From a virus, in IMG/VR virus record IMGVR_UViG_3300009151_000041, positions 39,144 through 103,143 of that record: a DNA stretch of 64,000 nucleotides. One strand, given 5' to 3'. The position numbers and the translations under genes were made by a program. The notes below the pieces were generated by a model that was given only the letters and a program-made list of their open reading frames with translations, was not told the origin of the DNA and ran no database searches. The stretch's first letter is position 1; the number at the start of each line of letters is the position of its first letter. Of the stretch, positions 1 to 64,000 are shown piece after piece.

Positions 1-796
1 ATTTTTTGTTTGTAAAAGAATTTATATTGAGCTGATTGCATGTCAAAATTTCTGCATCATCACCATCTTGAAACTTTATTGGCAGTTGATTCATGGCATT
101 TGCCAGCAAATGACTTTGTTTGAGATGCAGTATAGGATCTAGGAAAAATGGTTCAACATTACTAACACCTATCACTTGTCGCATTGGACGATCTTCTATA
201 GCTGACCACCAAGTGCCATTTCTAAATTTCAAAGTGGGTTTTTCGTGCCCAGACAATAGTGCCCAGTTATAGGCACCGTGATTGGCTGCACAGTATTCAT
301 AGCTTTGAAGATCAACTCCGCCAAGATCAAAAGATCTAGTGTCGCCAAAATCTTCCAAGGCCCAATTCTCATTTTTTATAATTTCTGATCGCTTGTTCCA
401 ATCTAAAATGTCATGATGTGTGATCTTGGTTGTTTTGTCCCAGTAGTGTTCTTTCAACCAGTCAAGATGTCTCAACGGATACCAAGGCACACGTTTGTTT
501 GCCAAACACACTATTTCATCAATGCGAATGCGATTGCGAGCAAACACATTCAACACAGTTTGACTGTCTGTGCCGCCTGACCAAAAGAAAACCAGACGTT
601 CGTATTTGTTTCGAATGTGTTTGGCATGCCGATCCATCAACAGGTCAAATGATTCCGCAGGTTCCTTAGTCCAGTCTATGGCACTGTATTCTAGATCATT
701 GCAATGAAATACTATTGGTGATCTTGATTTATAGTTTTCATACCAAGCCAAGTATGGGTTGAAATACCTGTTGCCATTGACTGTGTAATAGAACAT
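1..796 (-). CDS. PP-loop ATPase-like protein, C-terminus outside the window
   Basis: The frame is open from an ATG at 796 to the window edge, giving 265 codons without a stop, so the gene is cut at its 3' end. Residues 73-78 read SGGTDS, preceded by the strand RLVFFW. This is the PP-loop of N-type ATP pyrophosphatases (NAD synthetase, asparagine synthetase, QueC, PAPS reductase families), which adenylate a carboxylate or carbonyl before amination or thiolation. The remainder is rich in Trp and aromatic residues and I cannot assign a substrate. It starts 2 nt after the stop of the TctC-like gene without a clear ribosome site, suggesting translational coupling. Fold assignment is good; function is unknown. 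Confidence 0.72.
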   Translation of the reverse strand, partial: MFYYTVNGNRYFNPYLAWYENYKSRSPIVFHCNDLEYSAIDWTKEPAESFDLLMDRHAKHIRNKYERLVFFWSGGTDSQTVLNVFARNRIRIDEIVCLANKRVPWYPLRHLDWLKEHYWDKTTKITHHDILDWNKRSEIIKNENWALEDFGDTRSFDLGGVDLQSYEYCAANHGAYNWALLSGHEKPTLKFRNGTWWSAIEDRPMRQVIGVSNVEPFFLDPILHLKQSHLLANAMNQLPIKFQDGDDAEILTCNQLNINSFTNKK

Positions 797-798
797 TG

Positions 799-1773
799 TT
801 AAGGAACGATAGATTTGATTTTGGATCTTTGAATGATTCGAGTCCAAGTGTTTTGTTGATCTTGGTGCAACTTTTCAAAGGAATCTGGCCAATCATCTTG
901 TGCAGGATCAATCACGCCTTTGTCGCGCAGTTCTGCAAATGCACGAGTCCATGCTGTCTTGCTGTCTGCTCTGATTTTGCGAACAATAGCATCGGGAGTT
1001 CCTGCGGAGGCCATGATCACATACATCTGGCGAACCACAAAACCGTCAAGTCCTTGTTGTGCCATTGTGCGAGTATTTGCAAATGCCGGCCACGGGCGGT
1101 TGTTGATCACTGCAATAACGTTGAACTTGCCCAAGGCAGCATTTTGCTCAATAAGCGCACTGGTAGGCGTCACAACAAAATCCAACACCCCACTGGACAG
1201 ATCATTCATGATCTGTGGTGTGCCTTTGTACGGTACCGCAGTCATTTCTATACCAAAGTGATTTGACAGACTGGCGCCAAAAATGTGATGCGGAACACCA
1301 ATGCCGGGCATGGCATAGTTCAACACCTTGGTCCGTGCCCAGGCTTCAAATTCTTTCAGATTGGTAACTTTTGAGTTGCTGTTTACCACAACAACAAACG
1401 GAGTAGCATCACCTAGATAGGCCACACCTACCATGTCTTTCTGCCACTCATATCCAGGATTACTCAAAATATGTTGAGGACCCAGGTTACCAGTTTGAAC
1501 CATGCTTAATGTGTATCCATCCGCTGGCTCACTCAGCATGTGTTTGATACCCAAGTTGCCACCGCCCCCAGGACGATTTTCAACCACTACTGGTGTGCCC
1601 CAAATATCACTCATGTGCTTGGCCCACACCCTGGCAGCAATGTCAGTGCCGCCACCAGGTTGAAATCCAACCATAACTTTGATTGGTTTAGATGGCCAAT
1701 TAGCCACTTGTGCAGTGGCAACTGCTGCCAGAAATATTGCAGATACTGCAACAAAAATTTTCAATAGACTCAT
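799..1773 (-). CDS. Bug/TctC-family tripartite tricarboxylate transporter solute-binding protein
   Basis: The protein has 324 residues, the usual length of the family. Residues 1-21 form a clear Sec signal peptide ending ATA. The mature part opens with WPSKPIKVMVGFQPGGGTD, the family signature strand and ligand loop, followed by VVVENRPGGGGNLG around residues 60-73. Known members are periplasmic carboxylate-binding proteins of TctABC transporters and are greatly expanded in Betaproteobacteria. A good AGGAG site precedes the ATG. No membrane components (tctA, tctB) are nearby, so the protein would have to work with host transporters or bind a ligand alone. Finding one in a phage-like operon suggests acquisition from the host lineage. 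Confidence 0.9.
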   Translation of the reverse strand: MSLLKIFVAVSAIFLAAVATAQVANWPSKPIKVMVGFQPGGGTDIAARVWAKHMSDIWGTPVVVENRPGGGGNLGIKHMLSEPADGYTLSMVQTGNLGPQHILSNPGYEWQKDMVGVAYLGDATPFVVVVNSNSKVTNLKEFEAWARTKVLNYAMPGIGVPHHIFGASLSNHFGIEMTAVPYKGTPQIMNDLSSGVLDFVVTPTSALIEQNAALGKFNVIAVINNRPWPAFANTRTMAQQGLDGFVVRQMYVIMASAGTPDAIVRKIRADSKTAWTRAFAELRDKGVIDPAQDDWPDSFEKLHQDQQNTWTRIIQRSKIKSIVP

Positions 1774-1793
1774 ACTAACTCCTTTTTAAAAAA

Positions 1794-2180
1794 TTATTCG
1801 AATTTTAACTCCGCAGTGATCTTCTTCAGTCGATCAAATCGGAAACTGCGCCACTCTTGCTTTTCCATGTCAAACACCCGCAGGCTGTGTGGGTCTGGTT
1901 CTTTGCGAGGCTTCTTGCTTTCTTTAACAATGCCATCCACTGGTGATGACAGTTTTATTGCGTCCGGGGGAATTTTGTCCCAGTTGAGTGTGCAAAGCAT
2001 TTCGCGATCAGTGCCATCTGCCTTGACAAAGGTCACCGTGATTGTGCTTTTTTGTAGTAGGCTTTTGATCCAATCACGGATGATAGCCTTGTTGACATCA
2101 TCTGCTTCTTGGTATTGTGTGCCTGGTGCTCCTCGGAGCAGCCGCACCACTTCTTGTTTTTCCCATGTTTCCATATCCAT
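1794..2180 (-). CDS. Small beta-barrel phage protein (DUF2693-like)
   Basis: 128 residues. The ATG at 2180 is preferred because AGAGGAG lies 8 nt before it; an upstream ATG at 2222 overlaps the previous stop but has no ribosome site. The centre (ITVTFVKADGTDREMLCTL) and the C-terminal SLRVFDMEKQEWRSFRFDR look like the strands of the small SH3-like protein often found in T4-like phages. In many homologues the last segment resembles a WYL-type strand pair. No catalytic residues are evident. Part of the minus-strand run that starts at 3031. Confidence 0.6.
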   Translation of the reverse strand: MDMETWEKQEVVRLLRGAPGTQYQEADDVNKAIIRDWIKSLLQKSTITVTFVKADGTDREMLCTLNWDKIPPDAIKLSSPVDGIVKESKKPRKEPDPHSLRVFDMEKQEWRSFRFDRLKKITAELKFE

Positions 2181-2218
2181 AATGAGTTCTCCTCTATAAG
2201 TTAATAAACGCTTTTTGT

Positions 2219-2506
2219 TCATGTAAATTTTAGCAAAAATACAAGATACTTTTTTTCATCCACAATACGATATCCATCTGTGATGTTGCCATCCACAAGG
2301 TTTAGTTTGATTCCATAGTGTTCTTCCATGTAACCTTCAAAGTCGTATGCATCAAATTCTTTAGCGGTGGCTTGATATTCTCGGCGTATTTTTTTTAAAG
2401 CCGCCCAATACGTCCAACGCTTGCGCCTGAACTCGAGCTCAGGATCGTCATCGTCATAGTCTTGTAACGGGGGAATACTAGCCACGGCGCATGGTTGCGA
2501 TGTCAT
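2219..2506 (-). CDS. Conserved hypothetical phage protein ending LVFLLKFT
   Basis: 95 residues from ATG 2506 (MTSQPCAVAS). The start lies inside the end of the upstream gene (29 nt overlap). An acidic Asp run is followed by basic helices (RRKRWTYWAALKKIRREY), and the C-terminus reads EKKYLVFLLKFT. This tail resembles the aromatic-F-x-L-K-W ending of the tandem family at 14.6-16.7 kb, so it may be a distant relative. Function unknown. Confidence 0.55.
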   Translation of the reverse strand: MTSQPCAVASIPPLQDYDDDDPELEFRRKRWTYWAALKKIRREYQATAKEFDAYDFEGYMEEHYGIKLNLVDGNITDGYRIVDEKKYLVFLLKFT

Positions 2507-2876
2507 GTGCTTCTTCGTTTGAGAAGATGGGCACAGCATTGGACTTGTGCATGGTACCCACACCAATCATTTTGGTACCAGTGTATTGTGGTATGACCTT
2601 GCTGGACACAGGACCCAACACAGAGTCAGCACGACTGGGAATTGCATGTCCGCTAGGACGGCCTGCAGGTGTGCTCAATTTGTAGTCCAGTGGGGGTGCT
2701 TTCATGGCACGACTGCGGCGTTTGTCGTCAGCATCCACGTCCCACTTCTTTTGCAGTTCCTTCCACGAAGCATCAAGCTCGCGGGCTTTTTTTGCTTCTT
2801 CTGCATTACGGAATTTCACTTTGCCTTTGCGCTTGCCGCCAAGACTCAAACTGGGGTGGTGGAGGTGCATACTCAT
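2478..2876 (-). CDS. Conserved hypothetical phage protein, basic N-terminus
   Basis: 132 residues from ATG 2876, which overlaps the stop of the 52-aa upstream gene as ATGA. Residues 10-45 are highly basic and helical (GGKRKGKVKFRNAEEAKKAR), then a Pro/Gly/Ser-rich part ends SNEEAHDIATMRRG. The whole looks like a widespread tailed-phage protein of unknown role. Translation is probably coupled to the upstream cistron. Confidence 0.6.
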   Translation of the reverse strand: MSMHLHHPSLSLGGKRKGKVKFRNAEEAKKARELDASWKELQKKWDVDADDKRRSRAMKAPPLDYKLSTPAGRPSGHAIPSRADSVLGPVSSKVIPQYTGTKMIGVGTMHKSNAVPIFSNEEAHDIATMRRG

Positions 2877-3031
2877 CGTGGGTCTTTCAAAGGTTGCGCA
2901 GGCCGGGTGGAACAAAACTCACAGGTTGGATCGTCACACTTGGTGTCAATCCATTCATTGGTCACTTGATTGTAGTAGGCATCATACTGTTCAGAATACG
3001 CAATGTCTTTTTCACCATTATTCTTAATCAT
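2873..3031 (-). CDS. 52-aa acidic, Cys-containing protein from a leaderless mRNA
   Basis: A short frame starts at ATG 3031 (MIKNNGEKDIAYSEQYDAYY) and contains C..D.TCEFC, a possible metal-binding cluster, near residues 32-40. The TATAAT box at 3038-3043 ends exactly 6 nt before the ATG, so the transcript should begin at or next to the start codon and no Shine-Dalgarno is present. It is the first gene of a run reaching the window start and its stop is fused to the next start (ATGA). No function recognised. Confidence 0.6.
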   Translation of the reverse strand: MIKNNGEKDIAYSEQYDAYYNQVTNEWIDTKCDDPTCEFCSTRPAQPLKDPR

Positions 3032-3037
3032 GTATTG

Positions 3038-3066
3038 ATTATAGCATGAGTAGGTTTATTGGTCAA
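3038..3066 (-). promoter_or_regulatory. Sigma70 promoter, leaderless type
   Basis: TTGACC at 3061-3066, 17-nt spacer, TATAAT at 3038-3043; ATG follows after 6 nt. Confidence 0.8.
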
Positions 3067-3076
3067 GTACTACTTT

Positions 3077-3391
3077 TTACTTAAAAAGTATCAAGGCCAT
3101 GCACCCTGCTTGCAGTATAAACCCAAAGCCAATTGTGATGATATTGAGCATGTCTTTTAGCACCACCGCCCGCAAGAACAGCAGCACTAGGCCGCCCCAT
3201 AAGAATAGGATCATATCCAGTCCCGGGGTCTTGTCCGATAGCCCAGTCATCAGTGCTAGAAAACTGGGCAAGGTTGCACAGTGCAACACAATGGCTGCCA
3301 GCCAGCCCAGTGTGTCTGCGGAGAGTGTGGCCAAACTGTTGCTTAGAAATTCACGGATAGCAATGATTGTTACAGGAAATTTAAAAGGCAT
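3077..3391 (-). CDS. Small membrane protein, candidate holin
   Basis: 104 residues with three hydrophobic segments (about 25-50, 58-78, 82-103) and a short charged N-terminus. GGAG sits 7 nt before the ATG. It lies 2 nt downstream of the SleB-type wall hydrolase gene, the classical arrangement of a lysis cassette. A three-TM class I holin is therefore plausible, but this rests on topology and position, not on a sequence family I can name. Confidence 0.55.
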   Translation of the reverse strand: MPFKFPVTIIAIREFLSNSLATLSADTLGWLAAIVLHCATLPSFLALMTGLSDKTPGLDMILFLWGGLVLLFLRAVVLKDMLNIITIGFGFILQAGCMALILFK

Positions 3392-3393
3392 GA

Positions 3394-3966
3394 TTATGCT
3401 CCGTAGAAAATGTGACGACCAATTTTGTCAATTTTGGGCTTTTTCCAGCCCGGGCTGACATAATCAGCATGATAGTAAAGTGCGCCTTTTAATCCAGGCA
3501 GTCTAAAGTTTTCCAGCAAGACTTTTTTGGCTACCAGTTCACTTTCGGCCCACAAGGGCTGGTATACCGGTCGGGTCTTGTGAGTGGTTTCGCAAACCCA
3601 CGAAAATTGGCAGATTACTCGTTCGTAGATCACGTTCTTTTGATGCACAACACCGCAAACTGAATTTCCAAAACGTCCAGAGTCCACACGGTTCATTGTG
3701 ACTTGGGCCACAGCTACTTTGCCTTCAAACGGCTCCGAGGCAGCTTCCCAGTAGATGTTGCGAGTCAAGCAATCCAACTGACGGATTTTTTCTTGAGCAG
3801 TTACATAACCAGCAGGCATTGATTCAATGCCGGACCGGAGCTCTGCTAGTTTGTGGTTGCATACTGCAATCACGGCCAATATTACCAACCAAAGTCCTGC
3901 GACTTTGAAGGCACGCGAACTCCAGATGGCAAGTTGATTACTGATATAGTTTACTTGTGTTTTCAT
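3394..3966 (-). CDS. SleB-type cell wall hydrolase (Hydrolase_2), membrane anchored
   Basis: 190 residues. Residues 20-37 form one membrane-spanning segment or signal anchor; the catalytic domain follows from about 63. LTRNIYWEAASEPFEGKVAV carries the conserved acidic Glu of the SleB/CwlJ family, and VAQVTMNRVDSGRFG and CQFSWVC match later family motifs. Members cleave peptidoglycan as lytic transglycosylases or muramidases. In a phage this is most likely the endolysin, exported and tethered by the N-terminal segment (signal-anchor-release style). A candidate holin follows at once. Confidence 0.88.
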   Translation of the reverse strand: MKTQVNYISNQLAIWSSRAFKVAGLWLVILAVIAVCNHKLAELRSGIESMPAGYVTAQEKIRQLDCLTRNIYWEAASEPFEGKVAVAQVTMNRVDSGRFGNSVCGVVHQKNVIYERVICQFSWVCETTHKTRPVYQPLWAESELVAKKVLLENFRLPGLKGALYYHADYVSPGWKKPKIDKIGRHIFYGA

Positions 3967-4053
3967 GGTAGTTTTACTTACTCTGATGGTGGCGGATCCG
4001 GACGTTTCCGGGCCAAAATGGTGCCGTTTTGGAGTAAACGGCGCAGTTATCTA

Positions 4054-4866
4054 TCAAAACTGGCAGACCGGTATTGGCAGCATCTTGTGCATGTTTCTAG
4101 CACGAGTGTCTTGATACCGCTTGAGTTTTTTTCTGTCATCCGCTGATAATTTGGCACTACCGGGCATGTCTGAGTCCACTGCCTTGCATTGTTTCAAAAA
4201 GTCCAAGGCCATCATGCGTTCAAGATCTGGATAGCTCATGCCCAGTTGTCCTTCGTCTGTGCGCCCATCATCCCAGAGACCGTCAGTGGGTTCAGCGTCG
4301 ATGATCTCTTGTGGCAGACCAAATTCTCGTCCCATGTCCCACACCACGGTTTTCATGCAGTCGCCAATGGGCGAAATATCCACACCACCGTCGCCGTATT
4401 TGGTAAAGAAACCCACACCAAAGTCTTCCACGCGATTGCCTGTGCCCACCACAAGACCGCCATGGCTTTGTGCAATTTGATACAAGGTCATCATTCGCAA
4501 TCTAGCACGGCTGTTGGCAAAAGCCAGTTCAACTTGCGATGCATCTATTGCACCACAAAATGGATCAGTCTTCTTTTCAAACGCAGAAAACACTGTTGTT
4601 AGATCCACGCTCATGTGTGTTACTGTGTCAGGATATCGTTCCAGCAACCAAGTGGCTTGCATTGAACTGCGATTGTTTAAGGTCTTGTTTTGCCGAATAG
4701 GCATTTGCACCACAATGGTTGTCAGCCCGGTTTCGGCGCACAAGGCACTCACAACCGATGAGTCGATACCGCCCGAAACACCCACTACCAGTGTGTGAAT
4801 GTTGGCGCCCTTGGTGTAGCTCTTGATCCATTTTACAATGTGCTTGATACGTTGTTTAGAGTTCAT
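4054..4866 (-). CDS. nadE: Ammonia-dependent NAD+ synthetase
   Basis: 270 residues, typical for the single-domain enzyme. It converts deamido-NAD+, ATP and ammonia to NAD+. Residues 29-37 read GVSGGIDSS, the PP-loop; GTGNRVEDFGVGFFTKYGDG further on is the characteristic second loop binding ATP and deamido-NAD. There is no glutaminase domain, so free ammonia is used. It has a perfect consensus promoter (TTGACA, 17 nt, TATAAT) and the ATG lies 6 nt after the -10, without a Shine-Dalgarno, so the message should be leaderless. It likely replenishes NAD during infection or counters NAD-depleting defence. Confidence 0.92.
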   Translation of the reverse strand: MNSKQRIKHIVKWIKSYTKGANIHTLVVGVSGGIDSSVVSALCAETGLTTIVVQMPIRQNKTLNNRSSMQATWLLERYPDTVTHMSVDLTTVFSAFEKKTDPFCGAIDASQVELAFANSRARLRMMTLYQIAQSHGGLVVGTGNRVEDFGVGFFTKYGDGGVDISPIGDCMKTVVWDMGREFGLPQEIIDAEPTDGLWDDGRTDEGQLGMSYPDLERMMALDFLKQCKAVDSDMPGSAKLSADDRKKLKRYQDTRARNMHKMLPIPVCQF

Positions 4867-4872
4867 GATAGT

Positions 4873-4901
4873 ATTATATACAAATAGTTAAGTTGTGTCA
4901 A
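4873..4901 (-). promoter_or_regulatory. Consensus sigma70 promoter of nadE, leaderless type
   Basis: TTGACA at 4896-4901, 17-nt spacer, TATAAT at 4873-4878; six bases separate it from the nadE ATG. Confidence 0.88.
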
Positions 4902-6307
4902 ATTTTCAGAGAATACTTTGAAAACTCGTCTATCAGCCAAGGAAACACCTTGGGCCAGCTTGTCCCACGGCGACGATCAATTTCATTTAAAAAATAAAAT
5001 AAATTTTGTATTTCTATTTGATTAGGGCCGCCATGGGCCGATTGCTGCGCAATGCCTTCTAGATATCTGCGACTTGATTGTTGTTCTTTACCTATCATAG
5101 GTTTTAAGGCAACGGCACGGGCAAAGTCTGATTGAAAAATATCGCCAAAAATATCAATGAACATGTAGCTGGGCGAATTTACAGAATTTTGATAGTGATA
5201 AATTTGTCGATCTTGTTGCCAAATATTGATTTTTTCAATCAACTCGGGCAATGTTTTGATAGTCAATGGTGTAATAGTGCTACTGACAATGAGATTGATC
5301 CAAGGCTGTTGAACTAGATATTCAAAGTTGCTCTGCCACACTTTGAGATCCAGTGGATATCTAACATACTCTTGTGGAGCTCCCCAGCAGTCTAAGCTGG
5401 CTGTTATTTCAAACTCTCTCAACTTGTTGCTATTAACAAGTTTTTTAACTTTTGCAACCAGTTGTTGAACACGTTCTAACTTTGCATTGAGATTGGTAAA
5501 AATTTGCAGCTTGAGTTCAGGAGCAGGGTACTGCTCAAATAAATCCAAACATTGATTGGTTTCGTCTTGATATAACGGTTCACCTCCCAAGATATTAAAC
5601 ACAGTAAGGTGCTGTGAGTTCAGTCGAATCCAGTCAAATAACTTTTGTTTATTGCTTTCGATGTTGACACTTTTGTCAAACGCAGTAAGGTGTACCCCTT
5701 GTTGATGGAATGCACCGTGTTTTTTATTCTCTGCGTCCCACAGACTGCTAAAATGCGGGCCACAATATAAACATTTTAAATTACAAGTATTGTCAAAATA
5801 GATCTCTAAAATGCGTGGAGTGACGGCAGTTGCATTGCAGTTAACATCTAGTTCTATAGGAGCATGGATTCCAGGAAAATCCAAATTGGTAATTCTATCA
5901 CTTTGTCCACCCGCAGCTTCAATGTTTTGACAGTAGTTGCAACCATTTTTTGGCCATTGGCCTTGCAACATTCGTTGTCGATCTTCTAGCTTAGTAGGAG
6001 TGTTATGAAAATCAAATTTGTCAATGTCAAATTTATGAGCGTTGGTTCTATGGCAACTGGCAGTACTTTCTTTTGTTAAAAATACTGTGCTCCAGTTCCA
6101 TTTTAGTTGACATGCTGTTTCAGTTTTAATTGGAAATCGTCGATTGGTTAGTTTGCTGTTTTTTGCATACTGACCTGGGCGATATCCAAATATTTGCTGA
6201 CATTCATTTTGAATGTGATCAGGCAGCTGATTAAAATCCTGTTCATGATCACATTCAGGCCAACTTGGATCTTTTATGTTTTGATAAAACTCTTTCCAAG
6301 TAGACAT
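4898..6307 (-). CDS. Radical SAM protein, twitch-domain type
   Basis: 469 residues. C175, C179 and C182 (CNLKCLYC) form the CxxxCxxC cluster binding the [4Fe-4S]-SAM centre, and GGEP at 241-244 is the SAM-binding motif. Extra cysteines in the N-terminal part (C85 and NGCNYC near 121-126) may hold an auxiliary cluster or zinc. The pattern corresponds to the twitch-domain radical SAM proteins common in aquatic phages and bacteria, whose substrates are unknown. It starts 9 nt after the preceding gene and its end overlaps the nadE promoter. A second member lies at 25374-26645. Confidence 0.85.
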   Translation of the reverse strand: MSTWKEFYQNIKDPSWPECDHEQDFNQLPDHIQNECQQIFGYRPGQYAKNSKLTNRRFPIKTETACQLKWNWSTVFLTKESTASCHRTNAHKFDIDKFDFHNTPTKLEDRQRMLQGQWPKNGCNYCQNIEAAGGQSDRITNLDFPGIHAPIELDVNCNATAVTPRILEIYFDNTCNLKCLYCGPHFSSLWDAENKKHGAFHQQGVHLTAFDKSVNIESNKQKLFDWIRLNSQHLTVFNILGGEPLYQDETNQCLDLFEQYPAPELKLQIFTNLNAKLERVQQLVAKVKKLVNSNKLREFEITASLDCWGAPQEYVRYPLDLKVWQSNFEYLVQQPWINLIVSSTITPLTIKTLPELIEKINIWQQDRQIYHYQNSVNSPSYMFIDIFGDIFQSDFARAVALKPMIGKEQQSSRRYLEGIAQQSAHGGPNQIEIQNLFYFLNEIDRRRGTSWPKVFPWLIDEFSKYSLKI

Positions 6308-6316
6308 GCTACAATA

Positions 6317-6814
6317 TTACCATTTTGTCCCCGGTTTGGGCATTGATTTTAGTTTGTTCCATACTTCTGCTTTCTCTTTGCATTTCTTTTCTAACTTGCG
6401 ATAGCGTTCGCCCAGTCGGCGCAGTTCATCCCACTCTTTTTCCAGTTCAGGATTTGGTGTGAGAATGTTCAGTCTCTCTTCTACCTTTTCCATCCAGTCC
6501 TTGAGACTTTTACCATTGATATCAAGATCAGCGTTTTTGCCTCGGAGGGTCATCTTGCCACTTTGTTCAATGGTGGCAGCGGTGGTGTTGTAATCTGGAC
6601 TGAGTCGAAAACTACCAGTGCCTGTGGTGTTTGTGGTCCAAATAGTGTTGGGACTGGGGCCTGTTCCGCCGTTGCCAATAGTGAATCCACCAGAGCTAGT
6701 ACTGATAGTTACATTTGGCACGGTGTTTGCTTCATACCCTACACCACCTGGTGGAATCGCACCATATGAAGGATGAGTTGTTAGGTTTTTTGTCCAGTCA
6801 ATGTGATTTGCCAT
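6317..6814 (-). CDS. Conserved T4-like phage protein with C-terminal coiled coil
   Basis: 165 residues. The first 90 are Gly/Ser/Thr/Asn-rich and beta-prone. MTLRGKNADLDINGKSLKDW at 88-107 leads into a helical, charged coiled coil (about 105-160, LEKEWDELRRLGERYRKLEK). This architecture is familiar from marine and freshwater T4-like phages, where it is annotated as hypothetical and may be virion-associated. The start overlaps the preceding gene by 34 nt. Confidence 0.65.
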   Translation of the reverse strand: MANHIDWTKNLTTHPSYGAIPPGGVGYEANTVPNVTISTSSGGFTIGNGGTGPSPNTIWTTNTTGTGSFRLSPDYNTTAATIEQSGKMTLRGKNADLDINGKSLKDWMEKVEERLNILTPNPELEKEWDELRRLGERYRKLEKKCKEKAEVWNKLKSMPKPGTKW

Positions 6815-6954
6815 GTTCCGTCTTTGTTGTCAATCCACTGAACTGTGTCGCCTACTTTCCAGCCCAGCTCTTCACACAATTCAGTGCCAAGATCCAACAA
6901 CAGTTCTTCGGGATTGTCGGGATCCTCAATTACATTCACAGTTCTAGTCATCAT
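6781..6954 (-). CDS. Small AbrB-like conserved phage protein
   Basis: 57 residues from the first of two consecutive ATG codons (6954 or 6951), overlapping the stop of the Bax-inhibitor gene. The sequence LCEELGWKVGDTVQWIDNKD resembles the swapped-hairpin AbrB fold, in which such a segment follows a short acidic strand. DNA binding is possible but unproven. Translation is probably coupled to the upstream cistron. Confidence 0.6.
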   Translation of the reverse strand: MMTRTVNVIEDPDNPEELLLDLGTELCEELGWKVGDTVQWIDNKDGTWQITLTGQKT

Positions 6955-7639
6955 TTTTGGTGCCAAACAGTTGCAGTAGGTTAACAAAAATGTTGATAAA
7001 GTCCAAGTACAAGGTGAGCGCACCTAGGATTTCTGCAGGTGTGTCTGGATCATCCACACTGACCATTTCACGGATTTGCTGTGTGTCATAGGCTGTGAGG
7101 CCCAAGAATATCACAATAGCAATAGCAGAGATAACCATGGTCATCACCGAACTGCCAATGAAGATATTCACAATGCTTGCAATGATGATGGCAATCAAGC
7201 CAATGAACATGAACTGTCCAAGACTCTCCAAACTACGTTTGGTAAAGTATCCGTAAAAACTCATGGTAGCAAATAGAATAGCACTTGACACAAACGCCAT
7301 TACCAAGCTACCTGTGGTATAAACATGCACAATAGCGCCCATACTGATACCCATAATACCTGCAAACCCATGCAACAAGCCCACAGCCACTGAGTGTGAT
7401 GGGTTGTTGGCAAGTGCATAGCTTACTCCAAATATTGCTACCAAGGGCAAGAACAGCGTGATCCATTTCATCACCCCAGTGAAAAAGAATGCCATGGCGG
7501 CCGGACTGGATGCTAATACTCCAGCTACCACTGCTGACGTAACAATGGCCAAGAGCATGTGATTGTACACACGCAACATGGCCGAGTTCACTTCTTCAGC
7601 GGTTCTGTAAGATGTTTCCGGTATGGTTGCTTCGAACAT
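6944..7639 (-). CDS. Bax inhibitor-1 (BI-1/YccA) family membrane protein
   Basis: 231 residues with seven hydrophobic helices from about residue 28 to the end. The start at 7639 is chosen because GGAG lies 6 nt before it. FFGTVMK-like entry helix, YFTKRSL and FLGLTAYDTQQIREM near 190-210 match the family signature, including the conserved Asp pair region of the pH-sensing channel members. Bacterial relatives (YccA, YetJ) modulate FtsH or leak calcium. In a phage it might protect against host membrane proteolysis or lysis timing signals; this is inference. It overlaps neighbours on both sides. Confidence 0.87.
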   Translation of the reverse strand: MFEATIPETSYRTAEEVNSAMLRVYNHMLLAIVTSAVVAGVLASSPAAMAFFFTGVMKWITLFLPLVAIFGVSYALANNPSHSVAVGLLHGFAGIMGISMGAIVHVYTTGSLVMAFVSSAILFATMSFYGYFTKRSLESLGQFMFIGLIAIIIASIVNIFIGSSVMTMVISAIAIVIFLGLTAYDTQQIREMVSVDDPDTPAEILGALTLYLDFINIFVNLLQLFGTKNDD

Positions 7640-7781
7640 GTTTTTCTCCATGAAATTTAAAATGCTGGACAGCACGAGCAAACTTGTTTCGTATCAATTG
7701 CTCGCGTTGTTGCTGGGACATAAACAAGGGCCATGATTCTTCATGGTGTTTATGTGATTGCTGTTCTCTATCCTGGATCAT
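7596..7781 (-). CDS. Small hypothetical protein overlapping the BI-1 start
   Basis: 61 residues. ATG 7781 overlaps the stop of the histone-like gene as ATGA, which argues for coupled translation. It runs 44 nt into the BI-1 gene in another frame. The middle (SWPLFMSQQQREQLIRNKFA) looks like real amphipathic protein; the C-terminal part within BI-1 is low complexity and may be only tolerated. No function known. Confidence 0.45.
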   Translation of the reverse strand: MIQDREQQSHKHHEESWPLFMSQQQREQLIRNKFARAVQHFKFHGEKHVRSNHTGNILQNR

Positions 7782-7966
7782 TTTGCGGCTAGTGCTTCTT
7801 TCTCAGCGGTAATCTCTTTGCGGCGTTCCTTGATGCCTTTGCTCATTTCCTGCAGGGCCTTGCGAGCACGAGCAGCCGAAGCTTTCACACCTTTAGTTGC
7901 AAACTTCTCGTTTTCGGCGAGGTAAGTTTCATATGCGGCCACGATTTGTTCATGTTGTGTTGTCAT
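7778..7966 (-). CDS. Histone H1/Hc1-like basic protein
   Basis: 62 residues from ATG 7966, preceded by AAGGAAC. It is Lys/Ala/Arg-rich and helical, with KASAARARKALQEMSKGIK near residues 25-43, the pattern of phage and bacterial H1-like (Hc1) proteins. It is probably a nucleoid-associated or DNA-compacting protein. A strong promoter with a perfect -35 and -10 precedes it, suggesting high early expression. Confidence 0.65.
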   Translation of the reverse strand: MTTQHEQIVAAYETYLAENEKFATKGVKASAARARKALQEMSKGIKERRKEITAEKEALAAK

Positions 7967-7988
7967 GATAGTTCCTTTATAAAAAATA

Positions 7989-8017
7989 ATTATACACTGT
8001 GCTCTGCACAATGTCAA
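7989..8017 (-). promoter_or_regulatory. Consensus sigma70 promoter of the H1-like gene
   Basis: TTGACA at 8012-8017, 17-nt spacer, TATAAT at 7989-7994; a leader with AAGGAAC follows. Confidence 0.85.
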
Positions 8018-8045
8018 GAAAAAACCTGGCGTTTGGCACTCCTGC

Positions 8046-8288
8046 TTAGAGGTATATGTGTCTTCGGTTCCAGGTGTCCCATACTGTGACCAAGTCCCAG
8101 TCGTGTGTCCACGTCAATCTAAAATTCTCAAAGGCCTGTTGATGATGTATCATCAACTTGTTGCCCGACACTGATGCATGTTCTATTTTGTGTGATCGAA
8201 TCCAAGTCTTAAACTGTGATTCAGCCTGCTGACTGCGCAGGATTACAATGTACAGCGGTTCGGCTGTACGAAAATTAGAAATGCTCAT
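8046..8288 (-). CDS. Conserved hypothetical protein
   Basis: 80 residues, start adjacent to the stop of the upstream gene. Alternating charge and many His/Trp residues; the segment FENFRLTWTHDWDLVTVWD resembles the aromatic C-terminal ending of the LKW family at 14.6-16.7 kb. No enzyme motif is seen. Confidence 0.55.
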   Translation of the reverse strand: MSISNFRTAEPLYIVILRSQQAESQFKTWIRSHKIEHASVSGNKLMIHHQQAFENFRLTWTHDWDLVTVWDTWNRRHIYL

Positions 8289-8543
8289 TTAGTGGATTGT
8301 GGCCCCATCAGGGATGCGAGATTGCAGTAGATGCTTGATATTTACATCATTTAACAGTTCGGCAAAACTTTCATCTATGTCAATCCTATCATCATCATGT
8401 TCAGCGGCACGTTCTTCATCTACGCCAATTAGGCGCATCATGGCACCCACATGCAGTTGCCGTTGACCATTGGCATACAAAACTGCCATGACCTCCAGCA
8501 TTACTGTACGCACGAATTCATACAATGGATCTGTTTCTTGCAT
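8289..8543 (-). CDS. Conserved hypothetical phage protein
   Basis: 84 residues, acidic and helical: VGAMMRLIGVDEERAAEHDD near residues 32-51. This segment looks like one seen widely in T4-like phages, without an assigned role. It starts the two-gene unit 8543-8046; no promoter of either class is obvious in the 30 nt before it, so it may be read through the upstream terminator. Confidence 0.6.
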   Translation of the reverse strand: MQETDPLYEFVRTVMLEVMAVLYANGQRQLHVGAMMRLIGVDEERAAEHDDDRIDIDESFAELLNDVNIKHLLQSRIPDGATIH

Positions 8544-8574
8544 GTAGTAATTATGATTTGATCAAAATAATCAA

Positions 8575-8598
8575 CAAAAAGGCGACCGAAGTCGCCTT
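8575..8598 (-). terminator. Intrinsic terminator after the Ala/Lys-rich gene
   Basis: Stem AAGGCGAC/GTCGCCTT closed by a TTCG tetraloop and followed on the minus strand by a T run. Confidence 0.85.
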
Positions 8599-8619
8599 GT
8601 TTGTGTGCAAAGTTAGCAA

Positions 8620-8976
8620 TCAGGCCTTTGCAGCCTCAACCAATTGCTCAGCGGTAACAGTAGCTTTAGCCTTGGCTTTGACGCCAGTGGCAACCACTTT
8701 GACTTCGCCTTTCTTGGCAACCTTGGCACGTTCGGCCAGCTTGTTGGCTACCACGTAGCCAGCATCACCTTCAGTAATGCCCAGGGTCTGCAGGTGTTGC
8801 AGGGCTTCCATCTTGGTCATTGCACGGGGCAATTCTACCAAGTTGATCTCAGTGCATCCAGCCTTGTTCAGGATCTTGATGCGGGCCACCAGGTCGTTTG
8901 CAAAACGAGCCTTAACGGTGCCATCGGCGTTGATTGCGGTACCAGCCACGGTAAAAGTTTTTTCAGTTGCGGACAT
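8620..8976 (-). CDS. Conserved protein with Ala/Lys-rich tail
   Basis: 118 residues from ATG 8976 (AAAGG upstream). An N-terminal beta-rich part (TFTVAGTAINADGTVKARFAN) is followed by helices and a basic Ala/Lys/Val tail from about residue 90 that could bind nucleic acid. It is a single-gene unit with its own promoter at 9045-9073 and terminator at 8575-8598, implying strong early expression. Function not recognised. Confidence 0.62.
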   Translation of the reverse strand: MSATEKTFTVAGTAINADGTVKARFANDLVARIKILNKAGCTEINLVELPRAMTKMEALQHLQTLGITEGDAGYVVANKLAERAKVAKKGEVKVVATGVKAKAKATVTAEQLVEAAKA

Positions 8977-9044
8977 AATGTTGCCTTTCAAAGTTTACTT
9001 ACAGAGTTTAAAAAATGTTTTGCATCGCTGCTCAACATATCAAT

Positions 9045-9073
9045 ATTATAGCAAAAGAGCAGATTCTGGTCAA
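9045..9073 (-). promoter_or_regulatory. Early promoter of the TTGACC family
   Basis: TTGACC at 9068-9073, 17-nt spacer ending TTGC, TATAAT at 9045-9050; long leader of about 65 nt before the ATG. Confidence 0.82.
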
Positions 9074-9109
9074 CCACTTTTGCAATAATTTTGATTTGAT
9101 TTGCCCAAA

Positions 9110-9238
9110 TCACTGGGCCAATTCCTTGCTTTGGGTTTGGATAGTTTGCACACCTCGGTCAAACATTCGAGCAATGCCCGAAAAGCCAACGGCGCTAACC
9201 ACCAAGCCTAAAATGAATCCAATTATGAGTTTGCTCAT
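9110..9238 (-). CDS. 42-aa single-pass membrane protein
   Basis: ATG 9238, with AAGGA 8 nt upstream. Residues 4-22 are one hydrophobic helix (LIIGFILGLVVSAVGFSGI) followed by a short polar tail (RMFDRGVQTIQTQSKEL). Small proteins of this design are common in T4-like phages. It directly follows the 259-aa gene (stop at 9248) and may share its transcript. Role unknown. Confidence 0.62.
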   Translation of the reverse strand: MSKLIIGFILGLVVSAVGFSGIARMFDRGVQTIQTQSKELAQ

Positions 9239-9247
9239 GACATTTCC

Positions 9248-10027
9248 TTATACAATTTTAACACGGTTCAGTTGAGTTTTACCATCGCGGTGACCTTTTA
9301 CTGTGCCGGCAATGCTGAAGCGATCACCTGCCGCAAGTGGATTACGATAGCTGAAGAACACAGGCTGGTCAGCAACATTCACAGCAGTGATCCAGTAGAT
9401 GTTGTAGTTTTGGCTGTAATTGGCACTCACAATCTCCACATCCATGCCCACCTTGTCACCAACAGAGCCAACCGTACCACCACGGGCCATCTGTATGCGG
9501 GCTTGATGTTCTTGACGAGCCATACTGCGCAAACGGCTTTGGGGCAAGCAGGCAATCACAGCCAATTCATATTTGTGCTTTTGCGGAAAGAAACGATTTG
9601 TTACTGCCAGCACCTTTGAGGTGGCTTGATCAAAGTCATTCAGCTGACCCTTGAGCGCACGGAAGGTAAGATCATTGCGCAGGAAATTCTGGCATTCCGC
9701 ACCTTCTGCAATATCTTCTGGCAGGAGACATTCGGGGTGATGCAGGAACTGCAACATGACGTCACGATTGCGTGGCGTGGTACTCAGCACTTCGCCCTGC
9801 TCGCCCATGATGTTGCGACCCTCTTTCAGATACTCACCGTTGATGCGTTGAGCGGCACAGGCCGCGGCCCACACATCTGCTACAGCATAGCCGGGATGCC
9901 CGCCACCGGGTGTGACTTGCACAGCACGACGTGGACGGTATTCTTCGGGGGTGTGATCATCAGCATGGCCCAAGCGAGCCACGTCTCGAGCACTCCGGCC
10001 GGTGACGTCAATAAAACCTGCCATCAT
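9248..10027 (-). CDS. Conserved hypothetical phage protein, 259 aa
   Basis: AAGGAG lies 6 nt before ATG 10027; a second ATG follows directly. The N-terminus (GFIDVTGRSARDVARLGHAD) and the C-terminus (FFSYRNPLAAGDRFSIAGTV, then KGHRDGKTQLNRVKIV) look strongly conserved. The C-terminal 80 residues are beta-rich and could form an OB-like barrel, which together with the KGHRDG motif suggests nucleic-acid binding. No catalytic motif is visible. Second gene after the promoter at 10308. Confidence 0.6.
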   Translation of the reverse strand: MMAGFIDVTGRSARDVARLGHADDHTPEEYRPRRAVQVTPGGGHPGYAVADVWAAACAAQRINGEYLKEGRNIMGEQGEVLSTTPRNRDVMLQFLHHPECLLPEDIAEGAECQNFLRNDLTFRALKGQLNDFDQATSKVLAVTNRFFPQKHKYELAVIACLPQSRLRSMARQEHQARIQMARGGTVGSVGDKVGMDVEIVSANYSQNYNIYWITAVNVADQPVFFSYRNPLAAGDRFSIAGTVKGHRDGKTQLNRVKIV

Positions 10028-10037
10028 GTTTGGCTCC

Positions 10038-10277
10038 TTAGCAATAAAAAGGTGTACGGAAGCCCAGGGCGGAGTACACACATTCGCGCACAGCGGTGTC
10101 AGTGGCTTCGCCAAATTCTGCCTGCTCACTCAATGCACACAGAGCGCGGTAGGTTTGGGGCCACGTCAACTTGTTCTCACGGGCACTCACAACCACGGCG
10201 TGAACTGCGGCGTTGCCGAGTTCGGTGAACATGGCATAGTCTTGCACGGCACCAGTCATGTTGTATTCAATTTCCAT
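10038..10277 (-). CDS. Small early hypothetical protein
   Basis: 79 residues from ATG 10277 with AAAGGAG upstream; the leader belongs to the repeated early promoter cassette. The protein is helical with AVVVSARENKLTWPQTYRAL in the middle. No known family recognised. First gene of the unit that continues with the 259-aa protein. Confidence 0.55.
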   Translation of the reverse strand: MEIEYNMTGAVQDYAMFTELGNAAVHAVVVSARENKLTWPQTYRALCALSEQAEFGEATDTAVRECVYSALGFRTPFYC

Positions 10278-10307
10278 TTTGAACTCCTTTTTGCTTAACA
10301 TATCCAT

Positions 10308-10336
10308 ATTATAGCATTTTGGCAATTATTGGTCAA
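10308..10336 (-). promoter_or_regulatory. Early promoter of the TTGACC family
   Basis: TTGACC at 10331-10336, spacer AATAATTGCCAAAATGC, TATAAT at 10308-10313; leader with AAAAGGAG. Confidence 0.85.
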
Positions 10337-10346
10337 CCGTTTTTGT

Positions 10347-10820
10347 TTATACTACTTCAGTAGTACTTTCCAACGCCTCGCTCAACAGCGTCAAACGCTT
10401 GCTGAGGGGGTGGGTGTTTTCGTAAGTGGTACCAACATACCACACGCCATCTTTCATGATGTAGTAGAACTCAGCACCACAGCCGTCTGCCTGCTCCAAG
10501 AATTCTTCAAAGGTGTTGGCAACTTTCCACACACTCACTTCGCCGCGATCACGGCCATAAAAGGTGCACCAGTCCCGAGTGAGCTCTTTGTATGCTTCCA
10601 CTTCTTCTGGCGGCAGGTCAAACTGGCTAAACGCATGCTTCTCACCAATGCTAGGACGCAGGCTACTCAGATCACCAAGTGCTACGAGTTGATTGGCTTT
10701 GGCTGAATCATAGTACTGGTCAAGAATCTGGCCATTGTGTTCCAGATAGCCATCCCAATGGCAGTAGATTGATTTGACTTTGTCACCATGCATGACACCA
10801 ATGCGTGAATTTGTACTCAT
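10347..10820 (-). CDS. Conserved YCHWDGY protein
   Basis: 157 residues; AGAGGAG precedes ATG 10820. The N-terminus contains RIGVMHGDKVKSIYCHWDGY followed by the stretch GQILDQYYDSAKANQLVALG and DLSSL. This pattern marks a family found in many phages and some bacteria, with no known biochemical role. Expressed singly from its own early promoter. The stop codon lies in an 18-nt palindrome at 10349-10366. Confidence 0.68.
   Translation of the reverse strand: MSTNSRIGVMHGDKVKSIYCHWDGYLEHNGQILDQYYDSAKANQLVALGDLSSLRPSIGEKHAFSQFDLPPEEVEAYKELTRDWCTFYGRDRGEVSVWKVANTFEEFLEQADGCGAEFYYIMKDGVWYVGTTYENTHPLSKRLTLLSEALESTTEVV
10349..10366 (-). repeat. Stop-codon palindrome, copy 1
   Basis: ATACTACT-TC-AGTAGTAC on the plus strand: 8-bp arms with one mismatch and a 2-nt centre, overlapping the TAA of the gene ending at 10347. 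Related copies occur at 11472, 24102 and 32127. Confidence 0.55.
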
Positions 10821-10845
10821 ATCCTACTCCTCTGTTTAAAATCAA

Positions 10846-10874
10846 ATTATAGCAAATTGGCCGTTATTGGTCAA
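10846..10874 (-). promoter_or_regulatory. Early promoter of the TTGACC family
   Basis: TTGACC at 10869-10874, spacer AATAACGGCCAATTTGC, TATAAT at 10846-10851. Confidence 0.85.
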
Positions 10875-11137
10875 CCAAATTCACACATGTACTGGGCCAC
10901 AGTAGGGTCCAGTTTCACAAGGTCCCGAGCGGCTCCGTTGAGTTCGCGGTAACGGGCCTGCACTTGGCTCCGGCTCAGTTCACCATCACAGCTCAAATTT
11001 TCAGGACTGAGAGCGCAGTCAATCACTTCGGCCACTCGCTTGCGACCTGCCGCAGTTGCAACCTCGTAAGGTGTGTGATTGCCAAACATGGCATTCCATT
11101 TGTTCTGACGATCAATGTAGGCTTGCAGTGCTTTCAT
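10871..11137 (-). CDS. Small early hypothetical protein
   Basis: 88 residues, AAAGGAG upstream of ATG 11137. Helical and mixed charge; MFGNHTPYEVATAAGRKRV suggests a compact helical domain and the tail LSRSQVQARYRELNGAARDL another helix. Its 3' end overlaps the -35 of the promoter of the next unit. No family recognised. Confidence 0.55.
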   Translation of the reverse strand: MKALQAYIDRQNKWNAMFGNHTPYEVATAAGRKRVAEVIDCALSPENLSCDGELSRSQVQARYRELNGAARDLVKLDPTVAQYMCEFG

Positions 11138-11167
11138 TTCAACTCCTTTTTGTGTTAACTAGTCTCT

Positions 11168-11196
11168 ATTATAGCAAATTGGCAATTATTGGTCAA
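11168..11196 (-). promoter_or_regulatory. Early promoter of the TTGACC family
   Basis: TTGACC at 11191-11196, spacer AATAATTGCCAATTTGC, TATAAT at 11168-11173. Confidence 0.86.
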
Positions 11197-11378
11197 CCAA
11201 AATAGTTTTCCACAGCATCCTCAATGCCTTCTTCGAAGGTATCGCTGTAAAAGCCCTCGATGTCCTGCTCAAAGAACTTCATCAGTTCTTTCTTAGAAGG
11301 AGTCTTGCCATTGAGTTCTTTGGCGTAAGCCTTGACTGATTTGATAGCATGTTTTGGAACAGTGATAGTGATTTCCAT
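11193..11378 (-). CDS. 61-aa early hypothetical protein
   Basis: ATG 11378 with AAAGGAG upstream. Starts with a beta strand (MEITITVPKHAIKSVKAYAK) then an acidic helix (FEEGIEDAVENYFG). The layout resembles small antitoxin-like or inhibitor proteins of phage early regions, but no family is recognised. Single gene with its own promoter. Confidence 0.55.
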   Translation of the reverse strand: MEITITVPKHAIKSVKAYAKELNGKTPSKKELMKFFEQDIEGFYSDTFEEGIEDAVENYFG

Positions 11379-11408
11379 TTGGAACTCCTTTTGCGTTAAT
11401 ATGTCCAT

Positions 11409-11437
11409 AGTATAGCAGATCGGGAATTATCGGTCAA
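11409..11437 (-). promoter_or_regulatory. Early promoter cassette, TATACT subtype
   Basis: TTGACC at 11432-11437, 17-nt spacer, TATACT at 11409-11414; the leader ATGGACATATTAACGC is shared with cassettes at 31834 and 32064. Confidence 0.85.
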
Positions 11438-11444
11438 CCAAAGG

Positions 11445-11471
11445 AAAAGCCCTAGTGTTAGTAGGGCTTTT
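11445..11471 (-). terminator. Intrinsic terminator
   Basis: Stem AAAAGCCCTA/TAGGGCTTTT with a T-rich tail, after the 69-aa gene and just before the next early promoter. Confidence 0.8.
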
Positions 11472-11489
11472 GTAGTACTTGAGTATTAC
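11472..11489 (-). repeat. Stop-codon palindrome, copy 2
   Basis: GTAGTACT-TG-AGTATTAC: 8-bp arms, one mismatch, containing the TAA stop of the gene ending at 11486; 44 nt before the next -35. Confidence 0.6.
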
Positions 11490-11695
11490 TTTTTAAACTC
11501 GCGTTGCACATAGTACTTGACCAAAGATCGCTGGCACATGGTGATCAAGTCCCCATGGTCCTCAGGCACAATAAAGCGATATGGGCATCGTCCCCAGGAC
11601 TTGTGCGTGACAAACTGATTGTACCAGCGTCGGTGTTCTCGGTTGGCAGGATCAAACACAGTGTACGGGCGACAATTAAATTGCAGAATGCTCAT
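11486..11695 (-). CDS. Conserved small phage protein
   Basis: 69 residues; TAAGGAAA precedes ATG 11695 and overlaps the previous stop region. WGRCPYRFIVPEDHGDLITM is a pattern I associate with hypothetical proteins of many tailed phages. It ends KYYVQREFKK. Last gene of the 13874-11486 unit. Function unknown. Confidence 0.6.
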   Translation of the reverse strand: MSILQFNCRPYTVFDPANREHRRWYNQFVTHKSWGRCPYRFIVPEDHGDLITMCQRSLVKYYVQREFKK

Positions 11696-11704
11696 GCAGT
11701 TTCC

Positions 11705-12244
11705 TTAGGTAAAATCAAATAATTTTTCCATGGTGGTTTTTGCCACATACGGCTTATTGTCTATGTGGGATTCATCTTTGATATTCCCAATTGGTAACTT
11801 GTAGTGAGCATCCTTGTATTCTTTGATCAGTTGTCTCTCAAGTTGTTTAACATGAAAATGTTCATCTGCAACACTCGGGCTTTCGACTCTGGTTAAATCG
11901 CGAACGATAATTTTCATGCCTTTGCGATTTAACCGAGTATTTGTTTTGGCGAGATATCTATTATCAATATCTCGCATGTCATCACCGGCTGATCCATCTG
12001 CCAACTGCTTGAGCCAACCTTCAAGATGCCCAGACTGGCGATAGATGCGTTCGCCAGGAATTGATTTTTTATCAACACTAATACCGTGCTTGATTATTTC
12101 GTCATTGTATTCAAAGGTGTACACATAATTTATTGTGTTAAACCCTTTTACAATTGCAGAAATTTCCACTGGAGCATTGATTTTTTCTAGGTCAATTTCG
12201 TAGATTAGATACGGTGATGTTTGTTTAACTGTGCAAGCTGTCAT
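11705..12244 (-). CDS. Possible GIY-YIG-fold protein
   Basis: 179 residues from ATG 12244 (GAGG 9 nt upstream). Residues 36-70 read as YVYTFEYNDEIIKHGISVDK followed by GERIYRQSGHLEGW. This matches the spacing of the GIY-YIG core (two Tyr strands, then an Arg in the helix). QLERQLIKEYK further on would carry the catalytic Glu, and LPIGN follows as in family members. The canonical GIY is degenerate (YVY/HGI), so nuclease activity is uncertain. Confidence 0.45.
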   Translation of the reverse strand: MTACTVKQTSPYLIYEIDLEKINAPVEISAIVKGFNTINYVYTFEYNDEIIKHGISVDKKSIPGERIYRQSGHLEGWLKQLADGSAGDDMRDIDNRYLAKTNTRLNRKGMKIIVRDLTRVESPSVADEHFHVKQLERQLIKEYKDAHYKLPIGNIKDESHIDNKPYVAKTTMEKLFDFT

Positions 12245-12255
12245 TGTGTTTGTCC

Positions 12256-12819
12256 TCAATTAATTACAAGATGTTTGAAATATTCAAAATGTTGTTCCAG
12301 CGTCCATGTTTCTGGATCAATTGGTGTTCCATCATGTGTTTCAAACTCAGCTTCAAACACTTGACTGTACCGTCGGAATGGCAGCCACATGTCTGGTGTG
12401 TGACTGGCCCAACCGGCGTCTTTGAGTAGAGCGTGTTTTACTCGGCTCAACTTTACTGTTGGTGCATTCAATGCCTGTTCAACAGTGATTGCCCCGGTCA
12501 ACAACAGATCTCGAATGCGTCCCAACGGAATCAAATGTTCAAAGTCTGTTTCGATGTCGGCCCCTTGCTCATGGTAGTGTGCAGCCATGTTGTCGCGTTG
12601 CTTGATGCAGTACTCGTGATACCGACGAATTTTTTCATCAATGTCATTGCGGATTTCTCGCAACAATTGCTGATCATTTTTTATAGATCGATATTCATGG
12701 ACGAATTGAACCAACTGGGCGTTACAACGTGTTGCCACTGTTTTGTAGGTTTCTGTAGTACGTTTGGTTTTGCCATACACCGGAGCAGTAAACTGTTCAA
12801 GTGATTCTTGTAGGGTCAT
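12256..12819 (-). CDS. Hypothetical protein, 187 aa
   Basis: ATGA overlap with the ParB-like gene upstream indicates coupling. Helical N-terminal half with heptad-like charge (LLREIRNDIDEKIRRYHEYC), then LIPLGRIRDLLLTGAITVEQ and an aromatic C-terminus. No family recognised. The tight linkage suggests a partner of the ParB-like protein. Confidence 0.55.
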   Translation of the reverse strand: MTLQESLEQFTAPVYGKTKRTTETYKTVATRCNAQLVQFVHEYRSIKNDQQLLREIRNDIDEKIRRYHEYCIKQRDNMAAHYHEQGADIETDFEHLIPLGRIRDLLLTGAITVEQALNAPTVKLSRVKHALLKDAGWASHTPDMWLPFRRYSQVFEAEFETHDGTPIDPETWTLEQHFEYFKHLVIN

Positions 12820-13874
12820 TTTTGTTCTCCTTCGGGAAACAAGCCCGGGGCAACATTGCCATCGGTAATGCCCATTTTAGCACCTTCGCCGTGGTAGGGC
12901 AAACTCAACTTGGTACCACCGTTGCGAATATACAACTCACGCATGAAGTTGCTCATGGCAGTTGGTGCAGTCCAGGTGCCGCCCGGATTCACATGTTCCC
13001 ATTGTACTTTGGCCTTGGCATGTATCAACCCGGAACTCTTGAATGTTTTCTTAACAACATCTAGCAGTTCGCCTATCCAACACTCGGGCAACGCTGTGGT
13101 TTCGGTACGGCTCAACTTGTGCAATTCTAACAGGCCAATGTAAACACCTTGGTCAATTTCTTCTTGCAGTGGAAAGCAAATCTTGATAGAATTCAAAATT
13201 TCAAATAACACTTTGCCCTTTTCATCAACCTCAATGCCTTTTTGTGCATATTTAAAGTGGCTGAAGAAGTAGTCGTTGTCGCCACGCAGGTTGTCACTTG
13301 CACGTGAGCCTTTGTCTTGCAAGTCAATACCAGCGGCGTCAAATTGATCTTGCATGGTTCTAGCATGAACCACTTTGATATCTCGACTGCCATTTTTGTA
13401 ACGTACCAAGGCGTTGCGGTGCAAGTCTCCAGGAGTAAGACGTTTTACACCTGTGTCGTTGAGCATCTCAAAGGCATAACTTGCAAAGTTTGGATCTTCT
13501 GTTTCTACCACAGCACAGGGAATTTCTCTAAAGCCCAAGATACCTGCGGCAATGGTACGATGCTGGGCGTCATACAAATAGATATTGTCTTTACCAATCA
13601 ACCGGCAAGCGGATCCTGGTGAGCAGATGCGTGGATCCCATTTACGCATGATGTTGATAATGTGCTTGTGCAATACATCACGCTGAACTTCATAGTCAAT
13701 CCACAGATCTTCAATCTGGATCATTGAACTGACAGGGTATTTGTGACTAAGAGCTCTTGCACGGGTGCGCCATGCATCAAGTTCTTTTTGTGTGACGTTG
13801 TAATGTGCTTTGAGTTGAGTTTCAACTTCGGCAATAACGTCAGTGAGTTTGCGAGTAAGGCGTTTTGCAGCCAT
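12816..13874 (-). CDS. ParB/sulfiredoxin-like domain protein
   Basis: 352 residues; AAAAGGAAA precedes ATG 13874. Residues 61-81 (YEVQRDVLHKHIINIMRKWD) and 101-112 (YDAQHRTIAAGI) reproduce the ParB N-terminal fold, in which a YxVqR strand precedes the helix and the GQHR/AQHR motif binds nucleotide. The C-terminal 200 residues match no domain I know. Such phage proteins are often nucleases or CTP/ATP-dependent switches. It leads a four-gene unit with a strong promoter. Confidence 0.65.
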   Translation of the reverse strand: MAAKRLTRKLTDVIAEVETQLKAHYNVTQKELDAWRTRARALSHKYPVSSMIQIEDLWIDYEVQRDVLHKHIINIMRKWDPRICSPGSACRLIGKDNIYLYDAQHRTIAAGILGFREIPCAVVETEDPNFASYAFEMLNDTGVKRLTPGDLHRNALVRYKNGSRDIKVVHARTMQDQFDAAGIDLQDKGSRASDNLRGDNDYFFSHFKYAQKGIEVDEKGKVLFEILNSIKICFPLQEEIDQGVYIGLLELHKLSRTETTALPECWIGELLDVVKKTFKSSGLIHAKAKVQWEHVNPGGTWTAPTAMSNFMRELYIRNGGTKLSLPYHGEGAKMGITDGNVAPGLFPEGEQK

Positions 13875-13950
13875 TTTTAATTTCCTTTTAAAATGATGCG
13901 CAATGCATCTGGGTTCGAGCCGCCTAGTACCATACTTGGCTAGCCCTTGT

Positions 13951-13979
13951 AGTATATATGATTATGATTAAATTGTCAA
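13951..13979 (-). promoter_or_regulatory. Sigma70 promoter of the ParB-like unit
   Basis: TTGACA at 13974-13979, 17-nt spacer, TATACT at 13951-13956; leader of about 75 nt. Confidence 0.82.
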
Positions 13980-13980
13980 C

Positions 13981-14307
13981 CTATACAATAGCCGCTTTCT
14001 GAGTTTGTCGATCACTATGAAACACAGTTCCGATGCGTCGAATGGTGTCAGCGGCTGTCTGGGGCGAGGCCTCAAACATTTCAACAATGTCGTCTTTTGT
14101 GATGCCTTTCACAGTTTCAAACACATAGATTTCATAATGCCGCTGAGAGTTAAACTGAGCCCGGAGACGCCAGTGCATGATGTTGGGAGGCTTGGGCGGT
14201 TCTGTACCTTTGAGTAGGGCAAAGGTGGTCTCAGCGGGATCGGGCAACAGCTCCACAGCCTCAAGGCCATTGCAGTCCCACATCACCACAAAACGATTGT
14301 TTTTCAC
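13981..14307 (-). CDS. Conserved hypothetical phage protein
   Basis: 108 residues from a GTG at 14307 that overlaps the upstream stop (GTGA), so coupling decides the start. FVVMWDCNGLEAVELL at the N-terminus and MHWRLRAQFNSQRHYEIYVF in the middle suggest a compact alpha/beta domain; the C-terminus carries a helix ITKDDIVEMFEASPQTAAD. Often paired with the next gene in T4-like phages, to my recollection. Role unknown. Confidence 0.6.
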   Translation of the reverse strand: MKNNRFVVMWDCNGLEAVELLPDPAETTFALLKGTEPPKPPNIMHWRLRAQFNSQRHYEIYVFETVKGITKDDIVEMFEASPQTAADTIRRIGTVFHSDRQTQKAAIV

Positions 14308-14528
14308 AGACGGAACCTTGATAACACAGAGCAGGCTTCGGTCATGTCTTCCACTGCTTCGTCATCAACCAGAGCCAGTTCCGTCATGGCCAATTCAGTG
14401 CGAGCACGGCGGAACAAGTCTGCGGCATATTTAAAATCGTCGTCGGTGGCCATGTGATACCAGTCTTCCATGGTTTCACGATCTGCATTAAGCAGGAAGT
14501 TAAGATTGTCGCGGTCCCAGTCGTTCAT
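14304..14528 (-). CDS. Small acidic conserved phage protein
   Basis: 74 residues, AGGAG upstream of ATG 14528. MNDWDRDNLNFLLNADRETM and FKYAADLFRRARTELAMTEL are familiar from many phage genomes. It is highly acidic and fully helical, possibly a nucleic-acid mimic or adaptor; that is a guess. Own promoter at 14554-14582. Confidence 0.62.
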   Translation of the reverse strand: MNDWDRDNLNFLLNADRETMEDWYHMATDDDFKYAADLFRRARTELAMTELALVDDEAVEDMTEACSVLSRFRL

Positions 14529-14553
14529 TTGAATCTCCTAAAAACATGCTGTA

Positions 14554-14582
14554 AGTATAGCATGGTAGGGATTTTGTGTCAA
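14554..14582 (-). promoter_or_regulatory. Sigma70 promoter
   Basis: TTGACA at 14577-14582, 17-nt spacer, TATACT at 14554-14559; AGGAG 6 nt before the ATG of 14528. Confidence 0.84.
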
Positions 14583-14601
14583 GTACTACTGAAGTATTGG
14601 T

Positions 14602-14844
14602 TTATGACCACTGTAGCACAAACGCAAAAAAGTCACGGTCAGAATCAAAGTAAAAAATGTATCGGCCTGGTTTTTTGTCTGTGCTGCCTTCAACCAGTTG
14701 CCAGCGCCATTCGGCTATCAGTTCGGTCTTGCACCAGGCCAACACACGGTCTAGCTCGCCGTAGGGCTTGAGTATTTCACGGGCATAGCGAAAGCTGTCC
14801 CCTGGGCGTATTTGTAAGGTGGATTGATGTCTCAACAGGTTCAT
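14602..14844 (-). CDS. LKW-family small protein, ends FAFVLQWS
   Basis: 80 residues from ATG 14844, overlapping the carboxypeptidase stop as TGATG. Contains CKTELIAEWRWQLVE and the terminal motif YFDSDRDFFAFVLQWS. The last 15 residues match the endings of the genes at 15661, 15855 and 16193 (aromatic, acidic turn, F-x-L-K/Q-W). The family is phage-specific as far as I can tell and of unknown role. Confidence 0.6.
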   Translation of the reverse strand: MNLLRHQSTLQIRPGDSFRYAREILKPYGELDRVLAWCKTELIAEWRWQLVEGSTDKKPGRYIFYFDSDRDFFAFVLQWS

Positions 14845-15653
14845 CAATTGTATGTATTGACAAATTCCTGCGTTTGTAAATTTTGATCCAGCACATGGTT
14901 GTACATGATATTTTTCACTGTGTTTAGGCGTTCGGCTTTGTTGCGACTGCCCAAGACCACAATCACATACTGTTGGGCATTTTGTTCTGCAACCAGGCCC
15001 ACGCACCAACCTGCACTAGAAGTTAGTCCAGTTTTGCTTACTACAATGTTGTCAAATGTAAACAGGATCGTGCCCGAAGTATGGGCCAAACGAATGGTTC
15101 GGATCTGTTTTTTGTAGCGAGTTTCAAATGCCACTTGTTTTTTGGTGCTGGTATCGCGAATGAACCAATAGTTTGCAGCCACAGTCATCATCACAGCTAC
15201 ATCATGCACCGTGGAGGTATTGCCTGCACCCAAGCCACTTGCATCTTCAAACCGTGTGTGCTTGAGATCCCAGTTTTCAGCATGCCTATTCATTTCTTTA
15301 ATAAAAGCCGTTCTGCCACCAGGGTAGTCTTCTGCTAAGGTTTCGGCTGCACCATTGTCAGATTTTACCAACATGGCTTCTAACAGTTGTTCTCTAGTGT
15401 ATTGTTGCCTAGGCAAAAAACTGCCCACCCGCCGGGTCAGCGTAAGTCGTCTGCTGAGATCCTTGTCATAGTCCAAGGCAACCATAGCAGTCATGATCTT
15501 AGTTATTGAAGCAATAGCCCGCACACGGTCCGCATTACGACTCAGTTCAACCTTGTGAGTGGTAGAGTTCAGTAGTAATACTGAGTCTGAATTTGGTGCA
15601 GGCCTGGCATGAGCCAAGTTTACTGCCAGCAACACAAACAAAATCCATTTCAT
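14844..15653 (-). CDS. D-alanyl-D-alanine carboxypeptidase, peptidase S11 (low-molecular-weight PBP)
   Basis: 269 residues with a signal peptide (1-16, ending AHA). All three penicillin-binding motifs are present: S49-I-T-K52 (SxxK), S98-D-N100 (SxN) and K207-T-G209 (KTG). The enzyme would trim the terminal D-Ala of pentapeptides in the periplasm, lowering cross-linking. It lacks the C-terminal beta domain and amphipathic anchor of PBP5/6, as in PBP7-type enzymes. It sits between two LKW-family genes. A periplasmic wall-editing enzyme in a phage is unusual; it could aid lysis, block superinfection or modify wall strength. Confidence 0.9.
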   Translation of the reverse strand: MKWILFVLLAVNLAHARPAPNSDSVLLLNSTTHKVELSRNADRVRAIASITKIMTAMVALDYDKDLSRRLTLTRRVGSFLPRQQYTREQLLEAMLVKSDNGAAETLAEDYPGGRTAFIKEMNRHAENWDLKHTRFEDASGLGAGNTSTVHDVAVMMTVAANYWFIRDTSTKKQVAFETRYKKQIRTIRLAHTSGTILFTFDNIVVSKTGLTSSAGWCVGLVAEQNAQQYVIVVLGSRNKAERLNTVKNIMYNHVLDQNLQTQEFVNTYN

Positions 15654-15660
15654 AGTCTAC

Positions 15661-15858
15661 TTATCTCCACTTCAATGAAAATGCTGTGGCATCTTTTTCG
15701 TGTTCGAACATGAAAAACGTATTGCCAAATATCGCCCTAACATGCCAGATATAGTAAGGCTCATTCAACCAGCCACCTGGACCAATGTTCTCTTCACACC
15801 ACCGCACCATTTCATTTTGTAAATGATGACTGTGCTGGTCAAACACAAATTCAATCAT
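15661..15858 (-). CDS. LKW-family small protein, ends AFSLKWR
   Basis: 65 residues from ATG 15858, embedded in the upstream stop (TGGTCATGA), so the conserved KWS-stop sequence also supplies this start. Ends MFEHEKDATAFSLKWR, matching the terminal motif of its neighbours; upstream Trp-rich region MVRWCEENIGPGG. Unknown function. Confidence 0.6.
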   Translation of the reverse strand: MIEFVFDQHSHHLQNEMVRWCEENIGPGGWLNEPYYIWHVRAIFGNTFFMFEHEKDATAFSLKWR

Positions 15859-16196
15859 GACCACTTCAACATGAACCAGGTCAGGTCCTTTTCATCTCTA
15901 AACCAAAATTTAGCATTGTTGGCATACCAGCGTCCATTGGGATTGGTCTTCCAAGGTGAAGATAGTTCTCCAAATGCATGATTGCACCACAACATCATGT
16001 CGTCCCACATTCGGCGACTGTCTTGCCATTCAAGATTGCGTGGTTCCACTGTGTGATATCGAGTGCCAAACACTGTGCCGGTATCACGCACCAATTGTAC
16101 ATCTTTGTAGTAGCCCATACTTTTCAATACACTGCGGTCAATCTCGGCGGCAAGTTGTTTGGCGGCTGTGTCAATAATATCTTGTTCTATGTTCAT
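15855..16196 (-). CDS. LKW-family small protein, ends WFMLKWS
   Basis: 113 residues, start coupled as TGGTCATGA to the upstream member. The N-terminal half is helical; MWDDMMLWCNHAFGE and KFWFRDEKDLTWFMLKWS form the family core (W/C helix, then beta hairpin). Best-conserved member of the tandem series. Confidence 0.62.
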   Translation of the reverse strand: MNIEQDIIDTAAKQLAAEIDRSVLKSMGYYKDVQLVRDTGTVFGTRYHTVEPRNLEWQDSRRMWDDMMLWCNHAFGELSSPWKTNPNGRWYANNAKFWFRDEKDLTWFMLKWS

Positions 16197-16405
16197 GACC
16201 ACTTGAGTTGATAAAATGTTGCTAGTGCCGGATCTCGAAAACTAAACACTGTATGGTTTGGGCGTTCTTGAGTGAACCCATCCCACTGTGGAGGATGGTA
16301 TGCCCATTCAAAATCTTCATTCACGACCAAGCCATCGCGAATCAGTTGGTCTTTCAATTGAAAGATCTCAATGAGTGCTATGTCTGTAATGACAACTCTA
16401 TGCAT
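16193..16405 (-). CDS. LKW-family small protein, ends FYQLKWS
   Basis: 70 residues from ATG 16405, overlapping the upstream gene by 28 nt. Ends VFSFRDPALATFYQLKWS, and its TGA is the ATGA start of the next member. The N-terminus is an amphipathic helix. Confidence 0.6.
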   Translation of the reverse strand: MHRVVITDIALIEIFQLKDQLIRDGLVVNEDFEWAYHPPQWDGFTQERPNHTVFSFRDPALATFYQLKWS

Positions 16406-16719
16406 CGGGCCTGTCCATTTCTCAACACAAATAACAGTCTATCCTGTGGATCACGAAACCACCATACCATTTCATTTATGTTGATTTGAGTGATGTAGCG
16501 ATCGCCCGGCAGGCCAAATGTTTCTATGCCCCAGACAGACACTTCATCCCACTTGGTTATGGTGTCGTACGGTCTGCCCCAGGCCAACCAGGCACCGTGT
16601 GGAAATTCACGGTCGTGCAAGCCAGTCAACTCGTATGATACTGTCGCACTTGACCCAATCTCGTTCGTAGTACAGTCGATTGTCTTGGATGCCAAAGTGG
16701 TTGCAGAAACTTTGTCCAT
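16378..16719 (-). CDS. LKW-family member with extended C-terminus
   Basis: Up to 113 residues. The core NEMVWWFRDPQDRLLFVLRN resembles the family hairpin but the Trp of LKW is lost and a tail of about 12 residues follows. The start is uncertain: ATG 16719 would give a long overlap with the previous gene, whereas TTG codons at 16629 or 16620 would give short coupled overlaps and better align with its paralogues. Confidence 0.5.
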   Translation of the reverse strand: MDKVSATTLASKTIDCTTNEIGSSATVSYELTGLHDREFPHGAWLAWGRPYDTITKWDEVSVWGIETFGLPGDRYITQININEMVWWFRDPQDRLLFVLRNGQARCIELSLQT

Positions 16720-16861
16720 ATCTCATGTTCATCAATGCGTCCCAAGTGTATTCGCGCTTCCACAGTTCATAGTCTTCTATGCTGACACTATTGTCTTCAA
16801 CCAGTTCTTGATAGTCTTCAGTCATGTCACTGACCATATTTGCAAACACAGTTTCGCCCAT
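16607..16861 (-). CDS. Conserved hypothetical phage protein
   Basis: 84 residues from ATG 16861 (AAAGGTG upstream). MGETVFANMVSDMTEDYQEL opens an acidic helical domain; YTWDALMNMRYGQSFCNHFG is a conserved-looking core. Familiar from other phages as hypothetical. Coupled within the minus-strand run. Confidence 0.6.
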   Translation of the reverse strand: MGETVFANMVSDMTEDYQELVEDNSVSIEDYELWKREYTWDALMNMRYGQSFCNHFGIQDNRLYYERDWVKCDSIIRVDWLARP

Positions 16862-16883
16862 AAACACCTTTAGAGTTAAAAAA

Positions 16884-17606
16884 TCAATCCCAGAGGGCCT
16901 GGTAGTATTTGCCAAACAAGCGGAAGCCATTGTCAATCCGCGTTTGCACTACCTTCATTCCTTCATAATCGCATTTGTAGGTGTCGTTGGGACCACGCCG
17001 CATTTCGGTGTACTTGTGATCGCCCTTGGCGACTTCGTTACCGTCTTTGTCCACAGGCACCCACAGTATGTCGTGTTCACCTTCACGGAAAGCATCTTCC
17101 CAAGAGTCATCAACCTTGCACTCAAACGCAAAGATCATTTCACTCATGGCCCAGTCCCAACGCTTGAAGTGGTTTTCATCTGTGTCCCACTCGTTCTTCT
17201 TGGGAGGTGCCGCAGTGCTTTTGAGTTCGTCAGGCACATCCTCATCGTCTACAAACGGGCTACCGTGTTTCTTTTCTTTGAGTTGTTTCAGCATGGGCAG
17301 AATGATAGGACTCAAGGTATGGTCCATGCTCCAGGTGTCATAGTGATCAATCTTTACATAGTTGATGGCTGGATGCACACGGTCCAGTACCCATTCAATG
17401 GCACGACTGATGGGTGCAAGTCGATCACTCCAACGTTCTGTCCACTCTGGACGTTCCACATATTTGTGTTCACGCTCTTCGGCCAGTGAACGAATCACAG
17501 TGTTGTCTCGGGCGCATTTGGACCAGTCAGTCCACCAGAACATGTAGTCCAACATGGTGTAAGGTGAGATCCAGTGATCTCGATAACCGCTAATGTATAC
17601 TTTCAT
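16884..17606 (-). CDS. Conserved phage protein, 240 aa
   Basis: AGGAG lies 8 nt before ATG 17606. The N-terminus MKVYISGYRDHWISPYTMLD and the block VKIDHYDTWSMDHTLSPIIL, followed by DEDVPDELKSTAA, are strongly reminiscent of a family spread among tailed phages. HFKRWDWAMSEMIFAFECKV and the C-terminal FRLFGKYYQALWD complete it. It has many Trp, His and Asp residues, suggesting a folded enzyme or virion component, but no known catalytic pattern is seen. Confidence 0.68.
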   Translation of the reverse strand: MKVYISGYRDHWISPYTMLDYMFWWTDWSKCARDNTVIRSLAEEREHKYVERPEWTERWSDRLAPISRAIEWVLDRVHPAINYVKIDHYDTWSMDHTLSPIILPMLKQLKEKKHGSPFVDDEDVPDELKSTAAPPKKNEWDTDENHFKRWDWAMSEMIFAFECKVDDSWEDAFREGEHDILWVPVDKDGNEVAKGDHKYTEMRRGPNDTYKCDYEGMKVVQTRIDNGFRLFGKYYQALWD

Positions 17607-17839
17607 TCTTGTTCTCCTAACATTCTATCCATTCTTTCTTTTAGTTTAGGACTCAATCTACCTACACTGATCAATGTACTGTGTGCTGTGCCAGGATTGA
17701 ATCCATACTTGATGCTGTGTATCAATTCTAAGTGTGCCGCACTGGCCAAGCCCAATGCTTCATCACGCTCACGCTCTGCAGACTCTACTCGTAGTTTAGC
17801 CCAATCTTCGGCAGCTTTAATTTGTTGTTCAGGAGTCAT
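17603..17839 (-). CDS. Small helical hypothetical protein
   Basis: 78 residues. Its stop overlaps the ATG of the 240-aa gene. Charged coiled-coil-like N-terminal half (AAEDWAKLRVESAERERDEA), then a short basic C-terminus. No family recognised. Confidence 0.55.
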   Translation of the reverse strand: MTPEQQIKAAEDWAKLRVESAERERDEALGLASAAHLELIHSIKYGFNPGTAHSTLISVGRLSPKLKERMDRMLGEQE

Positions 17840-17845
17840 TTACTT

Positions 17846-18052
17846 TTACCAACTTCCATCATCTACCCAAAAACGCACAGTCAAACATAACCAACTTGCA
17901 CGCCAGGTGCGTTCGTTGGGACTGGGCCAGCCATCATTGTACTCACGGCAAGCCCGCGGCACCAAGCTCCAATGCAGTGGGTTCAGTGAGAAAACCACCG
18001 AAGCACCACTGTATCGAATCCACTTTAGATATCTACTGTGATCAGTTGCCAT
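17846..18052 (-). CDS. Small Trp-rich hypothetical protein
   Basis: 68 residues, overlapping the end of the phosphoesterase gene by 28 nt. Eight Trp; RYLKWIRYSGASVVFSLNPL and LTVRFWVDDGSW give a beta-rich profile. The composition recalls the LKW genes downstream. Unknown role. Confidence 0.52.
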   Translation of the reverse strand: MATDHSRYLKWIRYSGASVVFSLNPLHWSLVPRACREYNDGWPSPNERTWRASWLCLTVRFWVDDGSW

Positions 18053-18846
18053 CTGTCTGCTGACTCCTCATAGTTGATATAGCCTCTTGGGTTGCACACC
18101 ACCCGGGTGCTGCCAATCATGTAGTCAAAGTCATGATGTGTGTGCCCGTGTGTCCACAGTCGAATCTGCGGATGGTCAATAATATAGTCATCAAGACTGC
18201 TGGAGTAGCCGCCGTTCATGATAGTGTCATCTGCATAACGCGGATGTGTAGATAATCTGCTGGGCGAATGATGCCCCACAATCACAAACTTTTGATCAAA
18301 CTTGCCTTGGATGATTTCTTGTATATAACCCACAAATCTGCGATGTTCTTCAACTGCATCTTCGGGCAAAAATCTAACATTAGTACCCAATGTGGTGTTG
18401 CGCACACATCGGAAGTCATTCATCATGCTCTTCATGTGATACAGTGTGATGGGATCTTCGTTGTTCATGTCTGTCCACAAGGTGCCACCAATGAATGTGA
18501 CATCATCAATCTGTTTGATTTCATTGTCCAATAGGTAAACATTGCTCAAAAAATTAGATTCCAACATGCTCTTGATAATATTGTAAGTGGTAGCAAAGTC
18601 TCCATGATAGTGTTCATGGTTGCCCAAGATATAAATCACATGCGGAAATTGAAACGAACAGCGTTTGAAAAAATCCACAATTCTATTGCTTCTAGCACTT
18701 TCCAAAATACCGTGCGGGTCTGGACGGCCAATATCAGCCGCAACACAAATGTCACCTGAAAGGATTAACACATCAGCATGGTCGCTGTTGTCAAAATACA
18801 AGTCTCCAAATTCAAGATGCAGATCCGATGCTACGGCTATTTTCAT
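18025..18846 (-). CDS. Calcineurin-type metallophosphoesterase
   Basis: 273 residues with the complete two-metal set: SDLHLE (7-12), GDIC (31-34), GNHEHY (75-80), GHHSP in the C-terminal half and HGHTH near residue 235. It likely hydrolyses a phosphomono- or diester in the cytoplasm. No signal peptide. Sequence does not resolve substrate (Ser/Thr phosphatase, cyclic nucleotide, or nucleic-acid end). Two further phosphoesterases occur at 36751 and 44043. Confidence 0.85.
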   Translation of the reverse strand: MKIAVASDLHLEFGDLYFDNSDHADVLILSGDICVAADIGRPDPHGILESARSNRIVDFFKRCSFQFPHVIYILGNHEHYHGDFATTYNIIKSMLESNFLSNVYLLDNEIKQIDDVTFIGGTLWTDMNNEDPITLYHMKSMMNDFRCVRNTTLGTNVRFLPEDAVEEHRRFVGYIQEIIQGKFDQKFVIVGHHSPSRLSTHPRYADDTIMNGGYSSSLDDYIIDHPQIRLWTHGHTHHDFDYMIGSTRVVCNPRGYINYEESADRWQLITVDI

Positions 18847-19219
18847 TCAGTTCTTTCAGTTGCTGTTTGAGTGTTTTTACGGCTGACTCATCACCATTGT
18901 AAATTGCGGCGCTTTTGCTAGGATACCTTTGCCGAAACCGTTCGCGTATTTCTTCTAGGTCTCGACCCTGACACACAAACACCATGGTCTGTGCATTGTA
19001 GCACAAAAACTGATCTCCGTCAACCTCTACTGTGAGTGCAATTAGCTTTTCCGCTTCAAGATCCTGGGCAATCTCGCCCAGTTCTTCTGTCAGTCGGGCT
19101 TCAATCCGGGCTTCGATTCGTCGAGCTATCCAAAACACCAACAGGTTGAATGCCATAATGACCAGGGCCGTTACTGTTGAGACTTCGCCCAACCACATTA
19201 AAAATTCAGCAATTTCCAT
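18812..19219 (-). CDS. Membrane-anchored hypothetical protein
   Basis: 135 residues. One TM helix at about 13-33, then a charged helix (RRIEARIEARLTEELGEIAQ) and a compact domain with YNAQTMVFVCQGRDLEEIRE. The latter looks like a short cytoplasmic beta-alpha domain seen in other T4-like phages. Overlaps the phosphoesterase start by 35 nt. A TAAATA element lies just before the ATG. Confidence 0.55.
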   Translation of the reverse strand: MEIAEFLMWLGEVSTVTALVIMAFNLLVFWIARRIEARIEARLTEELGEIAQDLEAEKLIALTVEVDGDQFLCYNAQTMVFVCQGRDLEEIRERFRQRYPSKSAAIYNGDESAVKTLKQQLKELNENSRSIGSAS

Positions 19220-19223
19220 AATG

Positions 19224-19231
19224 TATTTACT
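19224..19231 (-). promoter_or_regulatory. TAAATA late-type element
   Basis: AGTAAATA on the minus strand ends 4 nt before the ATG at 19219; resembles the T4 late promoter TATAAATA. No Shine-Dalgarno lies between. Confidence 0.45.
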
Positions 19232-19232
19232 T

Positions 19233-19547
19233 TCAGCCTCGCATGGATTCCAGGGTGATCATCTTGCCCAACTCACGTTCAAAGTCCATTTCATCAGGAA
19301 CCACATACAAACGGTGACTGTGGCGATCGGTCTTGTGATCATATTGACGGAATGTCACAATCTTACCGCCCATGGCGTTGCGCACTGTGATATTGAGCCC
19401 TTGATCACTATCTACGTCTTCAGATGTTCTCAGCAGTCGAGACACTTTGCTTCCACGCACTGTGTCTGCTGGCATATTGCCATCACGGAGATCGCGATTG
19501 AAATCCCAACCCCACTTCATGATAAAATTCCAAATCAACCTAATCAT
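19233..19547 (-). CDS. Hypothetical protein, 104 aa
   Basis: ATG 19547 is fused to the stop of the cupin-like gene (ATGA). N-terminal aromatic helix (MIRLIWNFIMKWGWDFNRDL) then a beta-rich domain with LNITVRNAMGGKIVTFRQYD. No family recognised. Confidence 0.55.
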   Translation of the reverse strand: MIRLIWNFIMKWGWDFNRDLRDGNMPADTVRGSKVSRLLRTSEDVDSDQGLNITVRNAMGGKIVTFRQYDHKTDRHSHRLYVVPDEMDFERELGKMITLESMRG

Positions 19548-19999
19548 ACCCCAGCCTTTCTTGTTGCCAAATATTGTTCCCACTGCACCCATTGATTACG
19601 AACCAAGAAGCCCCAGTCTCTTTGCTTGATACCGGGCATGAACAGAGTCCAACATTCCACATCAGGATCCAGCTCTACCCTGTGATAGGTGTTGGCACTG
19701 GCCCAACGGAATGATCCTGGCTTGCACCAACGAGCAATCTCGCCGATCTTTTCGCCCCGGGAATTGAACTGTGGGCGCCATTCCCAGTAACCACCTTTCA
19801 AGATCACGGTGGCAAACGGCCACGGATGGTCATGCACGTCGTCTGGATCTGACTTTAGAAACTTGTGTACAAACACATTGAATGGGAATCGTTTCCTGTC
19901 CTTGAGAAACACATAATAGCGTTCCAAGTAAGGCTCACCATGCACACGGTCCATGATTATGCGATATCGACCCAAACGCTGGAAGAGTTTTTTAAGCAT
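19544..19999 (-). CDS. Cupin-fold phage protein from a leaderless mRNA
   Basis: 151 residues from ATG 19999, exactly 6 nt after TATAAT and without a Shine-Dalgarno. HKFLKSDPDDVHDHPWPFAT and the following YHRVEL strand fit a jelly-roll cupin with His ligands (HDH, then HR). The C-terminal MPGIKQRDWGFLVRNQWVQW resembles many phage cupin-like proteins. Enzymatic activity cannot be told; metal binding is likely. Confidence 0.65.
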   Translation of the reverse strand: MLKKLFQRLGRYRIIMDRVHGEPYLERYYVFLKDRKRFPFNVFVHKFLKSDPDDVHDHPWPFATVILKGGYWEWRPQFNSRGEKIGEIARWCKPGSFRWASANTYHRVELDPDVECWTLFMPGIKQRDWGFLVRNQWVQWEQYLATRKAGV

Positions 20000-20005
20000 A
20001 TGATG

Positions 20006-20034
20006 ATTATACAATAAATTTCAATTTCAGTCAA
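20006..20034 (-). promoter_or_regulatory. Sigma70 promoter, leaderless type
   Basis: TTGACT at 20029-20034, 17-nt spacer, TATAAT at 20006-20011, then 6 nt to the ATG of the cupin-like gene. Confidence 0.85.
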
Positions 20035-20035
20035 G

Positions 20036-20062
20036 AAAAAACCCTACTAGATGTAGGGTTTT
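20036..20062 (-). terminator. Intrinsic terminator of the regulator gene
   Basis: AAACCCTAC/GTAGGGTTT stem followed by T residues on the minus strand, directly abutting the next -35. Confidence 0.85.
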
Positions 20063-20100
20063 GTCTGTGTGATCCTTGTGAACGGATCAGCGAGTTTGGT

Positions 20101-20370
20101 TCAAACGAGGCCCATGGCCAAAGCGCGATAGCCAGCAGCCACCAACTTGCGTGAAGGCTTACCAATCACATACTCAGTGACTTGCACGCCATTGCCAGCT
20201 TTACGGCTGTTGGCATAAACTGCAAAGCCAGCTTGACGAACACGAGACACTTCAGCCGAAATGTTCTTGATGCCAAAACGCTTTTCAGCTTGGCTGGCAG
20301 AAATTGCTTCACCGTTACGCAGAGCGTTGAACAGTTTAAAAGTTTTGGTTTCAGGATTAAAACGCATCAT
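20101..20370 (-). CDS. Winged-helix-like DNA-binding protein, putative regulator
   Basis: 89 residues from the first of two adjacent ATGs (20370/20367), GAAAGG upstream. Residues 4-50 (FNPETKTFKLFNALRNGEAI then SASQAEKRFGIKNISAEVSRVRQ) have the helix-turn-helix pattern of small phage regulators in which the second helix reads SAEVSRVR; a beta wing follows (FAVYANSRKAGNGVQVTEYV). The gene is monocistronic, with a palindrome across its -35, suggesting autoregulation. DNA-binding role is likely; targets unknown. Confidence 0.65.
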   Translation of the reverse strand: MMRFNPETKTFKLFNALRNGEAISASQAEKRFGIKNISAEVSRVRQAGFAVYANSRKAGNGVQVTEYVIGKPSRKLVAAGYRALAMGLV

Positions 20371-20417
20371 AATAAAATACCTTTCTTTAATGTAGCTGTG
20401 TTGCACAGCATTCCACT

Positions 20418-20446
20418 ATTGTACGGAGTTTGTGTTAGAAACACAA
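20418..20446 (-). promoter_or_regulatory. Promoter of the regulator gene
   Basis: TTGTGT at 20441-20446, 17-nt spacer, TACAAT at 20418-20423. The -35 lies inside the palindrome 20430-20446. Confidence 0.65.
20430..20446. promoter_or_regulatory. Operator-like palindrome
   Basis: TTGTGTT-AGA-AACACAA: perfect 7-bp arms with a 3-nt centre, overlapping the -35 and spacer of the regulator promoter. Likely a repressor site, possibly for the downstream regulator itself. Confidence 0.5.
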
Positions 20447-20464
20447 TACAGTTTGGCCCAACAT

Positions 20465-20489
20465 TTGCCAAAATAAAATGTTTTGGCAA
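20465..20489. repeat. Inverted repeat between divergent genes
   Basis: TTGCCAAAA-7 nt-TTTTGGCAA, perfect 9-bp arms, between the regulator promoter and the secreted-peptide gene. It could be an operator or hairpin; no T tract follows on either strand. Confidence 0.45.
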
Positions 20490-20584
20490 TCTCTCCAAAA
20501 CACGTAAACTCATTTGAGGGCTGCCGCGTTGTATATGTGTAGCAGGAAAGTTCTTGTTACAGTTTCAAATCAAAGGAGATTACT

Positions 20585-20782
20585 ATGAAACAATTGATCG
20601 CACTCATTGCCGCTGCTTTTGCAGTTACCGCTTTTGCAGCCGAACCTGCCAAGAAAGAAGAAAAGAAAGTAGAAGCCAAGCCTGCTGTCACTGCCCCTGC
20701 TCCTGCAGCCAGTGCTCCTGCCAAGGCCGATCCCAAAAGTGCACCGACTGGCGATAAAAAAGCCGAAGCTGCTAAGAAGTAA
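20585..20782 (+). CDS. Secreted Ala/Lys/Pro-rich small protein
   Basis: 65 residues; AAAGGAG 7 nt before the ATG. Residues 1-19 are a signal peptide (MKQLIALIAAAFAVTAFAA). The mature part is low complexity, rich in Ala, Lys, Pro and Glu, very like the small periplasmic basic peptides of Burkholderiales. Probably periplasmic; possible envelope or acid-stress type role. Suggests the host clade and probably a host origin. Confidence 0.7.
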   Translation: MKQLIALIAAAFAVTAFAAEPAKKEEKKVEAKPAVTAPAPAASAPAKADPKSAPTGDKKAEAAKK

Positions 20783-20801
20783 TCCCTTAAGGTTCTCGTT
20801 A

Positions 20802-20990
20802 ATTCGACTGCAAGGGGTTGATCCAACTCTAATTGAAGTCGATGACGAGGCCCTCTGTTGTGCTTATCGTAGAGCCAAGATCGTTCATGGTCAACCCGAC
20901 CAAGATGATGAGTTGTCTGACTACGTAAGCACTCGATTACAACTGGCTCGGTACTTTGCCATCAAACGATACCAAGAAGTTTGGGGGTAA
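20802..20990 (+). CDS. Small conserved protein with unclear start
   Basis: The frame encodes VDDEALCCAYRRAKIVHGQP, DELSDYVSTRLQLARYFAIK and ends RYQEVWG, a tail I recall from small T4-like phage proteins. No ATG, GTG or TTG lies at a sensible place; ATT 20802 (AAGG 9 nt upstream) or CTG 20808 are candidates, or translation may be reinitiated after the previous stop. About 60 residues. Role unknown. Confidence 0.45.
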   Translation: MRLQGVDPTLIEVDDEALCCAYRRAKIVHGQPDQDDELSDYVSTRLQLARYFAIKRYQEVWG

Positions 20991-21007
20991 TTCCCCAAAC
21001 TTTTTTT
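20977..21007 (+). terminator. Strong intrinsic terminator
   Basis: AGTTTGGGG-6 nt-CCCCAAACT followed by seven T; the stem overlaps the last codons of the preceding small gene. Confidence 0.92.
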
Positions 21008-21012
21008 GCCTT

Positions 21013-21020
21013 CATAAATA
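21013..21020 (+). promoter_or_regulatory. TAAATA late-type element
   Basis: CATAAATA, one mismatch from the T4 late box, 29 nt before the ATG at 21050 and right after a terminator. Confidence 0.6.
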
Positions 21021-21049
21021 CCTGTGCAAGGATAATAACAGCGTACATT

Positions 21050-21481
21050 ATGTTGCATACCATAACAACCATTACCGAAGAAATTGTAAAACTGCTCAAG
21101 GACGATCCTGTTCGCCCTGAGATTCCTGTGAGTGACCGTATCAACAGCAACAGCAGAATCTACATGCTCAAAGATGGAGACAAAACGCAGGCTATTACCT
21201 GTGTGAAGTTTTTGGATGTAATTCCTGCCGCAGTAGAGGACATGGCCGGCTTGGTTGAGAGCGCCACAACTGCGGTATTTTACACCATTTGGTCGTACAC
21301 CGCTGGCTCAGGACGTGACTTGATCATAGCGGCCCAAAAGTCAATTGAGTCAGAGTTTCCGGGTATCCAAACCTATGTGACACTGAGTCCCAAGACCGAA
21401 ATGGCTCGACGCTTTCACTTGAAGAACGGTGCCAGAGAATTGCGCGAAAATCCCGATACCATCAACTACATCTACAAGTGA
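21050..21481 (+). CDS. GNAT-like conserved phage protein
   Basis: 143 residues from ATG 21050. ITEEIVKLLKDDPVRPEIPV at the N-terminus and a C-terminal SPKTEMARRFHLKNGARELR resemble the final strand-helix of GNAT acetyltransferases, where a residue like F-x-x-K-NGA packs near acetyl-CoA. The acetyl-CoA loop (Q/RxxGxG/A) is not obvious, so it may be a degenerate relative. Common in T4-like phages. Its stop overlaps the next start (GTGA). Confidence 0.6.
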   Translation: MLHTITTITEEIVKLLKDDPVRPEIPVSDRINSNSRIYMLKDGDKTQAITCVKFLDVIPAAVEDMAGLVESATTAVFYTIWSYTAGSGRDLIIAAQKSIESEFPGIQTYVTLSPKTEMARRFHLKNGARELRENPDTINYIYK

Positions 21482-22155
21482 TACCAAATCAAAGCATTCA
21501 AGTAACAGATTACTTAACTTGGGAATCTTGCGATGACCCAAGATTCACTCATCTACCAGTTGACGCGCCTACACCCAGCAGGAATCATCTACCCAAATGG
21601 GTCAAAGAGTTGAGTGGGAACATAAGAGAATATCTTCCAGATGGATTTGCACAAGATCACACCATAAGACACTGCTTGGGATTCCGTGGACTTATGGACA
21701 TTGGATATACCATGCCTTTGCCCGAAGTGGTTGGCGGTGGTGATAGTGAATTTGCCCGGGGAAGATTACATCCAGAAATGATCCACGGAACTCCCTGGGC
21801 ACAGACTTGGCCCACATGGGCACCATCAGATCATTGGGTAGATCCGGCCCACAATGCACCAGATAGCAGTCCTTATCGGTACAGGCTGAAACTATTACAT
21901 TGGGGGTGGCGTGCCAAAATGGCACCAGGATGGCGATTGCTCACGCTGCCCACGTTGTGGGATTGGAGTGAAGATTTCAATACATTTTCTGGTGCACAGT
22001 CTGCCAATTTAGAAAGCAGTGCTTGCATTTACAGCATTCCAATTGATCCTGCCTACTGTTATTACAACATAGAAACTGTGATGGCCATTCGCAGAGATAG
22101 AATGATACCCAAGGGCGCCATCACTTTTTGTGTGGTACCAATTTACCAGCCATAA
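21478..22155 (+). CDS. Conserved phage protein, 225 aa
   Basis: Start GTG 21478 coupled to the upstream stop. CLGFRGLMDIGYTMPLPEVV in the middle and MAPGWRLLTLPTLWDW near residue 150 look like a phage family of unknown role, rich in Trp and Pro. Co-transcribed from the late-type element at 21013, thus possibly structural or assembly-related. Confidence 0.62.
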   Translation: MIPNQSIQVTDYLTWESCDDPRFTHLPVDAPTPSRNHLPKWVKELSGNIREYLPDGFAQDHTIRHCLGFRGLMDIGYTMPLPEVVGGGDSEFARGRLHPEMIHGTPWAQTWPTWAPSDHWVDPAHNAPDSSPYRYRLKLLHWGWRAKMAPGWRLLTLPTLWDWSEDFNTFSGAQSANLESSACIYSIPIDPAYCYYNIETVMAIRRDRMIPKGAITFCVVPIYQP

Positions 22156-22175
22156 GTAATCATGCTCGTGTAGCA

Positions 22176-22204
22176 ATCCGGTCCTGCAAGGGGCGGGACC
22201 GGAT
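22176..22204 (+). repeat. Leader hairpin without T tract
   Basis: ATCCGGTCC-11 nt-GGACCGGAT, perfect 9-bp arms in the intergenic leader of the next gene, ending 29 nt before its ATG. May protect or process the mRNA. Confidence 0.5.
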
Positions 22205-22232
22205 AACACACATCACACACAAGGAGAATAAC

Positions 22233-22460
22233 ATGAGCAAAACACCTTACGAGATCCGTCTTGAACTTCTTACCTTGGCCAAGGAAATCCTCCAGGCGCC
22301 AATTTACGAAAAACGCAGTGAACTGACCAATGAATATCATTCCAAGTTGACCGACGCTAATCGTGGAAGCCTTTCGTTCCCAACCATGCCAGACTTTCCG
22401 TCCACAACGGATATTATCAACAAGGCAGAAGAACTCAAGAAGTTTGTAGACCAAGCATAA
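22233..22460 (+). CDS. Widespread small phage protein (TPYEIRLELL)
   Basis: 75 residues; AAGGAG 7 nt before the ATG. Opens TPYEIRLELLTLAKEILQAP and ends DIINKAEELKKFVDQA, a pattern common to hundreds of T4-like phages in my memory. Helical; function unknown. Followed at once by a bidirectional terminator. Confidence 0.7.
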   Translation: MSKTPYEIRLELLTLAKEILQAPIYEKRSELTNEYHSKLTDANRGSLSFPTMPDFPSTTDIINKAEELKKFVDQA

Positions 22461-22485
22461 AAAAAGCCCCGCAAGGGGCTTTTTA
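22460..22485. terminator. Bidirectional intrinsic terminator
   Basis: AAAAAGCCCC-GCAA-GGGGCTTTTT between convergent genes ending at 22460 and 22503. Confidence 0.92.
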
Positions 22486-22502
22486 GTTTGCGCTATCGGA
22501 GT

Positions 22503-22733
22503 TTACTTCTTGTTGAAGGACCAATAGATCACTGCCAATGCCACCAAACCAACCAAACCTTGAGAGCCAAGGGCACCCACGAATTTGATAAGACTTGCGG
22601 TCACATCGATTGCCAAGAACGGAACTGCGGCACCAAAAAGGATTTGCAGAATGACGCCAGCGGCAATCAACTTGATGCCGATATCAATAATACCGACCAA
22701 TAGGCCATTGGCCTTAGATAACACATTGTCCAT
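22503..22733 (-). CDS. Small two-TM membrane protein
   Basis: 76 residues, AAGGAG before ATG 22733. Two hydrophobic segments (about 12-38 and 50-70) and a short basic end (SFNKK). Typical small phage membrane protein, possibly holin-like. A TAAATA element precedes it, so late expression is plausible. Confidence 0.6.
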   Translation of the reverse strand: MDNVLSKANGLLVGIIDIGIKLIAAGVILQILFGAAVPFLAIDVTASLIKFVGALGSQGLVGLVALAVIYWSFNKK

Positions 22734-22777
22734 AAAATAGACTCCTTAAAAAAACAAGCCTAGGGCCTGCGGACAAA

Positions 22778-22785
22778 TATTTAAG
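22778..22785 (-). promoter_or_regulatory. TAAATA late-type element
   Basis: CTTAAATA on the minus strand, 45 nt upstream of ATG 22733, which has its own AAGGAG site. Confidence 0.45.
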
Positions 22786-22796
22786 GAAGCAAAAGG

Positions 22797-22823
22797 AAAC
22801 CCGCATATTTCAGCGGGCTTTTT
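22797..22823. terminator. Intrinsic terminator
   Basis: CCCGC/GCGGG stem with an 8-nt loop. T-rich on both strands; serves the minus-strand gene ending at 22838. Confidence 0.75.
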
Positions 22824-22837
22824 GGGTGGTTTGGCCA

Positions 22838-23188
22838 TTAACTGCGCAGTTCTTTCACATGCTTGCAGTCCCCACGGAATCGAAATCCTGAGCAGGTGCA
22901 AGACCAATCACCACGCACCTCATTCACTTGGTAGGTGTCGCCCTTGCTACCTTTCACCGTCCATGTACGGCCTTCGGGTTCGGGTGCAGACACTTGGGTT
23001 TTAAACTGCACAGGATTCACCACAAACTTGCGCCCACGCATGTCCATGCGGATGGGATTTCGAAACACCTTGATGGCTTCTGTGCCCCGGGCTCGGAAAG
23101 CATACATCTTGCTCTTGCCATCATCCAGCAGGTAGATGCCGTTGGGTACAGAGTCTTTCCAATCGGTTGTTTCAGCAAACCATTTCAT
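22838..23188 (-). CDS. SWIM-type zinc finger protein
   Basis: 116 residues. The C-terminus has the SWIM signature CxCx(n)CxH: SCTCSGFRFRGDCKHVKEL near residues 96-114. An N-terminal beta domain precedes it (WKDSVPNGIYLLDDGKSKMY). SWIM fingers bind DNA or proteins. It is likely a small nucleic-acid-binding accessory protein. ATGA-type overlap with the upstream gene. Confidence 0.75.
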   Translation of the reverse strand: MKWFAETTDWKDSVPNGIYLLDDGKSKMYAFRARGTEAIKVFRNPIRMDMRGRKFVVNPVQFKTQVSAPEPEGRTWTVKGSKGDTYQVNEVRGDWSCTCSGFRFRGDCKHVKELRS

Positions 23189-23496
23189 TCTTCTTCCAAT
23201 CCAAAATGACTCAAAATCTGATTGCGAACTTCGTAGTTGCCGTCAGCATATTGCTCACCAATGTCGGCACATTTCTGCACAATCAACTCGGCGAACTTTT
23301 CTACACTCTCAAGTATTTTTAACCCACCACGACCGTCATCCGATCCATTCCAATGTTGAGATTCTTCCCATAGTTGTTTAATTCGTTCGTTCATTCGGGG
23401 TTTGAGTTTGGGGGCATATGGTCCCCGACTACACACATGAGCCACATCAAAGTCTGGGTAGGTATCCGCACAATGCGGGCAGGTGATTTGTTTCAT
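23185..23496 (-). CDS. Conserved phage protein with N-terminal zinc knuckle
   Basis: 103 residues. CPHC followed by H and C within 18 residues suggests a zinc site. The second half (MNERIKQLWEESQHW then EKFAELIVQKCADIGEQ, ending ILSHFGLEEE) looks like a helical module repeated in many phage genomes. Role unknown. Confidence 0.62.
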   Translation of the reverse strand: MKQITCPHCADTYPDFDVAHVCSRGPYAPKLKPRMNERIKQLWEESQHWNGSDDGRGGLKILESVEKFAELIVQKCADIGEQYADGNYEVRNQILSHFGLEEE

Positions 23497-23609
23497 TTTG
23501 CCATGATCCTTGCTAAAACTTCACGGGCCTGGGAGAGGTCTCGGATGGGGAACTCCATGGGTTCCCAGGCAGTGTAGGGCTGTGTCCAGCGGATGGTGTA
23601 GAGTGTCAT
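23493..23609 (-). CDS. 38-aa conserved mini-protein
   Basis: ATG 23609; the stop overlaps the next start (ATGA). Sequence opens MTLYTIRWTQPYTAWEPMEF and ends AREVLARIMAK. It lies in a coupled run of five small genes, and I recall similar mini-proteins in other phages, which supports it despite its size. Confidence 0.55.
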   Translation of the reverse strand: MTLYTIRWTQPYTAWEPMEFPIRDLSQAREVLARIMAK

Positions 23610-23612
23610 GGT

Positions 23613-23756
23613 TTAGATTCCGGTATGAAACGGGTTGCGTTTGCGAAGATGAGCCAGTGCGGCCTCTTTGGTTTCAAACCTGCCACTGATGGGTGTTTGG
23701 TGTGCGCCGCGCACAATGAACCAACCTCCAAGTATACCATTGTAAACAACTTTCAT
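23613..23756 (-). CDS. 47-aa conserved mini-protein
   Basis: ATG 23756, 1 nt after the upstream stop. MKVVYNGILGGWFIVRGAHQ followed by TPISGRFETKEAALAHLRKR: two strands plus a helix, a likely small folded domain. Part of the 24033-22838 run. Confidence 0.58.
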   Translation of the reverse strand: MKVVYNGILGGWFIVRGAHQTPISGRFETKEAALAHLRKRNPFHTGI

Positions 23757-23757
23757 A

Positions 23758-24033
23758 TCACATGCTCCAGTAGGATTCTGACGAGGGCGAGCAGAAGTAA
23801 GGCGTGTTCACATCTTCCATGAACTTCTTGCCAGTCATGATGTTGGTGCGTTCTACCATAGGGGCTTGGTAGTGCTTGGTGTCCACAATGGTCAAGTCAT
23901 TCACTGACCAACCTGCCTTGCGGCAAAGACGGGTGCGGGTGGCACGAGCGGCACCAAAAGTTTTGTATGCACGGGTTCGGTGGGGACCGTCTGTAACGAT
24001 GAGTCCGGTACCTTTTGCGACTATGTAAAACAT
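23758..24033 (-). CDS. Early hypothetical protein
   Basis: 91 residues; AAAGGAG before ATG 24033. FYIVAKGTGLIVTDGPHRTR and YKTFGAARATRTRLCRKAGW give a beta-beta-alpha domain with a basic helix; similar proteins occur in T4-like phages. First gene of a six-gene early unit. Confidence 0.6.
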   Translation of the reverse strand: MFYIVAKGTGLIVTDGPHRTRAYKTFGAARATRTRLCRKAGWSVNDLTIVDTKHYQAPMVERTNIMTGKKFMEDVNTPYFCSPSSESYWSM

Positions 24034-24063
24034 TCTGGCTCCTTTGTTGCTGTCTATGTGTGT

Positions 24064-24092
24064 ATTATAGCAGTTTGGGAATTATTGGTCAA
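24064..24092 (-). promoter_or_regulatory. Early promoter of the TTGACC family
   Basis: TTGACC at 24087-24092, spacer AATAATTCCCAAACTGC, TATAAT at 24064-24069. Confidence 0.87.
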
Positions 24093-24101
24093 CCGAAAAA
24101 A

Positions 24102-24119
24102 CTAGTACTAAAGTATTAG
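24102..24119 (-). repeat. Stop-codon palindrome, copy 3
   Basis: CTAGTACT-AA-AGTATTAG, one mismatch between arms, covering the TAA of the SprT-like gene; followed on the minus strand by a T6 run, so it could act as an AT-rich terminator. Confidence 0.6.
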
Positions 24120-24514
24120 TCTATAGCCCTGCGAAACACAATTTCCTGCTGGGCAAAGGCCTGAAGTTCCCAGGGCTGTTGCAGGTATGGTGTTTTCTTT
24201 GAGTAGAATCGGCCCTGCCAAGTGCGGCCTCGGGGCGTGATTTTTAGCACACCCCGGGCCAACTGCCGTACATGCACCAGTTCGTGGGCCAGGGTAGAAC
24301 CCAGTGTATGCAGGTTCCGTGAGGGTTTAATCACCACAAGATAAGTGTCAATGCCCGGCATGGGCACAGTGGTTCCCATGTCCTTGAGCTCCGGGTCCAT
24401 CTTAACCATTAACAATTTTTTACTGTTAGTAAGTCCCAACTGACTTAACATGCTGGGCAAGATACTTTCAATAAACTTTTTGGTCTTGGGACCTGCTTCG
24501 ACATAAAATTCCAT
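24116..24514 (-). CDS. SprT-like zinc metalloprotease domain
   Basis: 132 residues. LGSTLAHELVHVRQLARG carries HExxH at residues 77-81, and WELQAFAQQE near residue 120 provides a plausible third Glu ligand. The size and helix layout fit the minimal SprT/Wss1-like zincins. Bacterial and eukaryotic relatives cleave DNA-protein crosslinks; a phage copy could clear proteins from DNA or process virion proteins. Monocistronic with its own early promoter. Confidence 0.72.
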   Translation of the reverse strand: MEFYVEAGPKTKKFIESILPSMLSQLGLTNSKKLLMVKMDPELKDMGTTVPMPGIDTYLVVIKPSRNLHTLGSTLAHELVHVRQLARGVLKITPRGRTWQGRFYSKKTPYLQQPWELQAFAQQEIVFRRAID

Positions 24515-24539
24515 AGGTGCCTTTGCGTTGTAAGTGCTG

Positions 24540-24568
24540 ATTGTAGCAGATTAAGATTTATTGGTCAA
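24540..24568 (-). promoter_or_regulatory. Early promoter of the TTGACC family
   Basis: TTGACC at 24563-24568, 17-nt spacer, TACAAT at 24540-24545. Confidence 0.8.
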
Positions 24569-24796
24569 TTACAACCAAAGTTTTACCACCAAGCCGGTGG
24601 TGTAAATCACTAATACTATGGCATTAACTGCTATCAAACTGGCTTCACGCCACATGATGCTGACTACAAGCCACAGCACCGTTCCAATGTTTAGCAAGAT
24701 TGGACCCAAAGGATAGATGTTGAGTGACGTACAAAGTGCCCCTGCACAGATTACTGTGGTGGCAGCCCACTTGATGTACCAATCTAATTTCTTCAT
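24569..24796 (-). CDS. Small membrane protein from a leaderless mRNA
   Basis: 75 residues with two to three hydrophobic segments (about 9-28, 30-47, 52-73). ATG 24796 lies 6 nt after TATAAT without a ribosome site. The gene's 3' end abuts the next promoter's -35. Role unknown. Confidence 0.62.
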   Translation of the reverse strand: MKKLDWYIKWAATTVICAGALCTSLNIYPLGPILLNIGTVLWLVVSIMWREASLIAVNAIVLVIYTTGLVVKLWL

Positions 24797-24802
24797 AGAC
24801 TA

Positions 24803-24831
24803 ATTATAACAGTTTGGGAATTATTGGTCAA
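24803..24831 (-). promoter_or_regulatory. Early promoter, TTGACC family, leaderless type
   Basis: TTGACC at 24826-24831, spacer AATAATTCCCAAACTGT, TATAAT at 24803-24808, 6 nt to the ATG. Same spacer as the leadered promoter at 24064. Confidence 0.88.
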
Positions 24832-24869
24832 CCAACCATTATCTATTAGTAGAAACCATTAGCACTAGT

Positions 24870-24877
24870 GGTAAATA
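24870..24877 (+). promoter_or_regulatory. TAAATA late-type element
   Basis: GGTAAATA, 17 nt before ATG 24895 with AAGGAG between. Confidence 0.6.
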
Positions 24878-24894
24878 CTGAGAAGGAGAAAACC

Positions 24895-25062
24895 ATGTCC
24901 GAACTAATGACAAAATTATTAGAACGCCTGGCCGAGATGTTTCCCGATTTGGGATACCAGTCCAAACTGGAAGCATATATTGCCAGCAGACGTCCAATGG
25001 ACGTATTTGATGTTGAACGATTCCAAAGAGAGTTCAGTCAAGAATTCAAAGGATTTTTATGA
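24895..25062 (+). CDS. 55-aa hypothetical protein (DUF3563-like)
   Basis: AGAAGGAG before the ATG. SKLEAYIASRRPMDVFDVER resembles the short helical DUF3563-type peptides frequent in Betaproteobacteria, where a Y/L-x-x-S/A-x-D-x-x-DxE pattern recurs. Similarity is modest. Coupled to the next gene (ATGA). Confidence 0.55.
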   Translation: MSELMTKLLERLAEMFPDLGYQSKLEAYIASRRPMDVFDVERFQREFSQEFKGFL

Positions 25063-25163
25063 TTGCTAAATTTTTTAATAGAGTATTTGAAATGCTGGTA
25101 GCGTGGGGCGACACTATTCATTCTTACAGAATGAGCAGAGCCAGCCGCACTTGGTACTATTGA
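25059..25163 (+). CDS. 34-aa Arg/aromatic mini-protein
   Basis: ATG 25059 overlaps the upstream stop. MIAKFFNRVFEMLVAWGDTI then HSYRMSRASRTWYY: amphipathic helix with an Arg/Tyr tail, loosely like DUF1127-type peptides. Its end overlaps the convergent gene by 7 nt. Confidence 0.5.
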   Translation: MIAKFFNRVFEMLVAWGDTIHSYRMSRASRTWYY

Positions 25164-25405
25164 GGTGTTAACAACCATCCTTGGCCCGACACTCGGTGAT
25201 ACCACCGATAAAATGGTTCAGGTATGGTTAGTTTTCCGTCAACTGCTAGATACTGGTATTTGGGAAGTATTTCCTCACCATCCACAGTAACAGTATTGTT
25301 GGCGTTAAATTCCAATGGCATAGCCCAGCCAACTGAATAAGTTGTATTGTTTATTGAAACTGCTAGATGCAGTTCAGTAGCCAGCAGATCTGAAAAGTTC
25401 TTCAT
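25157..25405 (-). CDS. Small protein paired with radical SAM gene
   Basis: 82 residues overlapping the radical SAM gene by 32 nt. Beta-rich; VTVDGEEILPKYQYLAVDGK and FYRWYHRVSGQGWLLTPQ look conserved. Its position suggests a substrate or partner of the radical SAM enzyme, but no leader or RiPP motif is evident. Confidence 0.6.
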   Translation of the reverse strand: MKNFSDLLATELHLAVSINNTTYSVGWAMPLEFNANNTVTVDGEEILPKYQYLAVDGKLTIPEPFYRWYHRVSGQGWLLTPQ

Positions 25406-26645
25406 ATTCAGGTAGGTGAGTCAAAATTGAGTTGCCACGGCTGGTTTCGAGCTGTTTCAAAAACACCATCAATTCAGGTAGCCGATCACTTTCGTCTGGC
25501 ATATTTTCCAAATAGTTCACATAGCTTTGCAGGTCTTGATGATTTTGTAGCTGTAAAACATTAGGATCTCGAATGTTAATAACAGTATCTCCTGATACTG
25601 GATGTTGGTCTAGCCAGGTGCGCATGCGAGAAATAATTGCTGATCGATAACTTAACGGCAACACAGATGGACGCATGACTGCTGGCTCAGCTAAAAAATT
25701 ACAACTCTCTACACAGATTCCACGATTCCAAGCATAGTCATAGATTGACAACAAACTGCCTACAGTGAACAAGGTGGGAGTGGTTCTTAACTGCAATAAC
25801 CACCCCTGTTGACCAGCTAATTCTTGCCAACGATCAAGATTCTCTAACACCACAGGCAACTTACTGGGCCAACGCACATAGTCATTAACAATTTCAAATG
25901 ATTCCACACTCATACCAAGATTTACGCCGTGGAACTGTTTCAACAAGTCTACTACACCAGTATCCCACACAGTTAGGTTGGTAGTAAATCCAATGGTGGC
26001 TGTGCGATTCAAGCCGGCTTGGATTAGAGCTCGAAGTATGGTTTTGAATGCAGGAGTGATTACAGTTTCACCACCAATGAAATGCAGATATTGAATGTGT
26101 AAACTTTGTGTTAAGGTATCTACAAACCGATCAATCAGGACAGGATCATCAGTCCAGTTGGCGGGCGGTAAATCCTGAGTGAATCCTATGCGTTGCCATT
26201 CTGCAGCCAATCTTGAACTGCTGTGCGGATCACAAAACACACAAGCAGAATTGCAGTAGTTGCCAAGATCAATTTGCCAGTCCTGTGGCAGTTGATCAAA
26301 GTGATCTGCCACAAAGGTGTCCCGCCAAGGTGAACTAACCAAAGTCTTTTCAAACTGTTCAAGCCGAACACCCACCTTGAGCAGTTGTTTTTGACGCCCA
26401 CTGACCTTGAGATTCTGCTCCATCACAGCACATTCACCACATCCTGCAGGCTGTTCCCCGGCCAATAACTGTTGGCGTATGGGTGTCATGTGCTGTTGAA
26501 AAAACTCCTGCGGTGATACTGATTGAATATGTGCTGTTTGAGTGCGTTGGCTCTTGTCAGCCCAGCGGCAGTATTCATAGTGCCCGGCATTGTTGATTCG
26601 CATGTGGAACCAAGGGCTGGAACAGAAGTTTTGTTTAAGTGTCAC
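25374..26645 (-). CDS. Radical SAM protein with N-terminal Cys region
   Basis: 423 residues. C131, C135 and C138 (CNSACVFC) bind the SAM [4Fe-4S] cluster; IGGE near residue 190 is the SAM motif. N-terminal [20 protein letters not shown] and [11 protein letters not shown] supply extra cysteines, as in twitch/SPASM-like proteins where such a segment binds an auxiliary cluster. Homologues are frequent in aquatic viruses with unknown substrates. Overlaps clpP by 11 nt, so it is translated from the clpP transcript. Confidence 0.85.
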
Positions 26646-27225
26646 GAGTGGTTAGAATTTTGTCAGCAAGACCATATTCAACTGCTTCACCGGCAGTCAT
26701 GAAAAAGTCTCGTTCCATGTCTGCTCGCAGTTGCGTGTGGGTCTTGCCAGTGTGTTTTACATATATATCTGTCAACACCGTTTTCCAACGCAATAGTTCC
26801 TTTGCTTGAATTTCTACATCTGTTGCCTGACCTGATGCACCGCCCAAGGGCTGATGAATCATGTGTCGAGCATTGGGCAGAATGTAGCGTTGTCCTTTGG
26901 CACCTGCTGTGGCCAACAGCGAGCCCATGCTGGCAGCCTGTCCCATCACAATGGTGTGGATTGCAGGCTTGATAAAGTTCATGGTATCATAGATAGCCAT
27001 GCCTGCTGTGACACTTCCGCCTGGTGAATTGATGTACAAGCTGATGGCTTTTTCAGGATTGTCACTTTCCAAAAACAACAACTGCGCACAGATTAAACTG
27101 GCACTATGTTGTGAAACTTCGCCATCCAACATGATCACACGATCTTTTAATAAACGGCTGTAAAGGTCGTAACTGCGTTCGCCTCGGGAAGTGTGTTCAA
27201 TAACAATGGGCACTAGATTTGACAT
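26635..27225 (-). CDS. clpP: ATP-dependent Clp protease proteolytic subunit
   Basis: 196 residues. Catalytic triad S99 (GQAASMGS), H124 (HMIHQPLGG) and D173 (MERDFFM), with [15 protein letters not shown] as the oxyanion and substrate-binding strand. Full family length, so it can form the tetradecamer. AGGAG lies 6 nt before the ATG at 27225. It would pair with ClpX encoded at 46195-47430, which retains an IGF docking loop. Divergent from the 562-aa gene. Confidence 0.95.
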
Positions 27226-27248
27226 TGGGTCTCCTGGTTGATTGCATA

Positions 27249-27277
27249 AGTATAGCATATTCTTACGGAAAAAGCAA
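27249..27277 (-). promoter_or_regulatory. Promoter of clpP
   Basis: TTGCTT at 27272-27277, 17-nt spacer, TATACT at 27249-27254; leader of about 24 nt. Confidence 0.7.
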
Positions 27278-28965
27278 TGCGTGATCTACTCAATATACTC
27301 GACAACATACTATCAGAATCAGCAGGTGGTATGGCCAAAAGATGGCTAGAGAGTCAACAAAAACCTATATATTTTCTTGATGCACAAGGAAATAGATACA
27401 CCATTGACAATCTTTTGATATTCCCTGATCAAGTTCCGTCTGCGCCAGTTGCAGAACTAGGTGCTGAACTGGAAACTGCAATTGCATCATTGGGCCTAAC
27501 AAAAGGAAATATACATTTTTTAAACCGCATGCCAGCAAAACAAGGCGCTGGTATGTTGATCATAATGAAAGATCAAAATGGTATGTTATTTCCATATTTT
27601 AAATTTTTTAGCAAGCGTGATATGGGCAACCTGGGCATGCATTGGACTCCTACAGAGTTTGAAAAAGAAACTGGCCTGGCATGGGAACAGACTCGTGTTA
27701 CAGGCACAGGCAAAAATCGACAAGCAGAAGTTATCAGTAGGATTGAGCTAAAGCCAAAGTTTGCTGTTCCTACCAACACAAATATGAGCATTGCCAGTGT
27801 GCCAGCTCAGTCTAGTCAGATGTTAGCTGCCAACGACAAAGTGGGTTTAGAACTTGCGCAAAAACTACAGACATTATTAGACAACACACTGGCTGGCAGT
27901 TTAGAACCTGTACCCGGGTTGGCGCAGTATGAAAGAGATATACGAGTAGACTACGGCGAAGTGGCTGCTCCGTTGGGATTAGTAGCAGGGAAACATGTGG
28001 GCGGCAGTTATGCCAAGGTAGATAGCGAACTGTTGGGTCCACTAGGAGTGAGTTGGAGCACAGCTACAACTGTGTTTTATCCTGAAGCAGGAAATGAACC
28101 TTTGTATGACAGTCAAATTATGTGGCCCAACGGTGAAAAACTGCGGATTAGTAACAAGGCTGAAGGCAAGGGCGGAGCTGCCAGCACCACTTCCATATTA
28201 GAAATCATAGACAAATATCCGGAACGATTTACAGACAAAGATAAAGCCATGCTGGAACCTGGCGGCAAGTATGGAGATTTTATCACTGCATTAAGAACCA
28301 TTAGTAGGGCAAAAGGATACGAAGGACCTGTGCGCCTGGCACAACAATTTGGTTACATTGATTCTGCAGATGCAGCTAGTGCTTTGGAAAATCTACAACA
28401 AAAGACCAATGATCCACGGGCACTAACTCCTCGATTGCAAGAAATCATAAATGACCCGACTATTTTTGCAGCTCGAACAGACAAGCCTGACTACAAGGTC
28501 TGCTATCATGTGATAGCCAGCTTGGCTAGACTTGTGATCAAGCACTTGAATGACGACATTGGGTTGACCACAGAATTTTTTAAGTTTATGTTGAGTCGTG
28601 CTAACTTGGTGCAGGTAAATCAATTCACAGAAAGAAAAGGTGATGGTGTAGCATTTAGTAAATTTGATGTGATATGGCCACCAACCTTTACTGGAAAAAT
28701 TAAATTTAGTGCCAGTGATTTTCAAAGCAACAAAAAATCCAGTGGAAAGCTGGCATTTAGTGTGGGCAACGAAAGAGGTAAGAAAACTGACGACAATGCT
28801 GAAACTCAAGAACCCGATTCAGGGGTGGCAGCAAGAACTTCAACAGCTGATTTGGATGCTGAAACTGATCGCCAACGACTGAAAGGTCCCGGAGCTCGTG
28901 CGGCAAAAACCCAAGCCGAACCCAAAACTGACGTAACCACCTTGGGCAGAGAACGCAGAAAATAA
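27277..28965 (+). CDS. Large phage protein of unknown function
   Basis: 562 residues, no signal peptide. The N-terminus [20 protein letters not shown] resembles the start of several proteins of T4-like phages (an ILSE-type peptide), perhaps a targeting or capsid-related segment. The middle contains [18 protein letters not shown], a Lys/Gly-rich loop reminiscent of restriction-like nucleases, but a PD-(D/E)xK core cannot be confirmed. The C-terminal 80 residues are polar and probably disordered. Stands alone on the plus strand. Confidence 0.65.
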
Positions 28966-28966
28966 T

Positions 28967-29545
28967 TTAAGTTTTGGTCACTGCCGACACATGATCGCAG
29001 ATGCCCAGGGCCAAGGCTTCTTCGGCGCTGAGCCAAATGTCTTGTGGTGGTAATAGATGCTTGCGTATCTGTTCTGGATCCAGGCCAGTGCAGGCTTGAT
29101 AGTGTGCGACCATTCGAGCCTGTGTGAGTTCAAACTCTCGCATGGTAGCAAATAACTCATGTGCCTTGCCTTCACTGCTCCATGAAAATTGATGACTCAA
29201 GATTGATGTGCTAGGTGTGAGAACTCTGCGACCCCGATTGCCAGCAATGAATATCAACAGGCCGGCACTGGCGATCACACCCAGCCCCACAGTCTTTACA
29301 GGAATAGTGCTACTATGCATGACATCAATCAAGGCAAAGGCAGCACCCATGTCGCCACCTTCTGAGCACACCATCAACAGCAGTTCTTTTTTCTTTTTCT
29401 TGGCCACATGATTTTCATGTAGGATCCATTCTATAATGGGCTTGATGTTTTCGTCATTCACCTCTCCCATAAAAACATACATTCCTGCGTCAGCCAAGGC
29501 CTGGCTGTGTGTTTGCTCAAGTTGAAGAGAGTTATCTGTGGGCAT
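28967..29545 (-). CDS. ClpP-like serine protease, second copy
   Basis: 192 residues. Candidate triad S93 (GVIASAGLLI), H118 (ILSHQFSW) and D169 (PPQDIWLS), in the right order and spacing for ClpP, but the flanking sequence diverges strongly from the 26635 gene (an insert-like KKKKK at 49-53; SEGGDMGAAFALID in place of SPGG). It may form mixed rings with ClpP, or act as a prohead or signal-peptide-peptidase-like protease. Preceded by a perfect TATAAATA late box. Confidence 0.82.
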   Translation of the reverse strand: MPTDNSLQLEQTHSQALADAGMYVFMGEVNDENIKPIIEWILHENHVAKKKKKELLLMVCSEGGDMGAAFALIDVMHSSTIPVKTVGLGVIASAGLLIFIAGNRGRRVLTPSTSILSHQFSWSSEGKAHELFATMREFELTQARMVAHYQACTGLDPEQIRKHLLPPQDIWLSAEEALALGICDHVSAVTKT

Positions 29546-29559
29546 GATTTGGATATAGG

Positions 29560-29583
29560 AAAAGGCAGCCGTAGCTGCCTTTT
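29560..29583. terminator. Terminator-like hairpin upstream of the ClpP-like gene
   Basis: AAAAGGCAGC-4 nt-GCTGCCTTTT, 10-bp arms. On the minus strand it terminates the lipoprotein gene ending at 29597, yet lies between the late box at 29583 and the ClpP-like ATG, so it may also form the 5' end of that late mRNA. Confidence 0.8.
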
Positions 29584-29590
29584 ATTTATA
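29583..29590 (-). promoter_or_regulatory. Perfect T4-type late promoter box
   Basis: TATAAATA on the minus strand, 37 nt upstream of the ClpP-like ATG. Confidence 0.72.
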
Positions 29591-29596
29591 CGCCGT

Positions 29597-30205
29597 TTAT
29601 TCAGGCTTGCGATCTGCGGCATCCATTTCACGGAATACCTGATCACCGCGCACAACTGCACGATCTTGCAGTTTTAACCGATCTTTGCGTTGTTGCAACT
29701 GGTTGGCATCACCTGTGGGCAGTGCAACCAACACATAACTACGGAATCGCCCGCCTTCGCTGATGCGTTTGACTTCTTTGGTTTCTGCTCCGGTAATATC
29801 CACTGCCGGGCACATGCTCTTGATGGCCAATTCGCTAGTTTCAAGGCTGGCGCTACCAGTATCTTGCATGAAGATCTTGGCTTGCTGGCTCACACGTCCA
29901 CCGGCTGCAATACAAATTTTGCCGTAAGCAAACATCTTGGCCTTGTAGTCTGCCATGCTCATGTCATTGCTGACACCGGTGCCATTGGCATACACAGCAT
30001 TGTCGCTCACAGGCAGTTTGGTCATCCAAGCAGGTGCCTGTTCAATACTGCGGTTAACTTGGGCATCTCTGCGATCTTGTGCTTGAATAGCACGAGCATC
30101 ATAAGTTTCACGCTCAATCACAGGCACAGTAGCTACTGGCTCTTTGGTAGAACTACAGGCCGACATCACAGCCACAATGGGCAATATAACAAAAAGTTTT
30201 TTCAT
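29597..30205 (-). CDS. Lipoprotein, LPP20-like
   Basis: 202 residues with a lipoprotein signal (VMSAC, lipidated C17). The mature protein contains PAWMTKLPVSDNAVYANGTG and a helical domain with MADYKAKMFAYGKICIAAGG, a pattern of LPP20/outer-membrane-associated lipoproteins. It presumably sits in the periplasmic or outer leaflet. Might be a superinfection-exclusion factor. Own promoter at 30234-30262. Confidence 0.72.
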   Translation of the reverse strand: MKKLFVILPIVAVMSACSSTKEPVATVPVIERETYDARAIQAQDRRDAQVNRSIEQAPAWMTKLPVSDNAVYANGTGVSNDMSMADYKAKMFAYGKICIAAGGRVSQQAKIFMQDTGSASLETSELAIKSMCPAVDITGAETKEVKRISEGGRFRSYVLVALPTGDANQLQQRKDRLKLQDRAVVRGDQVFREMDAADRKPE

Positions 30206-30233
30206 ACAAACCTCACACAGTTAAGATAATACA

Positions 30234-30262
30234 AGTTTAACACAAAAACAAATATTGGTCAA
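30234..30262 (-). promoter_or_regulatory. Early promoter of the TTGACC family
   Basis: TTGACC at 30257-30262, 17-nt spacer, TAAACT at 30234-30239; weaker -10. Confidence 0.7.
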
Positions 30263-30826
30263 TCAAAATTTGTCTACCACTACCCATTTTGAATCATGCA
30301 CTTTACAGATCACACCTTCAAAAGTTCTGATGTCATTGCGCACGTAGGCACTGTCCAAAAAGTACCTACACGGAGCACCATTGTGCCAAAACTGTTGTGG
30401 ACGATCTGGATGCGGACGAAATTGAGCCAGCTCGCCCACAGTACCTGGATTGGTTGAACGTAAGGTTTCCAGATCAGGATTGTCCCTGCACACCAGCATT
30501 TTTTCGCTCATGACTTGACTGCGTCCCACACGCTCTCGCACTGCATCCTCGGCTCGCTTTACAGCCGCACCGCAGGCTTCTTCTCTAGGGCGATCACCAG
30601 ACCATTCATATTCACCAAAGGCAGTGTGCCAATCTGCACCAATCCTGGCTCTAAAAGAGACCACGCATTTGCGACCGCCTGAGAATCCGGGTACTACTTC
30701 TGCACGAAGCTCACTGCGTTCTGCAATCACCACAGCACCACGACTCACAGTTTTTTCTTGGAGCACACATTGTTGGGCCACTGCCATAACAGGTACCAGG
30801 CATAGGGCAATTAGGGACGTTTTCAT
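30263..30826 (-). CDS. Secreted protein of unknown function
   Basis: 187 residues; signal peptide 1-17 (ending AVA-Q). Six cysteines in the mature part fit a disulfide-bonded periplasmic domain. RTFEGVICKVHDSKWVVVDK closes the protein. Its start overlaps the stop of the lipoprotein upstream. Family not recognised. Confidence 0.65.
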   Translation of the reverse strand: MKTSLIALCLVPVMAVAQQCVLQEKTVSRGAVVIAERSELRAEVVPGFSGGRKCVVSFRARIGADWHTAFGEYEWSGDRPREEACGAAVKRAEDAVRERVGRSQVMSEKMLVCRDNPDLETLRSTNPGTVGELAQFRPHPDRPQQFWHNGAPCRYFLDSAYVRNDIRTFEGVICKVHDSKWVVVDKF

Positions 30827-31125
30827 TAGCAGTAATCTCTCAATTCACGAATGTGCCAGTTTATCAACCAATTAACTCTTTTGTCCTGCCCAGTCCATCC
30901 ACTAAGGCTGAACAACTGATCATCAGCAGTTCGCCGCATGCTGTTCAACATGGCAATTTGTTGCGGGGCTATTTTGCAATCAGTCTGGAAGTATTTTAAA
31001 TCTTCAATGCTCATGGCAGTGAGACTGGGTGTTCCTGTAGCACAACCACTACATAGGCTGACACACATAACGCATGTTCCAAATTTTAGCACGAATTTGT
31101 CTGCGATGTCTTTGAAAGTTTTCAT
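30826..31125 (-). CDS. Small lipoprotein, second of an overlapping pair
   Basis: 99 residues from ATG 31125; VSLCSGC places the lipidated Cys at 28. A GTG at 31092 would give a shorter, cleaner signal peptide. The mature part FQTDCKIAPQQIAMLNSMRR and the ending INWHIRELRDYC parallel the neighbour at 31049 (a DC pair, helix, then a terminal Cys). The two genes overlap by 77 nt in different frames. Possibly spanin-like or a paired exclusion factor; this is inference. Confidence 0.6.
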   Translation of the reverse strand: MKTFKDIADKFVLKFGTCVMCVSLCSGCATGTPSLTAMSIEDLKYFQTDCKIAPQQIAMLNSMRRTADDQLFSLSGWTGQDKRVNWLINWHIRELRDYC

Positions 31126-31303
31126 CTGATTCCAAGGGTTGTTGAGCAATAGCGGCCTGTTGTGAAAGCCAGTTTATGATGGCTTCTCTGTTGCCGCAGT
31201 CGTTGGGCATCATGGCCACTTCAATGGGCGGTGATGTTTTGGGTGTCATACAACCTGTGAGGGTTGCTAGAGCCACAACAGATGCCAGGTGTTTAATGTT
31301 CAT
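31049..31303 (-). CDS. Small lipoprotein, first of an overlapping pair
   Basis: 84 residues from ATG 31303, signal peptide with lipobox LTGC (C18). Mature: MMPNDCGNREAIINWLSQQA and a charged helix, ending MRYVCQPM. The DC-helix layout matches the next gene and suggests duplication. Starts inside the end of the 50-aa gene (11 nt overlap). Confidence 0.62.
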   Translation of the reverse strand: MNIKHLASVVALATLTGCMTPKTSPPIEVAMMPNDCGNREAIINWLSQQAAIAQQPLESDENFQRHRRQIRAKIWNMRYVCQPM

Positions 31304-31445
31304 CACGTTTGGGATGTTTGGCTTTACGATTGTACGCCACACGTGACTTCTCTGTCTTGGGTTTAAACGGAGTGTCTCGTGAGTACAACTCCACCGCACG
31401 TCGGCGTTGTCGAGGTAGTTCAATTGTAAAACTTAGTGTCTTCAT
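31293..31445 (-). CDS. 50-aa very basic protein from a leaderless mRNA
   Basis: ATG 31445, exactly 6 nt after TATAAT, no Shine-Dalgarno. MKTLSFTIELPRQRRRAVEL then TEKSRVAYNRKAKHPKRDEH: 16 Lys/Arg in 50 residues, so nucleic-acid or ribosome binding is likely. First gene of the lipoprotein unit. Confidence 0.6.
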   Translation of the reverse strand: MKTLSFTIELPRQRRRAVELYSRDTPFKPKTEKSRVAYNRKAKHPKRDEH

Positions 31446-31451
31446 GATGTA

Positions 31452-31480
31452 ATTATAACAGATTGAGATTTATTGGTCAA
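31452..31480 (-). promoter_or_regulatory. Early promoter, TTGACC family, leaderless type
   Basis: TTGACC at 31475-31480, 17-nt spacer, TATAAT at 31452-31457, 6 nt to the ATG. Confidence 0.88.
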
Positions 31481-31803
31481 TCAGCTCTTGAGCTCATGTA
31501 TGCGTTGATACCGAAACTGCGCAGGACGTCAGCATAGGCCTGGGCACCGGCTTCTTTGATGTCCATGCTTTGGGTGCCTGAGCCACCGGGGTTCCACAGA
31601 TCCAATCCGCCTTGGTAGCTCTTGCGGAAACCCACTTGTTTAAGTGCGCGGCCCAATTTGGTTGAAGCCTTTTCACTCACATGCACCCAGGCAAAGCCAC
31701 AGTAGCCAGGTTCGCCATGCTGGGCGCGGAAGTCTGCTTCGGCCCGTTGCGCGGCGGCAATAGCAGTGTTGTGGACTGATTGGATATTGTCTAGTGCAAG
31801 CAT
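31477..31803 (-). CDS. Conserved early phage protein (HGEPGYCGFAW)
   Basis: 108 residues; AAAAGGAG before ATG 31803. EADFRAQHGEPGYCGFAWVH followed by a Lys-rich helix and GGLDLWNPGGSGTQSMDIKE is a pattern found in several phage and plasmid hypothetical families. The C-terminal AQAYADVLRSFGINAYMSSR looks like a conserved helix-strand. Function unknown; early expression. Confidence 0.65.
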   Translation of the reverse strand: MLALDNIQSVHNTAIAAAQRAEADFRAQHGEPGYCGFAWVHVSEKASTKLGRALKQVGFRKSYQGGLDLWNPGGSGTQSMDIKEAGAQAYADVLRSFGINAYMSSRAD

Positions 31804-31833
31804 GTTAGGCTCCTTTTGCGTTAATATGTCCAT

Positions 31834-31862
31834 AGTATAGCAGATTGGGAATTTCCGGTCAA
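31834..31862 (-). promoter_or_regulatory. Early promoter cassette, TATACT subtype
   Basis: TTGACC at 31857-31862, TATACT at 31834-31839; leader identical to that at 11409 and 32064 up to AAAAGGAG. Confidence 0.86.
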
Positions 31863-31871
31863 CCATTTGTG

Positions 31872-32033
31872 TTAATCGTAGTAGGTCTGGTCGTATATTA
31901 ACATTGCCACAATACCAAACGGTTGTCCTGTTTCTAAAGCAATATGCCGCAGGTCCTCAAGGGTCAAATCTTCAAACCCTTGGTATTCAAAGGTCTTTAC
32001 CATAGTTTTAGCCATCTTTAGAATATTCTTCAT
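31872..32033 (-). CDS. 53-aa early hypothetical protein
   Basis: ATG 32033 with AAAAGGAG. Helical, acidic C-terminus (LTLEDLRHIALETGQPFGIV, ending YDQTYYD). Monocistronic early gene; no family recognised. Confidence 0.55.
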   Translation of the reverse strand: MKNILKMAKTMVKTFEYQGFEDLTLEDLRHIALETGQPFGIVAMLIYDQTYYD

Positions 32034-32063
32034 ATCAAGCTCCTTTTGCGTTAATATGTCCAT

Positions 32064-32092
32064 AGTATAGCAAATTGGGAATTATTGGTCAA
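32064..32092 (-). promoter_or_regulatory. Early promoter cassette, TATACT subtype
   Basis: TTGACC at 32087-32092, spacer AATAATTCCCAATTTGC, TATACT at 32064-32069. Confidence 0.87.
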
Positions 32093-32095
32093 CCC

Positions 32096-32122
32096 AAAAA
32101 AAAGCCCTACAATCTGTAGGGC
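32096..32122 (-). terminator. Strong intrinsic terminator
   Basis: GCCCTACA/TGTAGGGC stem and an eight-T tail on the minus strand, just before the next -35. Confidence 0.92.
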
Positions 32123-32126
32123 AATT

Positions 32127-32144
32127 GTAGTACTTGAGTATTAC
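32127..32144 (-). repeat. Stop-codon palindrome, copy 4
   Basis: GTAGTACT-TG-AGTATTAC, identical to the copy at 11472, again spanning the TAA of a gene ending Lys-Lys-stop and again followed by a terminator. Confidence 0.62.
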
Positions 32145-32413
32145 TTTTTAGAAGTTGCTGTGTAAGCCTTCATGATGCCTTCACCAAACTTAACATAGTC
32201 AAATTTGGTAGCTTCTTGCATGGCCTTTACAGTTTCAGTGGCCACTGTGGTTGCGGCGTCTGTGGTTGCTTTGATGGCTTTTTTGGTGTAGTCGGCTTGG
32301 TTGTCAACGAATTTGATCATTGCGTCTTTCATGGCCTCATTGGTCACAAAAGTGTTAACCCAAGTTTTTTTACCGATTTGTACGGTGTCGATGAATGCGT
32401 CTGCTGTAAACAT
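32141..32413 (-). CDS. Phasin-like protein
   Basis: 90 residues, AAGGAG before ATG 32413. Amphipathic helices with AMIKFVDNQADYTKKAIKAT and AATTVATETVKAMQEA resemble the phasin (granule-associated) family, which in Betaproteobacteria coats polyhydroxyalkanoate granules. In phages such proteins may be used as soluble helical scaffolds. The match is compositional and positional within the helix, so moderate confidence. Confidence 0.6.
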   Translation of the reverse strand: MFTADAFIDTVQIGKKTWVNTFVTNEAMKDAMIKFVDNQADYTKKAIKATTDAATTVATETVKAMQEATKFDYVKFGEGIMKAYTATSKK

Positions 32414-32475
32414 AGTGTTCTCCTTAATTAAGCAAGTTTGCTATAGGACCCGGCCTATCCAGCGTCCTATGTAGT

Positions 32476-32505
32476 ATTATATATGATTTTTATGCTGCTC
32501 TGCAA
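32476..32505 (-). promoter_or_regulatory. Promoter of the phasin-like gene
   Basis: TTGCAG at 32500-32505, 18-nt spacer, TATAAT at 32476-32481; leader of about 60 nt. Confidence 0.65.
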
Positions 32506-32555
32506 TATCTTTTTGTAGTGAGCTGCCACTAAAAACGCAAATCCAAAAAAGGCAT

Positions 32556-32563
32556 ACTAAATA
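32556..32563 (+). promoter_or_regulatory. TAAATA late-type element
   Basis: ACTAAATA 19 nt before ATG 32583, with AGGAG between. Confidence 0.58.
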
Positions 32564-32582
32564 CACAATAGGAGAATTTATC

Positions 32583-32831
32583 ATGGAAATTGTACTTGCC
32601 GTTATTGTTATTGTGTTGATTGGCTATTGGGCCTACACCGTTTTTAACAAAGAAAAACCCGATGGATCATATGTTTTGGACACGTTTACCAAACCAGCAG
32701 AAGTTGTGCCACCTGCACCTGTTGCCGAACCAGTAAAGGTCGAAGCAGTGGCGCCAGCCACAAAGGCTCCTGCTGTAAAGAAACCACGAGCACCTGCTAA
32801 ACCTAGAGCAAAAAAGACTCCAGCAAAATAA
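32583..32831 (+). CDS. Membrane-anchored Pro/Ala/Lys-rich protein
   Basis: 82 residues; AGGAG upstream. One N-terminal TM helix (3-20) then a polar linker and a Pro/Ala/Lys tail (KAPAVKKPRAPAKPRAKKTP). The tail probably lies in the cytoplasm and could bind nucleic acid. TonB-like or histone-like low complexity. Late-type element upstream; terminator downstream. Confidence 0.62.
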   Translation: MEIVLAVIVIVLIGYWAYTVFNKEKPDGSYVLDTFTKPAEVVPPAPVAEPVKVEAVAPATKAPAVKKPRAPAKPRAKKTPAK

Positions 32832-32835
32832 ATTC

Positions 32836-32856
32836 AGCCCCGTAAGGGGCTTTTTT
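32836..32856 (+). terminator. Intrinsic terminator
   Basis: AGCCCC-GTAA-GGGGCT followed by TTTTT. Confidence 0.9.
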
Positions 32857-32864
32857 AATGAGCC

Positions 32865-32872
32865 AATAAATA
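32865..32872 (+). promoter_or_regulatory. TAAATA late-type element
   Basis: AATAAATA right after a terminator and 17 nt before ATG 32890 (AAGGAG between). Confidence 0.62.
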
Positions 32873-32889
32873 CTTGTCAAGGAGTCATT

Positions 32890-33237
32890 ATGTCGGAAAA
32901 AACAGCACAAGACGCTCACGAAAAGGGCGCATTCATAGAAAAATTACTATTTGCTTTGTTACCGCTCTTGGTAGGATCAGTAGGTTATCTAATATCAGCA
33001 TTGAGCATGCTGCAACACGATGTGACCATTCTCAATCAAAAGGTCAGTTTGGTTGTTACTACAGACAACAAACAGGCTAGTAACACTGGAGCAGAACTTG
33101 CTAGAGAAAAACTGCGTCAAGATATGGAAAAAGAAATCCAAAAAAACCGGGATGCAATCATGGAGAACCGCCAGCACATTGCTATCTTAGAAGATAGGGC
33201 GGGCATTAAGAAAATTGGCGCAATGAAAGGAGAATAA
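32890..33237 (+). CDS. Membrane protein with coiled coil
   Basis: 115 residues: TM helix at about 20-42 (LLFALLPLLVGSVGYLISAL), then a long charged coiled coil. Resembles phage i-spanin or DUF7201-type small membrane proteins in layout. Next gene begins 1 nt after its stop. Late-type element upstream. Confidence 0.62.
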   Translation: MSEKTAQDAHEKGAFIEKLLFALLPLLVGSVGYLISALSMLQHDVTILNQKVSLVVTTDNKQASNTGAELAREKLRQDMEKEIQKNRDAIMENRQHIAILEDRAGIKKIGAMKGE

Positions 33238-33238
33238 C

Positions 33239-33781
33239 ATGGCAGAAGAAAAACCAATTTCGCGCAGTGAACGTGAAGCACACATAAAAGACAAAGCAGG
33301 ATGGGTAATCACTGTGCTGGCTGCACTGTTGGCCATTAACACACTCATGGGCGGTGGCAATGCCAGCAAGGTATTGAACAATACCATTGACGCCAACAAC
33401 ACTTGGGCGTTTTATCAAGCCAAGTCAATCAAACAAACACTGGCCGAAATGGCATATGATGATGCGGCTCGTGCAAAAGATCAGCCCAAGATGCAGTCAT
33501 TACAATCCAAAATTGATCGTTACGAAAGTGATCCCAAAACAGGCGAAGGCAAGCAAGAACTCATGGCCAAGGCCCGTGAATTAGAACACGAGCGCGGCAT
33601 TGCCAAACAGCGTGGTCCCTGGTATACCTATGCAGGGTCGCTGTTTCAAATTGCCATTGTGTTGTTGACTGCCAGTATATTGGCCGTAAACATGAGCTTG
33701 TTCTGGGCTAGCCTGTGGGTCGGCGGTGTAGGTATTGCACTCATGAGTCAGGCTGTTTGGCTTGTAATTCCGGCAATTTAA
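33239..33781 (+). CDS. DUF4337-type membrane protein
   Basis: 180 residues. GWVITVLAALLAINTLMGGG then NASKVLNNTIDANNTWAFYQ are the hallmark of the DUF4337 family. Helices at 22-40, 128-147 and 150-176; a charged middle. Bacterial members are unstudied membrane proteins. Unusual in phages. Paired with the preceding coiled-coil membrane protein. Confidence 0.75.
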   Translation: MAEEKPISRSEREAHIKDKAGWVITVLAALLAINTLMGGGNASKVLNNTIDANNTWAFYQAKSIKQTLAEMAYDDAARAKDQPKMQSLQSKIDRYESDPKTGEGKQELMAKARELEHERGIAKQRGPWYTYAGSLFQIAIVLLTASILAVNMSLFWASLWVGGVGIALMSQAVWLVIPAI

Positions 33782-33803
33782 TAAACACACCTTAGAACTT
33801 AAC

Positions 33804-33834
33804 AAAAAGCCCCGTAAATATACTACGGGGCTTT
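33804..33834 (+). terminator. Intrinsic terminator containing a TAAATA element
   Basis: GCCCCGTA-7 nt-TACGGGGC then TTT. The loop side of the stem contains CGTAAATA (33813-33820), so a late-type box may be embedded for the gene at 33866. Confidence 0.8.
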
Positions 33835-33865
33835 CTCGCGAAAGTGATCCGAGAATAATAAGAAT

Positions 33866-34648
33866 ATGGATCCATTGACACTCTTTGCACTGGCCAACGG
33901 AGCTGTCTCCGCGGTCAAGGCTGGCTGTAAACTCTACAAAGACATCAAGGGTGCAGCCGGAGAAGTTAAAGATGTGCTCAAGGATCTCGACAGTCAATTT
34001 CAAAAACTCTATCCACCCGAAAAGCCGCCAACTACCGCACAGAAGAATGCCTACATAGAAGAAAAAAATCGTGTAATTGAACTGAACAAAAAAGCCAACT
34101 CAGGCGAGCACACTGGCATTTACCAAGAAATTGGCGAACATCTGGGCACATATTACGACAACTATCACAAATGCATTGCAGTTTTTCAAGAAGAAGAGCG
34201 CCGTGCCAAGACAGAAGTTTACACAGGCGACGACAGTTTGGGTAAACGTGCTCTACAGAGAGTTCTCATGCGCAAACAACTGCAACAAATGGAAGTTGAA
34301 TTGCGAGAACTAATGATATATCAAAGCCCAGCGGAACTTGGTTCATTGTATACTGATGTCGAAGAGATGATGAAACAGTTGGGCAAAGAACAAAATATTC
34401 TTATCTCACAACAAATGAAAATAAAGGCAGCTTATGCTGCACGCCGTGCGGCTTGGATGAAAAAAGTAAGAGATGAAGCAATTGTAGGTGTGTTTATTGT
34501 GGTAACAATACTAACAGTAGGCGGGTTGTTCATATATGTGGCATACGATCGTCAACAAAAGTATCCGCAATACGGCAATGAGTTATTTCCCAAGACTGCT
34601 CAACAACGTCGTCAAGAAGCCGAACCAATAACATATATAGGTCGATAA
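33866..34648 (+). CDS. Membrane-anchored helical phage protein
   Basis: 260 residues. N-terminal PLTLFALANGAVSAVKAGCK followed by long helices with KxL heptads, one TM helix at about 207-228 and a polar tail. The layout matches T4-like phage proteins of unknown role; likely inner-membrane protein with cytoplasmic coiled coil. Weak ribosome site. Convergent and adjacent to the amidotransferase-like gene. Confidence 0.6.
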   Translation: MDPLTLFALANGAVSAVKAGCKLYKDIKGAAGEVKDVLKDLDSQFQKLYPPEKPPTTAQKNAYIEEKNRVIELNKKANSGEHTGIYQEIGEHLGTYYDNYHKCIAVFQEEERRAKTEVYTGDDSLGKRALQRVLMRKQLQQMEVELRELMIYQSPAELGSLYTDVEEMMKQLGKEQNILISQQMKIKAAYAARRAAWMKKVRDEAIVGVFIVVTILTVGGLFIYVAYDRQQKYPQYGNELFPKTAQQRRQEAEPITYIGR

Positions 34649-35281
34649 CTACCGGCTGAACAAGTCATGCACAAAATCTTGCAGGAGTTGATTGTGACGA
34701 CCTTGATGCCAATGTGGCTTTAGATAGTTTTTGTCATACCAGAACTGTTGGCTTTCTGGATGACATCCAATTAGCCCAATTCTATCTTGTATGATGGCCA
34801 TGGCATCACCATTGGCATATCTAGCCACAGTGTCAAACCCTGTACCTACCAAAGCACATCCATCGTAAAAGTACATGCGATCAGCTTGACCATTCCAAGT
34901 GACAGCACAGGCTTTGGCATGTGGCCGTCGTGTGTCAGTGTGAGGTTGTCGAATGTATTGTACTGCTCGCACATTATTCAAAATGTTAAAGTAATTGCGA
35001 TCGGCCCAATATGCACCCATACAGATGCCAAGATATCTACCACCACGATTGATAAACGTGCGTATGCGTGGTGCATTTTCTTTCAGCATCCAGTCGTATG
35101 TGTCTGCATCGCCCATGCCGCCAGGAAATGCCACACAATCAACATCATCAAAGAAATTGTCTTCCAATTGATGTCGTGTAAAAATTTTAAATCTATAGTA
35201 AGGAGTTAGTGATTGTATTATGCCATTGCCACTTTGTACTGAACATCTGGGCTGATGTAAGAACAGCGCAATTGTTTTCAT
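34649..35281 (-). CDS. Class I glutamine-amidotransferase-like (BPL_N) protein
   Basis: 210 residues. YLGICMGAYWA provides the nucleophilic C87 in an elbow, and GCHPES gives H174 and E176, an intact triad. FPGGMGDADTYDWM fits the BPL_N/ThuA-like group rather than a synthase-linked GATase; such proteins may act on peptides or cofactors without a partner. Cytoplasmic. Stop directly abuts the convergent gene. Confidence 0.75.
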   Translation of the reverse strand: MKTIALFLHQPRCSVQSGNGIIQSLTPYYRFKIFTRHQLEDNFFDDVDCVAFPGGMGDADTYDWMLKENAPRIRTFINRGGRYLGICMGAYWADRNYFNILNNVRAVQYIRQPHTDTRRPHAKACAVTWNGQADRMYFYDGCALVGTGFDTVARYANGDAMAIIQDRIGLIGCHPESQQFWYDKNYLKPHWHQGRHNQLLQDFVHDLFSR

Positions 35282-35422
35282 TTAGTCTGACTGGTTAATT
35301 GGAGGAGGCGCATGTTCTTTGGCTTTTTGTTTGGCTTTTTCTGTAGCTGGGCTTGTTCTATGCGGAGCAGCGGGGCGGGGTGTTGAGGGATATCGGGGAG
35401 GTTTGTGTTTGAACCAACTCAT
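35282..35422 (-). CDS. 46-aa Pro/Lys-rich mini-protein
   Basis: ATG 35422, AAAGGACA upstream. MSWFKHKPPRYPSTPRPAAP and HRTSPATEKAKQKAKEHAPP resemble mini-proteins of many phages. Expected disordered. Late-type element at 35442. Confidence 0.6.
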   Translation of the reverse strand: MSWFKHKPPRYPSTPRPAAPHRTSPATEKAKQKAKEHAPPPINQSD

Positions 35423-35441
35423 AGGCTGTGTCCTTTTGAAG

Positions 35442-35449
35442 TATTTACC
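35442..35449 (-). promoter_or_regulatory. TAAATA late-type element
   Basis: GGTAAATA on the minus strand, 19 nt before ATG 35422. Confidence 0.58.
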
Positions 35450-35454
35450 AGTGT

Positions 35455-35685
35455 TTATTTTTTGTTGTAGTTCCAGACCAGTCTGCGTTGTTCTTTGCGC
35501 ACCCAATGGATACAATCTTCTTTAAGTGACAAGTTTTTAATTTTATCACAATGGTTAATACTTATGGTGGCTTGAGCCATGCACATGGCATTTTGCTCGG
35601 GATCTTTAATCTTGGTGCAATCATTTAGGTTCACAGCCCATGACTGCATGGGCGCAAACACAAGTATAAACAGGGTGGGCCACAT
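35455..35685 (-). CDS. Small secreted Cys-containing protein
   Basis: 76 residues with a signal peptide (1-17, ending SWA). The mature part has four Cys (DCTKIKDPEQNAMCMAQA, NHCDKI, EDCIHW) probably forming two disulfides in the periplasm. AAGG precedes the ATG; a TAAATA box ends 4 nt before it. Function unknown. Confidence 0.65.
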   Translation of the reverse strand: MWPTLFILVFAPMQSWAVNLNDCTKIKDPEQNAMCMAQATISINHCDKIKNLSLKEDCIHWVRKEQRRLVWNYNKK

Positions 35686-35689
35686 GCCT

Positions 35690-35697
35690 TATTTACG
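35690..35697 (-). promoter_or_regulatory. TAAATA late-type element
   Basis: CGTAAATA ends 4 nt before ATG 35685, the same spacing as at 19224 and 37550. Confidence 0.5.
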
Positions 35698-35703
35698 GCC
35701 AAA

Positions 35704-35729
35704 ATAATAGGACTATGTAGTCCTATTAT
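35704..35729 (-). terminator. AT-rich terminator hairpin
   Basis: ATAATAGGACT-ATGT-AGTCCTATTAT, perfect 11-bp arms, followed on the minus strand by TTTT; probably terminates the glycosyltransferase transcript. The 75 nt between it and 35805 hold nothing recognisable. Confidence 0.75.
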
Positions 35730-35804
35730 GCTGGTTACGAGTTCCAGCGCCACTCAATCGTTGTGGTCGGTTATATTACTTATATTTGAGAAATTACAAT
35801 TTTA

Positions 35805-36800
35805 TTACACCAGATTGTCTCGAAATATCTCCCAGGCCAGTTGCCAACTCCATCGCTGACTGCCTTGCCACACAGTTTCTCTATCCAGTCCCATGCATTT
35901 GTATGTGGCAGTGGCTAGATTTTGATCCATAACACCTGTAACTCCCGGATCAATCACATCTAGTGGTCCTGGTGCAGGATACGCTGCCACTGGCGTTCCG
36001 CAGGCCATGGCTTCAATCATGACCAGACCAAATGTTTCCCATCTAGATGGAAACACAAACACATCTGCTTGTGCATAGTATTCGGCCAGTGCTGCACCAG
36101 TTTTAAATCCCACAAACTCCACGTCAGGATATTTCTGTTGCAGTTCTTTTCTGTAGGGACCATCACCTACCATGATTTTTCTAGCACCAGGATATTGCAT
36201 GGCACAAAAGTCATCAAGGTTCTTTTCTTTTGAAACTCTGCTCACGCATACCAGTATGGGACGATCATTTTCTGCAGGATCACGCCAGTCAGGCTTGAAC
36301 ACTTGTCGGTCAACACCGCGTGTCCAACTGATCACAGTGCCGTCAAAGCCTTGATCTCTTAACTCGTTGACCATGGTGTCTGTTGTGGTCAGCACTTTGC
36401 CCGAATGTTTGTGGAACCAACGCACGTAGGCCCAGGTAATAAACTCTGGCACACCCACAAGTTTTTTTATGCCTTCAGGAAAGCGAGTATGATAAGCGGT
36501 ATTATACCGTATACCGTCACGCTCAAGCAGGTGTCTAGCAGACACACCGAGAGGACCCTCTGTGGCGATATGGTAATGAGTCGCACCCACCTCCGCAATC
36601 TTCTGGCGTAGCGCCCGGGGATAGGCAATCTTGACTTCGTTGTAGCCAGGACAATCACGGTGGGGGAACTGCCCGGGATCAATATAAACAAGCTGATACC
36701 CATCCAAAAGCGCATGTGCCTCCAAATTCTTGTAGGTCGTAACCACACCATTAATTTGATCCGGCAAGTTGTCTGTTACTATCAGTATCTTCTTTGTCAT
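35805..36800 (-). CDS. GT-B glycosyltransferase, Agt/SqdX-like, linked to the PlcP-like gene
   Basis: 331 residues, GT4 family. E255-x7-E263 (WETFGLVMIEAMACGTP) binds the nucleotide sugar. N-terminal NGVVTTYKNL and AYHTRFPE are typical of glycosyltransferases that transfer sugar to diacylglycerol (SqdX, Agt). It is soluble/peripheral with basic and Trp-rich surface patches, as expected for membrane-interacting GTs. It overlaps the PlcP-like gene by 50 nt. Together they match the bacterial pair that turns phospholipids into glycolipids under phosphate limitation: PlcP releases diacylglycerol and Agt glycosylates it. The lipid acceptor is inferred from context. Confidence 0.8.
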   Translation of the reverse strand: MTKKILIVTDNLPDQINGVVTTYKNLEAHALLDGYQLVYIDPGQFPHRDCPGYNEVKIAYPRALRQKIAEVGATHYHIATEGPLGVSARHLLERDGIRYNTAYHTRFPEGIKKLVGVPEFITWAYVRWFHKHSGKVLTTTDTMVNELRDQGFDGTVISWTRGVDRQVFKPDWRDPAENDRPILVCVSRVSKEKNLDDFCAMQYPGARKIMVGDGPYRKELQQKYPDVEFVGFKTGAALAEYYAQADVFVFPSRWETFGLVMIEAMACGTPVAAYPAPGPLDVIDPGVTGVMDQNLATATYKCMGLDRETVWQGSQRWSWQLAWEIFRDNLV

Positions 36801-37545
36801 TTCGTTGTGTCCATGTTACAATTTCCCATGCACCTGAATGATGTTCTACCAATGCTGTGCATGATTCAACCCAGTCGCCATCATTCATGTAAACAACGCC
36901 GCCAATGTCTTTGATTTCTGCGTGATGGATGTGGCCGCATATCACCCCATCAAATCCACGCTTGCGGCAGTAGTCAGTGAGATTGCGTTCAAATTGAAAT
37001 ATAAAGTCTACAGCCTTTTTAACGCGATGCTTAAGATACAGGCTAATACTCCAGTACCCAAAACCCAGGCGGTGACGTATCCAATTAAACTTAGTATTGA
37101 GAAATAGTATGAAATCATATGCTTTATCTCCTAAAAAACTCAGCCAAGGTGCCAGTCGAGTGATACCGTCAAATAGATCGCCATGGGTCACAAGGTAGTG
37201 CTTTCCATCCGCACCCACATGTTCACATTGATTGCGAACTTCCACATGCCCAAATGTGATACCATCAGGTATCATTGGGCGTAAAAATTCATCGTGATTG
37301 CCGGCCACATACACCACTCGTGTGCCGCGTTTGGCGTGGCCTAAGATCCTGCGAACCACATTGGTGTGGCTTTGTTTCCATCGCAGTCGGTTTTGTTGAA
37401 CCTTCCAGCCGTCAATAATATCGCCAACTAGATAAAGAGATTCGCAGGTGTTGTGCTTGAGAAAGTTGTTAAGACGATCTGCCTGGCACTCTTTGGTACC
37501 AAGGTGAACATCGGAGATAAAGATGCTGCGATATGTTTTCTCCAT
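36751..37545 (-). CDS. plcP: PlcP-like phospholipase C (LpxH-type metallophosphoesterase fold)
   Basis: 264 residues. Metal motifs: SDVHLG (11-16), GDIIDGW (41-47), GNHDEF (82-87), HGDLFDG (121-127), GHIHH (204-208). The segment GFGYWSISLYLKHRVKKAVD and the NDGDWVES block (221-228) match the PlcP group (Sinorhizobium SMc00171 type) rather than true LpxH. That group, annotated as UDP-2,3-diacylglucosamine diphosphatase, removes the head group of phosphatidylcholine or -glycerol to give diacylglycerol under phosphate starvation. A late-type box ends 4 nt before the ATG. No Shine-Dalgarno. Confidence 0.82.
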   Translation of the reverse strand: MEKTYRSIFISDVHLGTKECQADRLNNFLKHNTCESLYLVGDIIDGWKVQQNRLRWKQSHTNVVRRILGHAKRGTRVVYVAGNHDEFLRPMIPDGITFGHVEVRNQCEHVGADGKHYLVTHGDLFDGITRLAPWLSFLGDKAYDFILFLNTKFNWIRHRLGFGYWSISLYLKHRVKKAVDFIFQFERNLTDYCRKRGFDGVICGHIHHAEIKDIGGVVYMNDGDWVESCTALVEHHSGAWEIVTWTQRNDKEDTDSNRQLAGSN

Positions 37546-37549
37546 AAAG

Positions 37550-37557
37550 TATTTACG
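37550..37557 (-). promoter_or_regulatory. TAAATA late-type element of the plcP-like gene
   Basis: CGTAAATA, 4 nt before ATG 37545; the region between 37545 and 37579 holds only this element. Confidence 0.5.
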
Positions 37558-37578
37558 GAGAAATGCATTACAATTTTG

Positions 37579-37869
37579 TTACATTGCCAGCATGCGAATC
37601 AACGCAATGGAGTCAATAGTCGTGAGCAGAACATAGTTAGCCAGCATCCCAAAACTTCTGCGAGTCCAAGCAGCCCAGGCATAGATAGCGCAACCAGTAA
37701 TCCAAACAGGGTAAAGGGCCAGAAGGGGTGGTGTTGGTACAGTGGAGGCCATTGTAATACTGCAACCAATGCTGATAGCCCAAGCCAATACTTCCATGAC
37801 AAACCTAAAAGGGTGGGTCTTGTAATCACTTTTGATCCAATCAAAGATGCCGGTTAAAATATCATTCAT
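37579..37869 (-). CDS. Small membrane protein, PnuC-like topology
   Basis: 96 residues from ATG 37869, fused to the uvdE stop (ATGA). Three hydrophobic helices; ALYPVWITGCAIYAWAAWTR and SFGMLANYVLLTTIDSIALI resemble small phage proteins related to the PnuC/SWEET half-transporter design. Role unproven. Confidence 0.6.
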   Translation of the reverse strand: MNDILTGIFDWIKSDYKTHPFRFVMEVLAWAISIGCSITMASTVPTPPLLALYPVWITGCAIYAWAAWTRRSFGMLANYVLLTTIDSIALIRMLAM

Positions 37870-38897
37870 CGAGAATACAGCCATTGCTGGTACAATTGAT
37901 CTCGGCTCAAGTTCTTGCCTTTGGCCTCGCATTGAATGTCCCACTGATCTGCAAATGTCAGTGCCCAGTCATTCACAGCACGGTTCCAATAAAAGTCACT
38001 GTGTGCTCGAAGTTTTTGCTTTTTGTAACCTTGTGCCAACAGTGCGCTCAAGTCGGGTTTTACATTGGATACGTGATCGACAAGGCAGTCTTCACGAGAT
38101 ACTGAGTAATGAAGAACAGGACGCACACCGCGCCAAGAGTCAAGCACCCGTTGCGCACGTGAGTCCGTGGGGGTAATGTATTCCCCGGTGTTGATCCAAT
38201 GATGGTGGATATCCAAAGTGAGAGCCACATGATCAGCCACGGCCAAAGTAACATCCAGTCCATTTGAGAGTTCGTCATTTTCTATTGCTATTAAGTTTCT
38301 TGCTTCTGTACTTAGCCTGCTCAAAGTTCGCAAAAACTTAGCAGGGCCGCCTTTGCCCGAGAGATGCACATTGATCTTAAACCCATGATCGTGCCAGTCA
38401 GTGCCGTAACCCATCCACCGGGCCATATCAGCGTGATACTCAAATTCAAGTATGGACCGCTCGACAATTTCATCCGATTCGCTTGCCAGCACACAAAATT
38501 GTCCTGGATGGAAGGAAAGCCGAACACCCAGACGCCGAGCAGTGTCACCAACCGGCGCAAATATGCGTTCGCAATGATCTTGAATTTCACGTCGTTGCCA
38601 CCATGCAATCCAGGAGGGTTCGGTGTAGCCTTGTAACATTTCACTGCCCAGTCGCACCATTCTGCGCTCGGGTTCCATAGCACCCACACGCTCGACCAGT
38701 TTGAGGGCCGCGGCAGCATTATGGTTCATGATGTCCCACTGACGCTGGTCAGCTTCGTCCTTGTGCTCTCGAAGCCAGCGCATGGTAGTTGATCTTCCGT
38801 TTATATCACGGTCCACAGCATTGACTTTCATACCCCCGCATTCCTCAGGGTCATTGAGCCATTTGCAACAAAATCCAAAACGTGAGTGTGTAGTCAT
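37866..38897 (-). CDS. uvdE: UV damage endonuclease, leaderless mRNA
   Basis: 343 residues from ATG 38897. TIM-barrel metal nuclease of the UvdE/UVDE family: LGVRLSFHPGQFCVLASES, NLIAIENDELSN and LTLDIHHHWINTGEY carry the conserved metal-binding His, Glu and Asp. N-terminal RFGFCCKWLNDPEE matches the family start. It nicks DNA 5' of UV photoproducts and other lesions. It is preceded by a perfect promoter with the ATG exactly 6 nt after TATAAT. A DNA-repair enzyme useful in sunlit water. Confidence 0.93.
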   Translation of the reverse strand: MTTHSRFGFCCKWLNDPEECGGMKVNAVDRDINGRSTTMRWLREHKDEADQRQWDIMNHNAAAALKLVERVGAMEPERRMVRLGSEMLQGYTEPSWIAWWQRREIQDHCERIFAPVGDTARRLGVRLSFHPGQFCVLASESDEIVERSILEFEYHADMARWMGYGTDWHDHGFKINVHLSGKGGPAKFLRTLSRLSTEARNLIAIENDELSNGLDVTLAVADHVALTLDIHHHWINTGEYITPTDSRAQRVLDSWRGVRPVLHYSVSREDCLVDHVSNVKPDLSALLAQGYKKQKLRAHSDFYWNRAVNDWALTFADQWDIQCEAKGKNLSRDQLYQQWLYSR

Positions 38898-38903
38898 AAG
38901 TAT

Positions 38904-38932
38904 ATTATACAAGATTTCTGATATTTTGTCAA
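38904..38932 (-). promoter_or_regulatory. Consensus sigma70 promoter of uvdE, leaderless type
   Basis: TTGACA at 38927-38932, 17-nt spacer, TATAAT at 38904-38909, 6 nt to the ATG. Confidence 0.9.
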
Positions 38933-38951
38933 ATCTTTTGAAAGGATAAAC

Positions 38952-39386
38952 ATGAGAGTTTTTACACAAAAATACCAACTTAACCCACTTGAAGAGCATC
39001 CTTGGACTAAACCCGCACCAGGGGTGTTTCCTGCATATGATGCTTGGGTTGCTGAATTTGATGCCATTTTCCCAAATGCCGTTCTTAAAGACATGCATCA
39101 ATTGGACTACAGAGTAGCATTCGAAACTCCCGAGCATGAAGAATTTTTCATAGTGGGCTATTATTGGGGAGACGAATCTACAATTCCAGCAGCAACTCAT
39201 TGGATCAATCATAATAAGGTGTTAGGCGTTGAACAACTGCGATGGTTGATAACATGCAGTGACGACGAGCATCCTGCTATAGGTCCAGCTTCAAACTTAA
39301 AAATTGATGATTTACTAACTGCCAAACAAGGTGTTAAAAAAGGATACTTTCTTTGGGAAACATATGATGTCATGAGAACTGATTGA
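38952..39386 (+). CDS. Tandem paralogue A, MRVFTQ family
   Basis: 144 residues; AAAGGA before the ATG. Shares with paralogue B the start MRVFTQ, DAWV..F, DMHQLDYRV, FFIVGYYWGDEST, DDEHPAIGPASNLKIDD and QGVKKG. Likely a globular enzyme-like domain with many conserved acidic and aromatic residues. Function unknown. Confidence 0.68.
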   Translation: MRVFTQKYQLNPLEEHPWTKPAPGVFPAYDAWVAEFDAIFPNAVLKDMHQLDYRVAFETPEHEEFFIVGYYWGDESTIPAATHWINHNKVLGVEQLRWLITCSDDEHPAIGPASNLKIDDLLTAKQGVKKGYFLWETYDVMRTD

Positions 39387-39408
39387 AGTTTCAATTATCC
39401 AATCAAGA

Positions 39409-39840
39409 ATGAGAGTTTTTACACAAAGATTTCATGCATCTATAGAATTACTTTCTTGGGAAAAGCCAAAACTAGGACAATTTCCAGAATTTGATGCCTG
39501 GGTAAAAAAATTCAATGATGCTTATCCGAATGTCATGAGTCTTGACATGCATGAATTAGATTACAAAGTATGGTGCACCACTCCAGACAATGATGCATTT
39601 TTCATTGTTGGATATTACTGGGGTGATGATTCGACCCTTGCCGCAGCAATTGATTGGGCCGGAACTAATAAAGTCACGGATCTACCAATAAGAAGATGGG
39701 TAGTAACTTGTGATGACAACGAGCATCCTGCCATTGGCTCTGCCGCTAATATGCAAATTGATGATTTTTTAACTTCTGTTCAGGGTGTCAAACAAGGATG
39801 TTGGCTTTGGGGTGATCAAGAAAGTTTTATCCCTTATTAA
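39409..39840 (+). CDS. Tandem paralogue B, MRVFTQ family
   Basis: 143 residues, 22 nt after paralogue A, with only a weak ribosome site. Collinear with A along its whole length (FFIVGYYWGDDST, DNEHPAIGSAANMQIDDFLT, QGVKQG). Roughly half the positions agree by eye. A clear tandem duplication followed by divergence. Confidence 0.68.
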   Translation: MRVFTQRFHASIELLSWEKPKLGQFPEFDAWVKKFNDAYPNVMSLDMHELDYKVWCTTPDNDAFFIVGYYWGDDSTLAAAIDWAGTNKVTDLPIRRWVVTCDDNEHPAIGSAANMQIDDFLTSVQGVKQGCWLWGDQESFIPY

Positions 39841-39848
39841 CCTTAAGA

Positions 39849-40763
39849 TTAAGTAGTTCTAACCAAATCTAACGTAACACAATGAAAGCCGCCTCCTAGA
39901 GTGCGGCTTTGTCTTAACCGCAAAGGAATTACTTCAAATTGATAACTCTTTAGAGTTTTGATCAATTCAGTTTGGGCGGCGTCACAAATCACTGTGTGTG
40001 GATCTACTACCAACATGTTCATGGCAATCCATTTTGATGCATATGGATACTGATAAAAATCCTGTGCCACAACATCATGCACCCAAATTTTATGCCATCC
40101 ATCAAACACTTGAGGTACAGTATCAACCCCAACTCTATGTCCGTTTAGTATGACCAAACCTTCGCGTAGCGGCACAATGGTTGAATCAATATGTACACCA
40201 GCATAAAAATTGCACAGTTCTATTGTGACATCCGGAAATTGCTCACACAACCAATCATACGCTTTTCGATTGCCCGAAGATGATTCCAAATACAGCATCT
40301 TGTCGCCCAGTCTGCACACATTGGCAGCATCCAGTGTCATACCTTCGTTTCGTGGCATGAACAGGTAATGGTCAGCAGAATCCACAATGTGATGATAGCA
40401 CTGCAATTCCATGTCTCTACAAGGATACATCATGGCAGGATCAACTATAGTAGATCCATACACAAGAAACCTGTCGCGTGGACAATAGTTATACATGCCA
40501 TCGTGTGTTTGGAAGTTCAGTGGATCTGGACGTACTACTTCTACACCTAGACTTGTCAGTGTGGTTGCTAATGCGTCCAAATCTTCATTAGCTTCATCAA
40601 TAATGCGCTGTGGTACAGGTCCGCGTGGAACCGGTGTTTCTGTCCATGTAGTCTTTTCACTTTCTCGAGAAAACACAGGATCATTCACAGGCCAGTTTGC
40701 ATCAGTGGCACTACCTACCACAATTTTTCTTAGTGGGCTCCACTCATCAACTGTGGATATCAT
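39849..40763 (-). CDS. Amidinotransferase-superfamily protein (glycine/inosamine amidinotransferase-like)
   Basis: 304 residues. Catalytic elements of the guanidino-modifying superfamily: YCPRDRF and TLDAANVCRLG (Asp), GVHIDSTIVPLR (His) and LGGGFHCVTLD (C295 nucleophile). The HID and GG-x-HC patterns point to arginine:x amidinotransferases rather than deiminases. It would transfer an amidino group from arginine to an amine acceptor. Its start overlaps the 2OG-oxygenase-like stop. Bacterial relatives make antibiotics, osmolytes or modified sugars. Confidence 0.82.
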   Translation of the reverse strand: MISTVDEWSPLRKIVVGSATDANWPVNDPVFSRESEKTTWTETPVPRGPVPQRIIDEANEDLDALATTLTSLGVEVVRPDPLNFQTHDGMYNYCPRDRFLVYGSTIVDPAMMYPCRDMELQCYHHIVDSADHYLFMPRNEGMTLDAANVCRLGDKMLYLESSSGNRKAYDWLCEQFPDVTIELCNFYAGVHIDSTIVPLREGLVILNGHRVGVDTVPQVFDGWHKIWVHDVVAQDFYQYPYASKWIAMNMLVVDPHTVICDAAQTELIKTLKSYQFEVIPLRLRQSRTLGGGFHCVTLDLVRTT

Positions 40764-41278
40764 ACGTGTCCAGTAATTTGTAAAGAATATCGGTCTTCAA
40801 GTCCGATGTTGGCTGCCATGTGTGGCAGATCATATACCCATTCAACTGTGTCGCCTGCCTTCCATGCAACATAGGGCCTACCATCTACTTCAAGATAGTG
40901 TCCTGGTTTCCAATCTTCCAACAACAGCAGAGCTCGACAAATTGAAGTTTCTTTTCCTTGAAGACCAAATACTTCTACGTAGCGTTTATATAGATCCTGA
41001 TGCACCGGCATCACAGTGTCTGTGCTCATGCGATAAAATGCCAGGCCAATGTCTTGCCATCCGCGAGCTTGATACATTTCAATGAACTTGTTGGTCCAAG
41101 TAGGCAAGCGATGACGCATGTCACAAAGATCGCCACAAATTTTACTTGTGTAACCTTGACTGGTCCATAACGCTACATTGGCTGGATCATTAAATGGTTC
41201 CTGGATGTAGTCCAGTTGTTTGAACTCGTCGTCCCAGAACTTTTTGATATTGTATTCACGCACTGCGGGTATTGCCAT
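40760..41278 (-). CDS. 2OG-Fe(II) oxygenase-like protein
   Basis: 172 residues from ATG 41278, overlapping the dehydrogenase by 23 nt. H93-x-D95 (PVHQDLYKRY), H153 (DLPHMAANIG) and R163 (EDRYSLQITG) reproduce the facial triad and 2OG-binding Arg of the double-stranded beta-helix. The downstream part AWKAGDTVEWVYDLPHMAAN resembles aspartyl/asparaginyl hydroxylases. Its substrate may be made by the flanking enzymes. Confidence 0.7.
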   Translation of the reverse strand: MAIPAVREYNIKKFWDDEFKQLDYIQEPFNDPANVALWTSQGYTSKICGDLCDMRHRLPTWTNKFIEMYQARGWQDIGLAFYRMSTDTVMPVHQDLYKRYVEVFGLQGKETSICRALLLLEDWKPGHYLEVDGRPYVAWKAGDTVEWVYDLPHMAANIGLEDRYSLQITGHV

Positions 41279-42500
41279 AGTGTATGACCTCAACATCCTT
41301 GGTAGATTCAAGTTTACGCCATGGGTCAACAATCACACTACTGCGTAAAATGTCACAGTATGGTTTGGTATCTGCTTGATCACCGGTATACTCATAAGTG
41401 ATTTTACGATTGTGCGCCCACAGAAATACTGCGGGATAATCTACACCATCAACTACGTCAGTTGGATCATCGGCCAACGGGTCAACATATTTTAATGCAG
41501 TATGACCATGTTTGGTCACATAGTGTCCTACCAGAGTTGAGTAGCTGCCAATACAGTATTCCACATCGGGCTTGTAGGCCTTGCCATGGATCACAATGGG
41601 CAAATTGCCATTGTCTTCACTGACTTTGATCAGGTACCTGGCAAGATTTTCTGCTTGAATTTCTCTAGCATGCATTACAGTATCAAATAAGTCATAACCA
41701 ATGTTATACTCTTGAGCCAACCAACGCAGAGCAATGTTGTCGCGTGGGTGGCAAGCACCTGCATCGCCCATACCAGCAGTCATGTACTTGGGTCCCATGA
41801 TGCGCATGGTTGATCTGGCCAAGGCATTTGTGACCACATCCACATTGATGTTTCCAATCCGTAATGCAAAGTCCTGAATCATGTTCACCAAACCAACTTT
41901 TGCAGAGATAAATGTATTGTAGAAGATTTTGATTGCTTCGCATTCGTCCCATGTGCCTACTTCATAGCGTGGATCATTTTGCATGATAGTCTTGTACAAA
42001 TCAATCAGTTCACCAGCAACACCTGTGAGTGATCCATCCTCTGTGCCAATGATAACCATTTCGGGATTGGCCATGTCCCACTTTACTGAGCCCATGGCAA
42101 TCAAGTAAGGATTGTAGCAAAACTGATGCTTGGTGTCAATCAACGGTACAAATTTATTGCGAGTGGTGCCAGGCAACACTGTGGATATTAACACAATTTT
42201 TTTGCTGTCATTTGCATATCGGTTTACATTTTTGATAGCATCAATCACAGCATCATGCCCAAAATCTCGTGGTTCCATGTGACTGGATGGTACAGATCCA
42301 TCATATCCTTCTGCATGTGGAGTTGGCACTGCAATAAAGATCCATTCACTTTCATTCACAAGCTCTTCAATTCCACATACTTTTACTGAGTCACTTGTTC
42401 GAGGGTAAATATCATATCCCCAGACTTGATGTTTCTCTGCCATTACTTCGGCGCAATCCAAACCAAGTTTACCAATTCCTATAAAACCAATTTTTGCCAT
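41256..42500 (-). CDS. UDP-glucose/GDP-mannose dehydrogenase-family protein
   Basis: 414 residues from ATG 42500 (AAAGGA upstream). GFIGIGKLGLDCAE is the NAD Rossmann loop; the catalytic Cys lies in GDAGACHPRDN; FNP-like YNPYLIAMGSV and the C-terminal domain fit the family. It would oxidise a nucleotide sugar to its uronate. Probably provides a modified sugar for a phage or host surface glycan. Own promoter at 42519-42548. Confidence 0.85.
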   Translation of the reverse strand: MAKIGFIGIGKLGLDCAEVMAEKHQVWGYDIYPRTSDSVKVCGIEELVNESEWIFIAVPTPHAEGYDGSVPSSHMEPRDFGHDAVIDAIKNVNRYANDSKKIVLISTVLPGTTRNKFVPLIDTKHQFCYNPYLIAMGSVKWDMANPEMVIIGTEDGSLTGVAGELIDLYKTIMQNDPRYEVGTWDECEAIKIFYNTFISAKVGLVNMIQDFALRIGNINVDVVTNALARSTMRIMGPKYMTAGMGDAGACHPRDNIALRWLAQEYNIGYDLFDTVMHAREIQAENLARYLIKVSEDNGNLPIVIHGKAYKPDVEYCIGSYSTLVGHYVTKHGHTALKYVDPLADDPTDVVDGVDYPAVFLWAHNRKITYEYTGDQADTKPYCDILRSSVIVDPWRKLESTKDVEVIHYGNTRSA

Positions 42501-43677
42501 GAGCGTTCCTTTAGATAGATTATACAATTTTTTGCAAGACATTTGCAATCAGGATATTTTAATTTATCGCTTTTTGCCACACGGGTCAAGAAAAATAGAA
42601 GACTGTCTGCCATTGGCAGAACCAAACTACAAGTACTTAGAAGAAAACCCAAAAGTGCAAATGATCTGCCATGATCAGGAAACACTAGATTACAAATCTT
42701 ATGAGGTACCATTGGAGTTGCACTCTAAAATTAACAATATTCCATATCCTGTGTTCAATAAAGTTTCTAAACATGGCGCTATGAACTACTATGACCAGAT
42801 TTTATTACTGCATTCGGAAATGCGTAGTAAAGACCTTGAATGGTTTGAAAACAACGGCTCAACAGGAGTCTATTGGTGGAGTCATGCAATCATAGCTAGA
42901 GATTGGTATAGATATGCTGAAATTGACCCACTACTCTATAAAGAAAAAAATCCAAAAGTTGATTTTTTAATTTACAATCGTGCCTGGTCTGGATTAAGAG
43001 AATATCGTTTAAAATTTACAGAGTTAGTCTTGAATCAAAGTTTACAAAGTTTTTGTCAGTTGAACTTCAACCCTTATGACAACAATGCCCACTACAAAGA
43101 GCATAAGTTTGTTAACTCTGCCTTTGCCCTCACGAGAGATGATCTTTGTGAATATTTTGATCCAACCACAGTTGACGCTGCTGCCAGCGCAGACTATTCA
43201 AATTTAGACTACCAAAACTGTGCTATTGAAGTTGTTTTAGAAACTGTATTTGATGATACCAAGTGGCATCTAACAGAAAAAACATTGCGCCCATTGGCGT
43301 GTGGCGTTCCTTTTATTTTGGCCAGCACTCCTGGAAGTTTACAGTATTTGCAAAGCTATGGTTTTAAAACATTTCATAATTACTTTGACGAAAGCTATGA
43401 TTTAATTCACGATCCTGTGCAACGACTTGAGTGCATTGTGCATCTAATGAAACAACTGTCTTCTTTGCCACAAAATCAAAAACAGCAGTTGTATTCTAAT
43501 CTACAGTCCATATGTGATTTTAACAGACAGAGATTTTTTAGCAAAAGTTTTTACACACAAGTGGTTGAAGAATTTGTCACTAACTTTAGCCAGGCATTCC
43601 AATTAATCATACAAACCGATTCACATCAATACTTTGATCGGTTTAAACGACTGCAAACATTCTTCAATACCGTGTGA
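42499..43677 (+). CDS. Possible glycosyltransferase-like phage protein
   Basis: 392 residues, divergent from the dehydrogenase with start codons overlapping. The segment WHLTEKTLRPLACGVPFILA then STPGSLQYLQSYGFKTFH looks like the nucleotide-sugar-binding end of retaining or fucosyl-type transferases (E-K...P...PF.L pattern). This protein type recurs in aquatic phages. Enzyme assignment is tentative. ATG 42499 has no Shine-Dalgarno. Confidence 0.6.
   Translation: MSVPLDRLYNFLQDICNQDILIYRFLPHGSRKIEDCLPLAEPNYKYLEENPKVQMICHDQETLDYKSYEVPLELHSKINNIPYPVFNKVSKHGAMNYYDQILLLHSEMRSKDLEWFENNGSTGVYWWSHAIIARDWYRYAEIDPLLYKEKNPKVDFLIYNRAWSGLREYRLKFTELVLNQSLQSFCQLNFNPYDNNAHYKEHKFVNSAFALTRDDLCEYFDPTTVDAAASADYSNLDYQNCAIEVVLETVFDDTKWHLTEKTLRPLACGVPFILASTPGSLQYLQSYGFKTFHNYFDESYDLIHDPVQRLECIVHLMKQLSSLPQNQKQQLYSNLQSICDFNRQRFFSKSFYTQVVEEFVTNFSQAFQLIIQTDSHQYFDRFKRLQTFFNTV
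42519..42548 (-). promoter_or_regulatory. Promoter of the sugar dehydrogenase
   Basis: TTGCAA at 42543-42548, 18-nt spacer, TATAAT at 42519-42524. Confidence 0.6.
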
Positions 43678-44017
43678 TCACTGGCGTCCACTCATTGCCT
43701 GGAGGATTTGTTACATATTCATCTATGCGGCTAACCAGGTGTTGATAAAACGTATCCATTTCACCATTCCAGCATCCTATCAACGAGTGTGCTGCACTGC
43801 GACAAAATTCCCAATTTTGTTGTTTATATTGTTCTATCAGTTGTTGATGTATGTGTTTGTTATTTTCTAGTTGAGGAAATTCTGTCAATGGTATAGTATC
43901 AATCACACAATAAGTTTTTACCAGTTGTTCGGATGGCATTAATTTGAATGTATCTAGTTCTAAAACAGTGTGAGTATCGACTACTTGGTTAACAGCATCG
44001 CCAAATATTATGTTCAT
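43664..44017 (-). CDS. Conserved T4-like phage protein (MNIIFGD)
   Basis: 117 residues; AAAGGAA before ATG 44017. FGDAVNQVVDTHTVLELDTF and YKQQNWEFCRSAAHSLIGCW followed by NGEMDTFYQHLVSRI are recognisable from cyanophage-type hypotheticals. Convergent with the glycosyltransferase-like gene (14 nt overlap). Confidence 0.66.
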   Translation of the reverse strand: MNIIFGDAVNQVVDTHTVLELDTFKLMPSEQLVKTYCVIDTIPLTEFPQLENNKHIHQQLIEQYKQQNWEFCRSAAHSLIGCWNGEMDTFYQHLVSRIDEYVTNPPGNEWTPVITRY

Positions 44018-44028
44018 GGTCAATTCCT

Positions 44029-44036
44029 TTTAAATA
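44029..44036 (+). promoter_or_regulatory. TAAATA late-type element
   Basis: TTTAAATA followed by exactly 6 nt and ATG 44043, without Shine-Dalgarno; leaderless late message likely. Confidence 0.5.
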
Positions 44037-44042
44037 TGTATC

Positions 44043-44834
44043 ATGCAATTAGCTTTTGATTTAATTTCTGATTTACATATTGATACATGGGATGGAGAGT
44101 TTGATTGGACTGGACAACCTACCAGTCCACACTGTGTGGTGATTGGTGACATATGCGAAAATAGACCGCTGCTGTTTAAAACGCTTGCTCACCTGGGAAA
44201 CTGTTATCAAGCTGTTTTTTATGTTGATGGTAATGACGAACATGCAAATTACATTGGCCAGCTGGGATCTAGTTATCAAGATCTAGCACACAAAATTGGC
44301 CAAATACCCAATGTGGTATACTTACAAGATAATGTGGTAGTGATTGATGGTGTGGCTATTTTGGGCACAAATGGATGGTGGGGGTTTGATTTTGATAACA
44401 CGATTAGTCCCGAAGAAGTTAGAGATTGGTGGTGTGAAAAGTATTCTTTTACACATGACAATTACAATGCCATACGAAAAGCCAGCACCACTGATGCCAA
44501 CTATATGATAGCCAGTGTAAAACGCCTACAAACACATAGAGATGTAAAGAAAATAGTCATGATCACACATACTGTGCCCGGGCCCGAGCTGATTTCTCAC
44601 GATATCGATTTGGCCAACAAACTTAAATTCAATGTTATGGGCAACAGACACATGCTAAATGCACTTGATGTAGATACCGAACACAAGATTGATACCTGGT
44701 GTTTTGGACACTATCATGGCAAAGTTGATCAGTATCGAGATGGCGTTCGATATGTTAACAACTGCCGTGGACGAGGCCAAACACCATGGTCACAATACGT
44801 GTATCATCCATTACGTGTGGTTGTTGATTATTGA
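44043..44834 (+). CDS. Calcineurin-type metallophosphoesterase
   Basis: 263 residues: DLISDLHIDTW, VIGDICENR, DGNDEHAN, ITHTVPGPE and GHYHGKVDQ carry the metal ligands (the GNHE motif appears as GNDE). It is distant from the phosphoesterases at 18025 and 36751. Cytoplasmic; substrate unknown. 7-nt convergent overlap with clpS. Confidence 0.83.
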   Translation: MQLAFDLISDLHIDTWDGEFDWTGQPTSPHCVVIGDICENRPLLFKTLAHLGNCYQAVFYVDGNDEHANYIGQLGSSYQDLAHKIGQIPNVVYLQDNVVVIDGVAILGTNGWWGFDFDNTISPEEVRDWWCEKYSFTHDNYNAIRKASTTDANYMIASVKRLQTHRDVKKIVMITHTVPGPELISHDIDLANKLKFNVMGNRHMLNALDVDTEHKIDTWCFGHYHGKVDQYRDGVRYVNNCRGRGQTPWSQYVYHPLRVVVDY

Positions 44835-45139
44835 ACTGTTTCAGGTTCCAGTTTGATCTGTAGCGGATAGTTTTGTGATCTAGCGCTCACAGTAACTTCA
44901 ACACCTTTTTGTTCGGCAATTTCATAAGGCAGCACTGCCACACAAGCAGAGCCTTCTTCGTGAATGTCAATGGTGATTTGTTCTGCGGTTTCGTGGGTGT
45001 ATTCAAAATATTCAATCAAACTTTCAACCACAAACTCCATAGAAGTTGTGTTGTCGTTCAAATAAACCACGCGAAACATAGGTGGCTCTTTTACGGCCTC
45101 TGATGGTTTGATTCGTGTGCGAGTATCGCTCTGTGCCAT
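44828..45139 (-). CDS. clpS: ClpS-like N-degron adaptor
   Basis: 103 residues. After a polar N-terminal extension, FRVVYLNDNTTSMEFVVESL carries the Asn-Asp and Met of the N-end residue pocket and DIHEEGSACVAVLPYEIAE the conserved His and core. Adaptors of this family deliver N-degron proteins to ClpA/ClpC. No ClpA is in the window; ClpX and two ClpPs are. A late-type element and a 5' hairpin precede it. Confidence 0.88.
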   Translation of the reverse strand: MAQSDTRTRIKPSEAVKEPPMFRVVYLNDNTTSMEFVVESLIEYFEYTHETAEQITIDIHEEGSACVAVLPYEIAEQKGVEVTVSARSQNYPLQIKLEPETVQ

Positions 45140-45166
45140 TTCTATTCCTTGCTTTGCTATACAATC

Positions 45167-45190
45167 AGTGGCAGCAGGATTGCTGCCACT
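45167..45190 (-). repeat. Perfect 10-bp hairpin at the 5' end of the clpS message
   Basis: AGTGGCAGCA-4 nt-TGCTGCCACT without a T tract, immediately downstream of a TAAATA box. Likely the first nucleotides of the clpS mRNA, which may stabilise it. Confidence 0.65.
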
Positions 45191-45191
45191 G

Positions 45192-45199
45192 TATTTACA
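45192..45199 (-). promoter_or_regulatory. TAAATA late-type element of clpS
   Basis: TGTAAATA on the minus strand, 52 nt upstream of the clpS ATG, next to the hairpin. Confidence 0.58.
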
Positions 45200-45207
45200 C
45201 TATTATA

Positions 45208-45660
45208 TTAGGAAGTGTAGGTGATCGCAATGGTCTTTGGCTTGGCGTCTTCTGGCACTTCACGCTTTAGGTAAACGTTTAGAATTCCAAGTTCAAGATG
45301 AGCATTGCTAATTTCCACATGATCAGCCAATTGAAATTCCCTGCGGAAATCCCTGTTGCTAATGCCTTTGTGTAGGTAATTTGGCACTATTTTTTCGCTA
45401 TCTGATTGATACTCTTTACCTTCGATTATCAAGAACTTTTTGTCCTTGGTAACTGAAAGATTATCAAACCCAAAGCCAGCCACAGCAAGACTAATCATAT
45501 ACTCATCTTCATTGATTTGAACAATGTTATAAGGTGGATAGTTTGTTGAGGATTGTTGAGCACTTACTCGCATGAGTTCATCAAACATGTTATCAAAACC
45601 AATACCAAATTTGGTGAGTGCGGGTAGGTCGAAAGACCGAAGTGTGAGAGTTTTTGTCAT
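45208..45660 (-). CDS. Hsp20/alpha-crystallin small heat-shock protein
   Basis: 150 residues, AAAGGAG before ATG 45660. Alpha-crystallin domain from about 45 to 135: EDEYMISLAVAGFGFDNLSV, then GISNRDFRREFQLADHVEIS and LELGILNVYLKREVPE (the G-x-L motif). Holdase chaperone; in cyanophages Hsp20 is a common late or virion-assembly-associated protein. Late-type box upstream. Confidence 0.92.
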   Translation of the reverse strand: MTKTLTLRSFDLPALTKFGIGFDNMFDELMRVSAQQSSTNYPPYNIVQINEDEYMISLAVAGFGFDNLSVTKDKKFLIIEGKEYQSDSEKIVPNYLHKGISNRDFRREFQLADHVEISNAHLELGILNVYLKREVPEDAKPKTIAITYTS

Positions 45661-45724
45661 TTGTTTTCTCCTTTATATAAGCAAGATGACTTGTGATGTA
45701 GCCCCACTATAGGCACTACAACAT

Positions 45725-45732
45725 TATTTATT
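45725..45732 (-). promoter_or_regulatory. TAAATA late-type element of hsp20
   Basis: AATAAATA overlapping a TATAAT-like sequence (45730-45735), 64 nt before the hsp20 ATG. Confidence 0.52.
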
Positions 45733-45747
45733 ATACACGAAAAAAAA

Positions 45748-46008
45748 CTATATTTTATTATTTAGGTCAGTTATCAGACGGTAACTTGTCCAACTTGGAT
45801 GTTTTGAATTGTTTATCCAAGTCATAGCAAACAATGTGTAAGATTCGTCTGCGTCAAATGTGACTCGCAAGGTGTATTTGAATATTTTGGTGCGATATTT
45901 AATATTGTATTTTGCCGCCCATGAACTCAATTTGTTTCGAACTAAGCCTAATGCATAATTTGCTGCCTGGCCCCCTGCACCTCTGGGCAACTGAAACTCG
46001 ATGTACAT
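45748..46008 (-). CDS. Conserved T4-like phage protein
   Basis: 86 residues, start adjacent to the bS21 stop. MYIEFQLPRGAGGQAANYAL and YKIFKYT-like strands lead to DESYTLFAMTW, which echoes the LKW-family ending. Probably a small alpha/beta protein; no role known. Confidence 0.6.
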   Translation of the reverse strand: MYIEFQLPRGAGGQAANYALGLVRNKLSSWAAKYNIKYRTKIFKYTLRVTFDADESYTLFAMTWINNSKHPSWTSYRLITDLNNKI

Positions 46009-46232
46009 TAGTACATTTTTTTAGGCAGGGCCTGGTCGGCTAGTTGTCTGCGCCAACGATTTTTGGCAGCACTGCGTTTGAGCTTGCGGGCGGTAGTTGG
46101 CTTGGTGTAGAATTCACGATCTCTTAGATCGTTAAGAATACCAGATAACTGAATTTTTTTCTTGAATTTGCGCAGGGCTTTTTCTACATTACCGTCAGCG
46201 ACTATTACTGATCTTCCTCGCAATTTGCTCAT
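46008..46232 (-). CDS. rpsU: Ribosomal protein bS21 homologue
   Basis: 74 residues. VEKALRKFKKKIQLSGILND followed by LRDREFYTKPTTARKLKRSA matches bS21 throughout, including the basic C-terminal helix. bS21 contacts the anti-Shine-Dalgarno region of the 30S subunit and affects initiation. Phage copies are reported from huge phages and from pelagiphages. Overlaps clpX by 38 nt, so it is read from the clpX transcript. Confidence 0.93.
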   Translation of the reverse strand: MSKLRGRSVIVADGNVEKALRKFKKKIQLSGILNDLRDREFYTKPTTARKLKRSAAKNRWRRQLADQALPKKMY

Positions 46233-47430
46233 TGGGTGCCTTTAATTCTATAGGAATATTTACCAGGCCATCGGTTATTTTTACCTGGTCTATTCCTTGT
46301 TCTTTGTAACGTGCCAGGTTAAACATGTGTGGCAGTAGCACACGTTCCAGTTCACTGTGCAGGCCACGAGCTCCTGTTTTGTTTTTTAATGTGTTCTTGG
46401 CCACTTGCTCTAGAGCTGTTTTATCAAATTCTAATGCAACTTGATCTTGCACAAACAACCATTTGTATTGATCTACATAACTGTGTTTGATTTCTGTTAG
46501 AATAGATATCAAATCTTTTAGAGCAAGTTCGTTTAACGCAACCCAACTTGGAAAACGTCCCACAAACTCTGGAATCATGCCAAATTTAACCAGGTCGTCA
46601 GGAGTTACTTGATCAAGGTCGCCGGCACGATCTGATGACACTTCGGCTTGGAATCCAATTGATGTGCCACGAATACGACTCTTCACAATATTGTCCAGGC
46701 CCACAAAGGCGCCGCCAGCAATAAACAAAATGTTAGTGGTATCAATTTCCACAGTTTCGCCGTTGGGATGTTTGCGACCTCCTGTGGGTGTGATTCTGCA
46801 TTTGGTGCCTTCTACTAACTTGAGCAAGGCCTGTTGCACCCCTTCGCCCGATACATCTCTTGTGATGCTTTGGCTTTCTGAACGTCGACTGATTTTGTCA
46901 ATCTCGTCTACAAACACAATACCACGTTGTGTTTTTTCGATGTCATTGCCCGAGGCAGTATACAGACGTGAAATTAAACTTTCAACGTCATCACCTACAT
47001 ATCCTGCTTCAGTCAGTGATGTAGCATCAGCAATCACAAACGGCACATCCAAGTATCTTGCTACTGATCGAGCCAACAATGTTTTGCCAGATCCTGTGGG
47101 ACCTAGCATGAGAATGTTGACTTTTTCAATTTCAGTGTTTTTGTCTTGATTGCCTATGCGTTTGTAGTGGTTGGCAATTGCCACGCTCAATACCATTTTG
47201 GCTTGACCTTGTCCTATAACATATTGATCAAGATGTTTTAAGATAGCTCTAGGATCAAGACTGATAGTCTGCGTTGTAGGAGTAAGTATATGTTCGTCTA
47301 CTAGAAGAGTTTGGCAAAGTTCCACACACTCGTTACAGATGGCAACATCTTCGCCCACTATTAACTTGACCACTGCATCTTTGTGCTTGCCACAAAAACT
47401 ACAATTATCTAAATTTTCGGTTTGTTTCAT
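46195..47430 (-). CDS. clpX: ATP-dependent Clp protease ATPase subunit
   Basis: 411 residues, full length. Zinc-binding domain C10, C13, C32, C35; Walker A GPTGSGKT (110-117), Walker B FVDEIDK (172-179), pore loop GYVGDD (143-148), sensor region GARGLHSELE, and an IGF loop (RGTSIGFQAE) that docks on ClpP. So a complete unfoldase able to work with the phage or host ClpP. Substrate preference may be altered relative to host ClpX to degrade phage-specific targets. ATGA overlap with the upstream membrane protein. Confidence 0.95.
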   Translation of the reverse strand: MKQTENLDNCSFCGKHKDAVVKLIVGEDVAICNECVELCQTLLVDEHILTPTTQTISLDPRAILKHLDQYVIGQGQAKMVLSVAIANHYKRIGNQDKNTEIEKVNILMLGPTGSGKTLLARSVARYLDVPFVIADATSLTEAGYVGDDVESLISRLYTASGNDIEKTQRGIVFVDEIDKISRRSESQSITRDVSGEGVQQALLKLVEGTKCRITPTGGRKHPNGETVEIDTTNILFIAGGAFVGLDNIVKSRIRGTSIGFQAEVSSDRAGDLDQVTPDDLVKFGMIPEFVGRFPSWVALNELALKDLISILTEIKHSYVDQYKWLFVQDQVALEFDKTALEQVAKNTLKNKTGARGLHSELERVLLPHMFNLARYKEQGIDQVKITDGLVNIPIELKAPNEQIARKISNSR

Positions 47431-48884
47431 GCGTTGGTATTGGTTGGTTTTAGACGTTCTGATACTTGTTCTCTCTCAATGTCACTCAACAAATCTGGAT
47501 CATATTCACCAGTGGCGATCTTGTCAATGAGGTGATCAATGTATGCTGTGTCGTAAGTATAGTTATCTGTAGAATTTTTGTCAATAATAATCCACTCGTC
47601 TCCGTTGAATTTGTACAACTGTGGAGGCATGCGATCAGTTTTTACAAAGGTGTCACCTCGATTGGGTGCTGCCGGAAACTCTCTACCAAAACTGGTTTGA
47701 GTGTACTTGGGATCAGTCCAGGGCAATTGATCAATTTGCCCTCGGGTCAATTTAACTCTTTGTGCTTTGATAGTTTCATCAGGATGTTCCATTTTCCAAC
47801 GGCGCATGGCTTCTTTGTCGGTTTCATCAGCTGAATCGAGTGCATCAATTTCTTCCTCAGTCCAAGCACGGAGTTCTATGCCCGGTATTTCTTCCGGAGG
47901 CTGAATACCCATTGCGGCCTCATCTTCTCGGACGGGATCTGGTGCTACCATGGGCTTGAGATTTTGAAAGTGATCAAATGGCCGGGCAAGATAAGGATAG
48001 CGTTCGTTCCATGGACGATTGTCTTCAGGTGGCTCAGAACTGGCTTGAATCTGTTCAATTTGGTCATCAGTAACGGGTCCGTCGTCAGGTTCATACTGGG
48101 GCTCATCATGCACAAACCCACCTGTACCTTGTCGTGCCCATTCAAACTGTTTGTTTGCCGCTAGAATAAGTGTAAGCGCCAAGGGATCAAACACCAACAC
48201 AATCATTATGATCATCCAACGCACTGCACGTTCCAATAGATTGGCATCAGGATTGTCTCCGTACAGCAAGGCCGCAATGTATTTTATTGGTCCAACCTCT
48301 GCCTCCACTTTTCGGACCTCGGCGGCAATAGGCGCACGTTCATCGTTAAGTCCCGCGATAGACTTTTGCGACTGTGATATTTCTGATTGAAGGCGAGCAC
48401 GCTCTTTCTGCTGGGTTCTTCGCATAGCCACAGCTTTTTCGGCACCCGTTTCTGTTGTTGAGCGGCCCAATACTTGATCCACTCCCTCATCCATTTGTTT
48501 AAGCGCCTTACGGTTTGCTTCAATATTCTCTTTTTCGGTTTTGATCTTTTCATCATATATTGCAATCTTGCTAGTAACATCGCCTGACACCAGGCTTTGA
48601 TCTGAGTGTGCCTTTGACAAATAGCCAAATATACCCATGCTGGTCAGTATCATTAGGAATGCTATGGCCGGTATCAAATACAGTTTGAACACAATACCAG
48701 CACGGCGCCAGTTGTTGTGCAACCATACAGTGGCAACAATTTTGCCCAGTTCTAGCGAACCGCCCATGATGATCACAGGTATTGTGGCCGCTGAGAATAT
48801 AGCAGTAAGGCCTGCTACTGAGTACCAGGCTGCTACGCCGCTTAAGAGTAATGCGGTGGCGAGAATACCAAATCCAAATATCAT
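47427..48884 (-). CDS. Multi-TM phage protein with cytoplasmic coiled coil
   Basis: 485 residues. TM helices at about 2-21, 25-45 and 66-88, a long coiled coil (95-205) and another TM at 222-245; the last 230 residues are acidic and soluble. SLELGKIVATVWLHNNWRRA and LTSMGIFGYLSKAHSDQ are recognisable from T4-like cyanophage membrane proteins of unknown role. A GGTAAATA sequence precedes the ATG by 6 nt but also encodes the end of the previous gene. Confidence 0.72.
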   Translation of the reverse strand: MIFGFGILATALLLSGVAAWYSVAGLTAIFSAATIPVIIMGGSLELGKIVATVWLHNNWRRAGIVFKLYLIPAIAFLMILTSMGIFGYLSKAHSDQSLVSGDVTSKIAIYDEKIKTEKENIEANRKALKQMDEGVDQVLGRSTTETGAEKAVAMRRTQQKERARLQSEISQSQKSIAGLNDERAPIAAEVRKVEAEVGPIKYIAALLYGDNPDANLLERAVRWMIIMIVLVFDPLALTLILAANKQFEWARQGTGGFVHDEPQYEPDDGPVTDDQIEQIQASSEPPEDNRPWNERYPYLARPFDHFQNLKPMVAPDPVREDEAAMGIQPPEEIPGIELRAWTEEEIDALDSADETDKEAMRRWKMEHPDETIKAQRVKLTRGQIDQLPWTDPKYTQTSFGREFPAAPNRGDTFVKTDRMPPQLYKFNGDEWIIIDKNSTDNYTYDTAYIDHLIDKIATGEYDPDLLSDIEREQVSERLKPTNTNA

Positions 48885-48889
48885 AAAAA

Positions 48890-49315
48890 TTATTTACCAG
48901 GCGGAGGCATGGCAATCACCGCATGCTTTACTGCCACCCATGTGGCAAAGGTCTGATCCGGCACTTCAAACCATACAGGCACTGGTTGCAACGAAATCCC
49001 CCACAATGTAGTGTGTTCTAATCTGCGTTTTACTCTGCTTTGGGTGCGCCAGTTTTTTCCAAACATCACTCTAGCCTCTTTCATGATTGCATACCATTCT
49101 TTAACAGTATGCAATCGAAACCAAATACGGTGCATGACCAAAGGCGTTACATTAAGCGAGTCAAGTGACTCAGGGATACTCAACGCAGAGCCCTCAATTT
49201 TGACAGTCATTTCTAACCTTTCCAGATTTATCCTCTCGGCATACTCCCAGGGTATCAGCCTGGTTTTGATCCTAAGATCGAGGTCCTTGTCGCAACCTAC
49301 AGGATTTACGTCCAC
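48890..49315 (-). CDS. Hypothetical protein with interrupted 5' extension
   Basis: 141 residues from GTG 49315, without a ribosome site. Beta-rich: LDLRIKTRLIPWEYAERINL, then WFRLHTVKEWYAIMKEARVM and LQPVPVWFEVPDQTFAT. In the same frame, coding-like sequence continues upstream to GTG 49393 (residues like DQRDWVVYGGAG and DNLGLLEPWQVDVN) but is broken by a TGA at 49349-49351. Either a downstream start is used, or the gene is recently broken or recoded. Confidence 0.5.
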   Translation of the reverse strand: MDVNPVGCDKDLDLRIKTRLIPWEYAERINLERLEMTVKIEGSALSIPESLDSLNVTPLVMHRIWFRLHTVKEWYAIMKEARVMFGKNWRTQSRVKRRLEHTTLWGISLQPVPVWFEVPDQTFATWVAVKHAVIAMPPPGK

Positions 49316-49397
49316 TTGCCACGGTTCAAGCAGGCCCAGGTTATCGATTCACCCCGCCCCACCATAGACTACCCAATCTCTTTGATCATGCACAGTA

Positions 49398-49426
49398 ATT
49401 ATAACAACACTTGAGGTGGCTGTCAA
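49398..49426 (-). promoter_or_regulatory. Consensus sigma70 promoter
   Basis: TTGACA at 49421-49426, 17-nt spacer, TATAAT at 49398-49403. Downstream candidates are GTG 49393 (4 nt) or ATG 49389 (8 nt, only a 6-codon frame). Confidence 0.8.
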
Positions 49427-49884
49427 GTGTTTTGTTTTTGTTTGACAAGATTGCAAACTGTTTGAAACTGCTCGTATGCATCACGCACAGCCGGGTGACT
49501 CATTAATTTATCTGCTTCTGCAATCATGGTGTTGATGCCTGCTTCTGCATGATCTCGAGCACTGCCATAGGTCAACGGACACAAGTCATCACCAAACTCT
49601 TTGGCCAATTTTTCCCAGGCTTTCTTTTGTCCGGGAGTGAGAGGAGTACGCTGTGGCCGCATTTCACTGGCTTTACGTATGGATTCACAGATGCCATCTT
49701 CGGCCAGTCGCCCTGCCGCAATCATTGCGGCATAGTTAGGGTCAATGTTGTAGCGTCGGCTTTGTCCACCTGGGTAGCACATAACAATGTGTGTGCCCTT
49801 GCCGAAACTGTCCAAGTACTCACTGTCATATTCACTCACAGGCACATACCTGCGGCCCTTTTTTTCATAGTAGATCTTTTTCAT
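49423..49884 (-). CDS. Conserved phage protein, 153 aa
   Basis: ATG 49884 overlaps the stop of the FG-GAP lipoprotein (TAATG), with GGAG upstream. MKKIYYEKKGRRYVPVSEYD opens the protein; LTPGQKKAWEKLAKEFGDDL is a helix; ending YEQFQTVCNLVKQKQ. The pattern VRDAYEQFQTVCNLV resembles the C-terminus of the 51266 gene (VKDAWNKFQMVAGLT). So the two may be related. Common phage hypothetical. Confidence 0.66.
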   Translation of the reverse strand: MKKIYYEKKGRRYVPVSEYDSEYLDSFGKGTHIVMCYPGGQSRRYNIDPNYAAMIAAGRLAEDGICESIRKASEMRPQRTPLTPGQKKAWEKLAKEFGDDLCPLTYGSARDHAEAGINTMIAEADKLMSHPAVRDAYEQFQTVCNLVKQKQNT

Positions 49885-51248
49885 TAAAAACTCCATTGTG
49901 TTCGAGCATAGGCCACATAAACTTTACCACCAACACGCAGATCTAAAACATCCGATGATGTGGCTATAATAAAATTCCATTTGTCATTAACGTTAATAGG
50001 CATCATTATACCGGAGGTATTAGAATTTACACCGTTTAACTTTGAGTGTTGCAACACCAAATCATTAAAATATTCTCGACGACTTTGTTTAAATTTGCCT
50101 GTACCGTCATTCAGCCAAACTTGGTTACCACTTTCTGTGCGATTGGTATTCATCAACCAAATGTCTGGGTGCCCGTCACCATTAAAGTCCATGACCTTGG
50201 GTGTGTAACTGGCTAACGCACCCTGATCGTATCCGGACATGCTGATATCTGTTGCATCACTAAAAACATAGCCACCAAGATTGTAATAAATTTGTACCAT
50301 GCTTTGAGCACCAATTAATCTAGTTACTGTATTATCATTAAGATAACTTACAACCACCACATCCTTACGCCCATCACCATTAACATCTACAATTTGACAG
50401 CTTACATCATGACTTCGATTCACTGTGGCATCAGTGTTGTTTTTGTCAAAATATGGCACTGGCAAAGCCCCTTGGTATATAGGCTCCATGTTGGCATTCA
50501 ACTTGTAGATTAGTTGGCTGGCTTGAAGTCCAGTTTGATCAGTTAGCACCACTTGAGCAGCACCAGACCCATCTAAGTCGCCTGCACACACTCCAGCACC
50601 GGCAAGAGGATACTTAATAGTGCGCGATGTGTCCTTAGGCCTGTAAGTAAATCCACCTGCTTGATTGTTTATCCACATCTCTCCATTGCTGTTAAGCACA
50701 TCTAACCACCCATCTTGGTTGGCGTCTAGCACAGTGGTTCCATGATTCCAAGTCAACCCAGCTAGATCTACTCGTTGATGGCTTTGCCCGGCTCTGCTTA
50801 GGAACACCACTGATGGATTATTTTGCAACAAGTTAGCACCGTCGGTAAATCCTGGAAAGAATATGTCATCAATGCCATCGCGGTTAAAGTCGGCTATCTG
50901 TGGGTAGTTAACTGACCACCCAAACTCGCTACCTAACACATCGGCAGTGGCATCTGTGATTGTACCTGTGGCCCATTGTGGTCTTGGTCCGGTACCAGAT
51001 AATCGATAAATTTTAACAGTAGGAGTTGGCGAACTGTTGACTAACCATCCGCTAACCAATACATATTGATCGCCAGTATTGTCAAACTTGCCGGTAGCTA
51101 GACTAGGCACAAACGCACTGGGTATTGATATTGAGTCGGCAGCAACAAGTATAGAAGTTACCGGCATACCATTGTTGGCACTTCCACCTCCACCTCCACC
51201 ACATCCTGTTAGAGCCACTGCCAGTGCAGGGATTACAAGTTTCCACAT
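49884..51248 (-). CDS. Secreted lipoprotein with FG-GAP/VCBS calcium-binding repeats
   Basis: 454 residues. Lipobox LTGC (C16) followed by six Gly, then a seven-bladed-propeller-type domain. Calcium-binding loops DFNRDGIDD, DANQDGWLD, DLDGSGAAQ, DVNGDGRKD and DFNGDGHPD are spaced about 70 residues apart. The poly-Gly tether after the Cys is typical of betaproteobacterial surface lipoproteins. AGGAG lies before ATG 51248. Likely outer-membrane anchored, host-derived in style. Could alter receptor or adhesion during infection; no enzyme motif is seen. Confidence 0.85.
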   Translation of the reverse strand: MWKLVIPALAVALTGCGGGGGGSANNGMPVTSILVAADSISIPSAFVPSLATGKFDNTGDQYVLVSGWLVNSSPTPTVKIYRLSGTGPRPQWATGTITDATADVLGSEFGWSVNYPQIADFNRDGIDDIFFPGFTDGANLLQNNPSVVFLSRAGQSHQRVDLAGLTWNHGTTVLDANQDGWLDVLNSNGEMWINNQAGGFTYRPKDTSRTIKYPLAGAGVCAGDLDGSGAAQVVLTDQTGLQASQLIYKLNANMEPIYQGALPVPYFDKNNTDATVNRSHDVSCQIVDVNGDGRKDVVVVSYLNDNTVTRLIGAQSMVQIYYNLGGYVFSDATDISMSGYDQGALASYTPKVMDFNGDGHPDIWLMNTNRTESGNQVWLNDGTGKFKQSRREYFNDLVLQHSKLNGVNSNTSGIMMPINVNDKWNFIIATSSDVLDLRVGGKVYVAYARTQWSF

Positions 51249-51265
51249 GGGAATCTCCTAGTTGA

Positions 51266-51673
51266 TTAATACGTTTGATCTAGTGTGACATTGGTTAACC
51301 CAGCAACCATTTGGAATTTGTTCCAAGCATCTTTTACTGTGGGATTGGCATCCAGTTCTTCGCTGGACAATACTGTTTCCAACCAGTGATAGCTGTGGCG
51401 ACGAGGACGAGCTCCAAACTTGCGTGGTTGATGGAACCGGCCAGTTTCCCAAAGTGCAATACTAACTAGTCGATAGTGACCATCATCCTGATCCCTGCAA
51501 TCCCACCACTCAGGATTTAATCCATAACGATAACCAAGCCAAATATCCGCCCACTGCTTGTCGTCATTCGGGTCAAAATCTGTGCGGGAGATCACCACCA
51601 GCACATCATTTATGTCCACGCGACCTTGCACAATGTCTCGAACACAACGACTATAGCTCAGTCCAATTTTCAT
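51266..51673 (-). CDS. Conserved phage protein (MKIGLSYSRCVRDIV)
   Basis: 135 residues. Opens MKIGLSYSRCVRDIVQGRVD, then DVLVVISRTDFDPNDDKQWA, HQPRKFGARPRRHSYHWLET and NPTVKDAWNKFQMVAGLT. I recognise the whole as a widespread tailed-phage family, role unknown. Start overlaps the ligase stop. Confidence 0.72.
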   Translation of the reverse strand: MKIGLSYSRCVRDIVQGRVDINDVLVVISRTDFDPNDDKQWADIWLGYRYGLNPEWWDCRDQDDGHYRLVSIALWETGRFHQPRKFGARPRRHSYHWLETVLSSEELDANPTVKDAWNKFQMVAGLTNVTLDQTY

Positions 51674-53043
51674 ACTTTATCACCTGCTTCAAAGTCACGG
51701 AATCTCAAGAACCGGGGGAATCGGAGACTGTAGGTTCCGTCTTGATTTTGGGTGACTGCGTCTGCTTGGACTTCAACCAAGTGACCAAGCAACTGATCCC
51801 TACTGGCCCAATACTCATCACGAAGAGTATCACTAAAGCCACTGCCAACATTAACGCAAATTCTACGGTCATTGTCATCTCCTTCACATATTATAGCACC
51901 CAAGCGGTTTTTGTTCCTACCAGTTCCTTCTTCAAAGCCCACAATGTTCAAATCAACACTAATGGTAGGTTTCCATTTCATCCACGAGTCCGACCGCTTG
52001 CACTGATAAGGTGCGTCCAGGCTCTTGATCATGATGCCTTCGAAGCCACCTTCTACGGCAGCTTCAGCATAGCGTTGCATGATATCATGCCCTTCGGCTG
52101 TGTCCAGATCCACATCCAATCCGGGCATGATGCGCAGACATGCAGTTTCTTCCAAGCCAGCACGAGCCGCTTCTAACCATTCCAGTCTCTTGTACTGCTG
52201 TACATTCCAATGCCCTTCTTTGAAGGCATCAAGTGGGATGATATCAAAAATGTGATATACCATGCCTGTGGTTTCGGCATTTGATTTGCGATGTGCTTGG
52301 CGCATGAGTTGTTGGAAACTTTCACCCACAATCTCACCATCCAACACATAATGTCCACCGGTGCCACGACCGTGTTGAAAGTGCTTGCGAGCATCTTCGA
52401 TAGCGTCGGCAACCTGCGGAAAGTTCTCAAACTCTTTACCATTGCGGCTGTATAGTGTGACTGTGGCGCCACTAACCACTGCCAACACACGCACTCCGTC
52501 TAACTTGCACTCTAGACGCTTGATGCCTTTCATTTTCTTGGGATGATCTGTTGAGTCCTGTGCTAACTGACATGAAAATACGGGAATCCGGTATTCAGTT
52601 CGGCCCACAACCTTGTTGATAGTCTTTTCAGAGACACCACATCGCAGATCTTTGATCAACACACGGCGAGCCAACATGTTCCACTCTTCAGAGTCAAACT
52701 GCTGACTCATTCGCTCAACTGTTTCTCTAGCACGATTGCCTGTGATCGATCTAGTGCGCAGGGCTTCTAGCATAGCCCAGAATTGTGTCCAAGGATTGTC
52801 ACGCCCAGTTAAGCCCTCAGTCTCAGGTACCTGGCGGATGCCAAACACATAGAACGGATTGTAGGCTTGATAGCAATTGAACAAAAAACACTGCGCATCG
52901 GCACTGCCTAGTTTTGCGGCCATCAGGGCTTTTTCAATCACTTTTTCTTTGTGAATGCGACTGTCTGAACTTTCGAGATCGCGTATCCAACCTGCGGCCA
53001 TTATGGCATCAAACCTTGAGTGGCTGTAATCAGTTTCATTCAT
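51670..53043 (-). CDS. ATP-dependent DNA ligase
   Basis: 457 residues, T4/T7-type. Motif I LECKLDGVR with lysine K180 for adenylation; YVLDGEIVG is motif III, GFEGIMIKSLDAPY motif IV, and WMKWKP motif V. The C-terminal OB domain ends FPRFLRFRDFEAGD. N-terminal helical domain (1-150) as in T4 gp30. It seals nicks during replication and repair. ATG 53043 follows the upstream gene closely. Confidence 0.94.
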   Translation of the reverse strand: MNETDYSHSRFDAIMAAGWIRDLESSDSRIHKEKVIEKALMAAKLGSADAQCFLFNCYQAYNPFYVFGIRQVPETEGLTGRDNPWTQFWAMLEALRTRSITGNRARETVERMSQQFDSEEWNMLARRVLIKDLRCGVSEKTINKVVGRTEYRIPVFSCQLAQDSTDHPKKMKGIKRLECKLDGVRVLAVVSGATVTLYSRNGKEFENFPQVADAIEDARKHFQHGRGTGGHYVLDGEIVGESFQQLMRQAHRKSNAETTGMVYHIFDIIPLDAFKEGHWNVQQYKRLEWLEAARAGLEETACLRIMPGLDVDLDTAEGHDIMQRYAEAAVEGGFEGIMIKSLDAPYQCKRSDSWMKWKPTISVDLNIVGFEEGTGRNKNRLGAIICEGDDNDRRICVNVGSGFSDTLRDEYWASRDQLLGHLVEVQADAVTQNQDGTYSLRFPRFLRFRDFEAGDKV

Positions 53044-53055
53044 ATACTTAACGCC

Positions 53056-53469
53056 TTACCAGGATGAGTTATAAAACACTTTCAAGCCCATGAACATTTC
53101 TGTTCTAGCGGCTTTGACGAACGCCAAGTCCCGATCGTAATAGAGTTGATCTGCTTCACTACCAAAGAAGAAACCTGATGTAGGCGGCAGTTGACGGTGT
53201 GTGACTGCTCGTTCAAGTTCATCCAAGTCCTCAGGAGCGAGTTCCATTTCAATGCCGTTGAAGCTGTCATAGCTTAATTTTTTTTGTTCTGCCAGCCGTT
53301 CCATCCAACCATGCAGGTTAGGATGCTTGCGCCAGTAGGCAATTTCACGCGGCTTATTAACTTTTGTATTCACAAACTCTCTGGAAGTTTCATTCCACTC
53401 AGCGCCGTCATAGTAGTCGCGTTGCTGACCTTCGCGGGTGGCCACATAGGCATACATATCAAGACCCAT
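53056..53469 (-). CDS. Phage protein of the MGLDMYAY family
   Basis: 137 residues; AAGGAG before ATG 53469. MGLDMYAYVATREGQQRDYY then IAYWRKHPNLHGWMERLAEQ and LPPTSGFFFGSEADQLYYDR. This family is common in phages and sometimes mislabelled phosphoglycerate kinase; function unknown. Confidence 0.72.
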   Translation of the reverse strand: MGLDMYAYVATREGQQRDYYDGAEWNETSREFVNTKVNKPREIAYWRKHPNLHGWMERLAEQKKLSYDSFNGIEMELAPEDLDELERAVTHRQLPPTSGFFFGSEADQLYYDRDLAFVKAARTEMFMGLKVFYNSSW

Positions 53470-53626
53470 TTTTCTCTCCTTGTTGATGACGATATTCGCG
53501 TTTGAGCCAATATTTGTATTTGTTGAAATATTCTTGCTGTGTGCCAGTAGGCTCGAACCCTTCCCACACACGAGATTCTTCCACATGTTCGTACCACATT
53601 TCACGACACCAGGCGCGGAAGTTCAT
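53459..53626 (-). CDS. 55-aa conserved mini-protein
   Basis: ATG 53626, ending inside the next gene (11 nt overlap) with its stop GGTCTTGA. MNFRAWCREMWYEHVEESRV and EYFNKYKYWLKREYRHQQ are familiar from other phages. Aromatic and basic, helical. Confidence 0.62.
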   Translation of the reverse strand: MNFRAWCREMWYEHVEESRVWEGFEPTGTQQEYFNKYKYWLKREYRHQQGEKNGS

Positions 53627-53907
53627 GCTGCCTCCAACATGTTAGCAGGCACACGCCACAAGCCTTGTGGGGTGCTCACTGTCACATACTTGATGGCAAT
53701 CTTGCTTACAGTGCCTGACATGGTCATGCCACGTTTGGTGCTATGGAACTTCACAGTGTCACCTTTTGCAAACTGACGGATATTGTGTTTACGCAGACTG
53801 GCCTTGGCAAATTGCACTGCACTGATAATGCTGTCAAGTTCAGTGTTTGAAAACTCACCAAACATGATAGCAGAATTAACTTGCTGGATCTTGGACATCT
53901 GGGTCAT
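53623..53907 (-). CDS. Early conserved phage protein
   Basis: 94 residues; AAAGGAG before ATG 53907. A helical N-terminus (FGEFSNTELDSIISAVQFAK) and a beta-barrel-like C-terminus (FAKGDTVKFHSTKRGMTMSG) of KOW/SH3 style. May bind nucleic acid. Start of a four-gene unit leading to the ligase. Confidence 0.66.
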   Translation of the reverse strand: MTQMSKIQQVNSAIMFGEFSNTELDSIISAVQFAKASLRKHNIRQFAKGDTVKFHSTKRGMTMSGTVSKIAIKYVTVSTPQGLWRVPANMLEAA

Positions 53908-53934
53908 TTGGGGCTCCTTTGTTGCTTACTATGC

Positions 53935-54063
53935 CTAAATTATAGCAAAAACGGCTTTTCTGGTCAACCAAAATAATAACCCTACAATCACTAGGAGTTC
54001 TACCACCGTAAAATTAGTACGATAGTAGTACTTCTGTATTTGGCGTTGCATTTTGGTCCACAT
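53935..54063 (-). CDS. 42-aa membrane peptide from a leaderless mRNA
   Basis: ATG 54063 lies 6 nt after TATAAT. MWTKMQRQIQKYYYRTNFTV then VELLVIVGLLFWLT: a basic amphipathic start and one TM helix. The last 12 codons coincide with the next gene's promoter (TTGACC and TATAAT are read as codons). The 6-nt spacing supports expression; size makes it uncertain. Confidence 0.45.
   Translation of the reverse strand: MWTKMQRQIQKYYYRTNFTVVELLVIVGLLFWLTRKAVFAII
53939..53967 (-). promoter_or_regulatory. Early promoter of the TTGACC family
   Basis: TTGACC at 53962-53967, 17-nt spacer ending TTGC, TATAAT at 53939-53944; AAAGGAG in the leader. Confidence 0.85.
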
Positions 54064-54069
54064 GCCCTA

Positions 54070-54098
54070 ATTATAGCGGCAATGTGTTTATTGGTCAA
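54070..54098 (-). promoter_or_regulatory. Early promoter, TTGACC family, leaderless type
   Basis: TTGACC at 54093-54098, 17-nt spacer, TATAAT at 54070-54075, 6 nt to the ATG of the membrane peptide. Confidence 0.83.
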
Positions 54099-54116
54099 CC
54101 AATAAAAATGTATACT

Positions 54117-56153
54117 TTAGTATACAGGAGTCACAGCAGGCACAGGGGTCACTGCTAAGGTTGCACCAGGAGTGGTGTTGACAATCAATCCTGCCTCTCC
54201 CAGGCACTGATTGTTTTTGCCTTCACGCAAGGCACCCACAATGGCCTGACCGCCAATGATGCTAGTGTTGGCAATTTGCTCAATAAAATATGCAGGACCA
54301 CACGAACTGGTTTGAGTGCCATAGATGGGCAGTTGTTGCACAAAGCTCATTGTGCTGACCCGTTCACCAGCTTGCAAGTTAAAATAATCAATGCCAGCAG
54401 ATGTTTGATAAGTTTTTTCTGTGCTTAACACATTGGCTATAGCGGACCATGCATTATTAAGGATTGTTACATTAGACGCCACTTGAACATTGGCATTGGC
54501 GTAAATATTGGCAATGTTTCCATTTGCTTTGGCAATGTTGGCTACCACATCAGTACCACTGGTTGCAACAGCAATAGCCGCATAAGCTGAATTTATATTG
54601 GTAACATTGGCTGTAGCATTAGCAACCAAAGTTCTAATATTTGCCATAGCAGATGTTGCTATAGCAAGTTGTGCAGTAATGTTGCTGGAATCAATTGCAG
54701 TGCCAATAACATCACAAGTGGTAATAGTTCCGTCAGGTCCTGAACCGGTTGCTATGTTACTAGAAAAATACGAAGCCACCGAAGAATCGATAGCAGTTGT
54801 TTGTGCTTGTATCAGTGGCAGCCCAGACATGGTACTTAATCCGCATCCCGCAGTTGTAGGTAACCAATAATCAGTATCATTGATGCTGGTGCCAACTGGC
54901 ACGTCTTGCTGAGCACGATAAAAAACCGTGTCAGGATTCAACTGTGCCAGGCCATTTACTGCCGGAGCATTGGCCACTAGATTGTTGGCCAAATAAGTTT
55001 TGTTGATGTTCCACGGAGTTCTTGGCAGGGTATTGACTGTTGCAGCCAAGGCAGGCAGTGTTGTATTGGTGATGTTGGTCACTTGCTCAAAAGCCACCTG
55101 CACTGCTTTATTACTTACTGCTTGTGCAGGTGGTATTACTTTGCCTAAATCCTCACAGCCATTTGGTGCCGCCAGATATGCCGACACATTGTCGGCCAAA
55201 CTTATGTTTACACTACTATCAGGACCGTATATCAAAACTGGTCCTTCAGGACTGGGTGTTTGCAATGTGGTATAACTGTTGGGAAATATCATGGCCTGAT
55301 CCAACAAATCAGCCATACTGGTAAGATTTGGTGTGGTCACTCCCAAAATACTCAACACTTGTTGTAGGTCAGTACCAGCCACATTGGTCATGCCTTGGTA
55401 GGCCAAACGTTGCAAACGAAGATATTCGTTTTCTGACACTGTGCTTTGACCTGTCAACAAAGTTTGTATTTCTCCAGACGTTAATCCAGCAGCTAACAAT
55501 GGCGTTTGCACAGGTCCAAATACACCGCCTACCATATTGCCTTCGGCAGCCAACTGACGCAATAAACCAGCAGGTGTGCCATATGATCTAAGATCATTCA
55601 AGTTGGTTAAATTACCTTGATTGGTCAAGTCTGTAGCAAAGTTTCCAAAATCTGGATTCACATCATTGACGCTGTTGGTTGTTAAATTATTCATGTTAGT
55701 GAATGTGGGACCAAGATAGGTCTGAGCATTTACAGCAGAGTTAATATACTGATTGGTAGTGTTGATGTAACCTTGCACTGCCATAAAGCCTTGTGAGAAT
55801 CGACCAACATCGCCGTTACCAAGATAATTGTTTCCAGTCTGTTGAATCAATCCTGAAAACCCTGCAGGCACAGTAGAAACAGAGGTAAGATTGGTAAAGG
55901 CAGCAGGAATACTATCGCCCAATGCAGGAATGGTTGTGTTGCCAATGGTTAGCAATGATGATAGTGTTGTTGCATTGGCAAATAATGCGGCACTGTAGTT
56001 AGCCACAGCAGTAAGAAAATTTGGGATTGGTGATCCAGCATTGAATGATGCGATTGCAGTGGTCAATGCTGCGGGCAGTGGTTTGATGCCAGTATTGTTT
56101 AATAAAGCAGATGCCGCTGTCAACTGCAACGGGGTTAAAATACCTTGTGCCAT
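54117..56153 (-). CDS. Large Asn/Thr/Ala-rich virion protein
   Basis: 678 residues, no signal peptide, low in Lys/Arg, rich in Asn, Thr, Ala. Long helical stretches with repeated ANAxxN and TNLTN patterns suggest an elongated tail or baseplate protein. Start overlaps the PAAR stop (TAATG), placing it next to the spike tip. No named homologue can be confirmed from sequence alone, but this position next to PAAR and LSm-like genes is typical of T4-like baseplate loci. Confidence 0.65.
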   Translation of the reverse strand: MAQGILTPLQLTAASALLNNTGIKPLPAALTTAIASFNAGSPIPNFLTAVANYSAALFANATTLSSLLTIGNTTIPALGDSIPAAFTNLTSVSTVPAGFSGLIQQTGNNYLGNGDVGRFSQGFMAVQGYINTTNQYINSAVNAQTYLGPTFTNMNNLTTNSVNDVNPDFGNFATDLTNQGNLTNLNDLRSYGTPAGLLRQLAAEGNMVGGVFGPVQTPLLAAGLTSGEIQTLLTGQSTVSENEYLRLQRLAYQGMTNVAGTDLQQVLSILGVTTPNLTSMADLLDQAMIFPNSYTTLQTPSPEGPVLIYGPDSSVNISLADNVSAYLAAPNGCEDLGKVIPPAQAVSNKAVQVAFEQVTNITNTTLPALAATVNTLPRTPWNINKTYLANNLVANAPAVNGLAQLNPDTVFYRAQQDVPVGTSINDTDYWLPTTAGCGLSTMSGLPLIQAQTTAIDSSVASYFSSNIATGSGPDGTITTCDVIGTAIDSSNITAQLAIATSAMANIRTLVANATANVTNINSAYAAIAVATSGTDVVANIAKANGNIANIYANANVQVASNVTILNNAWSAIANVLSTEKTYQTSAGIDYFNLQAGERVSTMSFVQQLPIYGTQTSSCGPAYFIEQIANTSIIGGQAIVGALREGKNNQCLGEAGLIVNTTPGATLAVTPVPAVTPVY

Positions 56154-56443
56154 TATGCTGCCACCCTCACATCACCTGAACCGCCAGCTCGAGCATGACC
56201 ACAGGTGTCGCCGGCGCCTGTATAAACTACAGGAATGCCACCAGCTCTAACTGTGCCGGACCCACCAGCTGTGACGGCACTGCAATGAATAGGTGGACAA
56301 CCCTTTTGTCCGCAACAGGGATGAGCGCTTACAGAGTTGCCATCTACAATCACTGGGCGACCGTTGACTCGTACTGAACCAACACCACCACTGGCCACAC
56401 CCCCTGCGCCGTCTGCATCACCTACTCGTTGTACTGCTGGCAT
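56153..56443 (-). CDS. PAAR-repeat spike tip protein
   Basis: 96 residues. Three PAAR-type repeats (VGDADGAGGVASGGVGSVRV, then VTAGGSGTVRAGGIPVVY and THARAGGSGDVRV), with His and Cys residues (HPCCGQKGCPPIHC, CGHA) that bind the tip metal. PAAR proteins cap the central spike of T4-like tails (gp5.4). Placed between a virion protein and an LSm-like gene. Confidence 0.88.
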   Translation of the reverse strand: MPAVQRVGDADGAGGVASGGVGSVRVNGRPVIVDGNSVSAHPCCGQKGCPPIHCSAVTAGGSGTVRAGGIPVVYTGAGDTCGHARAGGSGDVRVAA

Positions 56444-56444
56444 G

Positions 56445-56738
56445 TTATCCCACTAAGATTCGTTTTTCTGGCACCTTAATGCCTGTGGTTGCTTCAATGT
56501 ACTTCATACGAACTGATTCGTCTGTTAGCGCAGAGATAGCAACACAATTCATATTTAGCCGGGAGTTTTTGTCAGGATCTGCGGTAAACATACTTGGTAC
56601 CAGTCCCATGCCTTGCGGACCAGGAGCCACACTTACAGGGTCTTGTAGCATGGCATAGCCTTCGCCGACTTCTGTAACTTTGGCAATCATTTCCTCGCCT
56701 GAGTTCATTTTGAATGTGTATACTTTTCCTGTTTCCAT
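56445..56738 (-). CDS. LSm/Hfq-like conserved phage protein
   Basis: 97 residues. VYTFKMNSGEEMIAKVTEVG is the Sm1-like strand pair and LQDPVSVAPGPQGMGLVPSM a conserved loop. Such proteins occur next to baseplate genes in cyanophages and pelagiphages. RNA binding is possible but unproven. Adjacent to PAAR (1 nt gap). Confidence 0.66.
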   Translation of the reverse strand: METGKVYTFKMNSGEEMIAKVTEVGEGYAMLQDPVSVAPGPQGMGLVPSMFTADPDKNSRLNMNCVAISALTDESVRMKYIEATTGIKVPEKRILVG

Positions 56739-56968
56739 TATTTACTTTCTGTTAGTTTTGTTCTGAGTTCGGTAAACCCGCCTATCAGTTGATCGTCCAA
56801 GAAGATCTGTGGCACTGAGCGAGCCGTTGGTACTGCTTCTAATAGTTGCTCTCTTGTCCATTCATGCTGAATATTGCGTTCTTCAAACTCAATGTTGCGT
56901 GATTTTAACAACGCTTTGGCTTGGTCGCAGTAAGGGCACTGGTCTTTTGACCATACAATTGCTTTCAT
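56738..56968 (-). CDS. nrdC: Glutaredoxin
   Basis: 76 residues. Redox motif CPYC at 11-14; SVPQIFLDDQLIGG has the cis-Pro and GG glutathione-binding motif. It supplies electrons to ribonucleotide reductase. Stop overlaps the next start (TAATG). Clustered with nrdA/nrdB as in T4. Confidence 0.93.
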   Translation of the reverse strand: MKAIVWSKDQCPYCDQAKALLKSRNIEFEERNIQHEWTREQLLEAVPTARSVPQIFLDDQLIGGFTELRTKLTESK

Positions 56969-57174
56969 TTTATTTTTCCTTTTAGTCTATAAAGTGTGTG
57001 TTCGTGACGATGATTCCAGATACTAATCTCTATTGTATCTCCGGGGCCTGTGATAAACCTAGTGCCACGAACATGCCGACCCCATATCCATCTACCACTG
57101 AGATCGCAACGGCGAGGTATCAATGCAAATGTTTCTTTCCATTCGGCTCGTTTATAATACCACTCATCTATCAT
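56965..57174 (-). CDS. Small basic/aromatic phage protein
   Basis: 69 residues. ATG 57174 overlaps the nrdB stop (ATGA). EWKETFALIPRRCDLSGRWI and GPGDTIEISIWNHRHEHTLY suggest a small beta domain with a His-rich edge. It recurs next to nrd genes in other phages in my recollection. Role unknown. Confidence 0.6.
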   Translation of the reverse strand: MIDEWYYKRAEWKETFALIPRRCDLSGRWIWGRHVRGTRFITGPGDTIEISIWNHRHEHTLYRLKGKIK

Positions 57175-58271
57175 AAGTTAGGCAGTTCGTCGTAGTCAAT
57201 GGCATCACTCATCACACCAATCACATAGTTGGTTGATTCGTTTTCCTGCAGGGCAGTCTGTTTCTTGCTGGTGTCCACGTGCTTGTTGAACCACGGTATG
57301 GGTGTACTTCGCGGTGCTGGCTCTTGATACTTGATGCCAATTTCTTTGAGTGCGTTTGCGGCTGTGTAGTCCACAAAGTCTTTTAGGATCTGTGCGTTGA
57401 GACCAATCACTGGTCCTTTATTGAACAAGTAGTCGGCCCATTCTTTTTCTTCACGGATCACATCCAAATACAGTTGATACACTTCAGCTTCGCATTCAGC
57501 CTTGGCTTGAGCAAAGCGAGAATCTTCTTTCACCACTTGATTGATAATCCACCCCGTCCATTCTTTGTGCAGAATTTCGTCTTGCAGGATCAACTGAATG
57601 ATATTGCCGTTGCCGATAAAGATCTTGTTCTCCACCATGGCCAAGCTGGTGGCAAATGATACCATGAAGCGGAATGCTTCCAATGCATAACTGGCATTGA
57701 GTGCCATCCAAATGGCTTTGACATGAGCATACTCTTTAACAGGAACTTCCAGTTCCTTTTCGCAATTGACCATGTGCAAGTGATCGTAATACCGGCCCAC
57801 ACTAGAAGCCATGTCCACTATCTCTTTGGTATCGTGGATGGTGTTAAACACATCCTTGGGCACATTGTAGATGTTGCGAATGATATGGCTGTAACTGCGC
57901 GAATGAATGTTGGTTTCAAAGAAACTCCAGTTGTACATTAACGCTTCCAGCTCAGGTATGCCCACAACAGGAGTAAACACTTGCGCTGGACCGCGGCCTT
58001 GTAAACTATCCAATGCTGTTTGACGCAACAGGTTGGATGTAAAGATGTGCTTGACTGTGTCTGATGCTTCTTTGAAGTCATTGGCATCTTTGGTCAATGA
58101 AATTTCTTCTGGTACCCAGAAGAATCCGCGAGCCTCTTGTTCGTACTTGACCAGCTTGTTGTATTTTACTTCCTCAAAACGCTGAATGGTCACAGGACCA
58201 GCAGGATCCAAAAACATCTTGCGATGTAGATAGTCTGTTTTGGTGGAGAGATTGTATTGTGCTTGGCTCAT
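57171..58271 (-). CDS. nrdB: Ribonucleotide reductase class Ia beta subunit
   Basis: 366 residues. It carries the diiron/tyrosyl cofactor: ALDSLQGR (first Asp ligand), HSRSYSHII (His ligand and radical Tyr), ALEAFRF (Glu) and QDEILHKEW (Glu, His). Compared with E. coli NrdB there is one extra residue between the conserved Glu and His: FFETNIHSRSY, where E is 4 rather than 3 residues before H. So the metal site geometry may differ. The C-terminus YDELPNL would dock to NrdA. Confidence 0.95.
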   Translation of the reverse strand: MSQAQYNLSTKTDYLHRKMFLDPAGPVTIQRFEEVKYNKLVKYEQEARGFFWVPEEISLTKDANDFKEASDTVKHIFTSNLLRQTALDSLQGRGPAQVFTPVVGIPELEALMYNWSFFETNIHSRSYSHIIRNIYNVPKDVFNTIHDTKEIVDMASSVGRYYDHLHMVNCEKELEVPVKEYAHVKAIWMALNASYALEAFRFMVSFATSLAMVENKIFIGNGNIIQLILQDEILHKEWTGWIINQVVKEDSRFAQAKAECEAEVYQLYLDVIREEKEWADYLFNKGPVIGLNAQILKDFVDYTAANALKEIGIKYQEPAPRSTPIPWFNKHVDTSKKQTALQENESTNYVIGVMSDAIDYDELPNL

Positions 58272-58272
58272 T

Positions 58273-59139
58273 TTATATCCTTATAGAGTATTTGTCTTGT
58301 TCCCATGCCTGTTGGTACAAGTTTCTTAGTTGCTGTTGTAGTGCAGTTTCCAAAAAATGTTTGTTATCAATTGATGCAATAGATATTACACCACCGGCAG
58401 CCGTAGTTGCAAAAGCGTCATCTGCTATGTTCAATAATTCTTCGTTGATATCGCAGTATTGAAAATCTATGCCATGCTCTTGACATAATGTGTTTATCAT
58501 CTTCATAGTGATTCCTGACAGTCGATTACTAGCAGGAGACAACACACATCCATCTTTTATAATTGCTACACTAAACTGTGGTCCTTCGGTAAGCAGGTCA
58601 TTGTGATCCAACAAAATAGGATTGTCAAATCCACGCATGGTCGATTCAAGCTGTGCCATAGTAAAATCTTGTCTAGCAAAATTTTTGTAAGACTGATTGA
58701 TTGATGTATCTGGAATGCGGCGAACTTTTCTAGCAATGCATAACTTCATGTCTCGGTCTGGTTTGACTGATTCATACGGCCCTGTTCCTATCATTAAATG
58801 AGGTTGTGTTTTTATAACATCACGTATGTCATATGACGAAGGTTCTCCTCGAGTGGCAATTATCCACACATGAATATCTTGTGTGGCATGAGTGTTGATT
58901 TCTTTTATAATGCCAACGAGTTCATCAGCTGTGTGTTTTACATTGATGTAGTAATATTTGCAACCTTGTAAAAAACGATTGATATGTTGATCAATTGCTA
59001 AGGCTCGATTATTTTTAATACTGATTACATCATAAACGCCGTAAGAACGTAGCAGTCCAAAATCTTGAACATTGATTTTTAAATCGCCAACTTGGCAAAA
59101 TTTACCATTGTGCCAAGCAGGAAAATCTTTTTTGTTCAT
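58273..59139 (-). CDS. PLP-dependent aminotransferase class IV
   Basis: 288 residues from ATG 59139. Fold-type IV pattern: VQDFGLLRSYGVYDVISIKN at the N-terminus, candidate Schiff-base lysine K152 (NQSYKNFARQ), LLTEGPQFSVAII (the conserved TEG with Glu 185) and RLSGITMKMI. Members include branched-chain aminotransferase, D-amino-acid transaminase and aminodeoxychorismate lyase. Substrate is not resolved. Lies inside the nrd operon next to a class II aldolase, which is unusual. Confidence 0.83.
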   Translation of the reverse strand: MNKKDFPAWHNGKFCQVGDLKINVQDFGLLRSYGVYDVISIKNNRALAIDQHINRFLQGCKYYYINVKHTADELVGIIKEINTHATQDIHVWIIATRGEPSSYDIRDVIKTQPHLMIGTGPYESVKPDRDMKLCIARKVRRIPDTSINQSYKNFARQDFTMAQLESTMRGFDNPILLDHNDLLTEGPQFSVAIIKDGCVLSPASNRLSGITMKMINTLCQEHGIDFQYCDINEELLNIADDAFATTAAGGVISIASIDNKHFLETALQQQLRNLYQQAWEQDKYSIRI

Positions 59140-59152
59140 GACCGATATCCTA

Positions 59153-59803
59153 TTAGATTTTTCCTGATGCAAGAACTATTTTGCAAATATGTTCTAATCT
59201 TTCAATATGTTCATAAGCACGCCATGGTGTGACATCAATTGCTACCACTCCGTGCCCTTTGATGCCCACTATGTCGTAGGCAATATTACCACGGTCATCC
59301 AACTTCAGTTGACGATGACACTGATCAGCAAGCTCTTGGCTGATTGGTTTCACATCACCTACATTGGGTGCTACCCGAGTGTAGCGATTGAGTTCTGGAA
59401 ACGCATCGCTAATAGTACTTAGATCAATGCCAGCATGCATGGCTGCAATGCAATAGGTTGGATGTACATGAACAACAACTCTAACCTCGTTTGAGTGCTG
59501 CCCCATTTCTTTTTGTAGACCAAAGTGCAATGGTAGTTCTCCGCTGGGCTTGAGATTGGCACTAATGTCAGTGTAGTGTTCTTCTTGCCAGGATCTAGTT
59601 AGAAAAGGTGGAGTAGCACTGATGCTGTCAATCAATCCAATCTTTTTAAACTGATCTGGCTGTAGTGTTTGCTTGCGCACACCCGACGGTGTGATATAAA
59701 AATGATCACGATCGTGGTGACGAATAGAAATGTTGCCATCTCTGCTGGTTATCCAATTGCGTTTGTACGCATCTACCAATATATCACAACAGGTTTCTAA
59801 CAT
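59153..59803 (-). CDS. Class II aldolase/adducin-family protein
   Basis: 216 residues. SRDGNISIR and ITPSGVRK form the substrate phosphate loops; SGELPLHFGL with E89 as catalytic acid, and VHVHP (H112/H114) plus GHGVVA supply zinc ligands. Family members include L-fuculose-phosphate aldolase, L-ribulose-5-phosphate epimerase and MtnB of methionine salvage. Start codon close to the preceding gene. It might act with the aminotransferase on one carbon skeleton. Confidence 0.85.
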   Translation of the reverse strand: MLETCCDILVDAYKRNWITSRDGNISIRHHDRDHFYITPSGVRKQTLQPDQFKKIGLIDSISATPPFLTRSWQEEHYTDISANLKPSGELPLHFGLQKEMGQHSNEVRVVVHVHPTYCIAAMHAGIDLSTISDAFPELNRYTRVAPNVGDVKPISQELADQCHRQLKLDDRGNIAYDIVGIKGHGVVAIDVTPWRAYEHIERLEHICKIVLASGKI

Positions 59804-59804
59804 G

Positions 59805-60002
59805 TTAATTGTTCCAGTGTCTTATTGTGTTTGCTATGATAAACCCACAGGTCACAACGTGTATTATAACCCAAAAGGTCTTGAAGAACAAGGCCAATCG
59901 AGCTTCCTTCAAAGTTAAAATGGGCACATCAGGACGGTCGTCATCTGTGTGCCCCATTAAGTGGCCTGTGGCTCGTGCCCAGATTTTTTCTATACTGTTC
60001 AA
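59805..60002 (-). CDS. Small membrane protein following nrdA
   Basis: 65 residues starting at TTG 60002, overlapped with the nrdA stop (TTGA). An N-terminal polar part with HTDDDRPDVPILTLKEARLA then a TM helix. Resembles a protein adjacent to nrdA in other T4-like phages. Role unknown. Confidence 0.65.
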   Translation of the reverse strand: MNSIEKIWARATGHLMGHTDDDRPDVPILTLKEARLALFFKTFWVIIHVVTCGFIIANTIRHWNN

Positions 60003-62320
60003 AGTTTACAACTTTCACAGTCTTCTTCAAGATCAAAATCAATCTCCGGCATGGCTGCAGGTGCATCTTCTTTGATCATTTTACTGCCGGCTTTGTTGAT
60101 AAGGCTGTAGTAGAATGTCTTGAGTCCCCAATGATGTGCTTGCATTAGGTTGCGAGCAATCAGTGTGGTAGGCACCTTGCGATCAGGCCAGTGCGCTGGA
60201 TTGTAGAATGTGTTGGTAGAAATTGACTGATCAATATAAGCAGCCAACACACACGCGGTCTTCAAATAGCCAATGCAGTCTTTTTGTGCCCACATCAATT
60301 GATACCGGTTCTTCAACCGGTGATATTCAGGCACTACTTGCGTGAGACTGCCGGCTTTGGATTCTTTCACAGTGATTAGGCTCATGGGCATCTCAATGCC
60401 ATTGGTTGAGTTGATCACTACAGAACTTGATTCAACAGGAGCCACTGCCATTAATGTGGCATTACGTACTCCGTGAGTTTTCATGAGTTCACGCAGGGGT
60501 TCCCAGTCTAGTTCTGGTGCAAAATTCGCAAGTTCATTAACCCCAGCAGCTCTTCGTTCCCATGGAAATATGCCTTTACCATACCAGGTACGGTGAGAAT
60601 CTTTGCAAGGACCACGCTCCTTGGCCAGCTCAACAGTGGCTTCGGTCAAGTAGTAGGCTTGGTGTTCGATCCACGTCTTGACTTCAGCCAAGGCGTCTGA
60701 TTCACCGTATTGGAGGCTGCGCTTGGCATGCCAGTAGGCAAGGTTGGTGATTCCAATACCCAGGGGCTGGATCTCATCATTTGAAAGTTTAGACTGGATG
60801 GAGAGAAAGTCTTGATAGTCAAGAATGTTGCACAGGCTACGCTGCAATATACGGCAAGCACGGCGCATGTCTTCTGGATTACGGAATGCACCCCAATTGA
60901 TTGAGCCCAAGGTGCATAGTGCAATACGACCATCGCTGTCATCCAGACGTTTAAAGGGTTTAGTAGGAAGAAGAATTTCACAGCAAAGGTTACTCTGGTA
61001 AATGGTGTGATACTCAGGATCAAATGGTCCCTGGTTCATCACGTTGTCAATAAACACTAGATAGATACGACCAGTGTCTGTTCGTTCCTTGAGTATGCCT
61101 GATTTGAATACTTCTTCAGCAGACATAACTTTCTTCCGGAGGTCAGATCTAGCTTCATATTTGACATACAGATCTTCAAAAAGTGCAGTGTTGGAGTAGA
61201 ATGCCTCGTATAGTTCCGGTACTTGGTTAGGGTCAAAGAACGTGATGTTTTGTTTGTGTTTAAATCTACGCCAGAAAAAAGCACTAAGCACCACCCCATA
61301 GTCCATGTGTCGGACACGGGTTTCTTCGGTTCCTTGATTGTTCTTGAGCACAATAAGATCATCGAATTGAAGATGCCAGATGGGATAAAAAACAGTGGCA
61401 CTTGCATTACGGATACCTCCTTGTGAACATGAGCGCAGATCACCAAACCACTTCTTTAGGAACGGAATCATACCTGTGTGCATGATTTCGCCACCACGGA
61501 TGGGCGAGCCTAGTGGACGCAGTCGTCCAATCTCCAGGCCAATACCAGCACGTTTGCTGGCATACTTGGCCATCATTTCGCCCGAAGCGAATATACTATC
61601 AAGATCGTCATCACTGCGAATGAGAACGCAACTTGAAAATTGTTTAGTAGGAGTCCCCAACCCAGCCAACACAGGAGTAGCCAAAGTAAAAAGACCATCA
61701 CTGGCCGCATTGTAATATTCTTTGATATAACGCATCCTAGCTGTGTTAGGCTCTTCCTTATGGAACACTGTGGCTGCGGCAACCATGTATCTAACTTGCG
61801 GAGTTTCATATGTTTTTCCTGTTGAACGATTTTTAACAAGATACTTTTCAATCAACTGCTCAATGGCAGCATAGGAATACTGTTCATCCTTGGCATGGTC
61901 AATCATGCCTTGCATGCGGTTCCAGTCGTCCTCTGAATACCATTCCAACAGTTCAGGAGTGTACAAACCTGTAGCCACATTTGTTTTCACAATATCATAC
62001 AGGTGGGGAGGATCGTATGAACCGTATACGTCTTTGCGCAACATTGACAGTCGTTGTTTACCTGCCACATGCTGATAGTTGGTGTGTCCAACATCAGGAT
62101 TTTGTTCCACATCAATCAAGTCCACAATGGCTCTTAATGTTATGCCATCAATTTCTTTGGTGGTAATTCCATCGTAAAAATGTAGCTGTGTGCGTATCTC
62201 TATCATGCTCTGACTTACGTCTGCTATGCCTGCACACACTTTGGCAATTTGAGTTTGCCATTTTTCCAATGCTAATGACTCGCGCTGTCCACTGCGTTTG
62301 ACAACTGTTATATTTTTCAT
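59999..62320 (-). CDS. nrdA: Ribonucleotide reductase class Ia alpha subunit
   Basis: 773 residues. N-terminal ATP-cone (1-95, VVKRSGQRESLALEKW); active-site NLCCEI (radical Cys and Glu), FSSCVL with the redox Cys, APVESSSVVINSTNG phosphate loop and a C-terminal CESCKL dithiol for glutaredoxin exchange. Makes dNDPs for phage replication. It starts the nrd operon that runs to the PAAR region. Confidence 0.96.
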   Translation of the reverse strand: MKNITVVKRSGQRESLALEKWQTQIAKVCAGIADVSQSMIEIRTQLHFYDGITTKEIDGITLRAIVDLIDVEQNPDVGHTNYQHVAGKQRLSMLRKDVYGSYDPPHLYDIVKTNVATGLYTPELLEWYSEDDWNRMQGMIDHAKDEQYSYAAIEQLIEKYLVKNRSTGKTYETPQVRYMVAAATVFHKEEPNTARMRYIKEYYNAASDGLFTLATPVLAGLGTPTKQFSSCVLIRSDDDLDSIFASGEMMAKYASKRAGIGLEIGRLRPLGSPIRGGEIMHTGMIPFLKKWFGDLRSCSQGGIRNASATVFYPIWHLQFDDLIVLKNNQGTEETRVRHMDYGVVLSAFFWRRFKHKQNITFFDPNQVPELYEAFYSNTALFEDLYVKYEARSDLRKKVMSAEEVFKSGILKERTDTGRIYLVFIDNVMNQGPFDPEYHTIYQSNLCCEILLPTKPFKRLDDSDGRIALCTLGSINWGAFRNPEDMRRACRILQRSLCNILDYQDFLSIQSKLSNDEIQPLGIGITNLAYWHAKRSLQYGESDALAEVKTWIEHQAYYLTEATVELAKERGPCKDSHRTWYGKGIFPWERRAAGVNELANFAPELDWEPLRELMKTHGVRNATLMAVAPVESSSVVINSTNGIEMPMSLITVKESKAGSLTQVVPEYHRLKNRYQLMWAQKDCIGYLKTACVLAAYIDQSISTNTFYNPAHWPDRKVPTTLIARNLMQAHHWGLKTFYYSLINKAGSKMIKEDAPAAMPEIDFDLEEDCESCKL

Positions 62321-62326
62321 TTTTCG

Positions 62327-62752
62327 CTACTTTATTTGTGTTTTTATTTGTTCTTGACTGAGCCGGTGCCGAGGATTAACCGGCGTTAGATTGATATTTA
62401 ACAGCTGATCTCTGTCCCAATTCAGTATATATTTCTTTTGTTCCACTAGGACTAAATTGTCACTGCCTGTGTCTATTAATTCAGCATCTTGCATGTCTGC
62501 ACGATCCAGCAGAGCTATAGTATACAACATTCCCAGCCCTCTTGCAAGTCCACAGAATAAATTGTCATCTAACAATTGCCAAGGATCAGGCCAACTGGGT
62601 TGATCATCCCAGTGCAAATGGTAAGCACGCCAAGGGGTGTCAAACCACCAGGCATTTATAGCGTGTAAACATTGGTCTGCAGGCATGGCAGCAACTGCCA
62701 CACGCAGTTGATTCCAACTGGCCAATCTGGCATCAAAGGTGCGGGCCCACAT
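62327..62752 (-). CDS. T4-like virion-locus protein, Trp/His-rich
   Basis: 141 residues; start overlaps the upstream stop (TAATG). RLASWNQLRVAVAAMPADQC, NAWWFDTPWRAYHLHWDDQP and NLVLVEQKKYILNWDRDQLL resemble a protein near baseplate genes of pelagiphages and cyanophages. Likely virion- or assembly-related; role unknown. Confidence 0.65.
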   Translation of the reverse strand: MWARTFDARLASWNQLRVAVAAMPADQCLHAINAWWFDTPWRAYHLHWDDQPSWPDPWQLLDDNLFCGLARGLGMLYTIALLDRADMQDAELIDTGSDNLVLVEQKKYILNWDRDQLLNINLTPVNPRHRLSQEQIKTQIK

Positions 62753-64000
62753 TAGGCTAGATAGGTGACTGAATAGCTTAAGGTACCGGTGACTGTATTG
62801 GTTGTAACATATTTCCAGGACACAACACTGGAACTTTCTGTAACAGAAAATGTCACGCCTGGTGAAGAATTTTGCACTCCGGTATCACTGCCTTGTAGGT
62901 CGGTGCCTGATGCATCTGTACCACGCACAATGGTATACACACCAGTTCTAACAGTGGTGTCACGAACTATGGTATAGTTGATTTGCACCGCGGCAACTGT
63001 GACAGCATCAAATGTGGTTATTACAGCAGCCGTTGACACGTTGTTTACCAAAGTAAACGAAACACCTGACTCACGTTTGTATGTGCCTTGTTGCAAGCGA
63101 TAACCATTTTCCATGGCAATACTGGCAGTGTTGTTCAATTTAATTCTAGGATAGGTAGCCGATTGTGCTGTGGTTCTTTCAAACATGTCGCCTAGGCACA
63201 CGTTGTTGTCGGTATCAATGTCAATGATTGCGCTTGCGGCCAATGCGGCGCCATTGAAGTGATTGCCCACATCATAGAACACATTGTTGGTGGTGGTGTT
63301 CAAGCTCACACCATCAATTACAACACCTTCAACATAGATGTTGTCAAACATGTTGCTGATCAATCTCACACCTGTTGGGCCGCCGTTAACTGGTGTTAGA
63401 CCGCCCAGATACACGCCCTGATACAAGGTATTAAACTTACAATTGCTTATTGTAATACCTTCAATTTGTTGGGCGGTATTGGTACCGTATGTGAATCCTG
63501 CAAAACTGCAATTATCAAAATTGATATGATTGTTAACCAATGCACTGGTACTGGCCCAGTTCACTGCTGTGCTGTTATCAGTAGACGAAGTTAATGTGCT
63601 TGTGGTCAACGGACCTTGAATAGTCACATTGGTAAATGCACAATCATGCGCACGTTCCATTAGTAATCCATTCATGGATTGGTCAGTAATCATACGCATG
63701 TTAGAAACCAAAATATTTTGTGGTTCAAGCGGGCTTACGATGTTAACGCCTGTTTGTTGTGTGCTGCTGGCTGTTTGCATTATGTAATTTGGCAAGCTGC
63801 TGGCTGCTCCGTTGGATATGTTGCCCCAATAGTACTGACCTTCAATGACGGCATTTAATGCAGTTCCGGTAGGCACTGCAAAGTTTGATCTAAAATATTG
63901 TGTAACTGTTCCTGTTCCAGATCCTGCTCCTGTTGCAGTGAAAGTTACTCCGGGAGTATTTGATGATGCACCTATCAAAGTAAAATCAGTGGTACCAAGA
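62752..64000 (-). CDS. Beta-helix tail protein, N-terminus outside the window
   Basis: The frame is open from 64000 through the stop at 62752, so at least 415 residues and cut at its 5' end. It is rich in Asn, Thr, Gly and Val with short repeating strands (NNVFYDVGNHFNGAALAA, ISNCKFNTLYQGVYLGG, TSALVNNHINFDNCSFAG) typical of right-handed parallel beta-helices of tail fibres and tailspikes. GASSNTPGVTFTATGAGSGT at the visible N-terminal end is a module common in T4-like virion proteins. Receptor binding is plausible. Confidence 0.75.
   Translation of the reverse strand, partial: LGTTDFTLIGASSNTPGVTFTATGAGSGTGTVTQYFRSNFAVPTGTALNAVIEGQYYWGNISNGAASSLPNYIMQTASSTQQTGVNIVSPLEPQNILVSNMRMITDQSMNGLLMERAHDCAFTNVTIQGPLTTSTLTSSTDNSTAVNWASTSALVNNHINFDNCSFAGFTYGTNTAQQIEGITISNCKFNTLYQGVYLGGLTPVNGGPTGVRLISNMFDNIYVEGVVIDGVSLNTTTNNVFYDVGNHFNGAALAASAIIDIDTDNNVCLGDMFERTTAQSATYPRIKLNNTASIAMENGYRLQQGTYKRESGVSFTLVNNVSTAAVITTFDAVTVAAVQINYTIVRDTTVRTGVYTIVRGTDASGTDLQGSDTGVQNSSPGVTFSVTESSSVVSWKYVTTNTVTGTLSYSVTYLA

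Follow-up and report, generated by a model that had tools for sequence, protein, structure and literature searches.

The question raised by this locus is what a virus would do with an amidinotransferase, an oxygenase and a nucleotide-sugar dehydrogenase encoded side by side. The window analyzed here is a stretch of 64,000 nucleotides of a giant-phage genome, taken from the IMG/VR record IMGVR_UViG_3300009151_000041, and its segment 39849-43677 holds four intact genes, which we call AT, OX, UGDH and GTx. The initial annotation described three overlapping minus-strand genes and one divergent start; all four open reading frames were located where it had placed them, with overlaps of 4 bp between AT and OX and 23 bp between OX and UGDH (Table 1). 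The head-to-head arrangement of UGDH and GTx is also present in relatives. Two hexamers upstream of the UGDH Shine-Dalgarno sequence may act as a UGDH promoter, a role that we infer from their sequence. A GT4 gene lies near the cluster, at 35805-36800.

Table 1. Genes and sequence elements of the locus, numbered from the first nucleotide of the window.
Feature	Position	Strand	Description
AT	39849..40763	(-)	StrB1/AGAT-family L-arginine amidinotransferase, 304 aa
OX	40760..41278	(-)	small Fe(II)/2-oxoglutarate oxygenase (predicted), 172 aa from its ATG
UGDH	41256..42500	(-)	UDP-glucose/GDP-mannose-dehydrogenase family, 414 aa; ATG at 42500
GTx	42499..43677	(+)	divergent GT-B-like protein, 392 aa
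CATG	42498..42501		start codons of UGDH (-) and GTx (+) overlapping head to head at 42499-42500; direct sequence
AAAGGA	42512-42507	(-)	Shine-Dalgarno sequence of UGDH, inside the GTx 5' coding region; direct sequence
TATAAT	42524-42519	(-)	upstream of UGDH, inside the GTx 5' coding region; putative promoter element
TTGCAA	42548-42543	(-)	upstream of UGDH, inside the GTx 5' coding region; putative promoter element

Judged by its sequence, AT clearly belongs to the StrB1/AGAT family of GME penteins. Its homology to solved amidinotransferases spans the full length of the protein; in phmmer searches it matched StrB1 (1bwd) with E=1.3e-58, 5wpi with 2.7e-26, AGAT with 4.5e-25 and SxtG with 2.5e-22, and HsvA was also matched. 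The catalytic and arginine-binding set (D97, D145, H191, D193, R210, S243 and C295) is identical in the aligned bacterial references and the catalytic residues are kept in the phage relatives, which bears out the earlier proposal of an amidinotransferase-like enzyme with C295. Class-2 pentein paralogs of jumbo genomes were considered as additional amidinotransferases and rejected, because the alignment shows no conservation of D145, R210 and S243. StrB1 puts guanidino groups on amino-cyclitols, with L-arginine as the donor. By analogy, AT would transfer the amidino group of L-arginine to an amine acceptor, most likely an amino sugar, a cyclitol or a sugar-linked amino acid, giving a guanidino group.

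R210 and S243 of AT align with arginine-binding residues of AGAT, and automatic annotation names such proteins 'glycine amidinotransferase' (K00613 is assigned to them in PMC8226683). Both observations favor a role as a host-metabolism AMG, in which AT would be a glycine amidinotransferase acting in the creatine/guanidinoacetate pathway or in arginine economy. We hold this role to be very improbable, since StrB1 is the closest solved relative with a score far better than that of AGAT, and a tight link to OX is not a feature of bacterial amidinotransferases: an OX neighbor was found at 2 of 80 AT loci from bacterial genomes, L276 and L202, the latter a phage contig. With OX beside them only at these two loci, the bacterial relatives give no hint of the acceptor.

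The window OX has no significant match in Pfam, PHROG or PDB sequences, and searching the PDB sequences with profiles of OX and GTx yielded nothing beyond chance matches. PF05118 does not match the window protein; it matches the S-SCSM2R homologue weakly, with 15.0 bits for L082 against a cut-off of 22.6. The AF2 model of OX (pLDDT 94.6) has 215 PDB structural matches at E<=0.001, and the neighbors among the Foldseek matches listed are mostly 2OG oxygenases, with some cupins. The model combines a DSBH fold with the HxD...H iron triad and the 2OG-binding arginine by which the Fe(II)/2OG oxygenase superfamily is recognized, features that OX has in common with bacterial prolyl-4-hydroxylase, AsqJ and AspH/PF05118. 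The residues named at the outset, H93, D95, H153 and R163, agree with numbering from the ATG in Table 1 and do not vary among 42 homologues, the most distant of which are 25% identical; together with the predicted fold, which is that of a 2OG oxygenase, they uphold the original assignment. OX may hydroxylate the guanidino unit made by AT, or a precursor of it.

Alternatively, the product of AT and OX might be a secondary metabolite or a guanidino (hydroxy-)amino acid in free form, attached to no glycan, with UGDH and the glycosyltransferases (GTs) as mere neighbors. Members of the AT family also produce metabolites that stay free (the matches include AGAT, SxtG and HsvA), OX resembles hydroxylases of small substrates such as the proline hydroxylases, AsqJ and MysH, and a Bdellovibrionota MAG contig has OX adjoining AT with GTs absent; for similar clusters of cyanophages, Iyer et al. 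(2021, PMC7824862) likewise keep a metabolite as an option. We nevertheless consider a small-molecule product unlikely, as two separate AT clades, whose gene orders differ, have the OX-AT pair inside GT clusters, and in each of them the sugar enzyme UGDH is linked anew.

UGDH carries PF03721 and PF00984 domains, belongs to phrog_9148 and matches UGDHs in the PDB. It shares with the UDP-glucose 6-dehydrogenase family the Rossmann GxGxxG motif of the NAD site, and Lys191, Asn195, Cys250 and Asp254 are retained. In human UGDH, E161 is the Glu of the NPE(F) motif, and the E161Q variant traps the thiohemiacetal (PMC3184952). Canonical enzymes have this Glu and a second one, both present in the five solved UGDHs shown, whereas in our residue survey the NPE motif reads NPY132 and the second Glu is M136, with Tyr and Met at these positions in 155 of 155 phage homologues. 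Because both glutamates are replaced throughout, the phage protein is, on its residues, not a canonical UGDH. The initial reading as a nucleotide-sugar dehydrogenase thus stands for the family domains and the Lys/Asn/Cys/Asp set, but the missing catalytic Glu leaves a role as a UDP-glucuronate maker unproven. Within the proposed pathway UGDH would oxidize C6 of a nucleotide sugar. A bolder suggestion, which we think quite improbable, is a new enzyme type in which a Cys250-bound thiohemiacetal or thioester, or a free aldehyde, would be captured by an amine or guanidine compound from AT/OX and not by water, resulting in a guanidine-bearing uronamide or imine sugar; if true, this would be glycan chemistry without earlier description.

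No Pfam family could be assigned to GTx, in which the motifs (F)HDQE, E248-T249, T259-E260-K261 and GF-TF are conserved across 44 homologues. Its AF2 model is confident (pLDDT 91.9) and the neighbors listed are all GT-B enzymes; the best PDB structural match, the sole one at E<=0.001, is a GT-B enzyme with E=1.2e-4 and a TM of about 0.3. The glycosyltransferase-like label given earlier to the divergent gene therefore keeps the support of its fold but with weak scores, and GTx is a probable GT-B-like glycosyltransferase by its predicted structure.

The gene order of the window recurs in 117 viral loci of the window type, a partly redundant contig count that comes down to about 68 distinct loci at roughly 90%, with OX in all 117, UGDH in 112 (it is missing from five) and GTx in 111. 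The arrangement is thus not due to chance, and on the two tests set beforehand for the initial annotation, synteny and active-site alignment, the order is kept and the residues align. Synteny within these phages alone proves little, however, because the whole neighborhood, including ClpX, Hsp20, ClpS, MPE and UvdE, is equally conserved. This would suit genes of unrelated function that are stable neighbors in one phage lineage, but OX, AT and UGDH occur together or are re-associated, in other orders, in phages without that neighborhood. Plain lineage synteny was rejected as a full explanation on this ground, and we rate unrelated functions as highly improbable.

In a second AT clade (35-38% identical) the genes are rearranged, with OX at 71 of 80 loci, a GT25-like gene at 75 and mini-DegT at 74, and about 30 loci have a third architecture, OX-sulfotransferase-miniDegT-5/6xGT25-AT-UGDH. 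A scan seeded with OX found AT at 75 of 77 new loci, the remaining two having OX at a contig end; seeding with the OX of L181 returned four loci only. The OX-AT link is nearly phage-specific. Synechococcus phage S-SCSM2R, the only phage record in the annotated collection in which AT and OX each have a close homologue, has GT-GT25-GT-DegT-rSAM-GT-OX-AT-GT2 in one run. Several GTs and nucleotide-sugar enzymes share a locus in this phage and in loci of the L191/L303/L181 type, while the window itself has UGDH and GTx only. The genomes of jumbo relatives additionally carry genes for full-length DegT sugar aminotransferases and for epimerases; in the window's own 103-kb record, possibly a fragment, the search for a DegT found none.

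On balance, we lean towards the view that AT, OX and UGDH form a biosynthetic module specific to phages, in which an unusual sugar unit is made ready for a glycan that the phage encodes. The best reading of its product is a guanidinylated, hydroxylated (amino/uronic) sugar unit, which GT-type enzymes (GTx here, the GT25-like series in other phages) would assemble. What the data show are the sequence families, the AT and OX catalytic residues, the predicted folds, the conserved linkage and the recurrence within GT clusters; the common substrate pathway, acceptor, step order and final target are what we infer from them. The idea of an amidinated or hydroxylated sugar pathway, put forward initially, gains strength from the presence of these enzymes in the GT/aminotransferase clusters of other phages, and is partly supported in its dehydrogenase step, given the replaced Glu. 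Since the enzyme set recurs in sugar-assembly clusters of uncultured phages, an unusual guanidine-bearing component of a sugar coat is probable; a host-surface glycan and a virion glycan are about equally likely targets, and DNA is the least likely.

Decoration of DNA had also been suggested, and the module could place a guanidino sugar on a modified base. Glycosylation of modified bases is known in phages. Jumbo relatives carry folE (6 of 7 records) and queD/queE-like genes beside a mini-DegT/epimerase/GT locus, which makes a 7-deazaguanine route conceivable; the AT/OX cluster is, however, sited away from folE and the que genes in these genomes. Thymidylate synthase/hydroxymethylase (PF00303) was found in only 2 of 12 records and is absent from that of the window, no TET/JBP (PF12851) scored above the cut-off in the 12, and no TGT (PF01702) was found in the records searched, although DpdA-type enzymes may escape PF01702. 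With TET absent and PF00303 rare, DNA decoration becomes less likely and has little support; we regard it as just as improbable as the AMG role.

Elsewhere, guanidino-sugar chemistry is known chiefly from aminoglycoside antibiotics and from toxins of cyanobacteria. The AT/OX/UGDH set is common to hundreds of giant and marine phages that have not been cultured (contig counts being partly redundant), and if our reading is true these phages make strongly cationic guanidino sugars, which could alter the charge of the host surface, keep out superinfecting phages or form a coat on virions. With S-SCSM2R the question is open to direct testing.

The streptomycin inosamine-phosphate amidinotransferase StrB1 (1BWD) shares the D/D/H/D/C catalytic set with the phage AT, but has 348 aa against 304 and lies in an aminoglycoside operon, whereas the phage AT has a clade to itself, well supported and set on a long branch, and sits beside OX, UGDH and GT genes instead. 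Campylobacter phages of the CP220 group likewise have a pentein AT adjoining nucleotide-sugar transferase genes; it is distant (22-25% identical to the window AT), with radical SAM genes around it and no recognizable OX annotated. In the open literature searched, no amidinotransferase-oxygenase phage module is described. A parallel is offered by the glycan clusters of jumbo cyanophages, for which a change of the host surface or the synthesis of a decorated sugar has been proposed, and in which multiple GTs, NDP-sugar enzymes, 2OG oxygenases and epimerases share one cluster as they do here (Iyer et al., 2021, PMC7824862); an amidinotransferase is absent from that account, whereas the conserved core here consists of AT, OX and the altered UGDH.

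The initial annotation placed an enzyme cluster at this locus, and four intact ORFs are present there. They encode an amidinotransferase (AT), a small Fe(II)/2OG oxygenase (OX), a nucleotide-sugar dehydrogenase-family protein (UGDH) and a GT-B-like protein (GTx). The virus record containing the window is 103,143 bp long; contigs carrying the closest loci reach 320-364 kb, and the record is thus probably a jumbo phage fragment. AT, OX and UGDH are coupled translationally on the minus strand (overlaps of 4 bp for AT/OX and 23 bp for OX/UGDH), with GTx divergent. The TTG starts listed for OX and UGDH are overlong; going by alignments and the Shine-Dalgarno sequence, the genes begin at ATG codons at 41278 and 42500. 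The UGDH and GTx start codons overlap head to head at 42499-42500 (within a CATG), a layout seen again in relatives. The UGDH Shine-Dalgarno site and a promoter-like TTGCAA-18-TATAAT element lie inside the 5' part of the GTx reading frame; GTx itself has no visible Shine-Dalgarno sequence.

Features of the window and of loci on other contigs (L handles)
Feature	Record	Coordinates	Strand	Remarks
AT	window	39849-40763	-	StrB1/AGAT family
OX	window	40760-41278	-	
UGDH	window	41256-42500	-	
GTx	window	42499-43677	+	
Divergent region	window	42498-42548		
GATase-like ORF, GT4 glycosyltransferase, LpxH-like phosphoesterase	window	34649-37545		In a row, ~2-5 kb from cluster
Class-IV aminotransferase	window	58273-59172		PF01063, 7.5e-32; between both ribonucleotide reductase subunit genes
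Short DegT	L082	9293-9880		
Short DegT	L315	8315-8911		
Extra pentein	L316	1699-2739		
Extra pentein	L317	2472-3533		
Extra pentein	L331	6895-9168		
Extra pentein	L325	6259-8899		
Halogenase-like, ligase-like ORFs	L281	11163-15000		
Halogenase-like, ligase-like ORFs	L317	166-2470		
OX-AT pair	L276	521-2409		uvrC-like bacterial flanks

AT was missed by Pfam; its top match in a phmmer search against the PDB was StrB1 (1bwd, 1.3e-58), before HsvA, AGAT and SxtG, and D97, D145, H191, D193, R210, S243 and C295 are identical across phage and bacterial references. No sequence family could be assigned to OX, and H93, D95, H153, R163 and a few other residues are kept in 42 homologues at identities down to 25%; its AF2 model (pLDDT 94.6) matches 2OG oxygenases including prolyl-4-hydroxylase, AsqJ and AspH. 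For GTx, likewise without a family found, the model is confident (pLDDT 91.9), and the structural neighbours listed for it belong to the GT-B glycosyltransferases, although they score weakly.

Every one of the 117 window-type AT loci (~68 distinct at roughly 90%) contains OX, 112 contain UGDH and 111 contain GTx; because ClpX, Hsp20, ClpS and UvdE are also conserved there, this linkage alone amounts to lineage synteny. Beyond it, the decisive evidence comes from another clade of ATs, at 35-38% identity and reached via Synechococcus phage S-SCSM2R, whose loci carry OX homologues (71/80), GT25-like genes (75/80) and a short DegT protein (74/80). A third arrangement, in ~30 loci, comprises OX, a sulfotransferase-like gene, short DegT, 5 or 6 GT25-like genes, AT and, immediately after it, a UGDH 48-64% identical to that of the window; in one case it is flanked by a helicase gene on one side and genes for head proteins on the other. 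An OX-seeded search added 77 loci, of which 75 contain AT and the other two have OX at the end of the contig. The AT tree gives each of the two phage groups a single, well-supported clade with long branches, separate from bacterial ATs, and does not settle how the two are related. AT loci from bacterial genomes contain OX in 2/80; one of these lies on a phage contig that had been binned into a Bacteroidetes MAG, and the other, on a Bdellovibrionota MAG contig, is the only likely bacterial instance seen.

The jumbo relatives also encode DegT aminotransferases of full length, together with an NAD-dependent epimerase and paralogues of GTx, next to a second pentein protein that has diverged. Further penteins number 1-5 per relative; they keep the D97/H191/D193/C295 equivalents and not D145/R210/S243, and several adjoin GTx-like paralogues, DegT and epimerase genes. 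Near pentein/AT genes, two phage-like contigs carry ORFs resembling, by eye, a tryptophan halogenase and an AMP ligase, one (L281) also a carbamoyltransferase. In several jumbo genomes (L315, L318, L320, L322, L324) a short DegT/epimerase/GT-like locus lies beside folE and queD/queE-like genes; no gene of the TGT family was found, and base-hypermodification hallmarks are sparse. The short DegT proteins (~200 aa; L082, L315) match profile positions 24-98 and 163-239 without the middle and retain a Lys ahead of the GxGG motif; they are candidate minimal PLP-enzymes, common in phage glycan clusters. In some relatives (L047, L098) the GATase-like/GT4/LpxH-like row of the window is inverted and directly adjoins GTx.

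The unexpected feature of the module is the dehydrogenase. UGDH matches PF03721/PF00984, phrog_9148 and PDB UGDHs (E=3e-14). The five solved UGDHs shown have (N/S)PEFL(R/A)EG, whereas each of the 155 distinct phage sequences compared, Synechococcus phage Bellamy included, has NPYLIAMG. In human UGDH, E161Q, at the first Glu of this motif, traps a covalent thiohemiacetal (PMC3184952). Because the active-site Lys, Asn, Cys and Asp are kept, the phage enzyme is probably active; its last catalytic step may differ, and it should not be classed as an ordinary UDP-glucuronate maker on sequence alone.

The protein families, their key residues and folds, the gene linkage and the setting in glycan clusters are observed. 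On the most likely reading, the module makes a short glycan. AT would transfer an amidino group from arginine to the amine of a presumed sugar-type acceptor, OX would hydroxylate what may be the same unit, UGDH would oxidize a nucleotide sugar, and the glycosyltransferases would join the products, presumably in that order. The glycan may be destined for the virion or the host surface. The module is real, conserved and widespread. For jumbo cyanophages, a study that does not mention amidinotransferases proposed that their polysaccharide clusters change the host surface against rival phages (PMC7824862). With its predicted function, the module would be a new variation on the phage glycan clusters already known.
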